Shown here in pieces: positions 1 to 42,021 of a stretch of DNA of 42,021 bases (position 1 is the first letter of the stretch; every line of letters starts with the position of its first letter). A program made the position numbers and the translations under genes. This stretch comes from a virus. The notes under the pieces were generated by a model that searched no databases, had not been told where the DNA came from, and was given only the letters and a program-made list of their open reading frames with translations. Where the stretch lies: positions 1 to 42,021 of the IMG/VR virus record IMGVR_UViG_3300005515_000620; one strand, given 5' to 3'.

Positions 1-300
1 TTGCCGCAGACCCTCGGCGACCTCGGCGACCATTGGCGCCTTTGGTTTCACTGCCTGGCTTGCGGCCACCAAGCCGGCACCGCCTTTTACTATCTGCGGA
101 AACGCTGGGGCGATGGCATGCGGCTTGGCGACATGCTGCCCAAGCTGCGCTGCGAACAATGCAGCGCGGCCGGCCGGGCCTACGAATGCATGATCATGGT
201 TGAACCCGAGGACTACCATGTGCGGCTCATGAAGCGCGCACCGGCCAACCGCTATACATTGCGCCGTGGCCATGGCTGGCAGCTGTTCACCGGTTCCTAG
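1..300 (+). CDS. Small zinc-ribbon-like phage protein
   Basis: A 99-residue reading frame opens with TTG at base 1 and ends in TAG. It has two CxxC pairs (Cys18/Cys21 and Cys51/Cys54), the layout of a treble-clef or zinc-ribbon fold, with a further Cys near residue 63. The first half (a short helix, then aromatic residues before the first CxxC) resembles small zinc-ribbon proteins common in alphaproteobacterial phages; their function is unknown. The true start could lie left of the window. The stop overlaps the stop of the convergent minus-strand lipoprotein gene at a shared CTAG. If the molecule is circular, this would be the last gene of the plus-strand accessory operon. Confidence 0.6.
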   Translation: MPQTLGDLGDHWRLWFHCLACGHQAGTAFYYLRKRWGDGMRLGDMLPKLRCEQCSAAGRAYECMIMVEPEDYHVRLMKRAPANRYTLRRGHGWQLFTGS

Positions 301-452
301 AACGGCTGCCGATACTCGATCGACGCGCCGCCGTCCTGGCCCGCGATCCGCACCCGCCGCAGATCCAGGCGCACCGCGCATCCACTAACCTCGGCCAGGA
401 TCGCCGCGGCCAGCCAGAGCAGCACCAGCGCGCTGCCGACCCGGCCGATCAC
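297..452 (-). CDS. Short lipoprotein-like peptide in lysis cassette
   Basis: This 51-residue product starts at GTG 452, whose GTGA overlaps the holin stop. An N-terminal hydrophobic segment is followed by V-S-G-C, a good lipobox, so a lipoprotein cleaved before that Cys is plausible. The mature part would be about 28 residues. Its place directly after the endolysin and holin suggests an outer-membrane spanin (Rz1-like) role. However, it is not proline-rich and no obvious inner-membrane spanin lies beside it. The spanin role is an inference; the membrane or lipoprotein nature is well supported. Confidence 0.6.
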   Translation of the reverse strand: MIGRVGSALVLLWLAAAILAEVSGCAVRLDLRRVRIAGQDGGASIEYRQPF

Positions 453-1096
453 GACGCGGTCTCCTGCCGGCGGCGGCGGTTCCACTCCAAGATGGCCGCA
501 TTGGTCAGCGGCGTTTTCGTGTCCGCCATGTCCGCCTGATACGCGGCATCGCTGATCGCCGGCCGCCCGCCTTGCGCCTCCGCGGCGCGCAGCTCGGCCG
601 GATCGACCCGTGCCGCCGAACTGTCGGCGTCAGGGTCCTGCAGCGTGGCATCGCGCACCGCCTTTTGCGCCGCGATCACCTGTCGCACCTGATCGGCGCT
701 CGGCCCCTTGAACGCCTGCACGCCTTTGAGCGTGCGATCTCCGAAGAAGAACGCAACCACCGTGCCCAGCACGATCCACATGGGTTCGGGGATCAGCTGC
801 ATGGCGATCATGGCGTCGGAAAAGCCCACCGTATCGATCGGGCACCAGATGAACAGCGCGATGATGCCGAGCGCCATCAACGGCCGCGGCAGCCGGTTGA
901 GGCCGTCGACAAAGCTATCCCAGGCGCTGCGGTTGGCGCGGAACTGGAACTCGGCCGCGAACTCGTTTTGATTGGCCGCGTTCAACTCGAACGATTGGCT
1001 GTCGCGCGCCGCCTTGGAGCCAAAGAAGGTTTGCGCCAGCGTGTTGACCCCGCCGAGGAGCGAGCCGCCGAGCAGATCCATCACCTTGCCCCACAT
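449..1096 (-). CDS. Holin, GTA 3TM type
   Basis: A 215-residue protein whose ATG at 1096 overlaps the endolysin stop (ATGA); a GTG nine bases further upstream is possible but less likely. The N-terminus is amphipathic. Two or three membrane segments lie around residues 70-125, with a conserved acidic/aromatic stretch between them and a G-D-R-T exit motif. A charged cytoplasmic tail follows. This matches the 3-TM holin family linked to gene-transfer-agent release (Pfam GTA_holin_3TM). It would open or depolarise the inner membrane so that the endolysin can act. The Ala- and Asp-rich C-terminus is longer than needed for a minimal holin. Confidence 0.8.
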   Translation of the reverse strand: MWGKVMDLLGGSLLGGVNTLAQTFFGSKAARDSQSFELNAANQNEFAAEFQFRANRSAWDSFVDGLNRLPRPLMALGIIALFIWCPIDTVGFSDAMIAMQLIPEPMWIVLGTVVAFFFGDRTLKGVQAFKGPSADQVRQVIAAQKAVRDATLQDPDADSSAARVDPAELRAAEAQGGRPAISDAAYQADMADTKTPLTNAAILEWNRRRRQETAS

Positions 1097-1743
1097 CAGG
1101 CGCACTCCCTGTCATAGCCGGTCAGCAACTCGGCGAACCACGCGGTCAGATCCGCCGGCGCCGAGGCCGCCGCGACGCGGATGAACTCGCGCAGCCGGCG
1201 CATCCAGCCGCGCCAATACTTGGCGTCTCCGGGATCGGCCTTCACCAGATCGGCGAGGAAGGCGCGGCGCTGCTCGATCAAGGCGGCCAGCAGCATCGCG
1301 CCCATCTCGCGGTCGGCCCGCTCGGCCGCGGCGCGGGTCTTCGGCCCCACGGCGCCGTCGCTTTGCATCGGCCCATAGCCGGCCTGATTCAGCACTTCTT
1401 GCAGGAACTGCACGGCACGCCGCGGCCCGGAATTGACCGCGGCGTCGAGCATCGCGGCCTGGATCCCTTCGGGCAGCGTGTGCAGCCGCGGACCGCTGAA
1501 ATACCGCGTCTCATAGATCTCCCGCGCCACATCCGGCGAGAGGTTCCGCACTTCCTCGATCGAGGCTTGACGACCGTAATAGGCCGACAGCGTGGCCTGC
1601 GTTATACCGAGATTGGTACAATAGCAATCGAACGGCTTGCCGGCGCGCGGCTGCGCCTTGCCGTAATGGGCGTTGTCTTGCTTGTCCGCCGTGAACCCAC
1701 CCTCTCGGCGCAGGATATCGGTCAGGATGTCATTGACGTTCAT
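1096..1743 (-). CDS. Endolysin, glycoside hydrolase family 108
   Basis: A 215-residue muramidase starting at ATG 1743, which overlaps the stop of the upstream XhlA-like gene (ATGA). The N-terminus carries R-E-G-G-F, with catalytic Glu14, typical of GH108. The A-V-N-S-G motif near residue 102 is also typical of the family. The C-terminal half holds a predicted peptidoglycan-binding segment (DGAVGPKT) of the PG_binding_3 type. No signal peptide is visible, so it should need the holin to reach the periplasm. It degrades peptidoglycan at host lysis. Open frame upstream of Met1743 belongs to the overlapping gene. Confidence 0.9.
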   Translation of the reverse strand: MNVNDILTDILRREGGFTADKQDNAHYGKAQPRAGKPFDCYCTNLGITQATLSAYYGRQASIEEVRNLSPDVAREIYETRYFSGPRLHTLPEGIQAAMLDAAVNSGPRRAVQFLQEVLNQAGYGPMQSDGAVGPKTRAAAERADREMGAMLLAALIEQRRAFLADLVKADPGDAKYWRGWMRRLREFIRVAAASAPADLTAWFAELLTGYDRECA

Positions 1744-2099
1744 GGGTGCCCCTTGCTCATCAAAACCGTCATGATCGTGCCGATGCTGCCCGCCAGCGCG
1801 AGCACCATGAGTGCCCACATTCTGTTGTGGATCGTGCGGACGCTGCTCTGATTGGCGTCATGCATCCGGGTTCGCTCGGTGGCAGCGGCATCCTGATTGC
1901 GCAGCAGCTGCGCCTGACGCTCTGTACAAACCTTCTCATGCGCACTGATTCCCGCCTGCGCTGAGGCTGCCATTTCGATGGCGCGCGAACCGATCTTCGC
2001 CGCCTCGACCGCCGCCGATGCCGCCTGCGCCGCAGCCTGCGCAGCCTGTGCCGCCGCGGCCGCGGCCACCGCGACCGTTTCGTCGTTGTTCGGCGCCAT
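1740..2099 (-). CDS. XhlA-like lysis accessory membrane protein
   Basis: A 119-residue protein from ATG 2099 (TGATG overlap with the gene before it). A long Ala/Gln-rich helical stretch (about residues 8-45) and a charged coiled-coil-like region (60-95) lead to one C-terminal membrane helix starting at R-M-W-A-L-M. The layout of N-terminal coiled coil plus C-terminal single TM resembles the haemolysin XhlA family, which works with holins and endolysins. It lies directly upstream of the endolysin gene. The family assignment comes from layout rather than strong motifs. A second holin or an inner-membrane spanin are alternatives. Confidence 0.6.
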   Translation of the reverse strand: MAPNNDETVAVAAAAAAQAAQAAAQAASAAVEAAKIGSRAIEMAASAQAGISAHEKVCTERQAQLLRNQDAAATERTRMHDANQSSVRTIHNRMWALMVLALAGSIGTIMTVLMSKGHP

Positions 2100-2404
2100 C
2101 ACACCACCTCGCCGGCCGGCATGTCGCACCGGTCAATCCAGATCGTGACACCGGCGAAGGTCTCACCATCGCTGCTGATCAGATCGGCGCCGATCGTGAC
2201 CGGGTCTGCGTCATAGTCGCTGTGACCCTCGGCCGCGGCCGCCTGTTCCAGCATCGTGTCGGCAGCCCGGCGCCGCAGGAAATCCAGCTTGTCCGAGCCG
2301 GTGCCGAGAATGCCAATGATGCGGCCGCGCCGGATCGCGAATTGCTGGCGCGCCGCCAGCGCCGCGCGGATGGATCGCGCCGTCATGTCGGTTTTGATCT
2401 GCAT
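2099..2404 (-). CDS. Conserved small phage protein, unknown function
   Basis: A 101-residue protein with a good start: ATG 2404, preceded by GGGGGAAAG. It is rich in charged and small residues, with no membrane segment and no recognisable catalytic motif. The C-terminal half reads as beta structure ending in a C-D-M-P motif. It lies between the last tail gene and the lysis cassette and is coupled by a one-base overlap to the XhlA-like gene. It may be a small virion or late protein. I do not recognise the family. Confidence 0.6.
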   Translation of the reverse strand: MQIKTDMTARSIRAALAARQQFAIRRGRIIGILGTGSDKLDFLRRRAADTMLEQAAAAEGHSDYDADPVTIGADLISSDGETFAGVTIWIDRCDMPAGEVV

Positions 2405-2440
2405 CTTTCCCCCGAGGAATTGCAGGCGTGAAGAATTGGG

Positions 2441-3226
2441 CTAGAGCCGTTCCTTGATCTGGAACTGTCGCGAGCGGCGGTTGTGCGAAACGCTGGGGCT
2501 TGGCGCCAGCGCCGTCATACGGCCGAGGATCGCGGTCTTGTTGCGCGTGGCATCGTCTTGCGGCGTCCGCAGCCACAGCACGTTGCGCGCCGTGCCGGCG
2601 ATGCGATCGAGCTCCAATAAGGTGTCCTGATACTCGGCCTCGGTCACCGCCGGCAGGGTGAACGAGTCGGTCATATATTGCGGCAGAACATCGGTGTAAT
2701 CGTCGCCGCCCTTCGACGTGCTGGTCACCGAATCGTCTCCGACCTTGGGCGCCTGGCCGTAGCTGAAATTCACTTCCGGCTGCCACAGCGTGCCAGCCCA
2801 GAGCAGACCCGCCTGGAAATAGGGCAAGCCACTGTCCATCAGATCCAGTTTCAGATAGGCCGCCATGACCGGCCCGGCCGGCCGGACCTGCACGGCCTGG
2901 CCGCGGGCGCCGAGGATCAGCGCCCGGTTCATAGCGGCCACTCCCGTGTCGTACTGATCACCGTCATGTGCGGCCGTGCTGGACAGGCGCCAGCGCCACA
3001 GCGCGGACTCGGTCGCATTGCAGCCGAACAGGCCGAGCACATCGATCGGCCGCGGCGCGGGAAACGCCGCGGTGATCGAAATCGTGAGATCGCCGGCCGA
3101 GCGCCACACGCGTTTGAGCCGGATGGTCTGCAAATTACTGACCGGCAGACCGGTCGATGCCGAGGACGCCGCCAGCACGGCGGAGTCAATGTGATTCAGC
3201 CAGCTTAAGCCACCCCTGCGGTTCAC
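2441..3226 (-). CDS. Tail-region protein, unknown function
   Basis: A 261-residue protein starting at GTG 3226 with a strong ribosome site (GGGGGAAC). The N-terminal pattern (a short start, then the aliphatic stretch around residues 15-35 with V-W-R-S) resembles proteins found next to tail-tip genes in alphaproteobacterial siphophages. It is predicted mostly beta, with no membrane segment. It lies between a tail-tip protein and the lysis genes, so a distal tail or baseplate role is likely. No enzymatic motif was seen. The family is not identified with certainty. Confidence 0.65.
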   Translation of the reverse strand: MNRRGGLSWLNHIDSAVLAASSASTGLPVSNLQTIRLKRVWRSAGDLTISITAAFPAPRPIDVLGLFGCNATESALWRWRLSSTAAHDGDQYDTGVAAMNRALILGARGQAVQVRPAGPVMAAYLKLDLMDSGLPYFQAGLLWAGTLWQPEVNFSYGQAPKVGDDSVTSTSKGGDDYTDVLPQYMTDSFTLPAVTEAEYQDTLLELDRIAGTARNVLWLRTPQDDATRNKTAILGRMTALAPSPSVSHNRRSRQFQIKERL

Positions 3227-3238
3227 GCGTTCCCCCGA

Positions 3239-4960
3239 TCAGAACAGAATATCAATCGTGCTTTCGTTGCGGCTGGCCGTGATGCCCTTGCCCACAACGA
3301 CCACGTTGCGCCCGCCGGCCAGGCCGTAGCGGTAATAGGTGACGTGGCCGGTCGAGTTGAGCGGCACCAGGAAGCCTTGGTGCTTGAATCGGATGCGCGC
3401 GAGCTGCAACCCGCCGGCATAGAGCACGCGCTGGCGCTCCGCCTCCGCCGCCGCATCGGCTTTCTGCGCGAACAGCGCCGGCCGGGTCACGTCCTGCGCC
3501 CGCCGGTGCGCCACGGTCAGGGCAATATCGGAAGACGTGGCATAGCGGTACTCATTCGCCAGGAACTGGCGCCGCGCCTGCGCCACACCCACGGCGATGT
3601 CGGTCAGCTGCGGTGTGAAGTTGCGTTGATAGCCGACCCGCATCCGCCAGACCGGCGGGCTGATCGTGGCCGGCGGCTCCAGCAAGTTGAAATCCAGGAT
3701 GTCGCTTTCATCAATCCACCACAGCGGTTCTGCCGCGGGACGGTCGACCCGGCCAACCTCGATCTTGTTGACCTGGTTCGGCCCCCACCAACCGCAGATG
3801 CCGCCCAGCACTGCGTCCAGCAGATCGCCGAGCGTGGCGACCTCGGGTCCCTGATAGACCCCGATCGGCGCCGGTTGCTTGGCATGCAACGCCTCGAATG
3901 TGCCGAGCGCAAAGCGATCGTCCGGCAGGCCGCCGCGATCATGCGCGATGCGAAACGCGACCTTGGCCGCGCTCGAAACATAGACGCCCCAGGCCTTGTC
4001 GCCGCGAAGATCCGCCGTAACGATGCCTTGCGGAATCGAGCCGAGCCGAATATAGCCGCCGGACTTCTGTACTTTGAAATGCCCGGCGCTCACCACAGCC
4101 GCGGTGATATCGGCGACGTCGCCTTCGAAGGTCAGGGCCAATCCCCGATCGTAAGCCGCGGTCACGGCGTCCAGCGCGCCGTCATGGGCCTGATAGATCA
4201 GGTTCACCGGATCGAGCAGCACCAGCGGCGCATTGAGGCATTCGCCGAAGGCGAGCGGCTTCGGTCGGCCCTCCAGCTCACCGGTGCCATCCAGGCCGCC
4301 GGTCCCGCCATAGAGATTCGGCTGTGCCGGCGCGTCCATCTCCCAAGCGGCGTCCCGGACATCCAGCGCAACCGAGCCGTCATCGGCCAAGCGCCAGTTG
4401 CCGGCGGTGGCGTCCAGGATGGTCTGGAACTCGGCCAGCCGGACATGCGGCGCGCCGATCTTCACACTGACTTCGCGGCCATCCACGGCATGATTGCGCA
4501 CCACGTCATCCAAGGCGCGGTCGCTGTTAATCAGCGTGATCTGCCCGACCTGCAGCAGCACGCGCCGATCGGCGTCCGGCGTGATCGGCAAGGCGCGCAT
4601 GATCGATAGCGGCTCGGTTACCCGCGATTCCCAATGGGTGTCCGCCGGATCATCATCCGGTTCCGAGGTGAAGCCGCGATCCGAGAAATGCAGCACCACC
4701 GGCGCCGCACCGGTCGTAGCCTCATCGAAAGCCGAGACCGGCAGCGCAGCCACCGGAAAAGCGTCGAGATCTTCGGCCGCCCCCTCGATCGCCACGCCGG
4801 GCGCATAGCTGGTGATGTCCACCAGATAGACAACGTCGATGACGGCGCTGTCATCGAGCGCGATTTCCAGCACGGGCGCAGTTGCGACCGGCTCTTCCAC
4901 TGCCGCCACCGGCAAAGCCGCAACGGCAAAGATTGGTTCATCGTCCAGGATGTCAGGCAT
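3239..4960 (-). CDS. Tail tip / baseplate-like protein
   Basis: A 573-residue protein. The first 75 residues are a low-complexity Ala/Val/Pro/Asp stretch with repeated V-A-A-L-P-V blocks. A structured region then begins with the motif FSDRGF, followed by a P-A-D-T segment and a predicted beta-rich body. This motif order (short beta stretch with FSDRG, then TEPLS) is seen in putative tail proteins of alphaproteobacterial siphophages. Its position between the SGNH fibre gene and the 261-residue tail gene supports a role in the distal tail, possibly as a hub. The N-terminal acidic repeats may be an attachment region. Exact function unknown. Confidence 0.65.
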   Translation of the reverse strand: MPDILDDEPIFAVAALPVAAVEEPVATAPVLEIALDDSAVIDVVYLVDITSYAPGVAIEGAAEDLDAFPVAALPVSAFDEATTGAAPVVLHFSDRGFTSEPDDDPADTHWESRVTEPLSIMRALPITPDADRRVLLQVGQITLINSDRALDDVVRNHAVDGREVSVKIGAPHVRLAEFQTILDATAGNWRLADDGSVALDVRDAAWEMDAPAQPNLYGGTGGLDGTGELEGRPKPLAFGECLNAPLVLLDPVNLIYQAHDGALDAVTAAYDRGLALTFEGDVADITAAVVSAGHFKVQKSGGYIRLGSIPQGIVTADLRGDKAWGVYVSSAAKVAFRIAHDRGGLPDDRFALGTFEALHAKQPAPIGVYQGPEVATLGDLLDAVLGGICGWWGPNQVNKIEVGRVDRPAAEPLWWIDESDILDFNLLEPPATISPPVWRMRVGYQRNFTPQLTDIAVGVAQARRQFLANEYRYATSSDIALTVAHRRAQDVTRPALFAQKADAAAEAERQRVLYAGGLQLARIRFKHQGFLVPLNSTGHVTYYRYGLAGGRNVVVVGKGITASRNESTIDILF

Positions 4961-4987
4961 GCCGCAACCGGATGGCTCTGGTTTCGA

Positions 4988-6778
4988 TCATAGAAAAGCC
5001 AATTCTGCGAACTTCGCCGCGACGGCATTCGCGATCGGGATGCCGCCGTGGATCGTGTTGCCGTTGTTGTCTCCCGGGTGGATTTGATCCGTGTAGCCGT
5101 TGCGCAGGCTCGCCGGAAATACCAGATTGGCGAAGTCGGTCTGATCGCTCGGCTGCTGCGCACCGATGGTAACGCCGGCATCGTCAAGGCCCTGACAGCT
5201 CAGTCCGCCTTGGGTTGGGGCGCACACGCGTTCCTTGAGATCGAACGAGTTGGCGCCGAAGGCCGAGCGATAGCCGGCAGTGATGTCGCCGGCCGTAGCC
5301 CAGGACATATGGCCTGACGGATTGGCCCAGAGAAGCGGCTCCACCACGATGAACCGGGCGTTCGGCCCGTTGATCGCCTTCCACTTGTTCACGATGTCCA
5401 CGGTGTTCTGGATGCACGTAGCCGCATCGGAGTCATTCTCCGAGGTCCAGACCACCAGCACGGTGCGAGGATCGGTCGCCTGGGGCTGCCGTTCCAAATA
5501 ATCGGCATAGGTGGCGTCCGACTGGTCGACCAGCCCATTGCGGATCTGGGCGGACGTTGCCCCTGGCCGGCCCATGTTGTTGTACCACGCCGCACCCGCG
5601 AGGTTCACTCGGGTGAGGTACGGCCCCCACGCGAAAGAGGTCACGCCGGCCGTGGGGTTTGAGTTATTGCCGGTCGGAAGGCTGTTGCCCACGCCAATGA
5701 TGCTCATCGCACTGTCGGCCAAGCTGGCGGGCTGATCGACTGTGTAAGACTGGATCGTGCCGGTCCATGTGGTGGTGCCGGCATAGAAGGCCTTGCCGAT
5801 GCAGAGGATCGGATAATTCACCGGCGGTGAAGCCGGCGCTTGCACAAACGCACCGTTCCCCAGCCGCGCCCGGATGCGGTTGCAAACTTCAACCTCGATG
5901 GTGAACGTGGCGCCATCGGCGACCGCCCCGAGATCGACCGAGAACATCGTCTTAAGCGAGCCCTGCACGAACGACTGCGAGCCCTGCTCGATGATGATGT
6001 GGCTGTCCGATGACCGGCGGTACACCGCCAGGTATTCATAGTTGTTGGCCGCACCTGTCGCCGGATTGGTCAGGCAGAACAGCAACTCATTGTTGGTTGG
6101 CAAAACCTTTGCGGTCGCCGACACGCGCCAGCGATGCTTGCGTTGCCATCCCGCATTAGTGGGACGGCACAACTTCACCGAGACGTTGTCGGCGTTCCAG
6201 CTCGTGCCCGTGCCAAGGTTCTGCCTGATACCGAGGAACGACCGTGATTGCTGGGCGACGAACGAGCCCCGCACCGTTGCCGTTCCGTTGGAGGATGTCT
6301 TGCCGAGCGAGACCGTAGCAGGGAACGAGTAGCTGGCCTCCTGGATGACACTGAGAAAGACATCGGCGCCGTTCCGGGTGAGATCCGCGCCGGCGAGGTA
6401 GCTCTCGCCTGGAAGGAAGCCCGGGATCTGCTCGATCCGCGACTGCGTCGCGCCGTTGACGGTGCAGAGCATTGATCCAGCGGAAACGGCGAAGCTCGGC
6501 GGGCCGCCAGAACCGAACTTGGACGCCCATCCCGTCAGATCGCCGGTCGCAAAATCGCCGTTGACCACCAGTTCGGGCGCGCCAGTGACGACAACTGGTC
6601 CAACCGCGGCGACCTGCCCGCTTTGCGTAGCGGCCGGATCGAGCGACTGAAGCGCCGCCAACTCGCTGGCGTAGATAACGCCACGCGCTTTGTAGACGCC
6701 GTTGACCCGATCCACCTCGATCAGCGGCACCGTGCGTCGTAGCGCACCCGCGGCCGCGCGCCTTCCCCCGATCAGCAT
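4988..6778 (-). CDS. Tail protein with SGNH/GDSL hydrolase domain
   Basis: A 596-residue protein. Residues 65-205 look like a CBM4_9-type carbohydrate-binding jelly roll (NGDF...LTGW start). A beta-rich linker follows. Residues 358-596 form an SGNH hydrolase domain: block I G-x-G-N-S-L-P with Ser366, a block II Gly near 403, block III S-E-N-D with Asn448, and block V D-Q-I-H with Asp564 and His567. All four catalytic positions are present, although block I is GNSL rather than GDSL. In tail fibres such domains deacetylate or de-esterify surface polysaccharide. It lies among tail-fibre genes, so a receptor-processing role at adsorption is likely. Confidence 0.8.
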   Translation of the reverse strand: MLIGGRRAAAGALRRTVPLIEVDRVNGVYKARGVIYASELAALQSLDPAATQSGQVAAVGPVVVTGAPELVVNGDFATGDLTGWASKFGSGGPPSFAVSAGSMLCTVNGATQSRIEQIPGFLPGESYLAGADLTRNGADVFLSVIQEASYSFPATVSLGKTSSNGTATVRGSFVAQQSRSFLGIRQNLGTGTSWNADNVSVKLCRPTNAGWQRKHRWRVSATAKVLPTNNELLFCLTNPATGAANNYEYLAVYRRSSDSHIIIEQGSQSFVQGSLKTMFSVDLGAVADGATFTIEVEVCNRIRARLGNGAFVQAPASPPVNYPILCIGKAFYAGTTTWTGTIQSYTVDQPASLADSAMSIIGVGNSLPTGNNSNPTAGVTSFAWGPYLTRVNLAGAAWYNNMGRPGATSAQIRNGLVDQSDATYADYLERQPQATDPRTVLVVWTSENDSDAATCIQNTVDIVNKWKAINGPNARFIVVEPLLWANPSGHMSWATAGDITAGYRSAFGANSFDLKERVCAPTQGGLSCQGLDDAGVTIGAQQPSDQTDFANLVFPASLRNGYTDQIHPGDNNGNTIHGGIPIANAVAAKFAELAFL

Positions 6779-6782
6779 CGGC

Positions 6783-7139
6783 CTACACCGCCACCACGAT
6801 CAAAGCGGCATCGCCGGTCTGCGCCACCGCATTGCCGCTGGCATCGACCGATTTGAGCTTGATGAACCGCAGCCCATAGGCCTGATCCGGCGTCAAGTGG
6901 ATCACCGTGGAGGAACCGGCCGTGAAACGCAGCGCGTTGCCGCTGCTGTCCTTCACCGGCGCATAAGCCCCGGCGAGGGCCGGCGCCGATTGGAGCTCGA
7001 TATATCCGCCTTCGAATTGCGCCGGCACATGGATGGCCGAAAGGATGCGCCCCGAGATCAGATCCACCGGGACGGACAAGCTGGCACCGTCGTTAATCAT
7101 CGCCGCGGCGACGGTCTGCACGGCCTCATCAATGATCAT
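6783..7139 (-). CDS. Small tail-associated protein, beta-rich
   Basis: A 118-residue protein starting at ATG 7139 after a good ribosome site (AGGGGA). Open frame upstream of that ATG runs into the neighbouring gene and is rejected. The sequence is beta-strand rich, with repeated S-x-V/I and G-A-Y-A-P patterns, no Cys, and no membrane segment. This resembles small tail-fibre accessory or virion decoration proteins. It sits between the DUF4376 gene and the SGNH fibre gene. Function not recognised. Confidence 0.6.
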   Translation of the reverse strand: MIIDEAVQTVAAAMINDGASLSVPVDLISGRILSAIHVPAQFEGGYIELQSAPALAGAYAPVKDSSGNALRFTAGSSTVIHLTPDQAYGLRFIKLKSVDASGNAVAQTGDAALIVVAV

Positions 7140-7170
7140 GGTTCTTTCCCCTCTTCTCGTGAACCGAGCG

Positions 7171-7680
7171 TTACCAGCCCGCCAAAATGTCGTAGGCTGC
7201 AATCGCCGCCGGGTCGTTGAGCGCGCGGATCGCCTGCTTGTGCGCATGGCCGACGAAGATCCAGGCCTGCACTTGCGCCGCCGCTGCATCGGCCATCGCG
7301 GACATGCCGGTGGCATCGAGCGGGAGAACCGTGTTGTCCGCCATGATCCATCCGAACTCGGGCGGCCAAGCCGCGCCGGCCAACATCGCGAACTTAGCTT
7401 GCGCGCCCGCGGCTATGATCCGCTGCTGGTCTTGTTCGCGCAGCTGCAGCTGCTTCCCGCCGTGCGCCATGCCCGCGCCAAACTTGGCCGCGCGGATAGC
7501 ATCGACTTCGACGCAGCGCGCCGCCTGTGCGGCCGCCAGCGCAGCCCCGGGGAAAGCCGCGTCCAGTTCCACGGTGCTCGGCGGATCGGCGAACAGCACT
7601 TCGCCCGGCTGCGCCTCATAGCCCGTGGGCACGCCTTCGACGCCCACGCCACCCTGCGCGTTCACAAAAGCCCGATACAT
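7171..7680 (-). CDS. DUF4376-like tail fibre protein
   Basis: A 169-residue protein from ATG 7680, with a GGAG ribosome site. The N-terminus begins M-Y-R-A-F and carries short beta motifs typical of tail-fibre ends. The C-terminal half (about residues 60-165) is helical, with the W-I-M-A-D-N-T-V motif and a long Ala-rich helix ending in an N-D-P-A motif. This fits DUF4376, a domain at the C-terminus of phage tail-fibre or fibre-associated proteins. Its place directly after the large tail gene supports a virion role. No catalytic residues seen. Confidence 0.7.
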   Translation of the reverse strand: MYRAFVNAQGGVGVEGVPTGYEAQPGEVLFADPPSTVELDAAFPGAALAAAQAARCVEVDAIRAAKFGAGMAHGGKQLQLREQDQQRIIAAGAQAKFAMLAGAAWPPEFGWIMADNTVLPLDATGMSAMADAAAAQVQAWIFVGHAHKQAIRALNDPAAIAAYDILAGW

Positions 7681-7691
7681 GAAGGTCTCCG

Positions 7692-9527
7692 TCAGACAGT
7701 GAAATCGGTGATGCCGATACGGCAATTCGCCGTGGTGGTGGCCGCGGTCCAATAGACCGTTTGCGCCGTGCCCAAGATCAGCTCATCGAAGTGACCGGCG
7801 CCGATATAGTTATCCAGGACCGAACTGCCGGGATAAGGATGCTGCCGCCGGACGCCGAGCCCCGCGGCATCCGACGCCATCGCCACCGCGTTGTAGGTGG
7901 TGTTGGTATGCCCGGCGTTGCCCGAACAGGTCTTTGCAGTCGGCGGCACCGCGACCGAAATGCTGAGGCTCTGATAGGTGCCGGCCACCGTGGGCGCCAC
8001 GTTGTTGAGAACGTTGACCTCGGCCTGCTGGATTCGGCTGCCGCGCTGCCGTGCCACGCGCAGGTTGGAACTGCCATCGTTGTACCAGGCGCCGAGATAG
8101 GCCTTGAACGTATGGCCCGCGGGCATCGTGGGCGCGGTCGGACTGGCCGAGAACAGCAGACCGGGCACGGTTGACACGGTGACCGCGGCACCCGCCGTGG
8201 TCAAATCGATGGCAGCACCGCCCGGCGTCGCCGTGATCTTGTAGTCGTTGGCCGTCACATCGCGCAGATAGACGATGTCCCCGAGCGCCACGCCGGCCGG
8301 CGCCGTCGTGCCGCCGATCTTGATCGGCTGTCCGGCGCTGAGGCCGTGCGCGTTGTGAGTCAGCCGATCGGTGCCGGCATTGGCCGTGACCGCCGCGTTC
8401 ACCAGCGGATTCGTGAGATCCGAGGCAAAGACGTGATACCAAGTGCTGGACGCCTCGGCGCCCGTGTCGAGACCGCTGATTCCGGCCTGGCCAAGATCCA
8501 CGGCCGCCGCCAGCACCGCGAGCCGCGCCGCGCCCGCGGCGTCCTTCAGCACCAGCTCGGCGGCCGTATATCCGATCCGGCTGTTCGTCGCCCATGTACC
8601 GAGCAGATCCCGCGCCGCACCGGTGATGCTGGGCACGCCGGAATTGCCGCCGGCCACCGTGGCGCGATAGTTGCCGCCGGCATCGGCCAGGACTTCGCCA
8701 AACGCCCCTGCGCCGGCCGCCAATGAGGCGGCAAGATTGATTGTGGACGTGGCCGCGGTGAAGGTTACGGCACCGCCGCCAGCCGCGAGATAGGAGAAGC
8801 CGAACGCGGCTGCGAATTGGCCGGTAGCCTGCGGCAGGGCCACGGCACAGCCCGAGGCATGGGTGAACACCAGCATATGGCCGGCATCTTCCGCGACCAC
8901 GTTGTAGGTGTTCCCCGGCACTTCCTTGGGCGCTGCCTTGGGCAGGTTGAGCGCAATCCAGCAATCGGCCGCCACGCTCGCCACCAGATCGACCTCGGCG
9001 CCGAGCGCAATGTCTCCCGCCGCCGTGGCGCGCAAGGGCCATCCGGTCTTGATCGGCTTCGGGTCGATCCCATCCGGCGCGAAATCATCGGCACCCGCAC
9101 CGACGGCATGGAACCGCACCCGCACCCGCGTGCCGGCGGCATGCTTGCGGACCGGCACCGGGAAAACCGCCGTGAAGTGCGGCGCGGCGCCACCAGTTAC
9201 GGCGTAATTCGAGCGCCCACCCATGCCGCCGAATGCCTCGGCCGGCGCCACCAGATAGACGCGCTTTTCTCCGGGTCCGAAGTCGATCCGCGACCCGGTG
9301 TTGGATCGGATCAGGTCGCCACGGGTCAGCGTACCGCCGGCATCGATCAGCGTGGATTCGAAGATCTCGAAAGCCTCGCCAGCACCTTTCATCAACACCG
9401 GGAACGGAACATCGGTCGGGATGTCCGCCCCCACGAAAGACAGGAACCCGTCCAGCTGCCCACCCAAGACGATGTTGCCGGTGCCGTTGCTGGTGGTTCG
9501 CTGCGCCACCCGATCGCGAATGATCAT
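7692..9527 (-). CDS. Tail fibre / tail protein
   Basis: A 611-residue protein starting at ATG 9527, overlapping the tape-measure stop (ATGA). The first 30 residues (DRV...T-T-S-N-G-T-G then G-G-x-x-x-G-F-L-S-F) match the common N-terminal motif of tail proteins in many siphophages. The rest is beta-rich and alternates Gly/Ala/Ser/Thr stretches, as in fibres that trimerise. A central low-complexity Ala-rich region lies near residues 250-310. It lies right after the tape measure and is probably a distal tail or fibre protein contacting the host. No enzyme motif was seen. Confidence 0.75.
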   Translation of the reverse strand: MIIRDRVAQRTTSNGTGNIVLGGQLDGFLSFVGADIPTDVPFPVLMKGAGEAFEIFESTLIDAGGTLTRGDLIRSNTGSRIDFGPGEKRVYLVAPAEAFGGMGGRSNYAVTGGAAPHFTAVFPVPVRKHAAGTRVRVRFHAVGAGADDFAPDGIDPKPIKTGWPLRATAAGDIALGAEVDLVASVAADCWIALNLPKAAPKEVPGNTYNVVAEDAGHMLVFTHASGCAVALPQATGQFAAAFGFSYLAAGGGAVTFTAATSTINLAASLAAGAGAFGEVLADAGGNYRATVAGGNSGVPSITGAARDLLGTWATNSRIGYTAAELVLKDAAGAARLAVLAAAVDLGQAGISGLDTGAEASSTWYHVFASDLTNPLVNAAVTANAGTDRLTHNAHGLSAGQPIKIGGTTAPAGVALGDIVYLRDVTANDYKITATPGGAAIDLTTAGAAVTVSTVPGLLFSASPTAPTMPAGHTFKAYLGAWYNDGSSNLRVARQRGSRIQQAEVNVLNNVAPTVAGTYQSLSISVAVPPTAKTCSGNAGHTNTTYNAVAMASDAAGLGVRRQHPYPGSSVLDNYIGAGHFDELILGTAQTVYWTAATTTANCRIGITDFTV

Positions 9528-12500
9528 TTCCGCCTCACCTTGTCATAGACCAACAGTCCATTGGTCCGCTGTTGCTCGCTGCCCATCCGATCGATGGCGG
9601 CCCGCGTCTTCTCTTGCTCGAGCCGCAACAACCGCAACTCGCTCACCACGTTTTCATTGCCGCGCGCCGTACGCGTGCTGCCGAGCGCCGCCTGCGCCTG
9701 CGAGGCCACGCTGTTCTGCATGCCCTGAAGATTGGGCGAGACCATCGAGCGCCCCGCCACGGTGCCCAGCGGCGTATCGTTCTCCCCGCCGGGCAGGCTC
9801 AAGCCCGAGGCCAGAGACGGGCCGGCCAACGGCGCCGAAGAGATGGCATTGTCATTGGCCACGCTGCCCGGAGGCGCCGCATCCGGGCCGCCGAAGACGC
9901 TCGGCCCCATGTTGATGTCGATGGGCGCCGGTCCGCCGAGCCATTTGTAAGCGCCGTACAGATAGCTGAGGGCGTTGACGACCGGATTGGCGAATCCGCC
10001 GATCAACAGGCCTAGCTTGAGTGGATCGAAGCCCCAGTTCGCCCCGAGACCGACCGGATTTCCCGGAGCGTTATAATCCGGATCGATAACTGGATTCTTT
10101 TCATCGAATCCAAACACTGACGCGACGAAGTTTCCGATCTTGTCCAAGAAATCGTCGGCCGTCAGATCATCATAGGCGATGCCCTGAAAATCCGCCCAGT
10201 CATGAAAGAACTTGTCCGCATCGACCGGGCCGTTGGGCGTATTGACCTTGGATCCGTCAAAGAACCCGTCTTCGGAAATCGGTGACGTTGGTGCCGGGCC
10301 AAAACTCTTGTCCCAACCACCGCCGCCTTTGTTCGGGTTCTTTCCCGGCGCGTTGCTGGGATTATTCGCATCAACGCCAGTGCCCGACCCCTGCGGTCCG
10401 CTGTAATCGGGACCTGCAAGACCGAGATTTTTGTTTCCCGGGTTAATCGCAGGATTGCTCTTACTACCACCGCCGGTGCTGCCGGATCGACCGCCACCGC
10501 CGCCCGAGCCGCCCTTGTTGCCTGTACCGGGTCCGCGGTCTCTGCTATCGGCACGCTCATAGAACTCCAACAACCCGGTATGCGGGTTGATCGAGCCAGC
10601 GCCGCCGTTCGCGATCAGCAACGCGATCTCGTCGTCGTTGAGCATCGCAAGCCGGTTGTCGCGCTTACCATCGGCGCCATAGCGGCCGAAGCCGGCGAGG
10701 ATCTGCGTCATCATCCGCGGCGAGAGATCGGCGTTCGCCAACTGCATGATGCGCGCCGTGGTCTGCGCATCGAAATACCGGGCCGGACCGCTCGCCTCGA
10801 TCTCCGGGCCGCGCTCGCCCACCATCCGGACGCCGCCGCTGAAATCGCCACCCGCGGCGAAGCCGGGAACCTGCACGTCCAGCCCGCCGAGATCCTTGGT
10901 CTTGCTCAGCACCTCGCGGAACACATCGGCGTATTTCTCGGTCGAGGCGTAGAAATCCCGGCTGATCGCCAACAGCTGTTGTGCCGCCGCGGTGAAGTCC
11001 GCCGCATTGCCGCTCTGATACGCCGTATCGAACCGCTGCCGCGCCTGCGCCATCTGCTCGGTCGGCGAAAGCGCTGAGGCCGGCCCGATCAGCAGTGAGT
11101 CAAAGAAATCCTTGAACGATGAATTGACCCCGGACAGACCCTGCTCAACGATCTGTTGCCGCTTCAGCGCATACAGCTCCTCGATCTGGCTGAGATCGGC
11201 GCCGAGTTTTTCCGCCTGCGCGACCGCACCGGCCTTTTCGATATCCAGCTGTTTCAGCGCATAGGCCTGCGGGTCCTTCAGCGCCAAAAGCTGATCGGCA
11301 ATGCCGTCGATGAAATTGGCCTTGAAGATCTCGGGCAGCTTCTCCGCCGCTAAGCCGTATTGCTCCGCCTGCGATTCCGCCTTGGCCATCGCCGCGGCGA
11401 GCTCGGTGACGGCCGCGGCCGCCGCTTGTGCCGGCGTCCGGATCTGGTCGACCCGCTCATAGAACTTGCCGAACGCAATCGCGGCATCCAATTGATCCGC
11501 CTTGGTCGCGCCACTGTTGGCAATCGCGACCCGGATCGCCTCGGGCACACCCTCCAGCCGATCGGACTGCGCCGCCTCGACCATGGTCCGCGCAATGAAG
11601 TCTGCAATGGCGTCCTTTGCGCCCTGTTCATCATTGCCGAATTGGTTCGTGATGCCGGCAACCGTGGACATGAATCGCGGGGTCCGGCCGTAATACTGCA
11701 ACTGACCGGACAGCGGACCGTTGACCGTGGCACCAAGCGAGGCCAGCAGCGCATTCAGCGTGTTGGCCGCATCGCTGCCGAGGCCCGACGTCACATCGCC
11801 GATATGTTTGGTCGCCGTGGCGCCGACGCCGAACAGACCGCTGGCCAGCGCTTCGATGCTGGTGACACTGGACAGCTTCGGTGGCTTCTTTTTCTTGTCG
11901 CCGAACAACCCGCCGAGGATGTTGCCGAGCAGGCCGCCCGCCGCCGCACCGGCCGTCGAGCCCACCGCCGGGAAGATGCTGCCCACGATCCCGCCGAGCA
12001 GCGCGCCGCCGCCGGCAAAGGCGGATTGCTGCCAGCTGCCACCGGCGAGCGCGGAGGTTCCCGAAGCGGCCGCCGCGCCCACCAGACCGGTGCCGACGCC
12101 GCTGTTCAGGAAGCTCGCCCAAGCCGGCATGGACGCGCCGATCTGAATCCCGTTGGAATAGACCGGCGATCCCGTACCCAACAATCCATTGAGCCAAGTC
12201 CCAAGCCCGGTCTTTGCCCCGCCCGCGCCGCCGAAGATGGCCGCCAATGTGGACGCAGACGACGCCACGCCGCTGCCGCTCGCCACCGCGTTTTGCGCCG
12301 AGCCGCCGGTCAGCGAGCCGAGACCGTAGGAAGCGGCCAGACTGTCGAGACCAAGCGCGCCGGCACCCGCGGCGATGGCCGGGCGGAGCACCATGACCGC
12401 GGCCACCTGCGCCGCCGCCTCGGTCGCAAGATCGACCCACTTATCCCAGAAGGTCGCGGCATCGGTGATGTTGCCGCGCAGCGCATCCTTGAACGTGTCG

Positions 12501-14218
12501 GTCAGCGTGTCCTGCACACCGGCAATCGCATTCTTGAACGGCTCGAGCATCAGCTCGGCCTCGCGCTCGGCGATCTTCTGCCGCTCGGCCGCGGCATCCT
12601 CGGCCACTTTCGTGGCGTCCTTCTCCGCTTTCTCGCGGTCTTTGATGGCTTTATTGGCGTCATAGAGCGCATAAGCCTCGCGCTCGATCTGCGCGACGTA
12701 CTCTTCGCCGGCCTCGACCGTGCCCTTGATCACCTCTTGCTCGGCCTTCAGCACCTGCTGCCGAACAAAGCGCTCCCGGTCAGAGAGACCGAGTTGATAG
12801 GTTTCCTCTTTCAGCGACGCAATCTGGCCACCGAGGGCTATGGTCGCATCTTCGGTTGCCTTCTTACGCGCCTCGGCAAGCCGCTTATCCTCCGCGGCGG
12901 CATCCTTCGCAGCCCGCGCGGCCTCTTTCGCGCGCGCCTTCGCCGCCTCATCTGCGGCGGCCCTTTCCGCCTCCGCCTTCAGTTCTTGTGCATGCCGCTC
13001 CGCCGCTTCCTTCGCTGCCTTCTGATCGGCGGCTTCCTTGTCCGCCGCGGCCTGGATCAACTGGCGCGTAACGGCGAGCTCGGCATTCTTCGCCTGGATC
13101 TGCTTATCGAGGTCAGGCAGTTCCGTGCCGAAGGGGTCGAGCAGCGGGTTTTGGTCGACCTCACGCCGCCGGTCGAGCAGCTTGTTAAGCTCGGCCCACT
13201 GGTTCGCTGCGGTCTCTTCCAGGGTTGGACCGCTCAGATCTTTGGTAACGCGCTCGATTCCGCGGGCAAGGATTTCCAGCACGTCCTTGACCGGCCCGAG
13301 TTTTTCCGGCGCGGATTCCCAGAAGTTGCCCCAGGCCACCGAGAGGCGATCGACCGCACCGGTCAGGCCGCCGGCCGCTGCAGCGCCGGTGCCGCCGATC
13401 TGCTTTTCAAGCTCGCCAAGAATGACGCGCTGCGCACCGGCCCGATCGCCCGCCTTGTCCAGCGCCGCGATCATGTCCTTTTGCGCTTCGGTGAACGACA
13501 GGCCGGAACGGCGAAGCGCGGTCAGACCGCGCACCGGATCTTCCAGCGCCTTGCCCAACTGGACGATGTTCGATTGCAGATCGCCGCCGAACACGGCGCG
13601 CATATTGATGGCTTGCTTGATCGTCTCGCCGAAGGCATCGCCCGCCACCGACTTGAACGTCGCCAGCGTCGCCATCACGCCGCGGATATCATCATCATCG
13701 ATATGGAACGATGCCTGCATGGCGTCGGCCATATCGTCCAGCTGCTTGCGGGTTAGACCGACCACACCCCCGGTGGCCTTCAAAACCGCATTCAGCCGCA
13801 GCGAGGCTTGCTCCGCCTCGGCCGTCGCCTCGAAGACCTTGTGCAACGCGCCGCCGAAAGCCACCGCGCCAGCACTGGCTGCGATGCCGATCGGGCCGAG
13901 CGCGCGCAGCCCCGCCCCGAGCGGCCCGAGCCGATACGTGGTTGCCTCAAGGGACTGCCTGAGATCGCCGCCGATCGCGGCCGCAGCCTGCACGAAGGAC
14001 GGGCGCGCATCGCGGGCGGCACGGTTGAGGCGCTCAAACTCGGCGCGCGCCGTGTCCGCCCGTTCCTCGGCCGTCTTCAGCGCATTGGCCAGCTGCGGCG
14101 ACGCGCTCGCGATGGTCTGGAAAGCCTTCGCTCCCGAAGGACCGAGGCTTTCCAGATCCTTGCGCAGCTGGTCAACGCCATCGGACGTGACCCGAAAGAG
14201 GAACGATTTGTTTGCCAT
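9524..14218 (-). CDS. Tail tape measure protein
   Basis: The longest gene: 1,564 residues. The N-terminal 130 residues are helical; a hydrophobic Gly/Ala-rich stretch with membrane potential follows (about 95-130), as does the classic tape-measure segment with EAEQASLRL (TMP_2-like). The middle is long Ala/Glu/Lys coiled coil (about 400-520), then Gly/Ala-rich hydrophobic segments (about 610-760). Residues 1,226-1,309 are an odd Gly/Asn/Pro/Ser-rich disordered linker, followed by an extra C-terminal module. It sets tail length and probably takes part in DNA ejection. The gene lies between DUF6441 and a tail fibre gene, as expected for a siphovirus. Confidence 0.9.
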   Translation of the reverse strand: MANKSFLFRVTSDGVDQLRKDLESLGPSGAKAFQTIASASPQLANALKTAEERADTARAEFERLNRAARDARPSFVQAAAAIGGDLRQSLEATTYRLGPLGAGLRALGPIGIAASAGAVAFGGALHKVFEATAEAEQASLRLNAVLKATGGVVGLTRKQLDDMADAMQASFHIDDDDIRGVMATLATFKSVAGDAFGETIKQAINMRAVFGGDLQSNIVQLGKALEDPVRGLTALRRSGLSFTEAQKDMIAALDKAGDRAGAQRVILGELEKQIGGTGAAAAGGLTGAVDRLSVAWGNFWESAPEKLGPVKDVLEILARGIERVTKDLSGPTLEETAANQWAELNKLLDRRREVDQNPLLDPFGTELPDLDKQIQAKNAELAVTRQLIQAAADKEAADQKAAKEAAERHAQELKAEAERAAADEAAKARAKEAARAAKDAAAEDKRLAEARKKATEDATIALGGQIASLKEETYQLGLSDRERFVRQQVLKAEQEVIKGTVEAGEEYVAQIEREAYALYDANKAIKDREKAEKDATKVAEDAAAERQKIAEREAELMLEPFKNAIAGVQDTLTDTFKDALRGNITDAATFWDKWVDLATEAAAQVAAVMVLRPAIAAGAGALGLDSLAASYGLGSLTGGSAQNAVASGSGVASSASTLAAIFGGAGGAKTGLGTWLNGLLGTGSPVYSNGIQIGASMPAWASFLNSGVGTGLVGAAAASGTSALAGGSWQQSAFAGGGALLGGIVGSIFPAVGSTAGAAAGGLLGNILGGLFGDKKKKPPKLSSVTSIEALASGLFGVGATATKHIGDVTSGLGSDAANTLNALLASLGATVNGPLSGQLQYYGRTPRFMSTVAGITNQFGNDEQGAKDAIADFIARTMVEAAQSDRLEGVPEAIRVAIANSGATKADQLDAAIAFGKFYERVDQIRTPAQAAAAAVTELAAAMAKAESQAEQYGLAAEKLPEIFKANFIDGIADQLLALKDPQAYALKQLDIEKAGAVAQAEKLGADLSQIEELYALKRQQIVEQGLSGVNSSFKDFFDSLLIGPASALSPTEQMAQARQRFDTAYQSGNAADFTAAAQQLLAISRDFYASTEKYADVFREVLSKTKDLGGLDVQVPGFAAGGDFSGGVRMVGERGPEIEASGPARYFDAQTTARIMQLANADLSPRMMTQILAGFGRYGADGKRDNRLAMLNDDEIALLIANGGAGSINPHTGLLEFYERADSRDRGPGTGNKGGSGGGGGRSGSTGGGSKSNPAINPGNKNLGLAGPDYSGPQGSGTGVDANNPSNAPGKNPNKGGGGWDKSFGPAPTSPISEDGFFDGSKVNTPNGPVDADKFFHDWADFQGIAYDDLTADDFLDKIGNFVASVFGFDEKNPVIDPDYNAPGNPVGLGANWGFDPLKLGLLIGGFANPVVNALSYLYGAYKWLGGPAPIDINMGPSVFGGPDAAPPGSVANDNAISSAPLAGPSLASGLSLPGGENDTPLGTVAGRSMVSPNLQGMQNSVASQAQAALGSTRTARGNENVVSELRLLRLEQEKTRAAIDRMGSEQQRTNGLLVYDKVRRK

Positions 14219-14226
14219 GCCCGCCT

Positions 14227-14889
14227 TCAGGCTTTCGGTAGAGCACGCTCGATCAGCGCCGGCACCTGATCGGCCCAGCGCTGCGCGATGCGGTCGGGAT
14301 CGAGACGCCGCGCGAGAGTGACTTGCGGCAAGAGAACGAAAATCGGCACCGTGGCGAGATTGCGCCCCGATGCGGCAGCCTTATCCGAGGCCTTGCGGAA
14401 ACCACCGCGCCGCCCCTGGCCAGCTCGCAGATTGGCCACCAGCAAGGCCGGCGCACCGCGGCGGTAGACATAGCGCAGGGCTACGCCGTGCTGGCGTTCC
14501 CACATGCCGGGTGTCAGTCGCGCACCGGCGGGCGCCTTGCCGGCAGCCGGCAGCGGGATCGCGAGGAATGCCCCGCGTGCACTGCGGATCGTGACGCCCT
14601 GCGAGAATGCCGCCAGGATGGTCTGCGCCCCGGCGCCGCGCGCCCAAACCACGCCGGCCGCCTTAGCGCTGTCTCGTCCCCGCGGATAGACCTGGCTGCG
14701 CACGGCATTGGGCAACCGAGCGCCAAGGCTCGCTGCCTCGATCGCCCCGCGCAACTCGGTCTTGAGCCCTTCGGTTGCCGCAGCAATGGCTGCGGTATGG
14801 GCCGCAGCAAAGAACCGTAACTGATCCTCGCTCCAACCGGCGATGCCGCGCCCATCTGGCGAGGTGAAGCGCGCCGAAAACCTGGTCAT
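14227..14889 (-). CDS. DUF6441 family protein
   Basis: A 220-residue protein. Its ATG at 14889 overlaps the stop of the frameshifted G-T chaperone (ATGA), which independently supports that fusion. The N-terminus is Ala-rich and helical. The C-terminal half carries the motif V-A-L-R-Y-V-Y-R-R-G-A-P and the R-x-L-D-P-D-R end typical of DUF6441, a family found between tail chaperones and tape measure in alphaproteobacterial siphophages. A role in tail assembly is likely from position; the family has no known activity. No membrane segment. Confidence 0.75.
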   Translation of the reverse strand: MTRFSARFTSPDGRGIAGWSEDQLRFFAAAHTAAIAAATEGLKTELRGAIEAASLGARLPNAVRSQVYPRGRDSAKAAGVVWARGAGAQTILAAFSQGVTIRSARGAFLAIPLPAAGKAPAGARLTPGMWERQHGVALRYVYRRGAPALLVANLRAGQGRRGGFRKASDKAAASGRNLATVPIFVLLPQVTLARRLDPDRIAQRWADQVPALIERALPKA

Positions 14890-15769
14890 CGCCTTTGCTG
14901 CGGCCTCTTAGGTTCACAGGCATGAAAGGCTGCGCCGATGATCTCAAACGCATCCATCAGCCAAGCCGATTGGTCGTTGATGCCGCCGGACTCGGGCAGA
15001 TGCCGGAACCCGCCCCAAGGGTCCCGGCACGCCCGCCAGAGCCGCACGATCTCTTCCGCCTCCGGATCGAGGCTCAGCCGTGGGTTTCGGGGGAAGATTT
15101 CTCCAAGGATTTCCCAGCCGGGGCCGTCGTCTTCCGGGAACTCGCCGCCCGCATAGCTCTCCGGATCCGCCGCGACGGCTGCGGCGAGACGGAGTTTTTT
15201 CTTTCGGTCTCCTGCGGCTGCATCAGCGCCATGGCGCGCCAGCCGATCGCATCAAAATCCGCGTCCGGAATTTGCTCGGCCACCTCCTCCAGCAGCAGCC
15301 CGTCGAGGCCGCGCCGAAATGCCGGCAGATCGCCGCCTTCCCAGCCGGTCAGAAACATGCGCGCGGCGAGCATGGGCGCGATGGTCAGATAGTGCTGGTT
15401 GTCGGCATGGCGGCCGGCGAAGACAGGGAAATGGCGGATCAATTTTTCCGCCAAGTCATTCCAGTCCGCTGCGGCGGCCTGGATCTCGGCGACCCCGGTT
15501 TCTTCGCTCACCGCGGCAATCGCATCGATCCGCGCCAGCAGCTCCTCGGAATTGGCGGGCGCGACCTGCTCCACATACTCGCGCGCCAGCCGATGGAACT
15601 CGGAGGGCGCCCAAAAGCGCGCACCGGCCGCCGCAACTTCGCGGCGGAAGACGGCGCGCGCGGACCTTGTCGCGATGCCGATCAAATAAACAGGAGCATT
15701 GGCTTTGCCGACCAGCGCTGCCGGCGTGAACCGGTCGACGCCGGAAACGCTCTGTGGATAGACAGTCAT
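14886..15769 (-). CDS. Tail assembly chaperone G-T (frameshift product)
   Basis: The joined product of the G frame (15769 to 15194) and the minus-one frame (15193 to 14886). The G frame supplies 192 residues; a -1 slip at the A-AAA-AAC heptamer then adds 102 residues without a stop. The added part is protein-like, with E-E-I-V-R-L-W-R and a hydrophobic end around I-N-D-Q-S-A-W-L-M-D-A-F. It ends in a TGA that overlaps the DUF6441 start (ATGA). Fused G-T chaperones bind the tape measure in lambda-like phages. I infer the fusion from the slippery site, the downstream hairpin and the fitting stop. Confidence 0.82.
15074..15769 (-). CDS. Tail assembly chaperone G (unshifted)
   Basis: A 231-residue product from ATG 15769, with GGAG upstream. 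Residues 1-192 are shared with the G-T fusion: a helical protein with the motif W-N-D-L-A-E and a C-terminal D-A-I-G-W-R-A-M-A-L-M. The last 39 residues after the slippery site (Ser, Arg and Lys rich) are the unshifted tail and look non-domain-like, as in lambda gpG. In lambda-type systems G is made in excess over G-T, and both act as tape-measure chaperones that are absent from the finished tail. Confidence 0.7.
   Translation of the reverse strand: MTVYPQSVSGVDRFTPAALVGKANAPVYLIGIATRSARAVFRREVAAAGARFWAPSEFHRLAREYVEQVAPANSEELLARIDAIAAVSEETGVAEIQAAAADWNDLAEKLIRHFPVFAGRHADNQHYLTIAPMLAARMFLTGWEGGDLPAFRRGLDGLLLEEVAEQIPDADFDAIGWRAMALMQPQETERKNSVSPQPSRRIRRAMRAASSRKTTAPAGKSLEKSSPETHG
15194..15200 (-). 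promoter_or_regulatory. Programmed -1 ribosomal frameshift site
   Basis: Read on the minus strand the heptamer is A-AAA-AAC, in frame as AGA AAA AAC, a classic -1 slippery sequence. Six bases downstream (15193-15188) a hairpin can form: CGCCGC (15186-15181) pairs with GCGGCG (15173-15168) around a 7-base loop. Outer CTCCG/CGGAG pairing (15194-15190 with 15061+ side at 15163-15159) could extend it. The spacing and stem are what stimulatory structures need. The shifted frame stays open for 102 codons and stops exactly at the next gene's start. The efficiency cannot be read from sequence. Confidence 0.85.
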
Positions 15770-15793
15770 GTTTTTCTCCAGTCAGGTGGAAGC

Positions 15794-15829
15794 TGCGGGG
15801 CCGACCCGCCTGACCAGGCCGGCCCCGCA
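15794..15829. repeat. Inverted repeat between tail tube and chaperone genes
   Basis: TGCGGGGCC at 15794-15802 is a perfect 9-base inverted repeat with GGCCCCGCA at 15821-15829, loop 18 bases, in the 98-base gap between the tail tube gene and chaperone G. No T run follows on the minus strand, so a strong intrinsic terminator is unlikely. A structure that lowers read-through or stabilises the mRNA end is possible. Confidence 0.5.
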
Positions 15830-15867
15830 TCGCGCGCGATCGAATGTCAGGCAATCGTGAGAGACGG

Positions 15868-17259
15868 TCAGAACACCGTGAGGAAGGCGCCCGCGTCCGC
15901 GCCGTCCAGTTTGGCCTGGATCTGCTCGGTCATGATGCCGTCGCGGTCGCCGGGATCGTTCTGGATGAACAGAGCAATCGGCGCGTTGAACATGATGCGC
16001 CCGCCCGGCTTCGCCGCATTGCCGCCGAGGATTGCGGCATGGATCGGCTGCGGGTTGCCCTGCCGGAAATCGTCCAACAGGTTCGCGGTCGCCACCAGGC
16101 GCTGTTGCGGATCGAGCGTGGCGCGCATGTCGCGGCGCGTGATCATCGGCGCGCTGAAACCTTCGTCTTCGTTCGGGTCCTCCGGGAAGACCATGGAATT
16201 GCCATTGTCGAAGGACATGGAGCGGATCGCCGCTTTCAGCCGGTTGATCAGGAAACGGCTCTTGCGATACACGCCGGGGATCGTGCCGTCGTAAGTCACT
16301 GCCGGCACCGCGGCATCGGTCTTGCTCACGAACAGCGCCGAGATCCGCACAGTCGCTTTCCAGACCCGCGCAGCCGTCATTTCCAGAGAGACGCTGCCGC
16401 GCGCATCCTTGAACTTGAAAACGATGCCGTCCGAATAGACGGCGAGCGAGGCACAGGGGATCGCGGCGCTGATCGGCCGATAGACGACGTTGGCCGGGAT
16501 CGCCAATACGCTGGTCGCACCGAGCGGAGCCGCGAACCGATCGGCGAAGGTCGCGACCCGCGTGGCGAGATAGTCAATGATGGACGTGAAGAACGCCGCG
16601 GCGGGATTGACCGAAACCAAGGTCGGCATGCCGCGATACTGCTGCGCCACGTTCGCCCACGGCGCGATAGCGGTGGCCGAGACGTTGTCCCCCGCACTCG
16701 CTACCACCGCCGGTACGCCATAGGAGATAGTGAACGCGCCGCCGGCCGCTTCATTCACCAGAACCGGCGCGCTGCCGTCGAGCTTGGTGACCGTCAGTGA
16801 CCCCGCTGCGGCAACGCTCACCAGCAATTCCACGCCCGGATTCTTCGGGCTGGAAAGATAGATTGGCGTGCCGCTTTTGATGGCGCCCATGCCGTTCGCG
16901 GTATCCCCGATCGTGTTGGTGCCGGTGACCGAAAACGTGATGCCGGCCAGCTGCGTTCGGGTCTGCGTTTCCGACCATCCGGAGATGCGGAACAGATCGC
17001 CCCACTGCGGCAGATCTCCCGGCACCGCCACGCCCTTGAGATAGAACGGAATTGAGATTTCGACCTGCATGCCACCCACCAGCGGCGCGGCATTGTCGAG
17101 CGAGCCGGTCACCTCATCCGTGTCGGTGTTCTGCGGCCGGAACGAAATCTGCGGCACCTCGACCTTGATGCCGTCCGTCCCGGCGACCGGGTCTTCATAG
17201 GTGCCCTCGGCGGCCTGAATTTTCACAAGCACAGCCGCATTGCGCGAGCGCAAAGCCAT
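15868..17259 (-). CDS. Major tail tube protein
   Basis: A 463-residue protein from ATG 17259, with a strong ribosome site (AAAGGAG). It is beta-rich and starts M-A-L-R-S-R-N-A-A. Two beta domains with an embedded Ig-like region (about residues 110-175) can be seen from Gly/Ser/Thr-rich strands. A segment with R-R-D-M and a C-terminal beta part end the protein. Position between the tail terminator and the chaperones, and overall layout, fit a siphophage tail tube protein, though it is longer than the usual 200-300 residues, probably because of the inserted domain. Confidence 0.75.
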   Translation of the reverse strand: MALRSRNAAVLVKIQAAEGTYEDPVAGTDGIKVEVPQISFRPQNTDTDEVTGSLDNAAPLVGGMQVEISIPFYLKGVAVPGDLPQWGDLFRISGWSETQTRTQLAGITFSVTGTNTIGDTANGMGAIKSGTPIYLSSPKNPGVELLVSVAAAGSLTVTKLDGSAPVLVNEAAGGAFTISYGVPAVVASAGDNVSATAIAPWANVAQQYRGMPTLVSVNPAAAFFTSIIDYLATRVATFADRFAAPLGATSVLAIPANVVYRPISAAIPCASLAVYSDGIVFKFKDARGSVSLEMTAARVWKATVRISALFVSKTDAAVPAVTYDGTIPGVYRKSRFLINRLKAAIRSMSFDNGNSMVFPEDPNEDEGFSAPMITRRDMRATLDPQQRLVATANLLDDFRQGNPQPIHAAILGGNAAKPGGRIMFNAPIALFIQNDPGDRDGIMTEQIQAKLDGADAGAFLTVF

Positions 17260-17295
17260 GGCGGAGTCTCCTTTGGGTTGTCAGTGTGGTTCGGG

Positions 17296-17757
17296 TCAGT
17301 CCGCGACTTGGTCCGGCCGGCCCTCGGCGGTCTGAAAGTCGACCTCGACTTCCAAGGTGAATTGCCCGATCCGGTCGCGGGACCCTTCGGGATCGATGAC
17401 GGGTTGATAGCTGCCCTCGCGCACGTCGATGGCGAAGCTATTGAGCGCACCCGTCGCAGCGCTGTTGAAATCGGTAAACAGCGCCTTGACGACCTTCACG
17501 TAGAGATCGGCCAGGATCGGCGCGGGATCGCTGCCGTCGGCTGTCCTAACCAGTCCAATGAGCAGCGGTCGCGCCGTGAAATGATCGAGCCCGGTTTCCT
17601 GATAGTCCCCGCGATCGTGCGGGCCGTCATGGATCACCAACGTCCGGGAGCGCACCGCCGGGTCATGCCGGTTGCGCTCGACCTCAAGGCCGGGCATGTC
17701 GATCGCTTCGCACACGGTCTTGATCCGCGCATGGATCTGTTCGCGGATCGCCGTCAT
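17296..17757 (-). CDS. Tail terminator / neck protein
   Basis: A 153-residue protein from ATG 17757 in an ATGA overlap with the preceding joiner gene. The N-terminus (helix with I-R-E-Q-I-H-A-R-I) is followed by alternating beta strands. This length and layout fit tail terminator or neck-completion proteins, which stop tail polymerisation and connect to the head. It lies between the head-tail joiner and the tail tube gene, the expected site. The assignment rests mainly on gene order; the sequence itself has few motifs. Confidence 0.65.
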   Translation of the reverse strand: MTAIREQIHARIKTVCEAIDMPGLEVERNRHDPAVRSRTLVIHDGPHDRGDYQETGLDHFTARPLLIGLVRTADGSDPAPILADLYVKVVKALFTDFNSAATGALNSFAIDVREGSYQPVIDPEGSRDRIGQFTLEVEVDFQTAEGRPDQVAD

Positions 17758-18074
17758 GCGCGCGGCCGCCGCAGCGTCAAGCGCCAAGTGGCGCGCACCA
17801 GATCGGCGGCAAAATCCACAACCTCGAAACTCTCTGTGTTCCAGGTCACGACATCATCCTCGGCCGGCGATGCGATATCGCTTGCCAGCACATCAACCGA
17901 CAGGGGCGCGCCGCGCGAGGCGGTTTCGAATGAGCCGATCCGACCATCCGGCCCTGGTGCCGGGACGGCGCGGATCGGCAGCGGCGCGCCGCCGGCTGCC
18001 GGCGCATAGAGCACGTCGACCCCGATGTTCGGGTCGCGAAATGCGCCGGCAGCCATGACGTCGAAAGCGGACAC
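17754..18074 (-). CDS. Head-tail joining protein
   Basis: A 106-residue protein. The N-terminal motif M-S-A-F-D-V-M-A-A-G-A-F-R-D-P-N-I-G is typical of small head-tail joining proteins (FII-like). The rest is beta-rich, with a V-D-V-L-A segment and an Arg-rich end. It probably attaches the neck to the tail. It lies between the DUF2190 decoration gene and the tail terminator gene, exactly where FII homologues sit in lambda-type genomes. Confidence 0.75.
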   Translation of the reverse strand: MSAFDVMAAGAFRDPNIGVDVLYAPAAGGAPLPIRAVPAPGPDGRIGSFETASRGAPLSVDVLASDIASPAEDDVVTWNTESFEVVDFAADLVRATWRLTLRRPRA

Positions 18075-18083
18075 AGGCGGGCC

Positions 18084-18431
18084 TTACGGCTGAGCCGCCG
18101 CGGCCGCACCGTTCAAGCGCACGATGCCGGTTGCGCTTGGATTGGCCGCGACTTCCTCCGCGCTGCCGATCAGCAACAGGCCGGTTGCCGTAGCATTGGT
18201 GCAGCGCTTGTTGACATTGTCCCAATAGATCAGCTGGCCGACCGTCCATGCCTGCGCAGCCAGTTTCACCAGCTCGTACGTCCCGGTCGTGGACATCACG
18301 ACCGGCTTGGTATTCAGCGCGTCATTGACCGCCACACCGAACAGCTGGCCGACCTGAAGGCCGCCGCCAGTGACCACGTCATAGGGCGCAACGCGCGTGA
18401 CGTTCTCGCCCGGTCCCTTGTAGTTCTTCAT
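18084..18431 (-). CDS. DUF2190 capsid-associated protein
   Basis: A 115-residue protein with a good GGAG site. It begins M-K-N-Y and carries A-P-Y-D-V-V-T-G-G-G and L-F-G-V-A motifs of the DUF2190 family, in which small beta-rich proteins often decorate the outside of capsids. It follows the capsid gene after a hairpin terminator (18473-18491), which may limit its expression relative to capsid. A structural decoration or stabilising role is the expected function for this family. Confidence 0.8.
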   Translation of the reverse strand: MKNYKGPGENVTRVAPYDVVTGGGLQVGQLFGVAVNDALNTKPVVMSTTGTYELVKLAAQAWTVGQLIYWDNVNKRCTNATATGLLLIGSAEEVAANPSATGIVRLNGAAAAAQP

Positions 18432-18468
18432 TGGAGTCTCCGTTCCTTGGTTCCGTTCAACGCCAACG

Positions 18469-18491
18469 AAAAGGGCGGCCCAAGGCCGCCC
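18469..18491 (-). terminator. Intrinsic terminator after capsid gene
   Basis: Reading the minus strand, GGGCGGCC, loop TTG, GGCCGCCC and TTTTCG make a perfect 8-base stem followed by four T. It lies 37 bases after the capsid stop and 42 bases before the DUF2190 start. The short T tract and continued operon downstream suggest partial termination, lowering transcripts of decoration and tail genes relative to capsid. Confidence 0.7.
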
Positions 18492-18527
18492 CGTTCGTCT
18501 ACTCTGCGCTCTTGGCGCGCTGAGTGC

Positions 18528-19976
18528 TTACGCGCCGGGGTTCTTATAGAAGCCGCGCCAGTCGATCGCCTTGACGCCGAAGTCGAGCCGGCCCTTTACC
18601 TCCAGCCCATCCACGTCAAAGCCGATTCGGCTTTCGGTGTAGAGCCCTTCCTGACCGTCGAGATAGGCGTACTCGATCGTGTCGATGCCGGCCGGATCGG
18701 CCACCAGATACCAAGCCGTGGCGCTGACCGCATCCAAGCGACCTTCAGTGATCTGCGTCAGCTGCTTGTTAAATGGGTTGACATCCGCCGCCTTGGTCGG
18801 CGTGACATTCGTCGCCAGGAAGGTTTCAACGGTGGTCTCGATCGCCGCCGGATTGAGAATGTATTTCGGGGCGATGTTCAGAACACCCTCATCCGCAGTC
18901 AGGCCCTTCTGAACGCGCATCGCTGCACGGCCCGCGCCGAGGCTCGCCACGGATACCACGGCACCCGCACCAGCCAGATTGTTGTGATTGGCGTGAAACA
19001 ATGCCGTCCCGTCCGCCATTGCGGGGTTGCCGTTGATCACATTCCAGACCGCGTCGGATTCGTAGTTGGCCGCACTGCGACCCATGATCTCCGCCACACG
19101 GCCGAACGCCGAGAGGTCGTCGTTGATCAGGGCTTGGCGGGTGAATGGCAGGATCAGACCGCTGGTGCCGAGGCCGTATTTCTCGGCCGCTTCACTCAGC
19201 GCTCCGCGCTTGAATTCGCCGCCCTCGGCCACGTCCAGAAACTTCACCGCGCCGCTGATCTGCAGCCGGGTGACCGGCTTGAAGTCCGGCAGGTTCGACT
19301 GACGGGTGAACAGCTTGAAGCTCTGCGGCGTCACGTCATAGGCGCGGCGCATGGTCTTGCCGGCCACATTCGCCAGCACCAGCGGGAAGTCGCTGGTAGA
19401 CATTGCGCCGGCGCGAGTCATGCCGAGGCCGCGATCCAGCCCCATGATGGCGCTGGCCAGATCCATCTTGGGCAGGCCGCGGGTCTTGACGCCGCGCTGT
19501 TCCAGCATGTGTCGGCCGAGCTCCACCAGGCTCATGCCGCGCCACTCGCGAGCCTCGTCGGTGATCTTGACCGCGGGGTTCATCCGGTGTTCCAGCGCGA
19601 CCTCGATCGAGGGCAAGGCGCGATCGAACTGATCAGCGCCGGCCGCGATGTTGCTGCGGATCTCGACCGTGTTACCGCGCTCGGCCATAGCATCGATCAC
19701 CGCCGCGCGTGCCTGATCGAGGGGGACCCGCCGGGTGATCAGATCATCGGCGAAGTTATCGCCGAGGCCGGCCGCGCGCACCGCCTTGCGGATCTCGACC
19801 CCGCGGGTCATTTCCGCAGTGGCCGCCGCCGCGGCCGCATCGTTTGCGGCGCGCTGTGCTTCGGCGGGCGTTGCGGTGGCAACCGTCGGTGCCGCGGTCA
19901 CGGCCGGATCGACCGCGCGGTTCTGTTCAGCCAGGGCCTGCTCGGCAGCGGTCGGCGCCCGGTTCTCATTCGCCAT
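18528..19976 (-). CDS. Internally started capsid product (candidate)
   Basis: In frame inside the fusion, ATG 19976 (Met206) is preceded by a perfect ribosome site, AGGAGG at 19990-19985, 8 bases upstream. Such a site inside a coding region is unlikely by chance. Initiation here would give a 482-residue protein holding the scaffold-like helix and capsid domains without the protease. That would supply many capsid copies from one gene while keeping protease scarce. Translation from this site is an inference; the SD and ATG are seen directly. Confidence 0.65.
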   Translation of the reverse strand: MANENRAPTAAEQALAEQNRAVDPAVTAAPTVATATPAEAQRAANDAAAAAATAEMTRGVEIRKAVRAAGLGDNFADDLITRRVPLDQARAAVIDAMAERGNTVEIRSNIAAGADQFDRALPSIEVALEHRMNPAVKITDEAREWRGMSLVELGRHMLEQRGVKTRGLPKMDLASAIMGLDRGLGMTRAGAMSTSDFPLVLANVAGKTMRRAYDVTPQSFKLFTRQSNLPDFKPVTRLQISGAVKFLDVAEGGEFKRGALSEAAEKYGLGTSGLILPFTRQALINDDLSAFGRVAEIMGRSAANYESDAVWNVINGNPAMADGTALFHANHNNLAGAGAVVSVASLGAGRAAMRVQKGLTADEGVLNIAPKYILNPAAIETTVETFLATNVTPTKAADVNPFNKQLTQITEGRLDAVSATAWYLVADPAGIDTIEYAYLDGQEGLYTESRIGFDVDGLEVKGRLDFGVKAIDWRGFYKNPGA

Positions 19977-20591
19977 GGTGGATTCCTCCTGTGTGGCGGG
20001 TTGATGGGCGGGGTCCGCCCGGACGAACTCGCACGGGAACGACTCCCGTGCGGCATTCCTGGTCTGCGCACCGGCATCGGCCGGCACCGCAACCATGCTG
20101 ATTTCGTAGGGCATCCAGTCGATGCACCGATAAACTGGGATCTGCCCTTCGGTCTCTTCGACCAGATACTTGCGCGCGATGTAGCCGACGCTCACGTTGC
20201 CGATGATGCCGCGGGACACGTCCTGCCAGATCGGCGCAACCTCATCGCGCTCGGAGAACTGAACGGTCGCCACGCCCTGGCCGTTCTGGATCTTGGCCGT
20301 GCCGCGCGAGACCACCCCGAGCACCGAAGACAGCTGCCATGTGTCATGACTGTCGAGAAGGTTGGCGCCACCGTTGAGCCGCGAAAGATCGACGTGGCCT
20401 TCCTCCAGGCTCAACACTTCGTCGTAGTACCGCCCTTGCCGCCAGTCATAGCGGCGCACCGCCGCGCCGGTCGACCACACAAGGTCAATCGTGCGCTTTT
20501 CCGAGTTCGCCGTGGCAGGCGTGAAAGTCGCGGCGCGAACCTGCATCGGCAGATCGGCGCGCGGCGGCTCACTTTGCTTCGGTTTGGCCAT
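18528..20591 (-). CDS. Prohead protease / major capsid fusion
   Basis: A 687-residue protein (ATG 20591, GGAG site). Residues 30-175 are an HK97-type U35 prohead protease: His82 in L-L-D-S-H-D-T, Ser134 in G-N-V-S-V-G-Y, and a conserved acidic position in P-Y-E-I-S-M-V (Glu163). A linker and Ala-rich helical delta/scaffold region (about 205-290) precede a capsid domain with HK97-like features to the end. Protease-capsid fusions of this type are known in alphaproteobacterial phages. The protease would remove the scaffold during prohead maturation. An internal start (see next entry) may let free capsid be made too. Confidence 0.9.
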   Translation of the reverse strand: MAKPKQSEPPRADLPMQVRAATFTPATANSEKRTIDLVWSTGAAVRRYDWRQGRYYDEVLSLEEGHVDLSRLNGGANLLDSHDTWQLSSVLGVVSRGTAKIQNGQGVATVQFSERDEVAPIWQDVSRGIIGNVSVGYIARKYLVEETEGQIPVYRCIDWMPYEISMVAVPADAGAQTRNAARESFPCEFVRADPAHQPATQEESTMANENRAPTAAEQALAEQNRAVDPAVTAAPTVATATPAEAQRAANDAAAAAATAEMTRGVEIRKAVRAAGLGDNFADDLITRRVPLDQARAAVIDAMAERGNTVEIRSNIAAGADQFDRALPSIEVALEHRMNPAVKITDEAREWRGMSLVELGRHMLEQRGVKTRGLPKMDLASAIMGLDRGLGMTRAGAMSTSDFPLVLANVAGKTMRRAYDVTPQSFKLFTRQSNLPDFKPVTRLQISGAVKFLDVAEGGEFKRGALSEAAEKYGLGTSGLILPFTRQALINDDLSAFGRVAEIMGRSAANYESDAVWNVINGNPAMADGTALFHANHNNLAGAGAVVSVASLGAGRAAMRVQKGLTADEGVLNIAPKYILNPAAIETTVETFLATNVTPTKAADVNPFNKQLTQITEGRLDAVSATAWYLVADPAGIDTIEYAYLDGQEGLYTESRIGFDVDGLEVKGRLDFGVKAIDWRGFYKNPGA
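19985..19990 (-). promoter_or_regulatory. Internal Shine-Dalgarno (AGGAGG)
   Basis: Minus-strand AGGAGG lies 8 bases before the in-frame ATG at 19976 within the protease-capsid gene. It is as strong as any ribosome site in this window and decides the candidate internal capsid start. Confidence 0.7.
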
Positions 20592-22065
20592 TGCCTTCTC
20601 CGTTGTCCGAAAGATTCGAGGCCGAGCCGGTCATGGTGACCTTGCGCGGATCGCAATCGAGCACAACCCCCGCCGCGTCCAGCCGTTCATTCGTGCGCTG
20701 GATCGCCGCCAGTTGCGCCGCGGGGTCGCCGCCGTTCTCAGCGACCGCGTCTTCCCACAACAGGATGCCGTTGCGGATCGCGCGTTGCTGCGCGCGCGTA
20801 TCCTTGTCAGGGTCGACGCTCTCGCGCCGCGGCGGGGTCCAGACCACGCCGCCGCGCAAATCGTTCTCGGTCAGGGTGCCGGCGATCAGCGCGGCCTCTG
20901 CAAACCAGTTCCAGACCCGATCGCACAGAACTGGGATGACGGTTTGCCAGCGCACCATGTCGATCATGCGCCAGTGGCGAACGTGGCCGGCGCGATAGCT
21001 CGTATAATTGACGTTCGAAAGGTCGCCCGTCATATCTTCATAGGTGTTGTGCATGCCGGCCGCGACTTTGCGGTGGCTTACCTGCATAAACGCCCCATAG
21101 TCGCCGCCCTGCGCCGGGGAGGTTGTGGTGACCTCCTGCCCAGCGTCCAGATACGCGATCATGCCCGGTTCGATGGATTCGATGCGGCGGCCCTGCGCAT
21201 CGGTCCTGGTGTTTCCGATCGGCGCCGCCTCATCCCCGGTCGACGTCACGAATGCGGCAAGGCAAGACTCGATTTTCTTGCGCATGGCCTCGGCGTCTTC
21301 GTAATCGTCCGAATCTCGCGCTGGATTGATCGCGGCATGAAACCACGGCGTCCCGCGCACCTGGCCGAGCCGCGGCGCGCGGAACAGGTGGATGATCTCG
21401 CTGGCGGGCACGCGGCGGCTTTCCAGGCTGAGGCTGTTTCGCCCCAGTCCCACCGCGATATCGCCCGGATGGCGATCGAACAGCCAATAAGCAGCGCGAG
21501 CGCCGATCGCATCGAACTCAACGCCCTGGATCACGAGGTTGCCGGCGAAGATCCCGGTTTTGTTGTGGTCGAGGAAATCACCTTCCATTGGCTGCAGCTG
21601 CAACGGCACCGGCAGGCCATCGGACATCTTGCGCGGCCGGCGGCGGATCAGCGCGTCGCCGCCCTCGATCATCGCCCGGACCACCAGGCCCTGCATGGCC
21701 TCGAAACCGGATTGCCCCTCGGCGTCGCAGACCTTGCACCAGGCCGACCAGAGCGCGGCAACCTTCGGCGACGTGGTACGAGCCAAAATGCCGGTGCCGA
21801 TCAGATCGCTTTCAAGGTTGGCCAACGCCTGCGTCGCATAAGGATAGTTGCGCACCAGATCCCGCGACCGATCTCGCAGCCGCACCAGATCGTTGCCCAG
21901 CTCGGCATTGCCCGACTTGCTGTTGGCCTGCCAGCCATCGGCGCGCCGCCCGAGCTTCGCGCCCTCGTAACTGCGCTTCGCCAATTGCATCGCCGCGCGG
22001 GCGCGAACTCGCTTCAGACCGCGCTCGGGATCGAGCCAGCCAACAACCGTATCGATCGGGTTCAA
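20569..22065 (-). CDS. Portal protein, lambda family
   Basis: A 498-residue protein starting M-N-P-I-D-T-V. It matches phage lambda-family portal proteins in length and motif order: an R-x-R-x-L-V-R-N-Y-P helix after about 65 residues, the segment with I-G-T-G-I, a conserved W-K/C region, and a central F-D-R-H-P-G-D motif. Portal dodecamers form the DNA entry and exit channel in the capsid. The gene overlaps the protease-capsid gene by 23 bases, so translation may be coupled. Domains and order (terminase, gpW, portal, protease-capsid) are canonical. Confidence 0.9.
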   Translation of the reverse strand: MNPIDTVVGWLDPERGLKRVRARAAMQLAKRSYEGAKLGRRADGWQANSKSGNAELGNDLVRLRDRSRDLVRNYPYATQALANLESDLIGTGILARTTSPKVAALWSAWCKVCDAEGQSGFEAMQGLVVRAMIEGGDALIRRRPRKMSDGLPVPLQLQPMEGDFLDHNKTGIFAGNLVIQGVEFDAIGARAAYWLFDRHPGDIAVGLGRNSLSLESRRVPASEIIHLFRAPRLGQVRGTPWFHAAINPARDSDDYEDAEAMRKKIESCLAAFVTSTGDEAAPIGNTRTDAQGRRIESIEPGMIAYLDAGQEVTTTSPAQGGDYGAFMQVSHRKVAAGMHNTYEDMTGDLSNVNYTSYRAGHVRHWRMIDMVRWQTVIPVLCDRVWNWFAEAALIAGTLTENDLRGGVVWTPPRRESVDPDKDTRAQQRAIRNGILLWEDAVAENGGDPAAQLAAIQRTNERLDAAGVVLDCDPRKVTMTGSASNLSDNGEGNGQTEAK

Positions 22066-22068
22066 GGT

Positions 22069-22296
22069 CTACCCCTTCGAAAACGAGACGTAGCTGGCGC
22101 GAATGGGTGGCGTCGAAGCCGAGGCGGCCAGTGGATTGGCCACGCCGAGCGCCGCGGCGACCGTGCCGATCCGCGATTCCAGATCGGCGCGGCTGGCGTA
22201 TTCCATCTTGCGGCCGTCATACTCCACGACCAGCGCACCGAGGCCCCAAGCCTGCACCAGCGCGTCCAGCATCCCCTGGTTAATCGCCGTGGTCAT
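22069..22296 (-). CDS. gpW-like head-tail joining protein
   Basis: A 75-residue protein. ATG 22296 overlaps the large terminase stop (ATGA); the longer open frame upstream is a shadow and rejected. The sequence, with A-L-V-V-E-Y-D-G-R-K, R-A-D-L-E-S-R-I and small size, resembles gpW-type proteins that sit between terminase and portal genes and close the head. It lies in exactly that slot here. Confidence 0.75.
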   Translation of the reverse strand: MTTAINQGMLDALVQAWGLGALVVEYDGRKMEYASRADLESRIGTVAAALGVANPLAASASTPPIRASYVSFSKG

Positions 22297-24425
22297 CGCT
22301 TCAGCCAGTCCTTTCTGCGACCGCCGATCCATTCGCCGTCGCTGCGCGGCCCTCGTTCGGCAGCCCGTTGCGCCGCAGCCGCCGCAGGCTGCTCCGTCAC
22401 CGCTGTCGGGGCCTCGCCTTCGATCACCCGCACCAGCGAATTGACATCGTGCGGCGCGGCCCATAGCGGCGCGTCGGTCCAATCGATCCGATCCCATCGC
22501 CATGGCGGCCGCATCACTGCGGCGCGCGCATAGACCATGTGGTCGAAAGCTTCGTTGCGGATCTGGCCGGGCCGCAGATCCCAACCCTTTTCCGTCTTTT
22601 GCTCGGCTGTTACCTGCGCATACCACTCGCCAATTAGGTTCTTTGGCGTGTGAACGTAGCCGGGACCCGGCGCGGTGCGTCGAAGCGCACCGGCCACATC
22701 GTCCTTCAGATCGTTCGACCCGATCAGCAGCAACTGCTGCCCGCGCGCGATCAGCCGGCCGTCCTGTTTCCAGTCGAGCTTGCTGAGGCCGATGCGCTTG
22801 GGGCCGACCTTTGCGTCACCCTTCAGCAGCATCAACCGCGCCTTGTCGATCTTGCGCTTACGGGCCTCGATCCCGAACCGGTAAGCATTGCCCGTCACGC
22901 CCGGCGCGCCGCCGCTGTCGATCGCAACGCACAGCGCGGCAAGTCCGCGGCTCGGATCATCGGCAAGCGGCCATGCCCGGTCGAGCAGCGGCCACAACTG
23001 CGCCCAATCCTCCGGATGGGAGGCCGGATCGCAGAGTCGGCCATCCTCGGCCGAGCCCGTGATCTGCCAGCGATCGACAATCCAGCACTCCCATTCCGGG
23101 CCAAAGCCGGTCACCTGGACGTCGAAATATCGCCCTTGCACGTCCACCGTGATCACCAGCGCGCGAACCCCGGCCGGCACGGTGCTTTGCAGCCAGGCTT
23201 CTTTCCGCAGCTCGATCGCCGCCGCGTCCAGAACTTCGGCGTTCGGATCTTCGCGCGGCCAATATGGTTCGCCGAGCGACGTGTTGATGACGCTCCGCAG
23301 TCCCTCGGCATCGCCGTTGCGGTTGAACGCGGCTTCGGCCCGAAGATAGGCGCGCACCAGATCCGGCCATGTCTGAAACGCCGCAGCCGGCCCTTTCAGC
23401 CAAAAGCTGGCGATGCTGGACCGACGCGGCGTGCCGGTGATCTGGCCCGCCGCGTCGATCCGCTCCCCCTCCCGCAGCCACCGGCCCCGAGCATTCATCC
23501 AATCTTTTCTCTGCGGCTCGATCTCGGCGCCGCAGGATGGGCAGTCCATCACGGCCGCCGCCGCAGCTTCCTCGATCGAGCCGAGCGGTTCGCCGTCTTT
23601 GTCCTTCGGCCAGGACAGATGCTTGAACTGCCCTTCGAAGTAATCGCCGCAATGTGGGCACGGCCAGTACCAGAGTCGCCGGTCACCCTGGTTGAACAGG
23701 TCGAGGATGCCGGTCGTGGGTGGCGCTTCATGACCGGTTGGCTGCCACGGCTTTTCCGGATCGACCACAACGTCCCGGCCCGGCGAGCATTCGACCACCG
23801 TCATGCCGCGCGAGCCGTAGGTTTGCGTCCGCTTGCGGCCGAGCTCGAAAACCGATCCTTCGCCGCCCACGCTTTCCGGCATACGGTCGTACTCGGTCAC
23901 CAGCACCAGCTGATAATCCTTGCTGGAAAGGTGATCGATGGTCGGCCAGCCGTTGACCAGCCGCATCCCCGAGTAAAGCTTGTCGAAGAGATTGTCGTCG
24001 TTGCGGTTCGGCGAAAGCCGCTTCCGCACTTCCGGACAAACGCGGTTCATCGGATCCAGGTGTTCCAGCGAGAACAGCCGCGCGCTGTTCTGACTGGTGT
24101 TGATCATCAACGTCGAGCACGGATCGCAGATGATACGATGCAGCGCCGTGTTGAGCATCAGCGCCGCCGACTTTGCAGACCGCGCCGGCCCGGCGAAGAT
24201 AACCGCCTCTTTCTCACGTGACGCCGTTTCGTCCATCGGCTCGACCATGTACGGCGCGGTCGTGTTGCGCCATGGTCCGGTCTGGCCGCCGGTTGTGATG
24301 ATGCGATAGCGCTCGGCGGCAATGGATGGCGCCAGCTTTTGGCGCGGCATCAAAATCGCCGAAGCTTTCCGGAACACGTCCTCCGGATCGGCGAAGCCCG
24401 ACTCAGTCCGCGAGGAAGTCACCAT
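22293..24425 (-). CDS. Terminase large subunit, GpA family
   Basis: A 710-residue packaging motor. The ATPase domain has an atypical Walker A, G-P-A-R-S-A-K-S (residues 79-86; Ala where Gly usually precedes Lys), and a Walker B, L-V-L-V-T-E-Y-D (residues 173-180). Two CPxC pairs (Cys256/259 and Cys295/298) form a zinc-binding insert as in GpA proteins. The C-terminal half has an RNase H-like nuclease fold with V-I-T-V-D-V-Q. GpA-type terminases usually cut cos sites in lambda-like phages, suggesting cos packaging. The start overlaps the small subunit by 23 bases. Confidence 0.9.
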   Translation of the reverse strand: MVTSSRTESGFADPEDVFRKASAILMPRQKLAPSIAAERYRIITTGGQTGPWRNTTAPYMVEPMDETASREKEAVIFAGPARSAKSAALMLNTALHRIICDPCSTLMINTSQNSARLFSLEHLDPMNRVCPEVRKRLSPNRNDDNLFDKLYSGMRLVNGWPTIDHLSSKDYQLVLVTEYDRMPESVGGEGSVFELGRKRTQTYGSRGMTVVECSPGRDVVVDPEKPWQPTGHEAPPTTGILDLFNQGDRRLWYWPCPHCGDYFEGQFKHLSWPKDKDGEPLGSIEEAAAAAVMDCPSCGAEIEPQRKDWMNARGRWLREGERIDAAGQITGTPRRSSIASFWLKGPAAAFQTWPDLVRAYLRAEAAFNRNGDAEGLRSVINTSLGEPYWPREDPNAEVLDAAAIELRKEAWLQSTVPAGVRALVITVDVQGRYFDVQVTGFGPEWECWIVDRWQITGSAEDGRLCDPASHPEDWAQLWPLLDRAWPLADDPSRGLAALCVAIDSGGAPGVTGNAYRFGIEARKRKIDKARLMLLKGDAKVGPKRIGLSKLDWKQDGRLIARGQQLLLIGSNDLKDDVAGALRRTAPGPGYVHTPKNLIGEWYAQVTAEQKTEKGWDLRPGQIRNEAFDHMVYARAAVMRPPWRWDRIDWTDAPLWAAPHDVNSLVRVIEGEAPTAVTEQPAAAAAQRAAERGPRSDGEWIGGRRKDWLKR

Positions 24426-24993
24426 GCATCAACTCATTCGCGAGGTGTTCGCAGAAGGTCGAAACCTCGGCCGCGCACAACTCCGTCGTCGCCGCATCCC
24501 AATTCAATCGCCGCGCCAGCGTGTCCGGCATGCGCGCCATGAAATCGGCCACGAATTTCAAGCGGCGTTCCAGGGCACGCTCGGCGCGGGCAACTTCGAC
24601 CAGCTCGCCGCGGGTCTGGCGCAGCTTGACCGCCAGCAGTTCGGCCTGGTGCGCCTTGATCTTCTGATCGGCGGTCAGGCGGTCATCGCCATCGACGGCG
24701 CCGCCAATCAATTCCATTTGCAGCTGCGCGATGCGCTCATTGCGCTTGCGGGCCGCTTCGGCTTCCTCGGTCTCGCGCGCTTCCAGATAGGTGCGCAGCT
24801 TGACCGGATCGATCTGATACGGGCGGCCGTTGCCGCCGCGCTCCACCACGAATCGGTCGCCGCCATCGCGAATCCAGCGATCGAGGGTCGGCAGCGAGAC
24901 CTTGAACGCCTCGGCCGCCTCCTCGCGGGTCAGGGTAAGCGGTGCCTCGGCTGCCTCAACCGGCGCCGTGACGGCCGCCGCGTTGTCAGGCAT
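24403..24993 (-). CDS. Terminase small subunit
   Basis: A 196-residue protein. Residues 22-55 form a winged-helix-like or Nu1-type DNA-binding motif (R-E-E-A-A-E-A-F-K-V-S ... L-D-R-W-I-R-D-G-G). A long charged helix (75-150) would mediate oligomer formation. The C-terminal residues may contact the large subunit, into whose start it overlaps. It would recognise the packaging site, perhaps in the non-coding region just upstream. Confidence 0.8.
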   Translation of the reverse strand: MPDNAAAVTAPVEAAEAPLTLTREEAAEAFKVSLPTLDRWIRDGGDRFVVERGGNGRPYQIDPVKLRTYLEARETEEAEAARKRNERIAQLQMELIGGAVDGDDRLTADQKIKAHQAELLAVKLRQTRGELVEVARAERALERRLKFVADFMARMPDTLARRLNWDAATTELCAAEVSTFCEHLANELMHGDFLAD

Positions 24994-25274
24994 GGCGGCA
25001 CCATCAACAGAAACATCAACCTAAAGCCCTGATAAATCAGGAATCTATCAAAACCCCGCGCCCTAGCCGCCCGCATAGCGCCTCGGATGCGGGAAGGACC
25101 CAAGGGCATCGGGCATAGCGGGATGTGCGGCCGGGTTTTCACCCAGGGACCGGCCCGGCGCTACTGATGACCGGCCGCACGGTGCTGGAAACGGAAGCGC
25201 GCCCGGCGAGTCTCGCATCGGGCGCGCTGATCTCTGATCTTAGCGTTGGAAATACGCCAAAGCGTCTAACTCGT
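24994..25274. other. Non-coding region before terminase; candidate cos
   Basis: A gap of 281 bases with no convincing gene. It contains two inverted repeats: CCTGAT-AA-ATCAGG at 25028-25041, and a perfect 10-base repeat, GTGCGGCCGG (25125-25134) with CCGGCCGCAC (25171-25180), 36 bases apart. Lambda-like phages carry cos just upstream of the small terminase gene, so this is the most likely place for the packaging site. Assignment is by position only; no cos consensus was matched. Confidence 0.4.
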
Positions 25275-25898
25275 CTAAAGAATAATTCCACTCTCGGTCA
25301 ATAATTGGAATAGACGCACGAGAGCGCCGAGATAGTCAGCGCGCACCGTGTCTTTGTTGCAGCCCTTGACCACGTCATTGGCGATGGAGCGGTAGCCCAT
25401 GCCCTTGGCGCGGGCCAAGACAATCCGCCGTTCGTGATCACTTCCCAGCAGCGTGAGCCATCCAAAGCAACGATCCATGCGGCTGATCTCTTGCGCCGTG
25501 GGCACCGCCGGCCTGGTGCGCAGCAGTCGCGCCTGCGCTTCCTCAACATCGTGAATGCTCCACACGTCCTGCAGCATGGCAGGCCAGGACGAACCCGAGC
25601 CACCGACCGCGCCCGGCAATCGCCGCATGCAATCCACCGCCGCGCGGAACTCCTCTTCAAGCCGGTCAATGCCAAGCTGCTGCATCAACCCAGCATCGGA
25701 CACGCCGCGTTGCTTGGCGCCGCCCTTCGCCTTTGCGCCGCGCCGGCCCTCACGCCGCGCCAGCTTGGCGCGCAGCTGCGCCACCTCCGCCTGATCGGTT
25801 TCGCTCAACGGCTCAGCATAGGCGGCGGCCTGTGCCTTCAACTCGGCTTCGCGCTTCGCGTCTAGCCCGCGCGGCTTCAGCACACCCGCAACCGTCAT
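25275..25898 (-). CDS. DUF6362 family protein, HTH-like
   Basis: A 207-residue protein from ATG 25898 with a nearby A-rich ribosome site (AAGGAAGGAAAA). The longer open frame to 26087 translates the GGTCCA repeats as repeated W-T-F and is rejected. The C-terminal half matches DUF6362: C-M-R-R-L-P, a W-P-A-M-L segment, I-S-R-M-D-R-C-F-G-W-L, R-R-I-V-L-A-R-A-K-G-M-G-Y-R-S-I-A, ending in a helix-turn-helix-like R-A-D-Y-L. The family is found in alphaproteobacterial phages. DNA binding is likely. Whether it binds the repeats just upstream is unknown. Confidence 0.65.
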   Translation of the reverse strand: MTVAGVLKPRGLDAKREAELKAQAAAYAEPLSETDQAEVAQLRAKLARREGRRGAKAKGGAKQRGVSDAGLMQQLGIDRLEEEFRAAVDCMRRLPGAVGGSGSSWPAMLQDVWSIHDVEEAQARLLRTRPAVPTAQEISRMDRCFGWLTLLGSDHERRIVLARAKGMGYRSIANDVVKGCNKDTVRADYLGALVRLFQLLTESGIIL

Positions 25899-25915
25899 CG
25901 TCTTTTCCTTCCTTC

Positions 25916-26194
25916 GGTCCTCTGGACCTTCTGGACCTTTTTTGCAGTATTTCTCTCTATCGTGATGCGCCCATGCATCGCAGCGGTTCCCGGAAAAGGT
26001 CCAGAAGGTCCAGAAGGTCCAAACCCATTGATTGGATTTGCCTATTCGTATGGACCTTTTCCCCGCCGTGGACCTTATAAGGTCCACGATGACGGCGGCG
26101 GCGGCCTCGACGCGGCGTTTCTGAGGGTCAAGGCCCGGTCATCTGGACGATAAAAGGTCCAGTCTGGACCTTTGGCCGCGCAAAAGGTCCAGAT
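25916..26194. repeat. Iteron-like array of GGTCCA motifs
   Basis: A 280-base stretch holds 11 copies of GGTCCA (either strand), most within the longer unit AAGGTCCAG. Two head-to-tail copies on the minus strand (25922-25939) and three on the plus strand (25996-26022) have exact 9-base spacing. There are also a 22-base perfect palindrome (26067-26088, centre TTATAA) and an inverted pair of AAAGGTCCAG around one T (26153-26173), plus a copy at 26183-26192. The array lies between the SF3 helicase gene and DUF6362. It could be a replication origin (iterons) or an operator array. Confidence 0.8.
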
Positions 26195-27747
26195 CATTCG
26201 GCCGGCCTTTCCTCGGCGCCATAGGCATCCGGATCGGGAACCGGCGCCTCGCCTTCCTCGACCGGCTTCGGCAACAGCTCAAGGTCTTGGTAGTAGTAAA
26301 CGCCGGTCTTTTCCTTGTGATAGCCGCGGTCACCGAGTGCACGGCCGAAGATATGGATGGATGCAGCCTTGCTCTTGTCGCCGAAGTTGCGAACGCACCA
26401 CGCCACATAGTCATCAAACAGCGCCTTGGCCGTCACGGTGGCGCCGGGCTTGCGCACGGTGCGATCCCGCAGGAATTCGCCGATCGGATCGCTTTCCGCG
26501 CGATACTCGTCGCGCGCCGCTTCGATCGCAGCCACATGCGGCAGCCCGCGTTCCTGCCATTCCAGGAACCCCTCGAACATCCAATTGAAGATTCCGGCCG
26601 CTTCGGCGCGCAGCTTCGCCATCATCCGCTTATCGCGCTCGGGCTTCGGAATGGTGACCGTGAACGGCACCAGGCCGAGCCGCCGCCAAATGCCCTCATC
26701 CTGCCCGCGCACCGTGGGCTTGCGGTTGACCGAGATCACCAGCTTGAACGCCGGCATGAATTCGAATTGATCTTTGAACAGCTTTCGCGCCGTCATCATT
26801 TCGCCGCCGGTGATCGTCTTGACCACGCTTTCCGAGATCCGCGCCGAAGTCTCCGGCTCGGACGCCAGCACCAGCCGCGCGCCCGGCAGCCGCGCAATGT
26901 CCGGCGTAGCATCGCCGCCGCGCTTGCGGTCATCGGCGAGGAATGTCTCGATCGGCAGAGTGACGGCGTATTCACCCATCACGTATTTGATGGCGTCCAG
27001 CAGGGTCGACTTGCCGTTGGCGCCTGTGCCGTAACAGATGACAATCATCTGTTCGCCGATATCGCCGGTCAGGCAGTAGCCGAAGAAGACTTGCAGGAAG
27101 TGCCGCACGTCCTGGTCCGGCATGATCTTTTCGAGAAAGGACATGAACACCGGGCATTGCGCCTCCGGATCATGCATCGCCCCGGCAAGCTTGCTGATCC
27201 GATCGCGGCGCGCATGCGGCGCCAGCACGGCGGGCGCACCGGCCTCCTCGCGCGGCTGCAACAGCAGCGTCCCGTTCTGGCAGTTGAATTTGCGCGGGTC
27301 CTGATCGAGCGTTTGCGGCGGCACACGCTTTTTCGGCACGGCCATTTCCAACATCGCCTTGACCCGCGGCGCGTTGCCGCTGGCGACGCCGAATTTGCTG
27401 TGTTTCTCGGCGCGGTCCATCAATAGCGCGCGTTTCTCGGTCGCAGCCTCGCTCCGCTCATCCTCCGATCGCCGCAGCTCATCCGCGATCAGGCGTGCTT
27501 CGATCGTGATGGCCTCGGCCGTCATCTGCGCCCGCGTCGTGGCTTCGGCCTCGCCGAATTTTCCACCCTGGAACCGCTTGGCGTCCCAGACGTGCCAACC
27601 AATGTCATCGACAAACAGCATGTCATGGCCATGCCGTGCGATCAGCCGCCGCGCATTGCCGGTATCGTTCGGCGGCTCGTAGAGCAACTTGCGATCATCC
27701 GCCACAATCGGCGCGTCATCGATCAGGCCGAGGATGGGGTTATTCAC
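26194..27747 (-). CDS. P4/D5-type primase-helicase (SF3 helicase)
   Basis: A 517-residue protein started at GTG 27747 (GTGA overlap with the primase stop). Residues 1-200 include a D5_N-like region; residues 235-380 are an SF3 helicase: Walker A G-T-G-A-N-G-K-S-T (240-248), a Walker B strand (290-299), sensor Asn341 in V-I-S-V-N-R-K-P, and an Arg finger in I-W-R-R-L. It unwinds DNA at phage replication forks. Together with the CHC2/TOPRIM gene just upstream it forms a split version of the fused P4 alpha protein. The repeat array directly after it may be its origin. Confidence 0.85.
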   Translation of the reverse strand: MNNPILGLIDDAPIVADDRKLLYEPPNDTGNARRLIARHGHDMLFVDDIGWHVWDAKRFQGGKFGEAEATTRAQMTAEAITIEARLIADELRRSEDERSEAATEKRALLMDRAEKHSKFGVASGNAPRVKAMLEMAVPKKRVPPQTLDQDPRKFNCQNGTLLLQPREEAGAPAVLAPHARRDRISKLAGAMHDPEAQCPVFMSFLEKIMPDQDVRHFLQVFFGYCLTGDIGEQMIVICYGTGANGKSTLLDAIKYVMGEYAVTLPIETFLADDRKRGGDATPDIARLPGARLVLASEPETSARISESVVKTITGGEMMTARKLFKDQFEFMPAFKLVISVNRKPTVRGQDEGIWRRLGLVPFTVTIPKPERDKRMMAKLRAEAAGIFNWMFEGFLEWQERGLPHVAAIEAARDEYRAESDPIGEFLRDRTVRKPGATVTAKALFDDYVAWCVRNFGDKSKAASIHIFGRALGDRGYHKEKTGVYYYQDLELLPKPVEEGEAPVPDPDAYGAEERPAE

Positions 27748-28973
27748 GCCGGCACCAGTTCTTTGAGTGAAGCCATCGCCATGCCCAGGCTGTTCCAATC
27801 CGTCCCGTTCGGCGGCCAGGCCAGCCGCACCGTGACGCCATCGGCATGGAAGCGCCGCGCCGCACGGTTCATCATGGCGCGGGTGATCTCCGGATCGGAG
27901 TCACCATCCGCCAGAATGATCAACTCGCGGACCTCGCGCGGCAGGATGATTCCAGGCCTTGACATATCCGGATATTCGGTCGGCAGGATCACCGGCCCGA
28001 GATCTTGGCCGCTGCGCGGGTCGGTGCGGCGTTTCCACGAATGCGCCGGCGCATGCCGCTGTGACCGCTCGTCGCCGGCACCGGCAATGTTGCCCATGCT
28101 CAGCGCGGCCCACACCGGCAACTGCGAACCGGTCGCCCGATAGGCGCCGAGCACCCAGGCCCCGGTTTCGATTCCCTCCGAAACCGCCAGCGTGGCACCA
28201 CCGCCCGTCGCCGGCTGCATCGGTTCGCCGTCGGGGCCGAGCAGCGGCGCGAGACGCACCGCGCCACCCCAACAATTGCCCAGCATCTTCTTAGCAACGG
28301 CCTTGTCCGGCCGATCGGCGCCGGGCGGCTTGAAGAATGTCCGATGAATGCCGCGCAAGGCCCGGTCCGGCCCTTGCACCGCGGCGACCATGGCGCGATA
28401 GCGCGACCCGCCCTTCTCGGTTTCCAGATTGGGATGAAACTTCAGCGTGGGCGGCACGCCGCCGATCGCGTCGACGTCAATGGCACGGCGCCGCAACCAG
28501 TGCTCAACCTCGGTCCCACGGCCCGACCAGGACGCAGCCCAGATGGCGCGCCACATATCCTGCACGAAAGCATTGCGCCGCTCTTCGTCCGCCGCGCTCT
28601 GCGGCCCCGAAGGCGGCGGCGGCAACGGGCGCAATTTTTCCGGCTTGGCGGCGGTCATACCTTGCGGTGGCTCAAGCCCGATCCGCGCGGCAAGATCCAG
28701 GGCCGCCTCACGGAACTCCAAGCGTTGCAGCTGCATCACAAAGCCGACCGCATCGCCATGCGCGCCGCAGCCATAGCAGTGGTAATGCGCGTCATGGCCG
28801 GGCCAGACATGGAAAGAGCCGGTTTTCTCACTGTGGAACGGGCACCGCCCCAGCCAAGTCCCGCCGGCCCGTTTCAACGGCGCGACCTCGCTGATCAGCG
28901 CCACAATGTTGACCCGTGCGCGCAGTTGCTCCAGCCACGCGTCGGGAAAGCGGATTTGCGCTGCCGCGCTCAT
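27744..28973 (-). CDS. CHC2/TOPRIM DNA primase
   Basis: A 409-residue protein from ATG 28973 (ATGA overlap with the 31-residue peptide). Residues 40-75 are a CHC2 zinc finger: Cys44, His47, Cys66 and Cys69. A Pro-rich linker follows. Residues 255-370 form a TOPRIM_3 domain: S-E-G-I-E-T (Glu266) and A-D-G-D-S-D (Asp356, Asp358, Asp360). It would make RNA primers for phage replication. It pairs with the SF3 helicase gene downstream. Confidence 0.85.
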   Translation of the reverse strand: MSAAAQIRFPDAWLEQLRARVNIVALISEVAPLKRAGGTWLGRCPFHSEKTGSFHVWPGHDAHYHCYGCGAHGDAVGFVMQLQRLEFREAALDLAARIGLEPPQGMTAAKPEKLRPLPPPPSGPQSAADEERRNAFVQDMWRAIWAASWSGRGTEVEHWLRRRAIDVDAIGGVPPTLKFHPNLETEKGGSRYRAMVAAVQGPDRALRGIHRTFFKPPGADRPDKAVAKKMLGNCWGGAVRLAPLLGPDGEPMQPATGGGATLAVSEGIETGAWVLGAYRATGSQLPVWAALSMGNIAGAGDERSQRHAPAHSWKRRTDPRSGQDLGPVILPTEYPDMSRPGIILPREVRELIILADGDSDPEITRAMMNRAARRFHADGVTVRLAWPPNGTDWNSLGMAMASLKELVPA

Positions 28974-29065
28974 TGACCGGCCCACTCGATCAGCTTGAAC
29001 GCACTAAACACCAGCACCACCACAAACACGGACCAGCCCGCCAACAGCACGCGAACCCCGGTCAT
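28970..29065 (-). CDS. 31-residue single-span membrane peptide
   Basis: A 31-residue open frame starting ATG 29065 and ending TGA 28970. It is joined to the methyltransferase stop upstream and the primase start downstream by ATGA overlaps on both sides, the same linkage used by most genes here. The peptide has one clear hydrophobic helix (G-W-S-V-F-V-V-V-L-V-F-S-A-F) and short polar ends. No family is recognised. The double overlap argues that it is translated. Because of its length it may be missed in standard annotation. Confidence 0.7.
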   Translation of the reverse strand: MTGVRVLLAGWSVFVVVLVFSAFKLIEWAGQ

Positions 29066-30483
29066 TCCGCCGCGCCCCGATCCGAGGCGAGCCCGAACAG
29101 CGGCAGATCCGCGCCGGCCCGCGTCTCCTCCGCCACATGGCGATGCTTGATAGCCAGGCTGTGGCGGCCGCCATCCGAGACCGCCTCGAGCCGGGCTTTG
29201 ATGTCCGCCACATACTCCGCCTGCTGCTCGATCAGGATGGCGTCGAAGCCTTCACGGATGCAGGCCGCGCCCGTGGTGCCACTGCCGGCGAAGAGATCCA
29301 GCACTGTGCCGCGCGGCGGAGTCACCAGGCGGCACAACCACTGCATCAAATCGATCGGCTTGACCGTGGGATGTTTCGTGCCGAACCGGTCGAAGGCATC
29401 GGCTTTGGCTGAATAGAAGAACCGCGCCACAGATCCAGGATCGCCGCGCGGCACCGCCGCGGCCGATCGGCCGAAGGTCGGATTGTAGACGTTCTTTGCC
29501 GGTCGCGACGGTTCGGTGCCTTTGACCGCGCCCCGCTGCCCGGCGGAGTTGGGATAGGCCGCAATGACTTCGGCGCTGCCGTCGTGCACGACATTGGCGG
29601 GAAACCGCGCATCCGCCGGCCGCGCCTCGCCCGATTTGGTCAGCCCGCAATTCTCGGCGTTCCACCTGTTGCCACCGCCGGCACCGCCACCCCAACCGAC
29701 CGCCTTCTCGGCCGGGATGGCGCAACCCATGACGTTGAGCGCACCGGTCCCGTGTTCCAGAACGTTCGCGGCCACGCTGCCGATGAGAGGCTTTCGCGCG
29801 ACGCAGATCGGCTCGGCCGCCGGCTTCAATGCCGTGCCCCAACCCTCCCAGGCCTCGCTTTCGGCCGTCGCGCAGCAAACATGATCGCCATCCTGCCGCC
29901 GATCGGCCGGCGGCAAGTCGCGTTCATAGTGGCGGCCCGGCAAGGTGCAGAGCGCCCGCGCTACGGCGCGCTCGGTGTCGTGCGACTTGGGAAAGCCCGT
30001 GCCATAAGTCCAGTCCATCATGCCCGGATACCGTTCCAGGATCTTGCACAGCTGCCCCGCCTGCTCGGCGTTCAAGGATGCAAACAGCCGCCGGGCGTCG
30101 TCCTCGCTGTCATGGTCGAAACGGATACGGTCCCGCACCTCGAAACCCGCCGCCTCGATCGCATCGGCCATGCGGTGATAGGTCCGCGTGCCGCTGAAGG
30201 CGAGCAGCCACGCTCCGGGTTTCATGACGTCGAAGACGGCGCGCCACACCTCCACCTTGAACGCAATATCATTGTCCCAGGTCTGCCCCATGAAGCCGCG
30301 CGAGGCGCGCGCAAAAGCGCCGTCCCGGTCTTTCGCCTCCGCCGCTTCCGGTCCGCCGAACCGCGCCACGATCGAGGCCAGACCGTACGGTGTGTCGGTC
30401 ACCACCGAATCCACCAGCACGCCCTCGGCCTTCAAGCGCACCAGCACGTCCCGGCAATCGCCATGCTCGACCCGTACCGTCAA
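29062..30483 (-). CDS. DNA methyltransferase, beta class (N4/N6)
   Basis: A 473-residue enzyme from TTG 30483 (TTGA overlap with the upstream Cys protein). Motif IV is D-T-P-Y at residues 30-33, with Thr in place of the usual Pro (DPPY); motif I is D-L-F-A-G-S-G at 396-402, so the order is that of the beta class. The long middle holds the target-recognition region. Beta-class enzymes methylate the exocyclic amine of adenine or cytosine. No restriction partner lies nearby, so it is likely an orphan enzyme protecting phage DNA or changing regulation. Longer upstream starts were rejected. Confidence 0.8.
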   Translation of the reverse strand: MTVRVEHGDCRDVLVRLKAEGVLVDSVVTDTPYGLASIVARFGGPEAAEAKDRDGAFARASRGFMGQTWDNDIAFKVEVWRAVFDVMKPGAWLLAFSGTRTYHRMADAIEAAGFEVRDRIRFDHDSEDDARRLFASLNAEQAGQLCKILERYPGMMDWTYGTGFPKSHDTERAVARALCTLPGRHYERDLPPADRRQDGDHVCCATAESEAWEGWGTALKPAAEPICVARKPLIGSVAANVLEHGTGALNVMGCAIPAEKAVGWGGGAGGGNRWNAENCGLTKSGEARPADARFPANVVHDGSAEVIAAYPNSAGQRGAVKGTEPSRPAKNVYNPTFGRSAAAVPRGDPGSVARFFYSAKADAFDRFGTKHPTVKPIDLMQWLCRLVTPPRGTVLDLFAGSGTTGAACIREGFDAILIEQQAEYVADIKARLEAVSDGGRHSLAIKHRHVAEETRAGADLPLFGLASDRGAAE

Positions 30484-30734
30484 AACATCGCCCCCTGTGC
30501 GCCTTGCGCATCGGCGCGGCTCGGCGGTTGGCCGGAAGCGGTGCGCCGCTCGCAATCGGCCATATGCATTCGGTCGCTACAGGCCCAAAGCCCGGACACG
30601 AAATCCGCGTTGCGCCCACGATGCGACGTGCCAAAGCCATAGCCGTGCCCGGCATAGGCGTTGCAGCCATGCCGGTAGTCGCAGAGCGCGGCGCGCGGCT
30701 GCGGTGGCGGAGTCTCTCTATTCCGCGGCGGCAT
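30480..30734 (-). CDS. Small Cys/His-rich protein, unknown
   Basis: An 84-residue protein from ATG 30734 (AGGAC ribosome site), overlapping the upstream gene by 17 bases and the methyltransferase start by TTGA. Cys18, Cys24, Cys52 and Cys61, with His22 and His30, could bind zinc. The N-terminus is Pro/Arg-rich. The motif C-D-Y-R-H-G-C-N-A-Y-A-G-H-G-Y-G-F-G is distinctive but not assigned to a family by me. Overlaps on both ends make real translation likely. Confidence 0.65.
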   Translation of the reverse strand: MPPRNRETPPPQPRAALCDYRHGCNAYAGHGYGFGTSHRGRNADFVSGLWACSDRMHMADCERRTASGQPPSRADAQGAQGAMF

Positions 30735-31545
30735 GCGCGGTCCTGTTCGGGATCTTGACCTTGCGCCGATCGGGCAACGGAATGCCGCGGTTGCGCAGCT
30801 CGACCACGCGCCACTCCACCGACTTGCGGGTCCGGCCGATCGCCGCGCCGATGGCTTCGGCGGTCTCGCCTTCCATCCAACGTCGCACGACCTCGGCCTC
30901 TTGCTCTTCGGTCCAGGGATGCACGTCGCCGCTGGCGCGCATCTGCAAGACGGCCCGCGGCCGTGCGATGGTCACGCCGGCCTCGCGCAACTCCCGCAGC
31001 TTGCCCTTGACCGCGTCCAGCGTCCGCGACATGGCCGCGGCGATCTCGTTGTTGCCCTGGCCGCGTTCGCAGCGTTGCAGCAGATCCACGACGGCGGCAG
31101 CGCCCCAATGGTGACGGCTCTCACGCCAAGGATGCAGCTGCAGCGCTGTCAGGGCCGCCTCGACGTCGGCACCGCCGCGGCCAAGCGCTTCGGCGATGCG
31201 GCCCATGCGGCCCGAGACATTGCCGACCGCGGCGTTGGCGTGGATCAGATCCACCAGCTGCGCCCCGTTCCAGCCTTCCGGCGTTTCGCGCCGCACCGGC
31301 GCCGTCGCCGCCTTGACCTGCTTCAGGACCGCGCCCGGCGCGGTGCCCGGCTTCAGATAGGGCATGAAGTCGCGGGGCTGGCCCGCATCCGACGCGGCGC
31401 GCTGCGCCAGCGATAGATTGGCCTGGTCCCAGCCCATCCACCACAACCCGGCCTGACGCGTGGCGCGATGATACGGGCATCGATCGCGGTCGATGCCATC
31501 GATCCGCGCCTTGCGCCCCTGTGCGACGTAGAGATCGTTGTTCAC
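30718..31545 (-). CDS. Rmf/CrpP-like domain fused to HTH domains
   Basis: A 275-residue protein from GTG 31545 (GTGA overlap). Residues 4-43 match the ribosome modulation factor/CrpP fold: A-Q-G-R-K-A-R, a C-P-Y motif at 23-25 and W-W-M-G-W-D-Q-A at 35-42, as in E. coli RMF (C-P-Y ... G-G-W-R-E-A). A first helix-turn-helix lies near 166-190 (N-N-E-I-A-A-A-M). A second begins W-T-E-E-Q-E (211-252) and resembles GcrA or Myb/SANT-like domains. The fusion suggests a regulator acting on ribosomes and DNA, but function is unproven. Confidence 0.75.
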   Translation of the reverse strand: MNNDLYVAQGRKARIDGIDRDRCPYHRATRQAGLWWMGWDQANLSLAQRAASDAGQPRDFMPYLKPGTAPGAVLKQVKAATAPVRRETPEGWNGAQLVDLIHANAAVGNVSGRMGRIAEALGRGGADVEAALTALQLHPWRESRHHWGAAAVVDLLQRCERGQGNNEIAAAMSRTLDAVKGKLRELREAGVTIARPRAVLQMRASGDVHPWTEEQEAEVVRRWMEGETAEAIGAAIGRTRKSVEWRVVELRNRGIPLPDRRKVKIPNRTAHAAAE

Positions 31546-31850
31546 CGCGTGTGCCTCGCCTGCTGGGCACGCCGCCGATCCGCGGCGCGCCATTGAAGGA
31601 TTTGCCACGCCATGTCCTCCGCCGCGTCGGTCTGGATCAGGACCACCTCGGCGCCGCCATGGCGCGGGATGATGATTTCTATGGCGCCGCCGGGAACGCC
31701 GCGGCGCACATAGGGTTGAAGGTCGGGCGGCGGCAGATAGACCGGCGCCGCCGCAATCAGCGACGACGACGGCGCGATCGGCTCCCAGCCGAACAGGGAA
31801 AACAACCAGTCCCGAAACACGAAAAGCCCCACCACAAAAAGAGCGACCAC
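31542..31850 (-). CDS. Small membrane protein with cytoplasmic tail
   Basis: A 102-residue protein starting at GTG 31850 (G-rich ribosome site). One N-terminal membrane helix (V-A-L-F-V-V-G-L-F-V-F) is followed by a Pro-rich section and a beta/alpha C-terminal part with V-L-I-Q-T-D-A-A-E-D-M-A-W. The stop is shared with the next gene by GTGA. It is not recognised; a membrane-anchored early phage protein. Confidence 0.6.
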   Translation of the reverse strand: MVALFVVGLFVFRDWLFSLFGWEPIAPSSSLIAAAPVYLPPPDLQPYVRRGVPGGAIEIIIPRHGGAEVVLIQTDAAEDMAWQILQWRAADRRRAQQARHTR

Positions 31851-31878
31851 ACCCCCCGGCGGGCCGCTCGGTACGCGA

Positions 31879-32349
31879 TTACTCTTTGGTTTCTTCGATG
31901 TTGCTGTAGCCGACGCACAACATCGGCATCAGAAAGCCGAGCCCGCCCTCGAAACAGAACGGCATGGGTTCGCGCGGCTTGGTCTCCGCCGCACACCGCA
32001 AGCAGGGCAGCGTCATCAGCAAGCGGATATAGAAGGCATTGAAGATTGCGCCGCGCATCGACACGGTCAGAGCATGCGGGTCGTACTCGCGCCCGGCGTC
32101 GTCTGGCAGCGTCACGCGCAGCGGCGTGAATCCGCGATAATCGCCGCCGGCCGAGAACAGCCGCTCGGCGTTCGGCACCTTGTCGCCGCCCTCGGCGACA
32201 CCGGCCCGCCGCGGCACCCGCACCAGCACATGGCCGTTAGACGCATAGGTGAAATCACCGCGCGACCACGGCTGATGTAGGTACGGCCGGTACTCTTCAC
32301 CGCCGCAAAACGGCGTTAGATCGAGCGGTGCGACTGGATCCTGGTTCAT
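31879..32349 (-). CDS. Phage protein, possibly clamp-like
   Basis: A 156-residue protein from ATG 32349, overlapping the CII-like gene by ATGA. The motif G-H-V-L-V-R-V-P-R-R in the first third and the C-terminal F-E-G-G-L-G-F-L-M-P-M resemble pieces of sliding-clamp (DnaN-like) domains. The central part has L-P-C-L-R-C. The resemblance is weak and speculative. It lies among early genes upstream of the replication module. Classed as unknown otherwise. Confidence 0.45.
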   Translation of the reverse strand: MNQDPVAPLDLTPFCGGEEYRPYLHQPWSRGDFTYASNGHVLVRVPRRAGVAEGGDKVPNAERLFSAGGDYRGFTPLRVTLPDDAGREYDPHALTVSMRGAIFNAFYIRLLMTLPCLRCAAETKPREPMPFCFEGGLGFLMPMLCVGYSNIEETKE

Positions 32350-32828
32350 CGCCGCAGCGCCTCTTTGCGCGCCTTGGCGACCGCGGCTTCGACGTCATCG
32401 AGCTCAGCCCGTGCGGCGCGGATCGCGGCATCAAGCCGCGCCGCCTCGGTCGCGGTGATCGCCGCGCCACCTTCGGAATGCGACGCAGCGAAGGTCCGCA
32501 CCAGGCGCACCAGCTGCCCGACCTGATCGGGCACGTCCAGCACTTCGACCGTGAGATCTTCCACGGCGCGTGGCGCCGCTTCGGTCATGGCCTGCAGCTG
32601 CTTCAGATAGGATTGCAGGAACGGCGCCGCACCGTGCCGCGCCAGATGCGCCGCGTCCAACAGCACGGCCTGGTGCAGCGTGGGCCGCCCATCCGCGTCC
32701 GGGTCCGACCATTTGCGCAGCGCCGAGGGGCCGCGGTCCACGATCTGCGCGGCGAAATCCACGCCGAGCCGGGACAGGATCTGCATCGCCGCATCCTCGA
32801 AAGAATGCGTCGGCCGAATTTTGGTCAT
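32346..32828 (-). CDS. CII/CP76-like regulatory protein
   Basis: A 160-residue protein. The N-terminal half (F-E-D-A-A-M-Q-I-L-S-R, G-P-S-A-L-R-K-W-S-D-P-D, T-L-H-Q-A-V-L-L-D-A-A) matches the pattern of phage CII-like or CP76 proteins: a helix-turn-helix followed by the S-D-P-D motif. The C-terminal half is a coiled-coil-like helical region (125-158). In other phages such proteins activate lysogeny promoters or control early genes. It is the first gene of the large minus operon after the Cro-like gene, similar to cII in lambda. Confidence 0.65.
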   Translation of the reverse strand: MTKIRPTHSFEDAAMQILSRLGVDFAAQIVDRGPSALRKWSDPDADGRPTLHQAVLLDAAHLARHGAAPFLQSYLKQLQAMTEAAPRAVEDLTVEVLDVPDQVGQLVRLVRTFAASHSEGGAAITATEAARLDAAIRAARAELDDVEAAVAKARKEALRR

Positions 32829-32864
32829 GGTAGTTTTTGCCCCTTATTCAACCGGGAGACAGAG

Positions 32865-33125
32865 ATGGTCGAGCAAGCCGAGAACAATGGAACTTGGGAC
32901 CCAACGCATAGTCGCGTGGCCGCATTGGCAGCTTTCACCGGCCTGCTGGTTGGCGCGCTGCGCGTTAAAGGCGTCTTGTCGGAGACAGAATTGAAAGACC
33001 TACTGCGGCTCGCCGATGATCTGGCGCCGAACGGTGCGACTGTGGATGGCACAGTGGTGCTGACCCTGATCAAGCGCGTTTCCGATCAGCTGGTTGAGCA
33101 TTCTCGCGGCGCAGATCCGACTTAG
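32865..33125 (+). CDS. Small protein on the opposite strand of the early operon
   Basis: An 86-residue protein from ATG 32865 with GGGAG 7 bases upstream. The composition is protein-like: a helix with a hydrophobic face (A-A-L-A-A-F-T-G-L-L-V-G-A-L) and then E-T-E-L-K-D-L-L-R-L. It is plus strand while its neighbours, the CII-like gene and the Cro-like gene, are minus, so it sits antisense within the leader of the leftward operon. It overlaps the 3' end of the small 45-residue gene. Family not recognised. The minus-strand frame opposite it is a shadow. Confidence 0.6.
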   Translation: MVEQAENNGTWDPTHSRVAALAAFTGLLVGALRVKGVLSETELKDLLRLADDLAPNGATVDGTVVLTLIKRVSDQLVEHSRGADPT

Positions 33126-33207
33126 GCCCAAGGCGTTCGACCTGTCGTTTGAGAGCCGCAATCGCCTTCGCAGAAAGGCGGAATTTGAAGCGGCGGGACT
33201 GACTCAT
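33070..33207 (-). CDS. Small basic protein after Cro-like gene
   Basis: A 45-residue frame starting ATG 33207, in an ATGA overlap with the Cro-like stop. It is strongly basic (Arg/Lys-rich), with the pattern R-R-F-K-F-R-L-S-A-K. Too short for the usual gene cut-offs. Its last 56 bases overlap the convergent plus-strand gene, so both cannot be optimised freely. Real translation is plausible because of the overlap, but not certain. Confidence 0.4.
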   Translation of the reverse strand: MSQSRRFKFRLSAKAIAALKRQVERLGPKSDLRRENAQPADRKRA

Positions 33208-33479
33208 TCCACTCCCCCCGCTTGATTGCCGTGGCTCGGCGCGGCTTCGGCCGCCACATTGACGACCGCCGCTTCAAGAGGCGGCGCGTAAAGATCGGGA
33301 CGGATGCGCCAGCGCGGAATACCGGTGGCGTCTTCCATGGCCAGCACCCGCTCGGCGGGAACGCGCTTCCAGAAATAGAAATTCTGGCGCGCGATGCCGA
33401 GCGCTTCGGCCAGCTTGTTGACTCCGCCCCGCCGCTGGCCGCCGAGCGCGGTAACCGCCTCTTGAACAATCGTGATCAT
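33204..33479 (-). CDS. cro: Cro/YdaS-like repressor
   Basis: A 91-residue helix-turn-helix protein. Motifs G-V-N-K-L-A-E-A-L-G-I-A-R-Q-N-F-Y-F-W-K-R-V-P and R-W-R-I-R-P-D-L-Y are typical of YdaS/Cro proteins. ATG 33479 is chosen because an upstream ATG (33497) lies inside an operator. A TTGACA box at 33517-33512 places a start of transcription close to 33481, so the message may be nearly leaderless and no ribosome site is seen. It is divergent from the CI-like gene across two operators. It should repress lysogeny genes during lytic growth. Confidence 0.75.
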   Translation of the reverse strand: MITIVQEAVTALGGQRRGGVNKLAEALGIARQNFYFWKRVPAERVLAMEDATGIPRWRIRPDLYAPPLEAAVVNVAAEAAPSHGNQAGGVE

Positions 33480-33488
33480 GGTTTGGAT

Positions 33489-33528
33489 GTTAAGCATGCT
33501 TCACACCGACGTGTCAACCATGCTTAAC
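33489..33528. promoter_or_regulatory. Operator pair at cI-cro (O1, O2)
   Basis: O1 GTTAAGCATGCTTCAC at 33489-33504 and O2 GTCAACCATGCTTAAC at 33513-33528 share the near-palindrome GTnAAGCATGCTTnAC with centres 24 bp apart. On the minus strand TTGACA (33517-33512) overlaps O2, and a weak -10 (TTAACA, 33493-33488) lies in O1, so a repressor here would cover the cro promoter. The sites also overlap the 5' region of the CI-like gene. Confidence 0.8.
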
Positions 33529-33530
33529 GT

Positions 33531-33549
33531 GGGGACTGGCACAGTCCCC
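33531..33549 (+). promoter_or_regulatory. Hairpin in leader of CI-like gene
   Basis: GGGGACT, loop GGCAC, AGTCCCC form a perfect 7-base stem ending 3 bases before ATG 33553. It covers the place where a ribosome site would be, so it may control repressor translation, or act as a further protein-binding site. Structure read directly; function inferred. Confidence 0.6.
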
Positions 33550-33552
33550 CGA

Positions 33553-34227
33553 ATGCCGACGCTCGGGGACAGAATTAAGAAAGCACGCGAAGACCGCGGC
33601 CTATCTCAGGCCGCGCTGGGCAAACTTGCGGGCGGAGTCAGCCGCAATGCCGTCTCGCAATGGGAGTCGGGCGACACCGTCCCGACCGGACCTAATCTGG
33701 TCAGGATCGCGCGGGCCTTGCGCCTCAGTCCTGAATATTTATCTGAAGGCGGTAAGCTTCCGGCCGCCGAGTCGCCGCGACCGTCACCGCACCCAGAGTC
33801 TTTTGCCCTGGTGCCGGAGATCCTGGTCACTGCGGGCATGGGCCACGGCGAAATCCAGGAGGTCGAAACCTTCGGCGCCGACACGGTGCGGGACACCTGG
33901 GGCCTGCCGCGTGATTTCATCCGGGAGGCCCGGGTTCAACCTGAAGATCTGCGCATCTTGCCGCTGAAGGGCGACTCCATGGCCCCGACGCTTACCGGTA
34001 CCGATCGCGCCATCATCAACATTGCCGATCGTGTGCCATCCCCGCCCGGGATTTTTGCACTGTGGGATGGCTATGGCGTCATCGTGAAACGAGTCGAGAT
34101 CGTGCCGAAGACTCGCCCGCCGCGGCTGCGCATCATTTCCGACAACCCGCTGCACCAGCCCTATGAAATCGAAGGCGAAGAGCACACGATTATCGGGCGG
34201 CTCAAGGGCCTCATTCGGTGGCTATAG
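33553..34227 (+). CDS. CI-like repressor, S24 peptidase family
   Basis: A 224-residue protein. Residues 5-60 are an XRE-type helix-turn-helix. The C-terminal S24/LexA-like domain shows the Ser/Lys dyad, G-D-S-M (Ser142) and V-K-R (Lys179), 37 residues apart as usual, and a possible self-cleavage site at Ala94-Gly95. This gives SOS-inducible lysogeny. ATG 33553 is used; an in-frame ATG at 33520 sits in an operator and could give a leaderless product 11 residues longer. The stop overlaps the convergent membrane gene by 6 bases. Confidence 0.85.
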   Translation: MPTLGDRIKKAREDRGLSQAALGKLAGGVSRNAVSQWESGDTVPTGPNLVRIARALRLSPEYLSEGGKLPAAESPRPSPHPESFALVPEILVTAGMGHGEIQEVETFGADTVRDTWGLPRDFIREARVQPEDLRILPLKGDSMAPTLTGTDRAIINIADRVPSPPGIFALWDGYGVIVKRVEIVPKTRPPRLRIISDNPLHQPYEIEGEEHTIIGRLKGLIRWL

Positions 34228-34689
34228 ATCCTGATTGGGCGGCGGGGCCTCTCGTTGCCTGCGCCTAAGATCAGCCACGAAACGCGAGTGGCTGAATAGG
34301 ATCAAAGTACAGACTGTCGCGAGCACCATCAGGACCAAAACGCCATACTTGGCTGGTCCCAAGTTCCCCGCGCTGACCGCGGCTTCCATGGGGAACCAAA
34401 CCAGAGCCATGATCACTAACACCAAGCACAATTGGGCAGCGAGGAGGAATCTGAATTCATCAAGGGTGGCCATCACCACACCGTTGGGATCGCGCAGAAC
34501 GCGTTCAACGCGCCGCTCATAAGCCGCGTGAGATCGCTCGACCCAACGCTGACCACCAGTAGATATGCGGCTAATGCCGCGGTCCATCAGAGGCTTGATA
34601 TAAGCGCTCAAGAGATTGACCACGATCGCCAAAACGACAGCGGTCAACCACCATGCAGGCGACTGGAAGTTAGATATTATCTCGTTCAT
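34222..34689 (-). CDS. Three-span membrane protein beside repressor
   Basis: A 155-residue protein from ATG 34689, convergent to the repressor. It has one N-terminal membrane helix (P-A-W-W-L-T-A-V-V-L-A-I-V-V-N-L), a charged cytoplasmic loop (R-W-V-E-R-S-H-A-A-Y-E-R-R), and two further helices near residues 85-105 and 115-140. The C-terminus is Arg-rich. The start (M-N-E-I-I-S-N-F-Q-S-P-A-W-W) is a pattern seen in uncharacterised proteins. Position next to cI, expression likely in the lysogen: a candidate for superinfection exclusion or host conversion. Confidence 0.7.
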   Translation of the reverse strand: MNEIISNFQSPAWWLTAVVLAIVVNLLSAYIKPLMDRGISRISTGGQRWVERSHAAYERRVERVLRDPNGVVMATLDEFRFLLAAQLCLVLVIMALVWFPMEAAVSAGNLGPAKYGVLVLMVLATVCTLILFSHSRFVADLRRRQREAPPPNQDL

Positions 34690-34741
34690 TTTGATCGATT
34701 CCAGAGTTGACGCAGCGCTTGACAGTGACGCACTGCTGCAA

Positions 34742-35146
34742 TCACGCCGGGTTCGCCGCGCGCCACGCCTTGATATCGCGCACAGTGTCAGGACAGGTCT
34801 GTTCCATTTTGGCTTGAACGCCCGTCGAGCCACCCATCCGCGCCGAAACATCGTGATCCATCCGCTGCACGTCGGACTCGGTTAAGCCGCCTTCGCCACG
34901 CGCATAGGCATCTAGCTTTTGCAGCTCACCGGGCGTCAGCCACTCAACAGCCAAGTCGACCGCGCATGACTTTGCGCGCTGCTGTAGATCCTCCGGGACA
35001 CCGCGCCAAAACACTTTGTTGGCGCGATCGAGCGCCATTTCGCGGTAATTGCCGTACTGCCCCGGTTTCGGCGGCGGCGGAGTCGCAACGCATGCGCTTA
35101 GAACAACCCCCGCACAGAACAGCCCAGCCAAATTAACCCAGTTCAA
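34742..35146 (-). CDS. Lipoprotein, possible lysogenic conversion gene
   Basis: A 134-residue protein starting at TTG 35146 with a strong ribosome site (GGGAGGGG). The signal peptide ends in L-S-A-C, a lipobox with Cys at residue 19. The mature part has a Pro-rich spacer, then helices with W-R-G-V-P-E-D-L, W-L-T-P-G-E-L and C-P-D-T-V-R-D-I. It is not similar to Rz1. It lies upstream of the three-span membrane gene in the same direction, so the two may work together at the cell envelope, for example blocking infection by related phages. Confidence 0.75.
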   Translation of the reverse strand: MNWVNLAGLFCAGVVLSACVATPPPPKPGQYGNYREMALDRANKVFWRGVPEDLQQRAKSCAVDLAVEWLTPGELQKLDAYARGEGGLTESDVQRMDHDVSARMGGSTGVQAKMEQTCPDTVRDIKAWRAANPA

Positions 35147-35382
35147 TTCGATGCCCCTCCCGGCTGACCGCCGACTCCGCCACGAGTCGCGGTTCCATGC
35201 AAGGCGTGCCGATCAAAAACTGTGAAGCATGCTTGACACTCGAATGTTAAGTATGCTTACCTCTCGCCACCAAACGGGCCGAGACCCCCGTTCGGGATTC
35301 CTCCACACCTCGCCCGGCCGGTCAGCAGCACCTGACAGCCCTAGATAGCAGATCGGCCGGGCGGCCATTTCGGGGACAGCAA
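35147..35382. other. Regulatory gap left of the rightward operon
   Basis: A 236-base gap between the minus lipoprotein gene and the first rightward gene. It holds the operator pair at 35222-35261 and the TTGACA box at 35233, then about 114 bases of leader up to the first gene, with GC-rich inverted segments. No gene is seen. A minus-strand promoter for the lipoprotein pair must lie here too, but none is obvious. Confidence 0.6.
35222..35262 (+). promoter_or_regulatory. Operator pair and promoter for rightward operon (O3, O4)
   Basis: O3 GTGAAGCATGCTTGAC at 35222-35237 and O4 GTTAAGTATGCTTACC at 35246-35261 match the same consensus as O1/O2, again with centres 24 bp apart. TTGACA (35233-35238) lies at the end of O3 and a weak -10 (TTACCT, 35257-35262) at the end of O4, 18 bases apart, exactly the layout of the cro promoter. 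A repressor on O3/O4 would shut the accessory operon. Confidence 0.8.
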
Positions 35383-35667
35383 ATGCCGCGGACCAAACCG
35401 AACCACGATCAGCCCACGGCCAGCCAGCGCTGGGCCGAGAATAACCGTCAGAACGCCCGCAATTTGGAAACGGCGCGGCGCGGCCCCGAAGGCATGGCCC
35501 GCGCCATGTCGCAAATCATGGTCGACCTCTCGGCCTCCCAGGGACAATGCACCGCGGACGATCTGGCCCGCGCCGGCTTCACCGCCGAGGACATCCAGCG
35601 TTTCGGTCCCGCTGCAAAGCGGCTGGCCGGCCGCTCAGCCCCGCAGCTGCGCAGCACGGTGGCGTGA
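35383..35667 (+). CDS. First gene of the rightward operon, unknown
   Basis: A 94-residue protein from ATG 35383 (GGGGAC site). It is polar and helical, with two amphipathic helices (D-D-L-A-R-A-G-F-T-A-E-D-I-Q-R-F). The TGA shares a base with the next ATG. No recognised family. As the first product of an operator-controlled early operon it might regulate or counter the host, but no evidence beyond position. Confidence 0.6.
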   Translation: MPRTKPNHDQPTASQRWAENNRQNARNLETARRGPEGMARAMSQIMVDLSASQGQCTADDLARAGFTAEDIQRFGPAAKRLAGRSAPQLRSTVA

Positions 35668-35936
35668 TGAACACCTATTCCGCCGCCACCCGCGCCGGAC
35701 AGGCGCCGGCGCATCGCCTCACCCTGCCGCAAGCCGCGGCCAAGATCACCAGCGCGCGCCGCAAAGTCGACGCCGCGCTGGTTCACCTCACCGATGCCGA
35801 GGCCATCGGCGCAAGGGGCAATGGCAACGCCCTTTGCACCGTGGCCGAGGCCGCCGGCCGCGCGCTTGCCGATGCCTCGGCCCTGCTGGCCGAGATCCAG
35901 GCCGCGCGCGAATCCCTCCGCAACCCTCAAACCTGA
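35667..35936 (+). CDS. Small helical protein, unknown
   Basis: An 89-residue protein from ATG 35667 (TGATG overlap). Ala-rich helices (K-V-D-A-A-L-V-H-L-T-D-A-E-A-I) suggest a small all-alpha protein. One Cys. No motif recognised. Translationally coupled to its upstream neighbour. Confidence 0.6.
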   Translation: MNTYSAATRAGQAPAHRLTLPQAAAKITSARRKVDAALVHLTDAEAIGARGNGNALCTVAEAAGRALADASALLAEIQAARESLRNPQT

Positions 35937-35950
35937 ATCGGGGAGAACCC

Positions 35951-36229
35951 ATGTCGAAACAGAAGATCAAGCGCCGCGCGCAGCTGCGCAATCGAAACCG
36001 CAGCGTGGCCGTTGCGGTTGTCACCGAACGGCGGCTGTTCAGCGCCCCGGACTCCGACCTCGCCTCCAACGTGCGCCGCGCCGCCGACCTCTACAACGCG
36101 GCGCTTGATCAGGCGAAGTCCGCAGGCCTCACCGTAATCGAGCGGCTGGACACGCCGACCGAGGCAGGCGGCACCACGGGATTCCACGCCGAACCCATCA
36201 ACATCACCGCCGTGCATCGCGCCTACTGA
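35951..36229 (+). CDS. Small basic protein, unknown
   Basis: A 92-residue protein from ATG 35951, with a GGGGAG site. The first 22 residues are highly basic (K-I-K-R-R-A-Q-L-R-N-R-N-R), likely DNA- or RNA-binding. A helical centre and a C-terminal strand with T-T-G-F-H-A-E-P-I-N follow. No family recognised. Confidence 0.55.
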   Translation: MSKQKIKRRAQLRNRNRSVAVAVVTERRLFSAPDSDLASNVRRAADLYNAALDQAKSAGLTVIERLDTPTEAGGTTGFHAEPINITAVHRAY

Positions 36230-36238
36230 GGCGCGCGC

Positions 36239-36279
36239 GGGACCGGGCAGCGAGACCAAGACCCCCGCCGCCCGGTCCC
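36239..36279. repeat. Inverted repeat before SprT-like gene
   Basis: GGGACCGGGC (36239-36248) and GCCCGGTCCC (36270-36279) are perfect 10-base complements with a 21-base loop in the 69-base gap before the SprT-like gene. No T run follows, so it is more likely a mild attenuator or mRNA-stability structure than a full terminator. Confidence 0.5.
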
Positions 36280-36298
36280 CGTCTCTCTCGGGGAAACC

Positions 36299-36925
36299 AT
36301 GACCGCGACCGCCTACCAATTGGCCCCAGGCACCGGGTTTGCCGTCCCGTTCGACACCCGCGAGGCCTGGTTGCGCCGCGCGGTTGATCGCATGCGGCCG
36401 TGGTTCGCCGAGGCAGGATCGCCTGTGCCCGACGTCCTGCATGTCTCGGTCGGCTTCACCGGCAGTGGATCGAGCAACGCCATCGGCGCGTGCTGGACCC
36501 GTGACGCCTCGGCGGACAAACGGCACCAGATTTTTATCAGTCCGGTCCACGACACCGATTTCGCGATGCTGGCGACGCTCGTCCATGAACTGGTGCATGC
36601 GGCGCTGCCCTGGGGCGCGAAACACGGGAAGCTGTTCCGCGACCTCGGCATCAAGATCGGTCTGCGCAAGCCATGGCGCGCCACCAGCGCCGGCCCGATG
36701 CTCGCCAAGCGGATCGAGGCGCTGCTGGTTGACCTCGGTCCCTCGCAACACCCGACGCTCACCCTCGCCATGAAAGAGGCGGCCGAGCGCCAGCCACAGC
36801 GCACCTATGAATGCGGCTGCGGCATCAAGGTGCGCGCTGCCCGCGGCGAATTCACCGCGGTCTGCACCAAATGCAGCCGCCCGTTCAACGAACGCAGATC
36901 CCCCCGGAGAAGGACGCCCCGATGA
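36299..36925 (+). CDS. SprT-like metalloprotease
   Basis: A 208-residue protein. HELVH at residues 96-100 with a third ligand His109 is the zinc protease motif of SprT/Spartan-like proteins. The C-terminus has a zinc ribbon (Cys172, Cys174, Cys189, Cys192). Spartan proteins digest DNA-bound proteins; phage members may clear host or blocking proteins or act in early gene control. The next gene starts in the ATGA overlap with its stop. Confidence 0.8.
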   Translation: MTATAYQLAPGTGFAVPFDTREAWLRRAVDRMRPWFAEAGSPVPDVLHVSVGFTGSGSSNAIGACWTRDASADKRHQIFISPVHDTDFAMLATLVHELVHAALPWGAKHGKLFRDLGIKIGLRKPWRATSAGPMLAKRIEALLVDLGPSQHPTLTLAMKEAAERQPQRTYECGCGIKVRAARGEFTAVCTKCSRPFNERRSPRRRTPR

Positions 36926-37260
36926 CGGCCGAAGTCTTCGACTTGACCATGGAACGCGCCCGCCGCGCCACGGGGCAGGCACCGCACGTGCTGCCGGCGG
37001 AAGCGGCAGCGTTGAAGCTATGGGGCGGCACAACCAGCGCGATCCTGCCGCCGCGCGGGACAGACTGCAACGGTGCAGGCGGGGCGGGTGGCTGGACGCA
37101 ACTTTGCATCGGCGACCGCATCGCCGTGCCGGACGGCCGCGAGGGACACATTGTTGCCTTCCGCCAGATCCGCAACGCCTGGTATGCGCTCATCCATCTG
37201 CCGGATTGCCGGACCGTGTACCCGCTCACCGACCTCACCGTGAAGGGGCTGCCGTTTTGA
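36922..37260 (+). CDS. Small protein, unknown
   Basis: A 112-residue protein from ATG 36922 (ATGA overlap with SprT-like stop). The first half is helical. The second half has beta strands with D-R-I-A-V-P-D-G-R-E-G-H-I-V-A-F and Y-A-L-I-H-L-P-D-C, like an SH3 or KOW-type barrel, with the end T-V-Y-P-L-T-D-L-T. No name assigned. It could bind nucleic acids. Confidence 0.6.
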   Translation: MTAEVFDLTMERARRATGQAPHVLPAEAAALKLWGGTTSAILPPRGTDCNGAGGAGGWTQLCIGDRIAVPDGREGHIVAFRQIRNAWYALIHLPDCRTVYPLTDLTVKGLPF

Positions 37261-37538
37261 CGCGCGCCGGCTTGCATTTCCCGCGCCGGCACAAGCCCGA
37301 GCGCCGCGCCAAGGGTCCCGACGAGATCAAGGCCGAGCGCTTGCGCATCGACGCGAACCTTCTGGAATCCCGCGCGCACCGGCTGAAGCAAGCCGGCGAT
37401 TGCCAGGAAGCCGAGCGGCTGCAGGACGAAGCCGCGGATTTGAAGCAACGCGCCGCCGAGATCCTGCACGCCGCGCAACAGCGCGAGAACGAAGCCGCCG
37501 CCCTGGTGCGGCGCGATCCGATCACTTTGGGGAAGTAA
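37257..37538 (+). CDS. Small helical coiled-coil-like protein
   Basis: A 93-residue protein started at TTG 37257, in a TTGA overlap with the stop of the gene before it. After a basic N-terminus the rest is a continuous charged helix (E-I-K-A-E-R-L-R-I-D-A-N-L-L-E and E-A-E-R-L-Q-D-E-A-A-D-L-K-Q), typical of coiled coils. No family recognised. Confidence 0.6.
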   Translation: MTRAGLHFPRRHKPERRAKGPDEIKAERLRIDANLLESRAHRLKQAGDCQEAERLQDEAADLKQRAAEILHAAQQRENEAAALVRRDPITLGK

Positions 37539-37543
37539 GAGCG

Positions 37544-38311
37544 ATGGGCAATCCTTGGGTTACCTTCGGCAATCGCAAACTGGATCTGATCGACCCCGAT
37601 CCGCAGGCGATCACCTTGCGCGCCTTGGCCAACTCGCTGGCGATGATGCCGCGGTGGTCGGGCCACATGCGGGCGCATTACAGCGTGGCCGAGCATGAAA
37701 CCCGCGCCGCATGGCTGGCATCGCCCGCCGCGCGCGGCTACGCCTTCTGTCACGACCATGCCGAGGCGGTTTGGCACGATCTCCCGGCGCCGGCCAAGGA
37801 TGCGTTGCGGCTGCTGGACAGCGGTTCGGATGGTGTCTCGGCCTACGACCGCGCCTATGCGATCACCGATCGCGCCATGCACCGTGCCTTCGGCCTGCAA
37901 TGGCCGGCGCCGCTCGACATCAAAGCCGAGGTGCGCCGCGTCGACCTGCTGTTGCTCGCGACCGAAAAACGCGACCTGACCGCGCCCGATCAGCCGGAAT
38001 GGGACTGGACCTTGCCGGCCCCGATGACAGCCCCGATCATCCCGATCGAGGATTGGCGCGAGGCCGCCGAGCAGTTCTGCCAGATGGCCCGACTGCTGCA
38101 TTTCCTCGGCGACTTGCCGCGCCTGCCCGAGCGCAACCCGCGCTGTTTCATCTGCGGCTGGCCTTACGCCGCCGATGAATCGCAAGGCTGCGTTCCCGGC
38201 AATTGCAGCTATCGGCCCGCCGGCAGCCGTGATGATGAGCGCAACGTCGGGTATGACATTCGCCGCGCACAGCTGCGGGCCTTCACCGCCGGCAGCGGGT
38301 GCGACCGATGA
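37544..38311 (+). CDS. HD-superfamily phosphohydrolase (YfbR-like)
   Basis: A 255-residue protein from ATG 37544 with GGAAG upstream. The pattern R-W-S-G-H-M-R-A-H-Y-S-V-A-E-H and then C-H-D-H-A-E-A (His70-Asp71) matches HD-domain 5'-deoxyribonucleotidases such as YfbR. The C-terminus has extra Cys-rich residues (C-F-I-C-G-W), possibly a metal site. It would remove phosphate from dNMPs or change nucleotide pools in the infected cell, together with the MazG-like gene further down. Confidence 0.7.
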   Translation: MGNPWVTFGNRKLDLIDPDPQAITLRALANSLAMMPRWSGHMRAHYSVAEHETRAAWLASPAARGYAFCHDHAEAVWHDLPAPAKDALRLLDSGSDGVSAYDRAYAITDRAMHRAFGLQWPAPLDIKAEVRRVDLLLLATEKRDLTAPDQPEWDWTLPAPMTAPIIPIEDWREAAEQFCQMARLLHFLGDLPRLPERNPRCFICGWPYAADESQGCVPGNCSYRPAGSRDDERNVGYDIRRAQLRAFTAGSGCDR

Positions 38312-38502
38312 ACGATCGCCCGATGAATTGGGCTGCCGCCGGTGGCTATCTCCGTCAGGAGGCGGCGGACGCGCGCGCCAAGGCGGCCAATCTGAAAGAC
38401 GCGCCGAAGACCGCGGCCCGACTGACCATCACGGCCGATCTCTGCGACGCGCTCGGCCGCGCCCTGATCTTCGGCGCCACCGGACAGGACCGCGGCGGAT
38501 GA
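38308..38502 (+). CDS. Very small helical protein, unknown
   Basis: A 64-residue protein from ATG 38308 (ATGA overlap with the HD gene). Strongly helical and Ala-rich. The overlap on both sides supports translation. Function unknown. Confidence 0.6.
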   Translation: MNDRPMNWAAAGGYLRQEAADARAKAANLKDAPKTAARLTITADLCDALGRALIFGATGQDRGG

Positions 38503-38723
38503 ACGCGCACCTTGAATGGAAAGGAAATTGGTTGCTTTGCAACGGTGTGCCTGTTGCACGCCTAGAGAAAGTAAGCGCCCGGACATGCGCAAGGATGGGG
38601 TGGCCCCGCGACTCCTGGACGGGCCACATAGCCGGCGATCGGCGCACCAGTCATCGCGTCCAAAGCCGGGCCGCGGCCCAGCGCGCCATCAATCGACGCT
38701 TTGGATTGGCGCCCTCCGCATGA
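38499..38723 (+). CDS. Small basic protein, unknown
   Basis: A 74-residue protein in an ATGA overlap with the preceding gene. N-terminal strand pair (H-L-E-W-K-G-N-W-L-L-C-N-G-V-P-V-A-R-L) then basic helices (R-R-T-S-H-R-V-Q-S-R-A-A-A-Q-R-A). It could bind nucleic acid. Not recognised. The next gene starts inside its stop. Confidence 0.6.
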   Translation: MNAHLEWKGNWLLCNGVPVARLEKVSARTCARMGWPRDSWTGHIAGDRRTSHRVQSRAAAQRAINRRFGLAPSA

Positions 38724-39208
38724 TCTGGAAAGCCATCTCTCTTTGGCAGCCATGGGCATCGCTCTGGCTTTCCCCGCGCAAGATCCACGAAACGCGGCAT
38801 TGGCAGACCCCGCATCGCGGCTGGCTGCTGGTGCATGCCGCCAAGCACCGCAGCGCCGTCGTGAGTGCCCCGCTCCGCGAGATCTTGGAACGCCAATTCG
38901 GCGCGCGCTGGGAAATCGAGTTGCCGCGCGGCGCCATCATCGGCCGCGTCGAATTGCTGGATTGCATCGCCACCGATTCCTTCCCGATCAGCCACTGCAC
39001 CACGCCCGACTATTTCTGCGGTGACTTCAGCAACGGCCGGTACGGGTGGAAGCGCGGCGCCTTTGAAGTCTTCGCCGACCCGATCCCGTATCGCGGCCAG
39101 CAATCCATGTTCGACGTCCATGGCGAAATGGACGGCCGCGGCTTCAAGCTGCTGCCTAAGCCGCCCGCGCCGCAAGGGACGCTCGCCTTTACCGAAGCCC
39201 ACACTTGA
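38720..39208 (+). CDS. ASCH-domain protein
   Basis: A 162-residue protein from ATG 38720 (ATGA overlap). The start K-A-I-S-L-W-Q-P-W-A-S-L and the segment E-T-R-H-W-Q-T-P-H-R-G-W-L-L-V-H-A-A-K are the hallmark of phage and bacterial ASCH/PUA-like proteins; the core barrel runs to the G-R-V-E-L-L-D-C motif. ASCH proteins bind RNA; some hydrolyse modified cytidines. Role here unknown but a widely shared phage gene. Confidence 0.8.
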   Translation: MIWKAISLWQPWASLWLSPRKIHETRHWQTPHRGWLLVHAAKHRSAVVSAPLREILERQFGARWEIELPRGAIIGRVELLDCIATDSFPISHCTTPDYFCGDFSNGRYGWKRGAFEVFADPIPYRGQQSMFDVHGEMDGRGFKLLPKPPAPQGTLAFTEAHT

Positions 39209-39224
39209 GAGGAGTCACCCTGAC

Positions 39225-39581
39225 ATGACCACCAGCTTGATCGGCCGCCTGTTGTGTTTCTTCGGCCGCCATAAGGACGCCGAGGCGATCCGCTTCAGCG
39301 CCAAGGAACTGCTGCCCGTGATCGGCTTCGAATGTGCGCACTGCACCCGGCGCACGCTGGCGCTCCCGCTGATCCAGCGCGGGCTCGACAAGGCGACCGA
39401 GCGCCGCGCGAAGCGTCAGACCGAGCACGCCGCCGCCTGGCGCGACCGCAGCCCGGATCACCAGCCGAAGCCCCGCGGCCGCAAGCCGCGTGCGCCGCAG
39501 CAGCCGCCGGCCGAAGACGCCACGCCGCCGCTGCTGCAATTGACCAGCGCCGCGCCCGATCCGGTGCCGGCGCATGAATGA
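39225..39581 (+). CDS. Small basic protein with CxxC
   Basis: A 118-residue protein from ATG 39225 with a GAGAGGAG ribosome site. The first 30 residues hold a hydrophobic stretch with C-F-F-G-R-H-K-D-A. A C-A-H-C pair lies mid-protein and might bind zinc. The second half is Arg/Pro/Ala-rich and disordered. Unknown function. Confidence 0.55.
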   Translation: MTTSLIGRLLCFFGRHKDAEAIRFSAKELLPVIGFECAHCTRRTLALPLIQRGLDKATERRAKRQTEHAAAWRDRSPDHQPKPRGRKPRAPQQPPAEDATPPLLQLTSAAPDPVPAHE

Positions 39582-39804
39582 ACCGCTCCGCTGGTGGTGG
39601 TGCCACGGTCACCACAGCCGCGCCGAGGCCTTCATAGGCCCGCTCGGCACGCGCGAGGCGGCCATTGCCGAAGCCCGGCAAGGCATCGCCGATAACTTTG
39701 ACGACGGCGGCTTCAGCGTGGTCGAGGCGGAAGGTCCGCGCGTTCACGACACGATCCGCCGCGCCGAACATTTCGCATTCGAGGCCGAAGAGGTGGCGCT
39801 GTGA
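39574..39804 (+). CDS. Small protein, unknown
   Basis: A 76-residue protein overlapping the previous gene by 8 bases. It starts with W-W-W-C-H-G-H-H and then an alpha-beta pattern (A-A-I-A-E-A-R-Q-G-I-A) with a following E-A-E-G-P-R-V-H-D. The N-terminal W/H cluster might bind metal. The family is found in phages without known role, as far as I can tell. Confidence 0.55.
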   Translation: MNEPLRWWWCHGHHSRAEAFIGPLGTREAAIAEARQGIADNFDDGGFSVVEAEGPRVHDTIRRAEHFAFEAEEVAL

Positions 39805-40433
39805 GCCGAGCAGAAAGACAGGAAAAGGTGGCGCACTTTGTTGTCGCCGCTTTCACCGAGGAGCAAGCGAAGAGCCTGCCGCAACGCGGCGTGCGCCTTG
39901 CCGAGGAAGCGATCGAGGCGGCTCAGGCAGCAGGGACACCCGCCGCCATGCTGCATCGGCTGATCGACCATGTCTATTCGCGACCCGTGGGCGAACTCAA
40001 GCAAGAGATCGGCGGGGTTGGCGTGACCCTGCTGGCACTGGCGGCGGCCGTAGGCGAAGACGCGGACGCATGCGAGGCCGCCGAAGTCGACCGGGTCCTC
40101 TCGAAACCGCTGGAACATTTCCACCGGCGCAACAAAGAGAAGAACGACGCCGGTTTCGCGGCTTTCGCCGCGCTGCCCATCGAGCCGTACACCGAGATCC
40201 TGGCCGATGACAGCGAGGGACCCGGCATCCGCCGCGGCGACCTTCAGATGGCCGTCAGTGTCTGGTCCTGGATGCAGGAGCGGGAGAACATCTCCGTCGC
40301 CGAGACCGCGCGCGCGTTCAACACCACACCCGATCTGATCCGGCAGGCCGTCCGCGACGGCTACTGGACCTTTCTCACCCCGACCCACGAATTGGACCCG
40401 GCGAAACAGTTTATCGAGCACGACGGAGAATGA
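39801..40433 (+). CDS. MazG-like pyrophosphohydrolase with C-terminal HTH
   Basis: A 210-residue protein from GTG 39801 (GTGA overlap). Residues 28-120 show MazG-like features: R-L-A-E-E-A-I-E-A (Glu35, Glu36, Glu39), V-G-E-L-K-Q-E (Glu65, Glu69) and R-R-N-K-E-K-N-D. MazG enzymes hydrolyse NTPs or (p)ppGpp. The last 60 residues are a helix-turn-helix-like domain (V-A-E-T-A-R-A-F-N-T-T-P-D-L-I-R-Q-A-V). The fusion suggests control of host nucleotide alarmone signals during infection, but the second domain's target is unknown. Confidence 0.75.
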   Translation: MSRAERQEKVAHFVVAAFTEEQAKSLPQRGVRLAEEAIEAAQAAGTPAAMLHRLIDHVYSRPVGELKQEIGGVGVTLLALAAAVGEDADACEAAEVDRVLSKPLEHFHRRNKEKNDAGFAAFAALPIEPYTEILADDSEGPGIRRGDLQMAVSVWSWMQERENISVAETARAFNTTPDLIRQAVRDGYWTFLTPTHELDPAKQFIEHDGE

Positions 40434-40437
40434 CGGC

Positions 40438-41169
40438 GTGGCACTCATAAGCGAAGGCACCGAGTCCAACCAGATCGCGGTCCCGCCGAAGGCCTATCGG
40501 TCCGAGGCGGAATTGAAGATCCGCGAAGCCCTGGAGCAATGGGGCCGCACGCGGTATCCGGGCGCGCGCCAATGCCATGAACTGGTGGTCGGCCGCGGCA
40601 ATGGGCGCGCCGATCTTGCCTATGTCATGCCGGCCGACATCGCCGCGGTCGAGATCAAGAGCGCCTTTGACAGCACCGAACGGCTGTTGCACCAGGCGGC
40701 CATGTTCCTGCTGGCCAGTCCCGTGGTCTGGATCTGCTACGACACCGAGCACAGCGAGGACGCGGCGATGATGCGCTATCTGCTGCCTTGGCTCGGCCTG
40801 ATCCGGGCCACGCGGTTGAAGGACGGCAAACCACTTTCCCGATCGGCACCGGACCGGGATTTCACGATCGGGCTTGAAGTGATCGCCGAGCCGGTGCGCC
40901 GCGACCCGCACCCGCGGGCGCTGCTCTCGCTCTGTTGGGCCGGCGAGCTCGCCACCGAGGCGCAGCGCCGCCTGGTCTGGCAGGGCAAGTTGAACAAGCT
41001 GCCCGGACATGCCGCCCTGGTGGGCATGATGGCCGGCACGCTCAGCGCGGCCGAGCAGATGGAATCGGTCTGCCGGCAGCTGCGCTCCCGCAACGCCTTC
41101 TGGCGCGCCGACCCGCCGATCAATGATGGCGCACGCGTTGCGCCGGCTGCCGAGGCGGTGCTGGTGTGA
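40438..41169 (+). CDS. PD-(D/E)XK-like nuclease
   Basis: A 243-residue protein from GTG 40438. The motif G-R-A-D-L-A-Y-V (Asp59) then V-E-I-K-S (Glu72, Lys74) is the PD-(D/E)XK core; a preceding E-L-K helix (near Glu26) supports it. This resembles sce7726-like or MmcB-type nucleases. The C-terminal half is helical with W-Q-G-K-L. It may cut host or competing DNA or take part in phage recombination. Confidence 0.65.
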   Translation: MALISEGTESNQIAVPPKAYRSEAELKIREALEQWGRTRYPGARQCHELVVGRGNGRADLAYVMPADIAAVEIKSAFDSTERLLHQAAMFLLASPVVWICYDTEHSEDAAMMRYLLPWLGLIRATRLKDGKPLSRSAPDRDFTIGLEVIAEPVRRDPHPRALLSLCWAGELATEAQRRLVWQGKLNKLPGHAALVGMMAGTLSAAEQMESVCRQLRSRNAFWRADPPINDGARVAPAAEAVLV

Positions 41170-41465
41170 GCGCCGCCCCGGTCCGCCTTCAGCTGTCCCG
41201 CGCCGCGGGGTTCAATCTGCAGCAACTCTCGAAAGACACCAATGGTCTGCCCGCGGTGAACGTGGCGCGACCATCCAAGTGGGGGAACCCGTACAAGGTC
41301 GGCACATGCCTAATCCCCGACCAGCAAGCCGCTGTCCTGACTTTCGCGGCCAATCTGCCGCTGGGCGACTTCGCCAAAGAACTGCGCGGAAAGAATTTGG
41401 CGTGCTGGTGCAAGGCCGGTACGCCCTGCCACGCGGACGTGCTGCTGAGAATCGCCAACCAATGA
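41166..41465 (+). CDS. DUF4326 protein
   Basis: A 99-residue protein from GTG 41166 (GTGA overlap). R-P-S-K-W-G-N-P-Y in the middle and L-A-C-W-C-K-A-G-T-P-C-H-A-D near the end are the signature of DUF4326, a small domain in phage and bacterial proteins whose function is unknown. The Cys/His cluster may bind metal. Confidence 0.8.
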   Translation: MSAAPVRLQLSRAAGFNLQQLSKDTNGLPAVNVARPSKWGNPYKVGTCLIPDQQAAVLTFAANLPLGDFAKELRGKNLACWCKAGTPCHADVLLRIANQ

Positions 41466-41662
41466 CCCGGCCGCTGCGCGTCATCGTGAATTCCGGAACG
41501 GAGCCGCCGGACGCGGCCAAGGCACGGGCCGCCCTCACGCGACTCGCAGAGTTGCTTGCCAAGATTGACCACGACGCGGCATCATCCGCGGCGAACCGCG
41601 ACCCGCATCCTGACCATGCAGGCCGAGACCATGACCGTAAAAGAATTAATAGAGCGCCTTAA
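41462..41662 (+). CDS. Small helical protein, unknown
   Basis: A 66-residue protein from ATG 41462 (ATGA overlap). N-terminal strand then helix (A-R-A-A-L-T-R-L-A-E-L-L-A-K-I-D). The C-terminus is polar and His/Asp/Arg-rich, overlapping the next gene by 32 bases. Unknown. Confidence 0.5.
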   Translation: MTRPLRVIVNSGTEPPDAAKARAALTRLAELLAKIDHDAASSAANRDPHPDHAGRDHDRKRINRAP

Positions 41663-41804
41663 CGGATTCGATCCTAACGCGCCCGTTGTCGTTTGGGATG
41701 ATGAGATAGACGAGCCAGCGCTGGCCGAGGTGGAGCAAAGCACCGCCAACGGGCGCCGCGTCGCAATGATCACCGTGGGCGTCCTTTTCCGAAACGCGGT
41801 CTGA
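41631..41804 (+). CDS. Small M-T-V-x-E-L protein, unknown
   Basis: A 57-residue protein, start ATG 41631 (an in-frame ATG at 41616 is possible). M-T-V-K-E-L-I-E-R-L then D-P-N-A-P-V-V-V-W-D-D is a pattern seen in small phage proteins. It resembles the next gene (M-T-V-A-E-L). Local base use is less GC-rich at the start. Function unknown. Confidence 0.6.
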   Translation: MTVKELIERLNGFDPNAPVVVWDDEIDEPALAEVEQSTANGRRVAMITVGVLFRNAV

Positions 41805-41808
41805 CATA

Positions 41809-42021
41809 ATGACCGTCGCCGAACTCAAAGCCGCGCTTGAGCACCAGGATCCCAAGTCCCGCGTTCTGATCGAGAACATGGCGGGCGGCTTCCACGATAT
41901 CGGATCGCTGGTGGCGCAGCCGGTTGGCCGCCTCTCGCACCCGTCGCCGTCTTCTGGATCTTGGGCCGAGCGCGCCGGCCAGCCGGCCGCGGTCTGCCTC
42001 ATCCACACGTTCGCGCCATGA
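41809..42021 (+). CDS. Small M-T-V-x-E-L protein, last of operon
   Basis: A 70-residue protein from ATG 41809, ending with TGA at the last base of the window. It shares the start pattern M-T-V-A-E-L and D-P-K-S-R-V-L-I with its neighbour, so the two may be tandem paralogues. The C-terminal half (S-H-P-S-P-S-S-G-S) is looser. Function unknown. Confidence 0.6.
   Translation: MTVAELKAALEHQDPKSRVLIENMAGGFHDIGSLVAQPVGRLSHPSPSSGSWAERAGQPAAVCLIHTFAP

Follow-up and report, generated by a model that had tools for sequence, protein, structure and literature searches.

We analysed the linear virus record IMGVR_UViG_3300005515_000620 over its full length of 42,021 bp (hereafter the window); the record is possibly incomplete. 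The genes around the locus all lie on the minus strand, and their coordinates are collected in the table below. The predicted initiator is an SF3 helicase whose true start codon may lie downstream of 27798. Its structure model is confident (pLDDT 90); the fold is that of viral PrimPol/D5 helicases, with a winged helix at the C-terminal end (residues 438-504). An array of short repeats begins about 3 bp past the helicase stop codon (26194) and ends about 25 bp before the start codon of the DUF6362 gene (25898), in agreement with the first-pass annotation, which had placed it between these two genes. In parts of the gap between the DUF6362 and small terminase genes (24994-25274), DNA stability is among the lowest in the window, and the gap is a place to seek a cos site.

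Table. Features of the iteron array and of the neighbouring genes in the window
Feature	Coordinates	Strand	Basis or remark
Iteron array, candidate replication origin, 11 AAGGTCCA octamers	25921..26193	.	motif count
Iterons 1-2, AAGGTCCA at 25923-25930 and 25932-25939	25923..25939	-	9-bp spacing
Spacer between inverted tandem sets	25940..25995	.	48% AT vs 35% in the window
Iterons 3-5, AAGGTCCA at 25996, 26005 and 26014	25996..26021	+	9-bp spacing; inverted relative to iterons 1-2
Second AT-richer spacer	26022..26050	.	62% AT
Iteron 6	26051..26058	-	
22-bp perfect palindrome, iterons 7 (-) and 8 (+) with flanks	26067..26088	.	
Inverted pair around one T, iterons 9 (+) and 10 (-)	26153..26173	.	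arms 26153-26162 and 26164-26173
Iteron 11	26184..26191	+	
SF3 helicase (D5_N + DUF5906), predicted initiator	26194..27798	-	domain matches
Helicase C-terminal winged-helix domain (predicted), codons 437-507	26278..26490	-	structure model
Recognition helix and wing, residues 477-507	26278-26370	-	covaries with iteron
DnaG-type primase (CHC2 zinc finger, DUF7146, Toprim)	27744..28985	-	upstream of helicase, same direction
DUF6362 protein, first gene past array	25275..25898	-	
Terminase small subunit	24403-24993	-	
Terminase large subunit, lambda gpA type	22293-24425	-	

The array consists of 11 octamers AAGGTCCA within 25923-26191, five on the minus strand and six on the plus strand. From the letters alone, the first-pass annotation had described 11 copies of GGTCCA/TGGACC in about 280 bases, with two and three tandem copies at exact 9-base spacing, a 22-base perfect palindrome and an inverted pair around a single T, and each of these elements is present; the tandem copies of the hexamer start at 25923 and 25932 and, on the plus strand in iterons 3-5, at 25998, 26007 and 26016. 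The 9-base spacing stood, and the repeat unit itself was corrected to 8 nt because any of the four bases (G, A, T or C) can follow it. A 21-nt perfect inverted repeat (25921-25941 versus 25994-26014, with 52 nt between the arms) is the longest. The spacer between the inverted tandem sets is a candidate unwinding region; on its left side, from 25937, stability falls within the lowest 0.1% of 30-bp stretches.

We counted the motif across the record, as had been proposed, and found that its density is peculiar to the array. GGTCCA/TGGACC occurs 28 times in the whole window (shuffle mean 17.2) and 11 of the 28 copies fall inside 25923-26191, while only two further octamers AAGGTCCA, at 38006 and 40365 and both on the minus strand, occur elsewhere in the 42 kb. 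We simulated 200 sequences with the dinucleotide composition of the window, and the number of GGTCCA copies in any 280 bp never exceeded three. In the real sequence AAGGTCCA, with 11 copies, was more clustered than any other 8-mer, whereas the best 8-mer in ten simulated sequences reached 3-5 copies. GC skew, another proposed check, showed no switch at the array and was uninformative.

We searched for homologous helicases irrespective of their repeats. The single helicase gave no matches as a query against viral contigs and genome contigs. An alignment of four helicases retrieved 80 viral loci with homologous helicases, none of them chosen for repeats. A GGTCCA cluster was found at the helicase end in none of the 80 loci, and in most of them another word was clustered there (CGTCCC, CTGTCC, ACCCTC, CCTCCC, GTGTCCG, CGCCAC and others). 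Near-duplicates were removed and the window, L132, L139 and L014 were added, which gave 71 non-redundant loci. The 350-bp interval at the helicase 3' end was the densest in repeats of its whole locus in 47 out of 71 (65-270 intervals were scored per locus), and in the remaining 24 a denser repeat lay elsewhere or the helicase end had none. A repeat score >2 was reached at the helicase 3' end in 50 of the 71 loci versus 267 out of 8,210 control intervals (3.3%). A second cluster, with the word GTTAAC and distinct from the origin-like array, lies about 1.5-2.0 kb past the helicase in L159, L160 and L180.

The layout is common to the loci despite the different words: tandem copies, mostly 9 bp apart, are inverted around an AT-richer spacer. 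With six comparison phages counted in, same-strand iteron spacing peaks at 9 bp (95 out of 169 pairs), and the spacer between the inverted tandem sets is richer in AT than its locus in 35 out of 35 loci (58% versus 39%). We made a blind prediction by searching viral contigs for the word CTGTCC in the inverted 9-bp layout. This resulted in 21 stretches, 12 of which had a recognisable helicase gene by three profiles, two of them built from GGTCCA-array loci that are not among the CTGTCC loci. The array adjoined the helicase in all 12, with the limit that some contigs (L253, L256) derive from viruses already represented by L159 and L160, the source of the word, and are therefore not independent. 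Nine of the 12 arrays were on the 3' side of the helicase (<200 bp) and three, in L249, L265 and L267, on its 5' side (within ~250 bp).

We ran the same repeat-density method on phages with known or annotated origins. Three annotated features came out first in their respective loci: the type I repeats of P4 crr, ~45 bp past the alpha gene on its 3' side, the 302-bp origin 3' of the Sfi21 primase gene and the rep_origin 3' of the phage A2 helicase gene. The helicase 3' end also ranks first in phi105, AmM-1 and RcapNL. The best cluster was 0.5-1.9 kb from the helicase in Rhizobium RR1-A and Rhodobacter RcRhea, and the method found no repeat cluster in DrManhattan. RR1-A (L236) carries ten CTGTCC copies in one 350-bp interval ~1.8 kb past the helicase, apparently a displaced array, separated from the helicase by two genes. 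In RcapNL (L238) the array, at 4170-4455, ends near an annotated cohesive end. Together with the lambda gpA type of the window terminase, this would fit a cos or cosB-like terminase-binding site used in lambda-type packaging. We consider such a site very unlikely, given that arrays keep with the helicase though the terminase is 4.9 kb off (L014) or outside the stretch, and that the annotated cos of Sfi21 is ~6 kb from its annotated origin.

We also searched viral contigs and bacterial genomes for the GGTCCA word itself, using the layout pattern TGGACCNNNTGGACC, 45-75 bp, GGTCCANNNGGTCCA. Matches just 3' of helicase genes were found in L132 (whose helicase is 46% identical to that of the window), L139, L014, L125, L113/L147, L136, L112 (with near-identical relatives L120/L121), L148, L119 (array ~550 bp from the helicase gene) and L140. 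These loci were retrieved via GGTCCA, so the frequency of the word cannot be derived from them. The hexamer and the period are constant among them, and the three bases between copies vary per element. The neighbouring helicases include D5-like, DUF5906-only and DUF927 proteins. The remaining matches were repeats that either fell within long open frames or belonged to a class of chromosomal hairpins. Widening the gap of the pattern added nearly only repeats in long open frames and no new helicase neighbours. A first scan with a tandem pattern was set aside because many matches resembled coding repeats of the collagen type, with Gly-Pro codons. With the scrambled word ACCTGG as a control, we obtained four coding repeats and one array outside long frames (L248), which lies 2 bp from a helicase 3' end and therefore resembles a member of the class itself.

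Several contigs of a single Parachlamydiaceae MAG, as well as Lentisphaeria, Verrucomicrobia and others, contain long GGTCCA hairpins with a period near 9 and no helicase nearby (L128, L130, L131, L138, L142, L144, L146 and similar). These resemble palindromic repeats of chromosomes and seem to be of a different kind. Another GGTCCA array, in L111 (1103-1188), is flanked by terminase and portal genes on a contig of 4 kb, without a recognised helicase. Upstream of a ParB-domain gene in L122 (5915-6011), an array likewise lacks a recognised helicase. This last locus, and the fact that plasmid iterons also control copy number, bear on a reading of the window array as a parS-like partition site or as copy-control iterons, an incompatibility site and not the origin itself. 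We consider this reading very unlikely: none of the window genes tested encodes a ParB, and the ParB association is confined to one locus while the helicase association extends to dozens.

Which protein reads the iterons was addressed by covariation. Iteron similarity tracks helicase similarity (Mantel r 0.40, 0/2000; 45 loci). With the helicase core (residues 41-425) held fixed, the identity of the recognition helix and wing still correlates with iteron similarity (partial r 0.27-0.28, 0/2000 and 0/1000). By segment, and with boundaries that were set after viewing the alignment, r is 0.18 for residues 477-491 and 0.23 for 492-507 (both 0/1000), the adjacent helices 437-476 show no correlation (r 0.02), and core segment 281-320 is marginal (0.12, 32/1000, uncorrected for 14 segments). 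A clear relation with the iteron sequence is thus seen for residues 477-507 and for no other segment. Pairs of loci illustrate this: L178 and L159 have cores that are 81% identical and differ in wings and iterons (CGTCCC and CTGTCC, respectively), and L178 and L165, with cores 70% identical, have a similar wing and an identical iteron. As the correlation is clear for the recognition helix and wing only, the helicase itself is indicated as the reader. Joint recombination of the 3' end of the gene with the adjacent array could account for part of the covariation; this reading is weakened because residues 437-476 should have been carried along.

The first-pass annotation had offered a second role, an operator of the packaging operon bound by DUF6362. 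The array does lie just upstream of the DUF6362 and terminase genes, and L211 has the same order of helicase, array and DUF6362. As a general function this role is not supported, since arrays exist without DUF6362: the curated cut-off is passed in three out of 41 array-bearing records (the window, the record of L211 and one bacterial genome), and genes of 30 different families follow the array in 49 loci. DUF6362 is missing from most array-bearing records and is therefore not the general reader; it might still have a role in the present phage alone. For the window, an operator or late promoter of this kind seems improbable: there is no promoter-like site in 25700-26400, the repeat word tracks the recognition helix and wing of the helicase, and the structure model of DUF6362 is of low confidence (pLDDT 56), too poor for use. 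We also considered that the array acts as RNA, as a terminator or attenuator hairpin between the helicase and DUF6362 genes, because the inverted sets could fold into long hairpins in a transcript. The array region gave neither a terminator-like site nor an Rfam match at the family threshold, the strict 9-bp tandem spacing and dispersed orientations fit protein binding on DNA, and the word follows the DNA-binding helix of a protein, which makes a function in RNA extremely unlikely.

The array is very probably a phage replication origin whose AAGGTCCA iterons are bound by the C-terminal winged helix of the adjacent SF3 helicase. The first-pass annotation had favoured iterons of a P4-type helicase, and this proposal gained support from the position and layout in homologues, the phages with annotated origins and the covariation with the recognition helix and wing. 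Each AAGGTCCA would serve as an iteron for the winged helix of the helicase encoded immediately upstream, and tandem iterons 9 bp apart would gather helicase subunits side by side. The inverted sets flanking the AT-richer spacer may allow two helicase rings to assemble face to face and melt the spacer, leading to bidirectional replication, and the upstream DnaG-type primase could then prime at the opened origin. A primase homologue precedes the helicase in 23 out of 50 array loci. By analogy with SaPI Rep, Cch2 and P4, we infer that binding is direct, that two hexamers form and that melting and priming take place.

More broadly, we think it somewhat more probable than its opposite that phages of many bacterial phyla share this origin type, in which an iteron array lies 3' of an SF3 helicase and the recognition helix and wing constitute a readable iteron code. 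If so, the origin, and in part the specificity of the initiator, would be predictable from sequence alone, and the origin layout of phage-inducible chromosomal islands would be a widespread phage design and not a PICI hallmark. Neither the breadth of the origin type across phages nor the recognition-helix code seems to have been described in the literature searched, with most subscription journals outside that search, and nothing relevant was retrieved on GGTCCA repeats in phages. The window supplies a concrete candidate pair of origin and initiator for an uncultured phage. It also suggests a simple rule, by which inverted repeats ~9 bp apart just 3' of an SF3 helicase point to candidate origins in many phages, and a short helicase segment appears to determine which word is read. 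Predicted origins are directly testable, since phage replication can be blocked by a cloned origin: in many copies, the origin region of Sfi21 blocks the accumulation of invading phage DNA (PMC6356513).

We compared the array with known replication systems. In SaPIs and PICIs the origin follows rep directly, its AT-rich region has an iteron set on either side, and the C-terminal domain of Rep reads it (PMC6092414, PMC7581432). The window resembles these origins in having an array immediately 3' of the helicase gene (~3 bp past its stop), multiple identical short iterons (here 11 octamers, including inverted tandem sets) and an initiator that combines an SF3 ATPase with a predicted C-terminal DNA-binding domain (D5_N + DUF5906, winged helix). 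The enrichment of the corresponding spacers is modest (48% and 62% AT versus 35% in the window). Unlike SaPIs and PICIs, the window represents a phage that has terminase and structural genes of its own, a separate DnaG-type primase gene, the iteron AAGGTCCA and extra palindromic iteron pairs. The element itself was rejected as a PICI, which would be a satellite without virion genes, because the window encodes its own large and small terminase subunits.

P4 crr likewise has 8-bp type I repeats in both orientations, the first pair 9 bp apart, whereas its repeat is GGTGAACA and its alpha protein combines primase and helicase. A further site of P4, ori1, lies at a distance of several kb; here there is a single array, and a P4-like two-part origin was rejected because the 42-kb record (linear and possibly incomplete) contains one AAGGTCCA cluster only. 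In pRN1, the origin is directly downstream of an SF3/primase replication gene (ORF904) with a C-terminal winged helix (PMC4234260), but it is a 100-nt stem-loop without iterons. Sfi21 and A2 share with the window a non-coding origin directly 3' of an SF3 primase/helicase gene, with inverted short repeats; their words (AGTAAC, ACGGGAG) are different and their spacers very AT-rich. The earlier statement that no array of this form had been described thus does not hold: the layout is already known from the origins of SaPI/PICI, P4, Sfi21 and A2, and the window array, judged by its sequence, belongs to that type.
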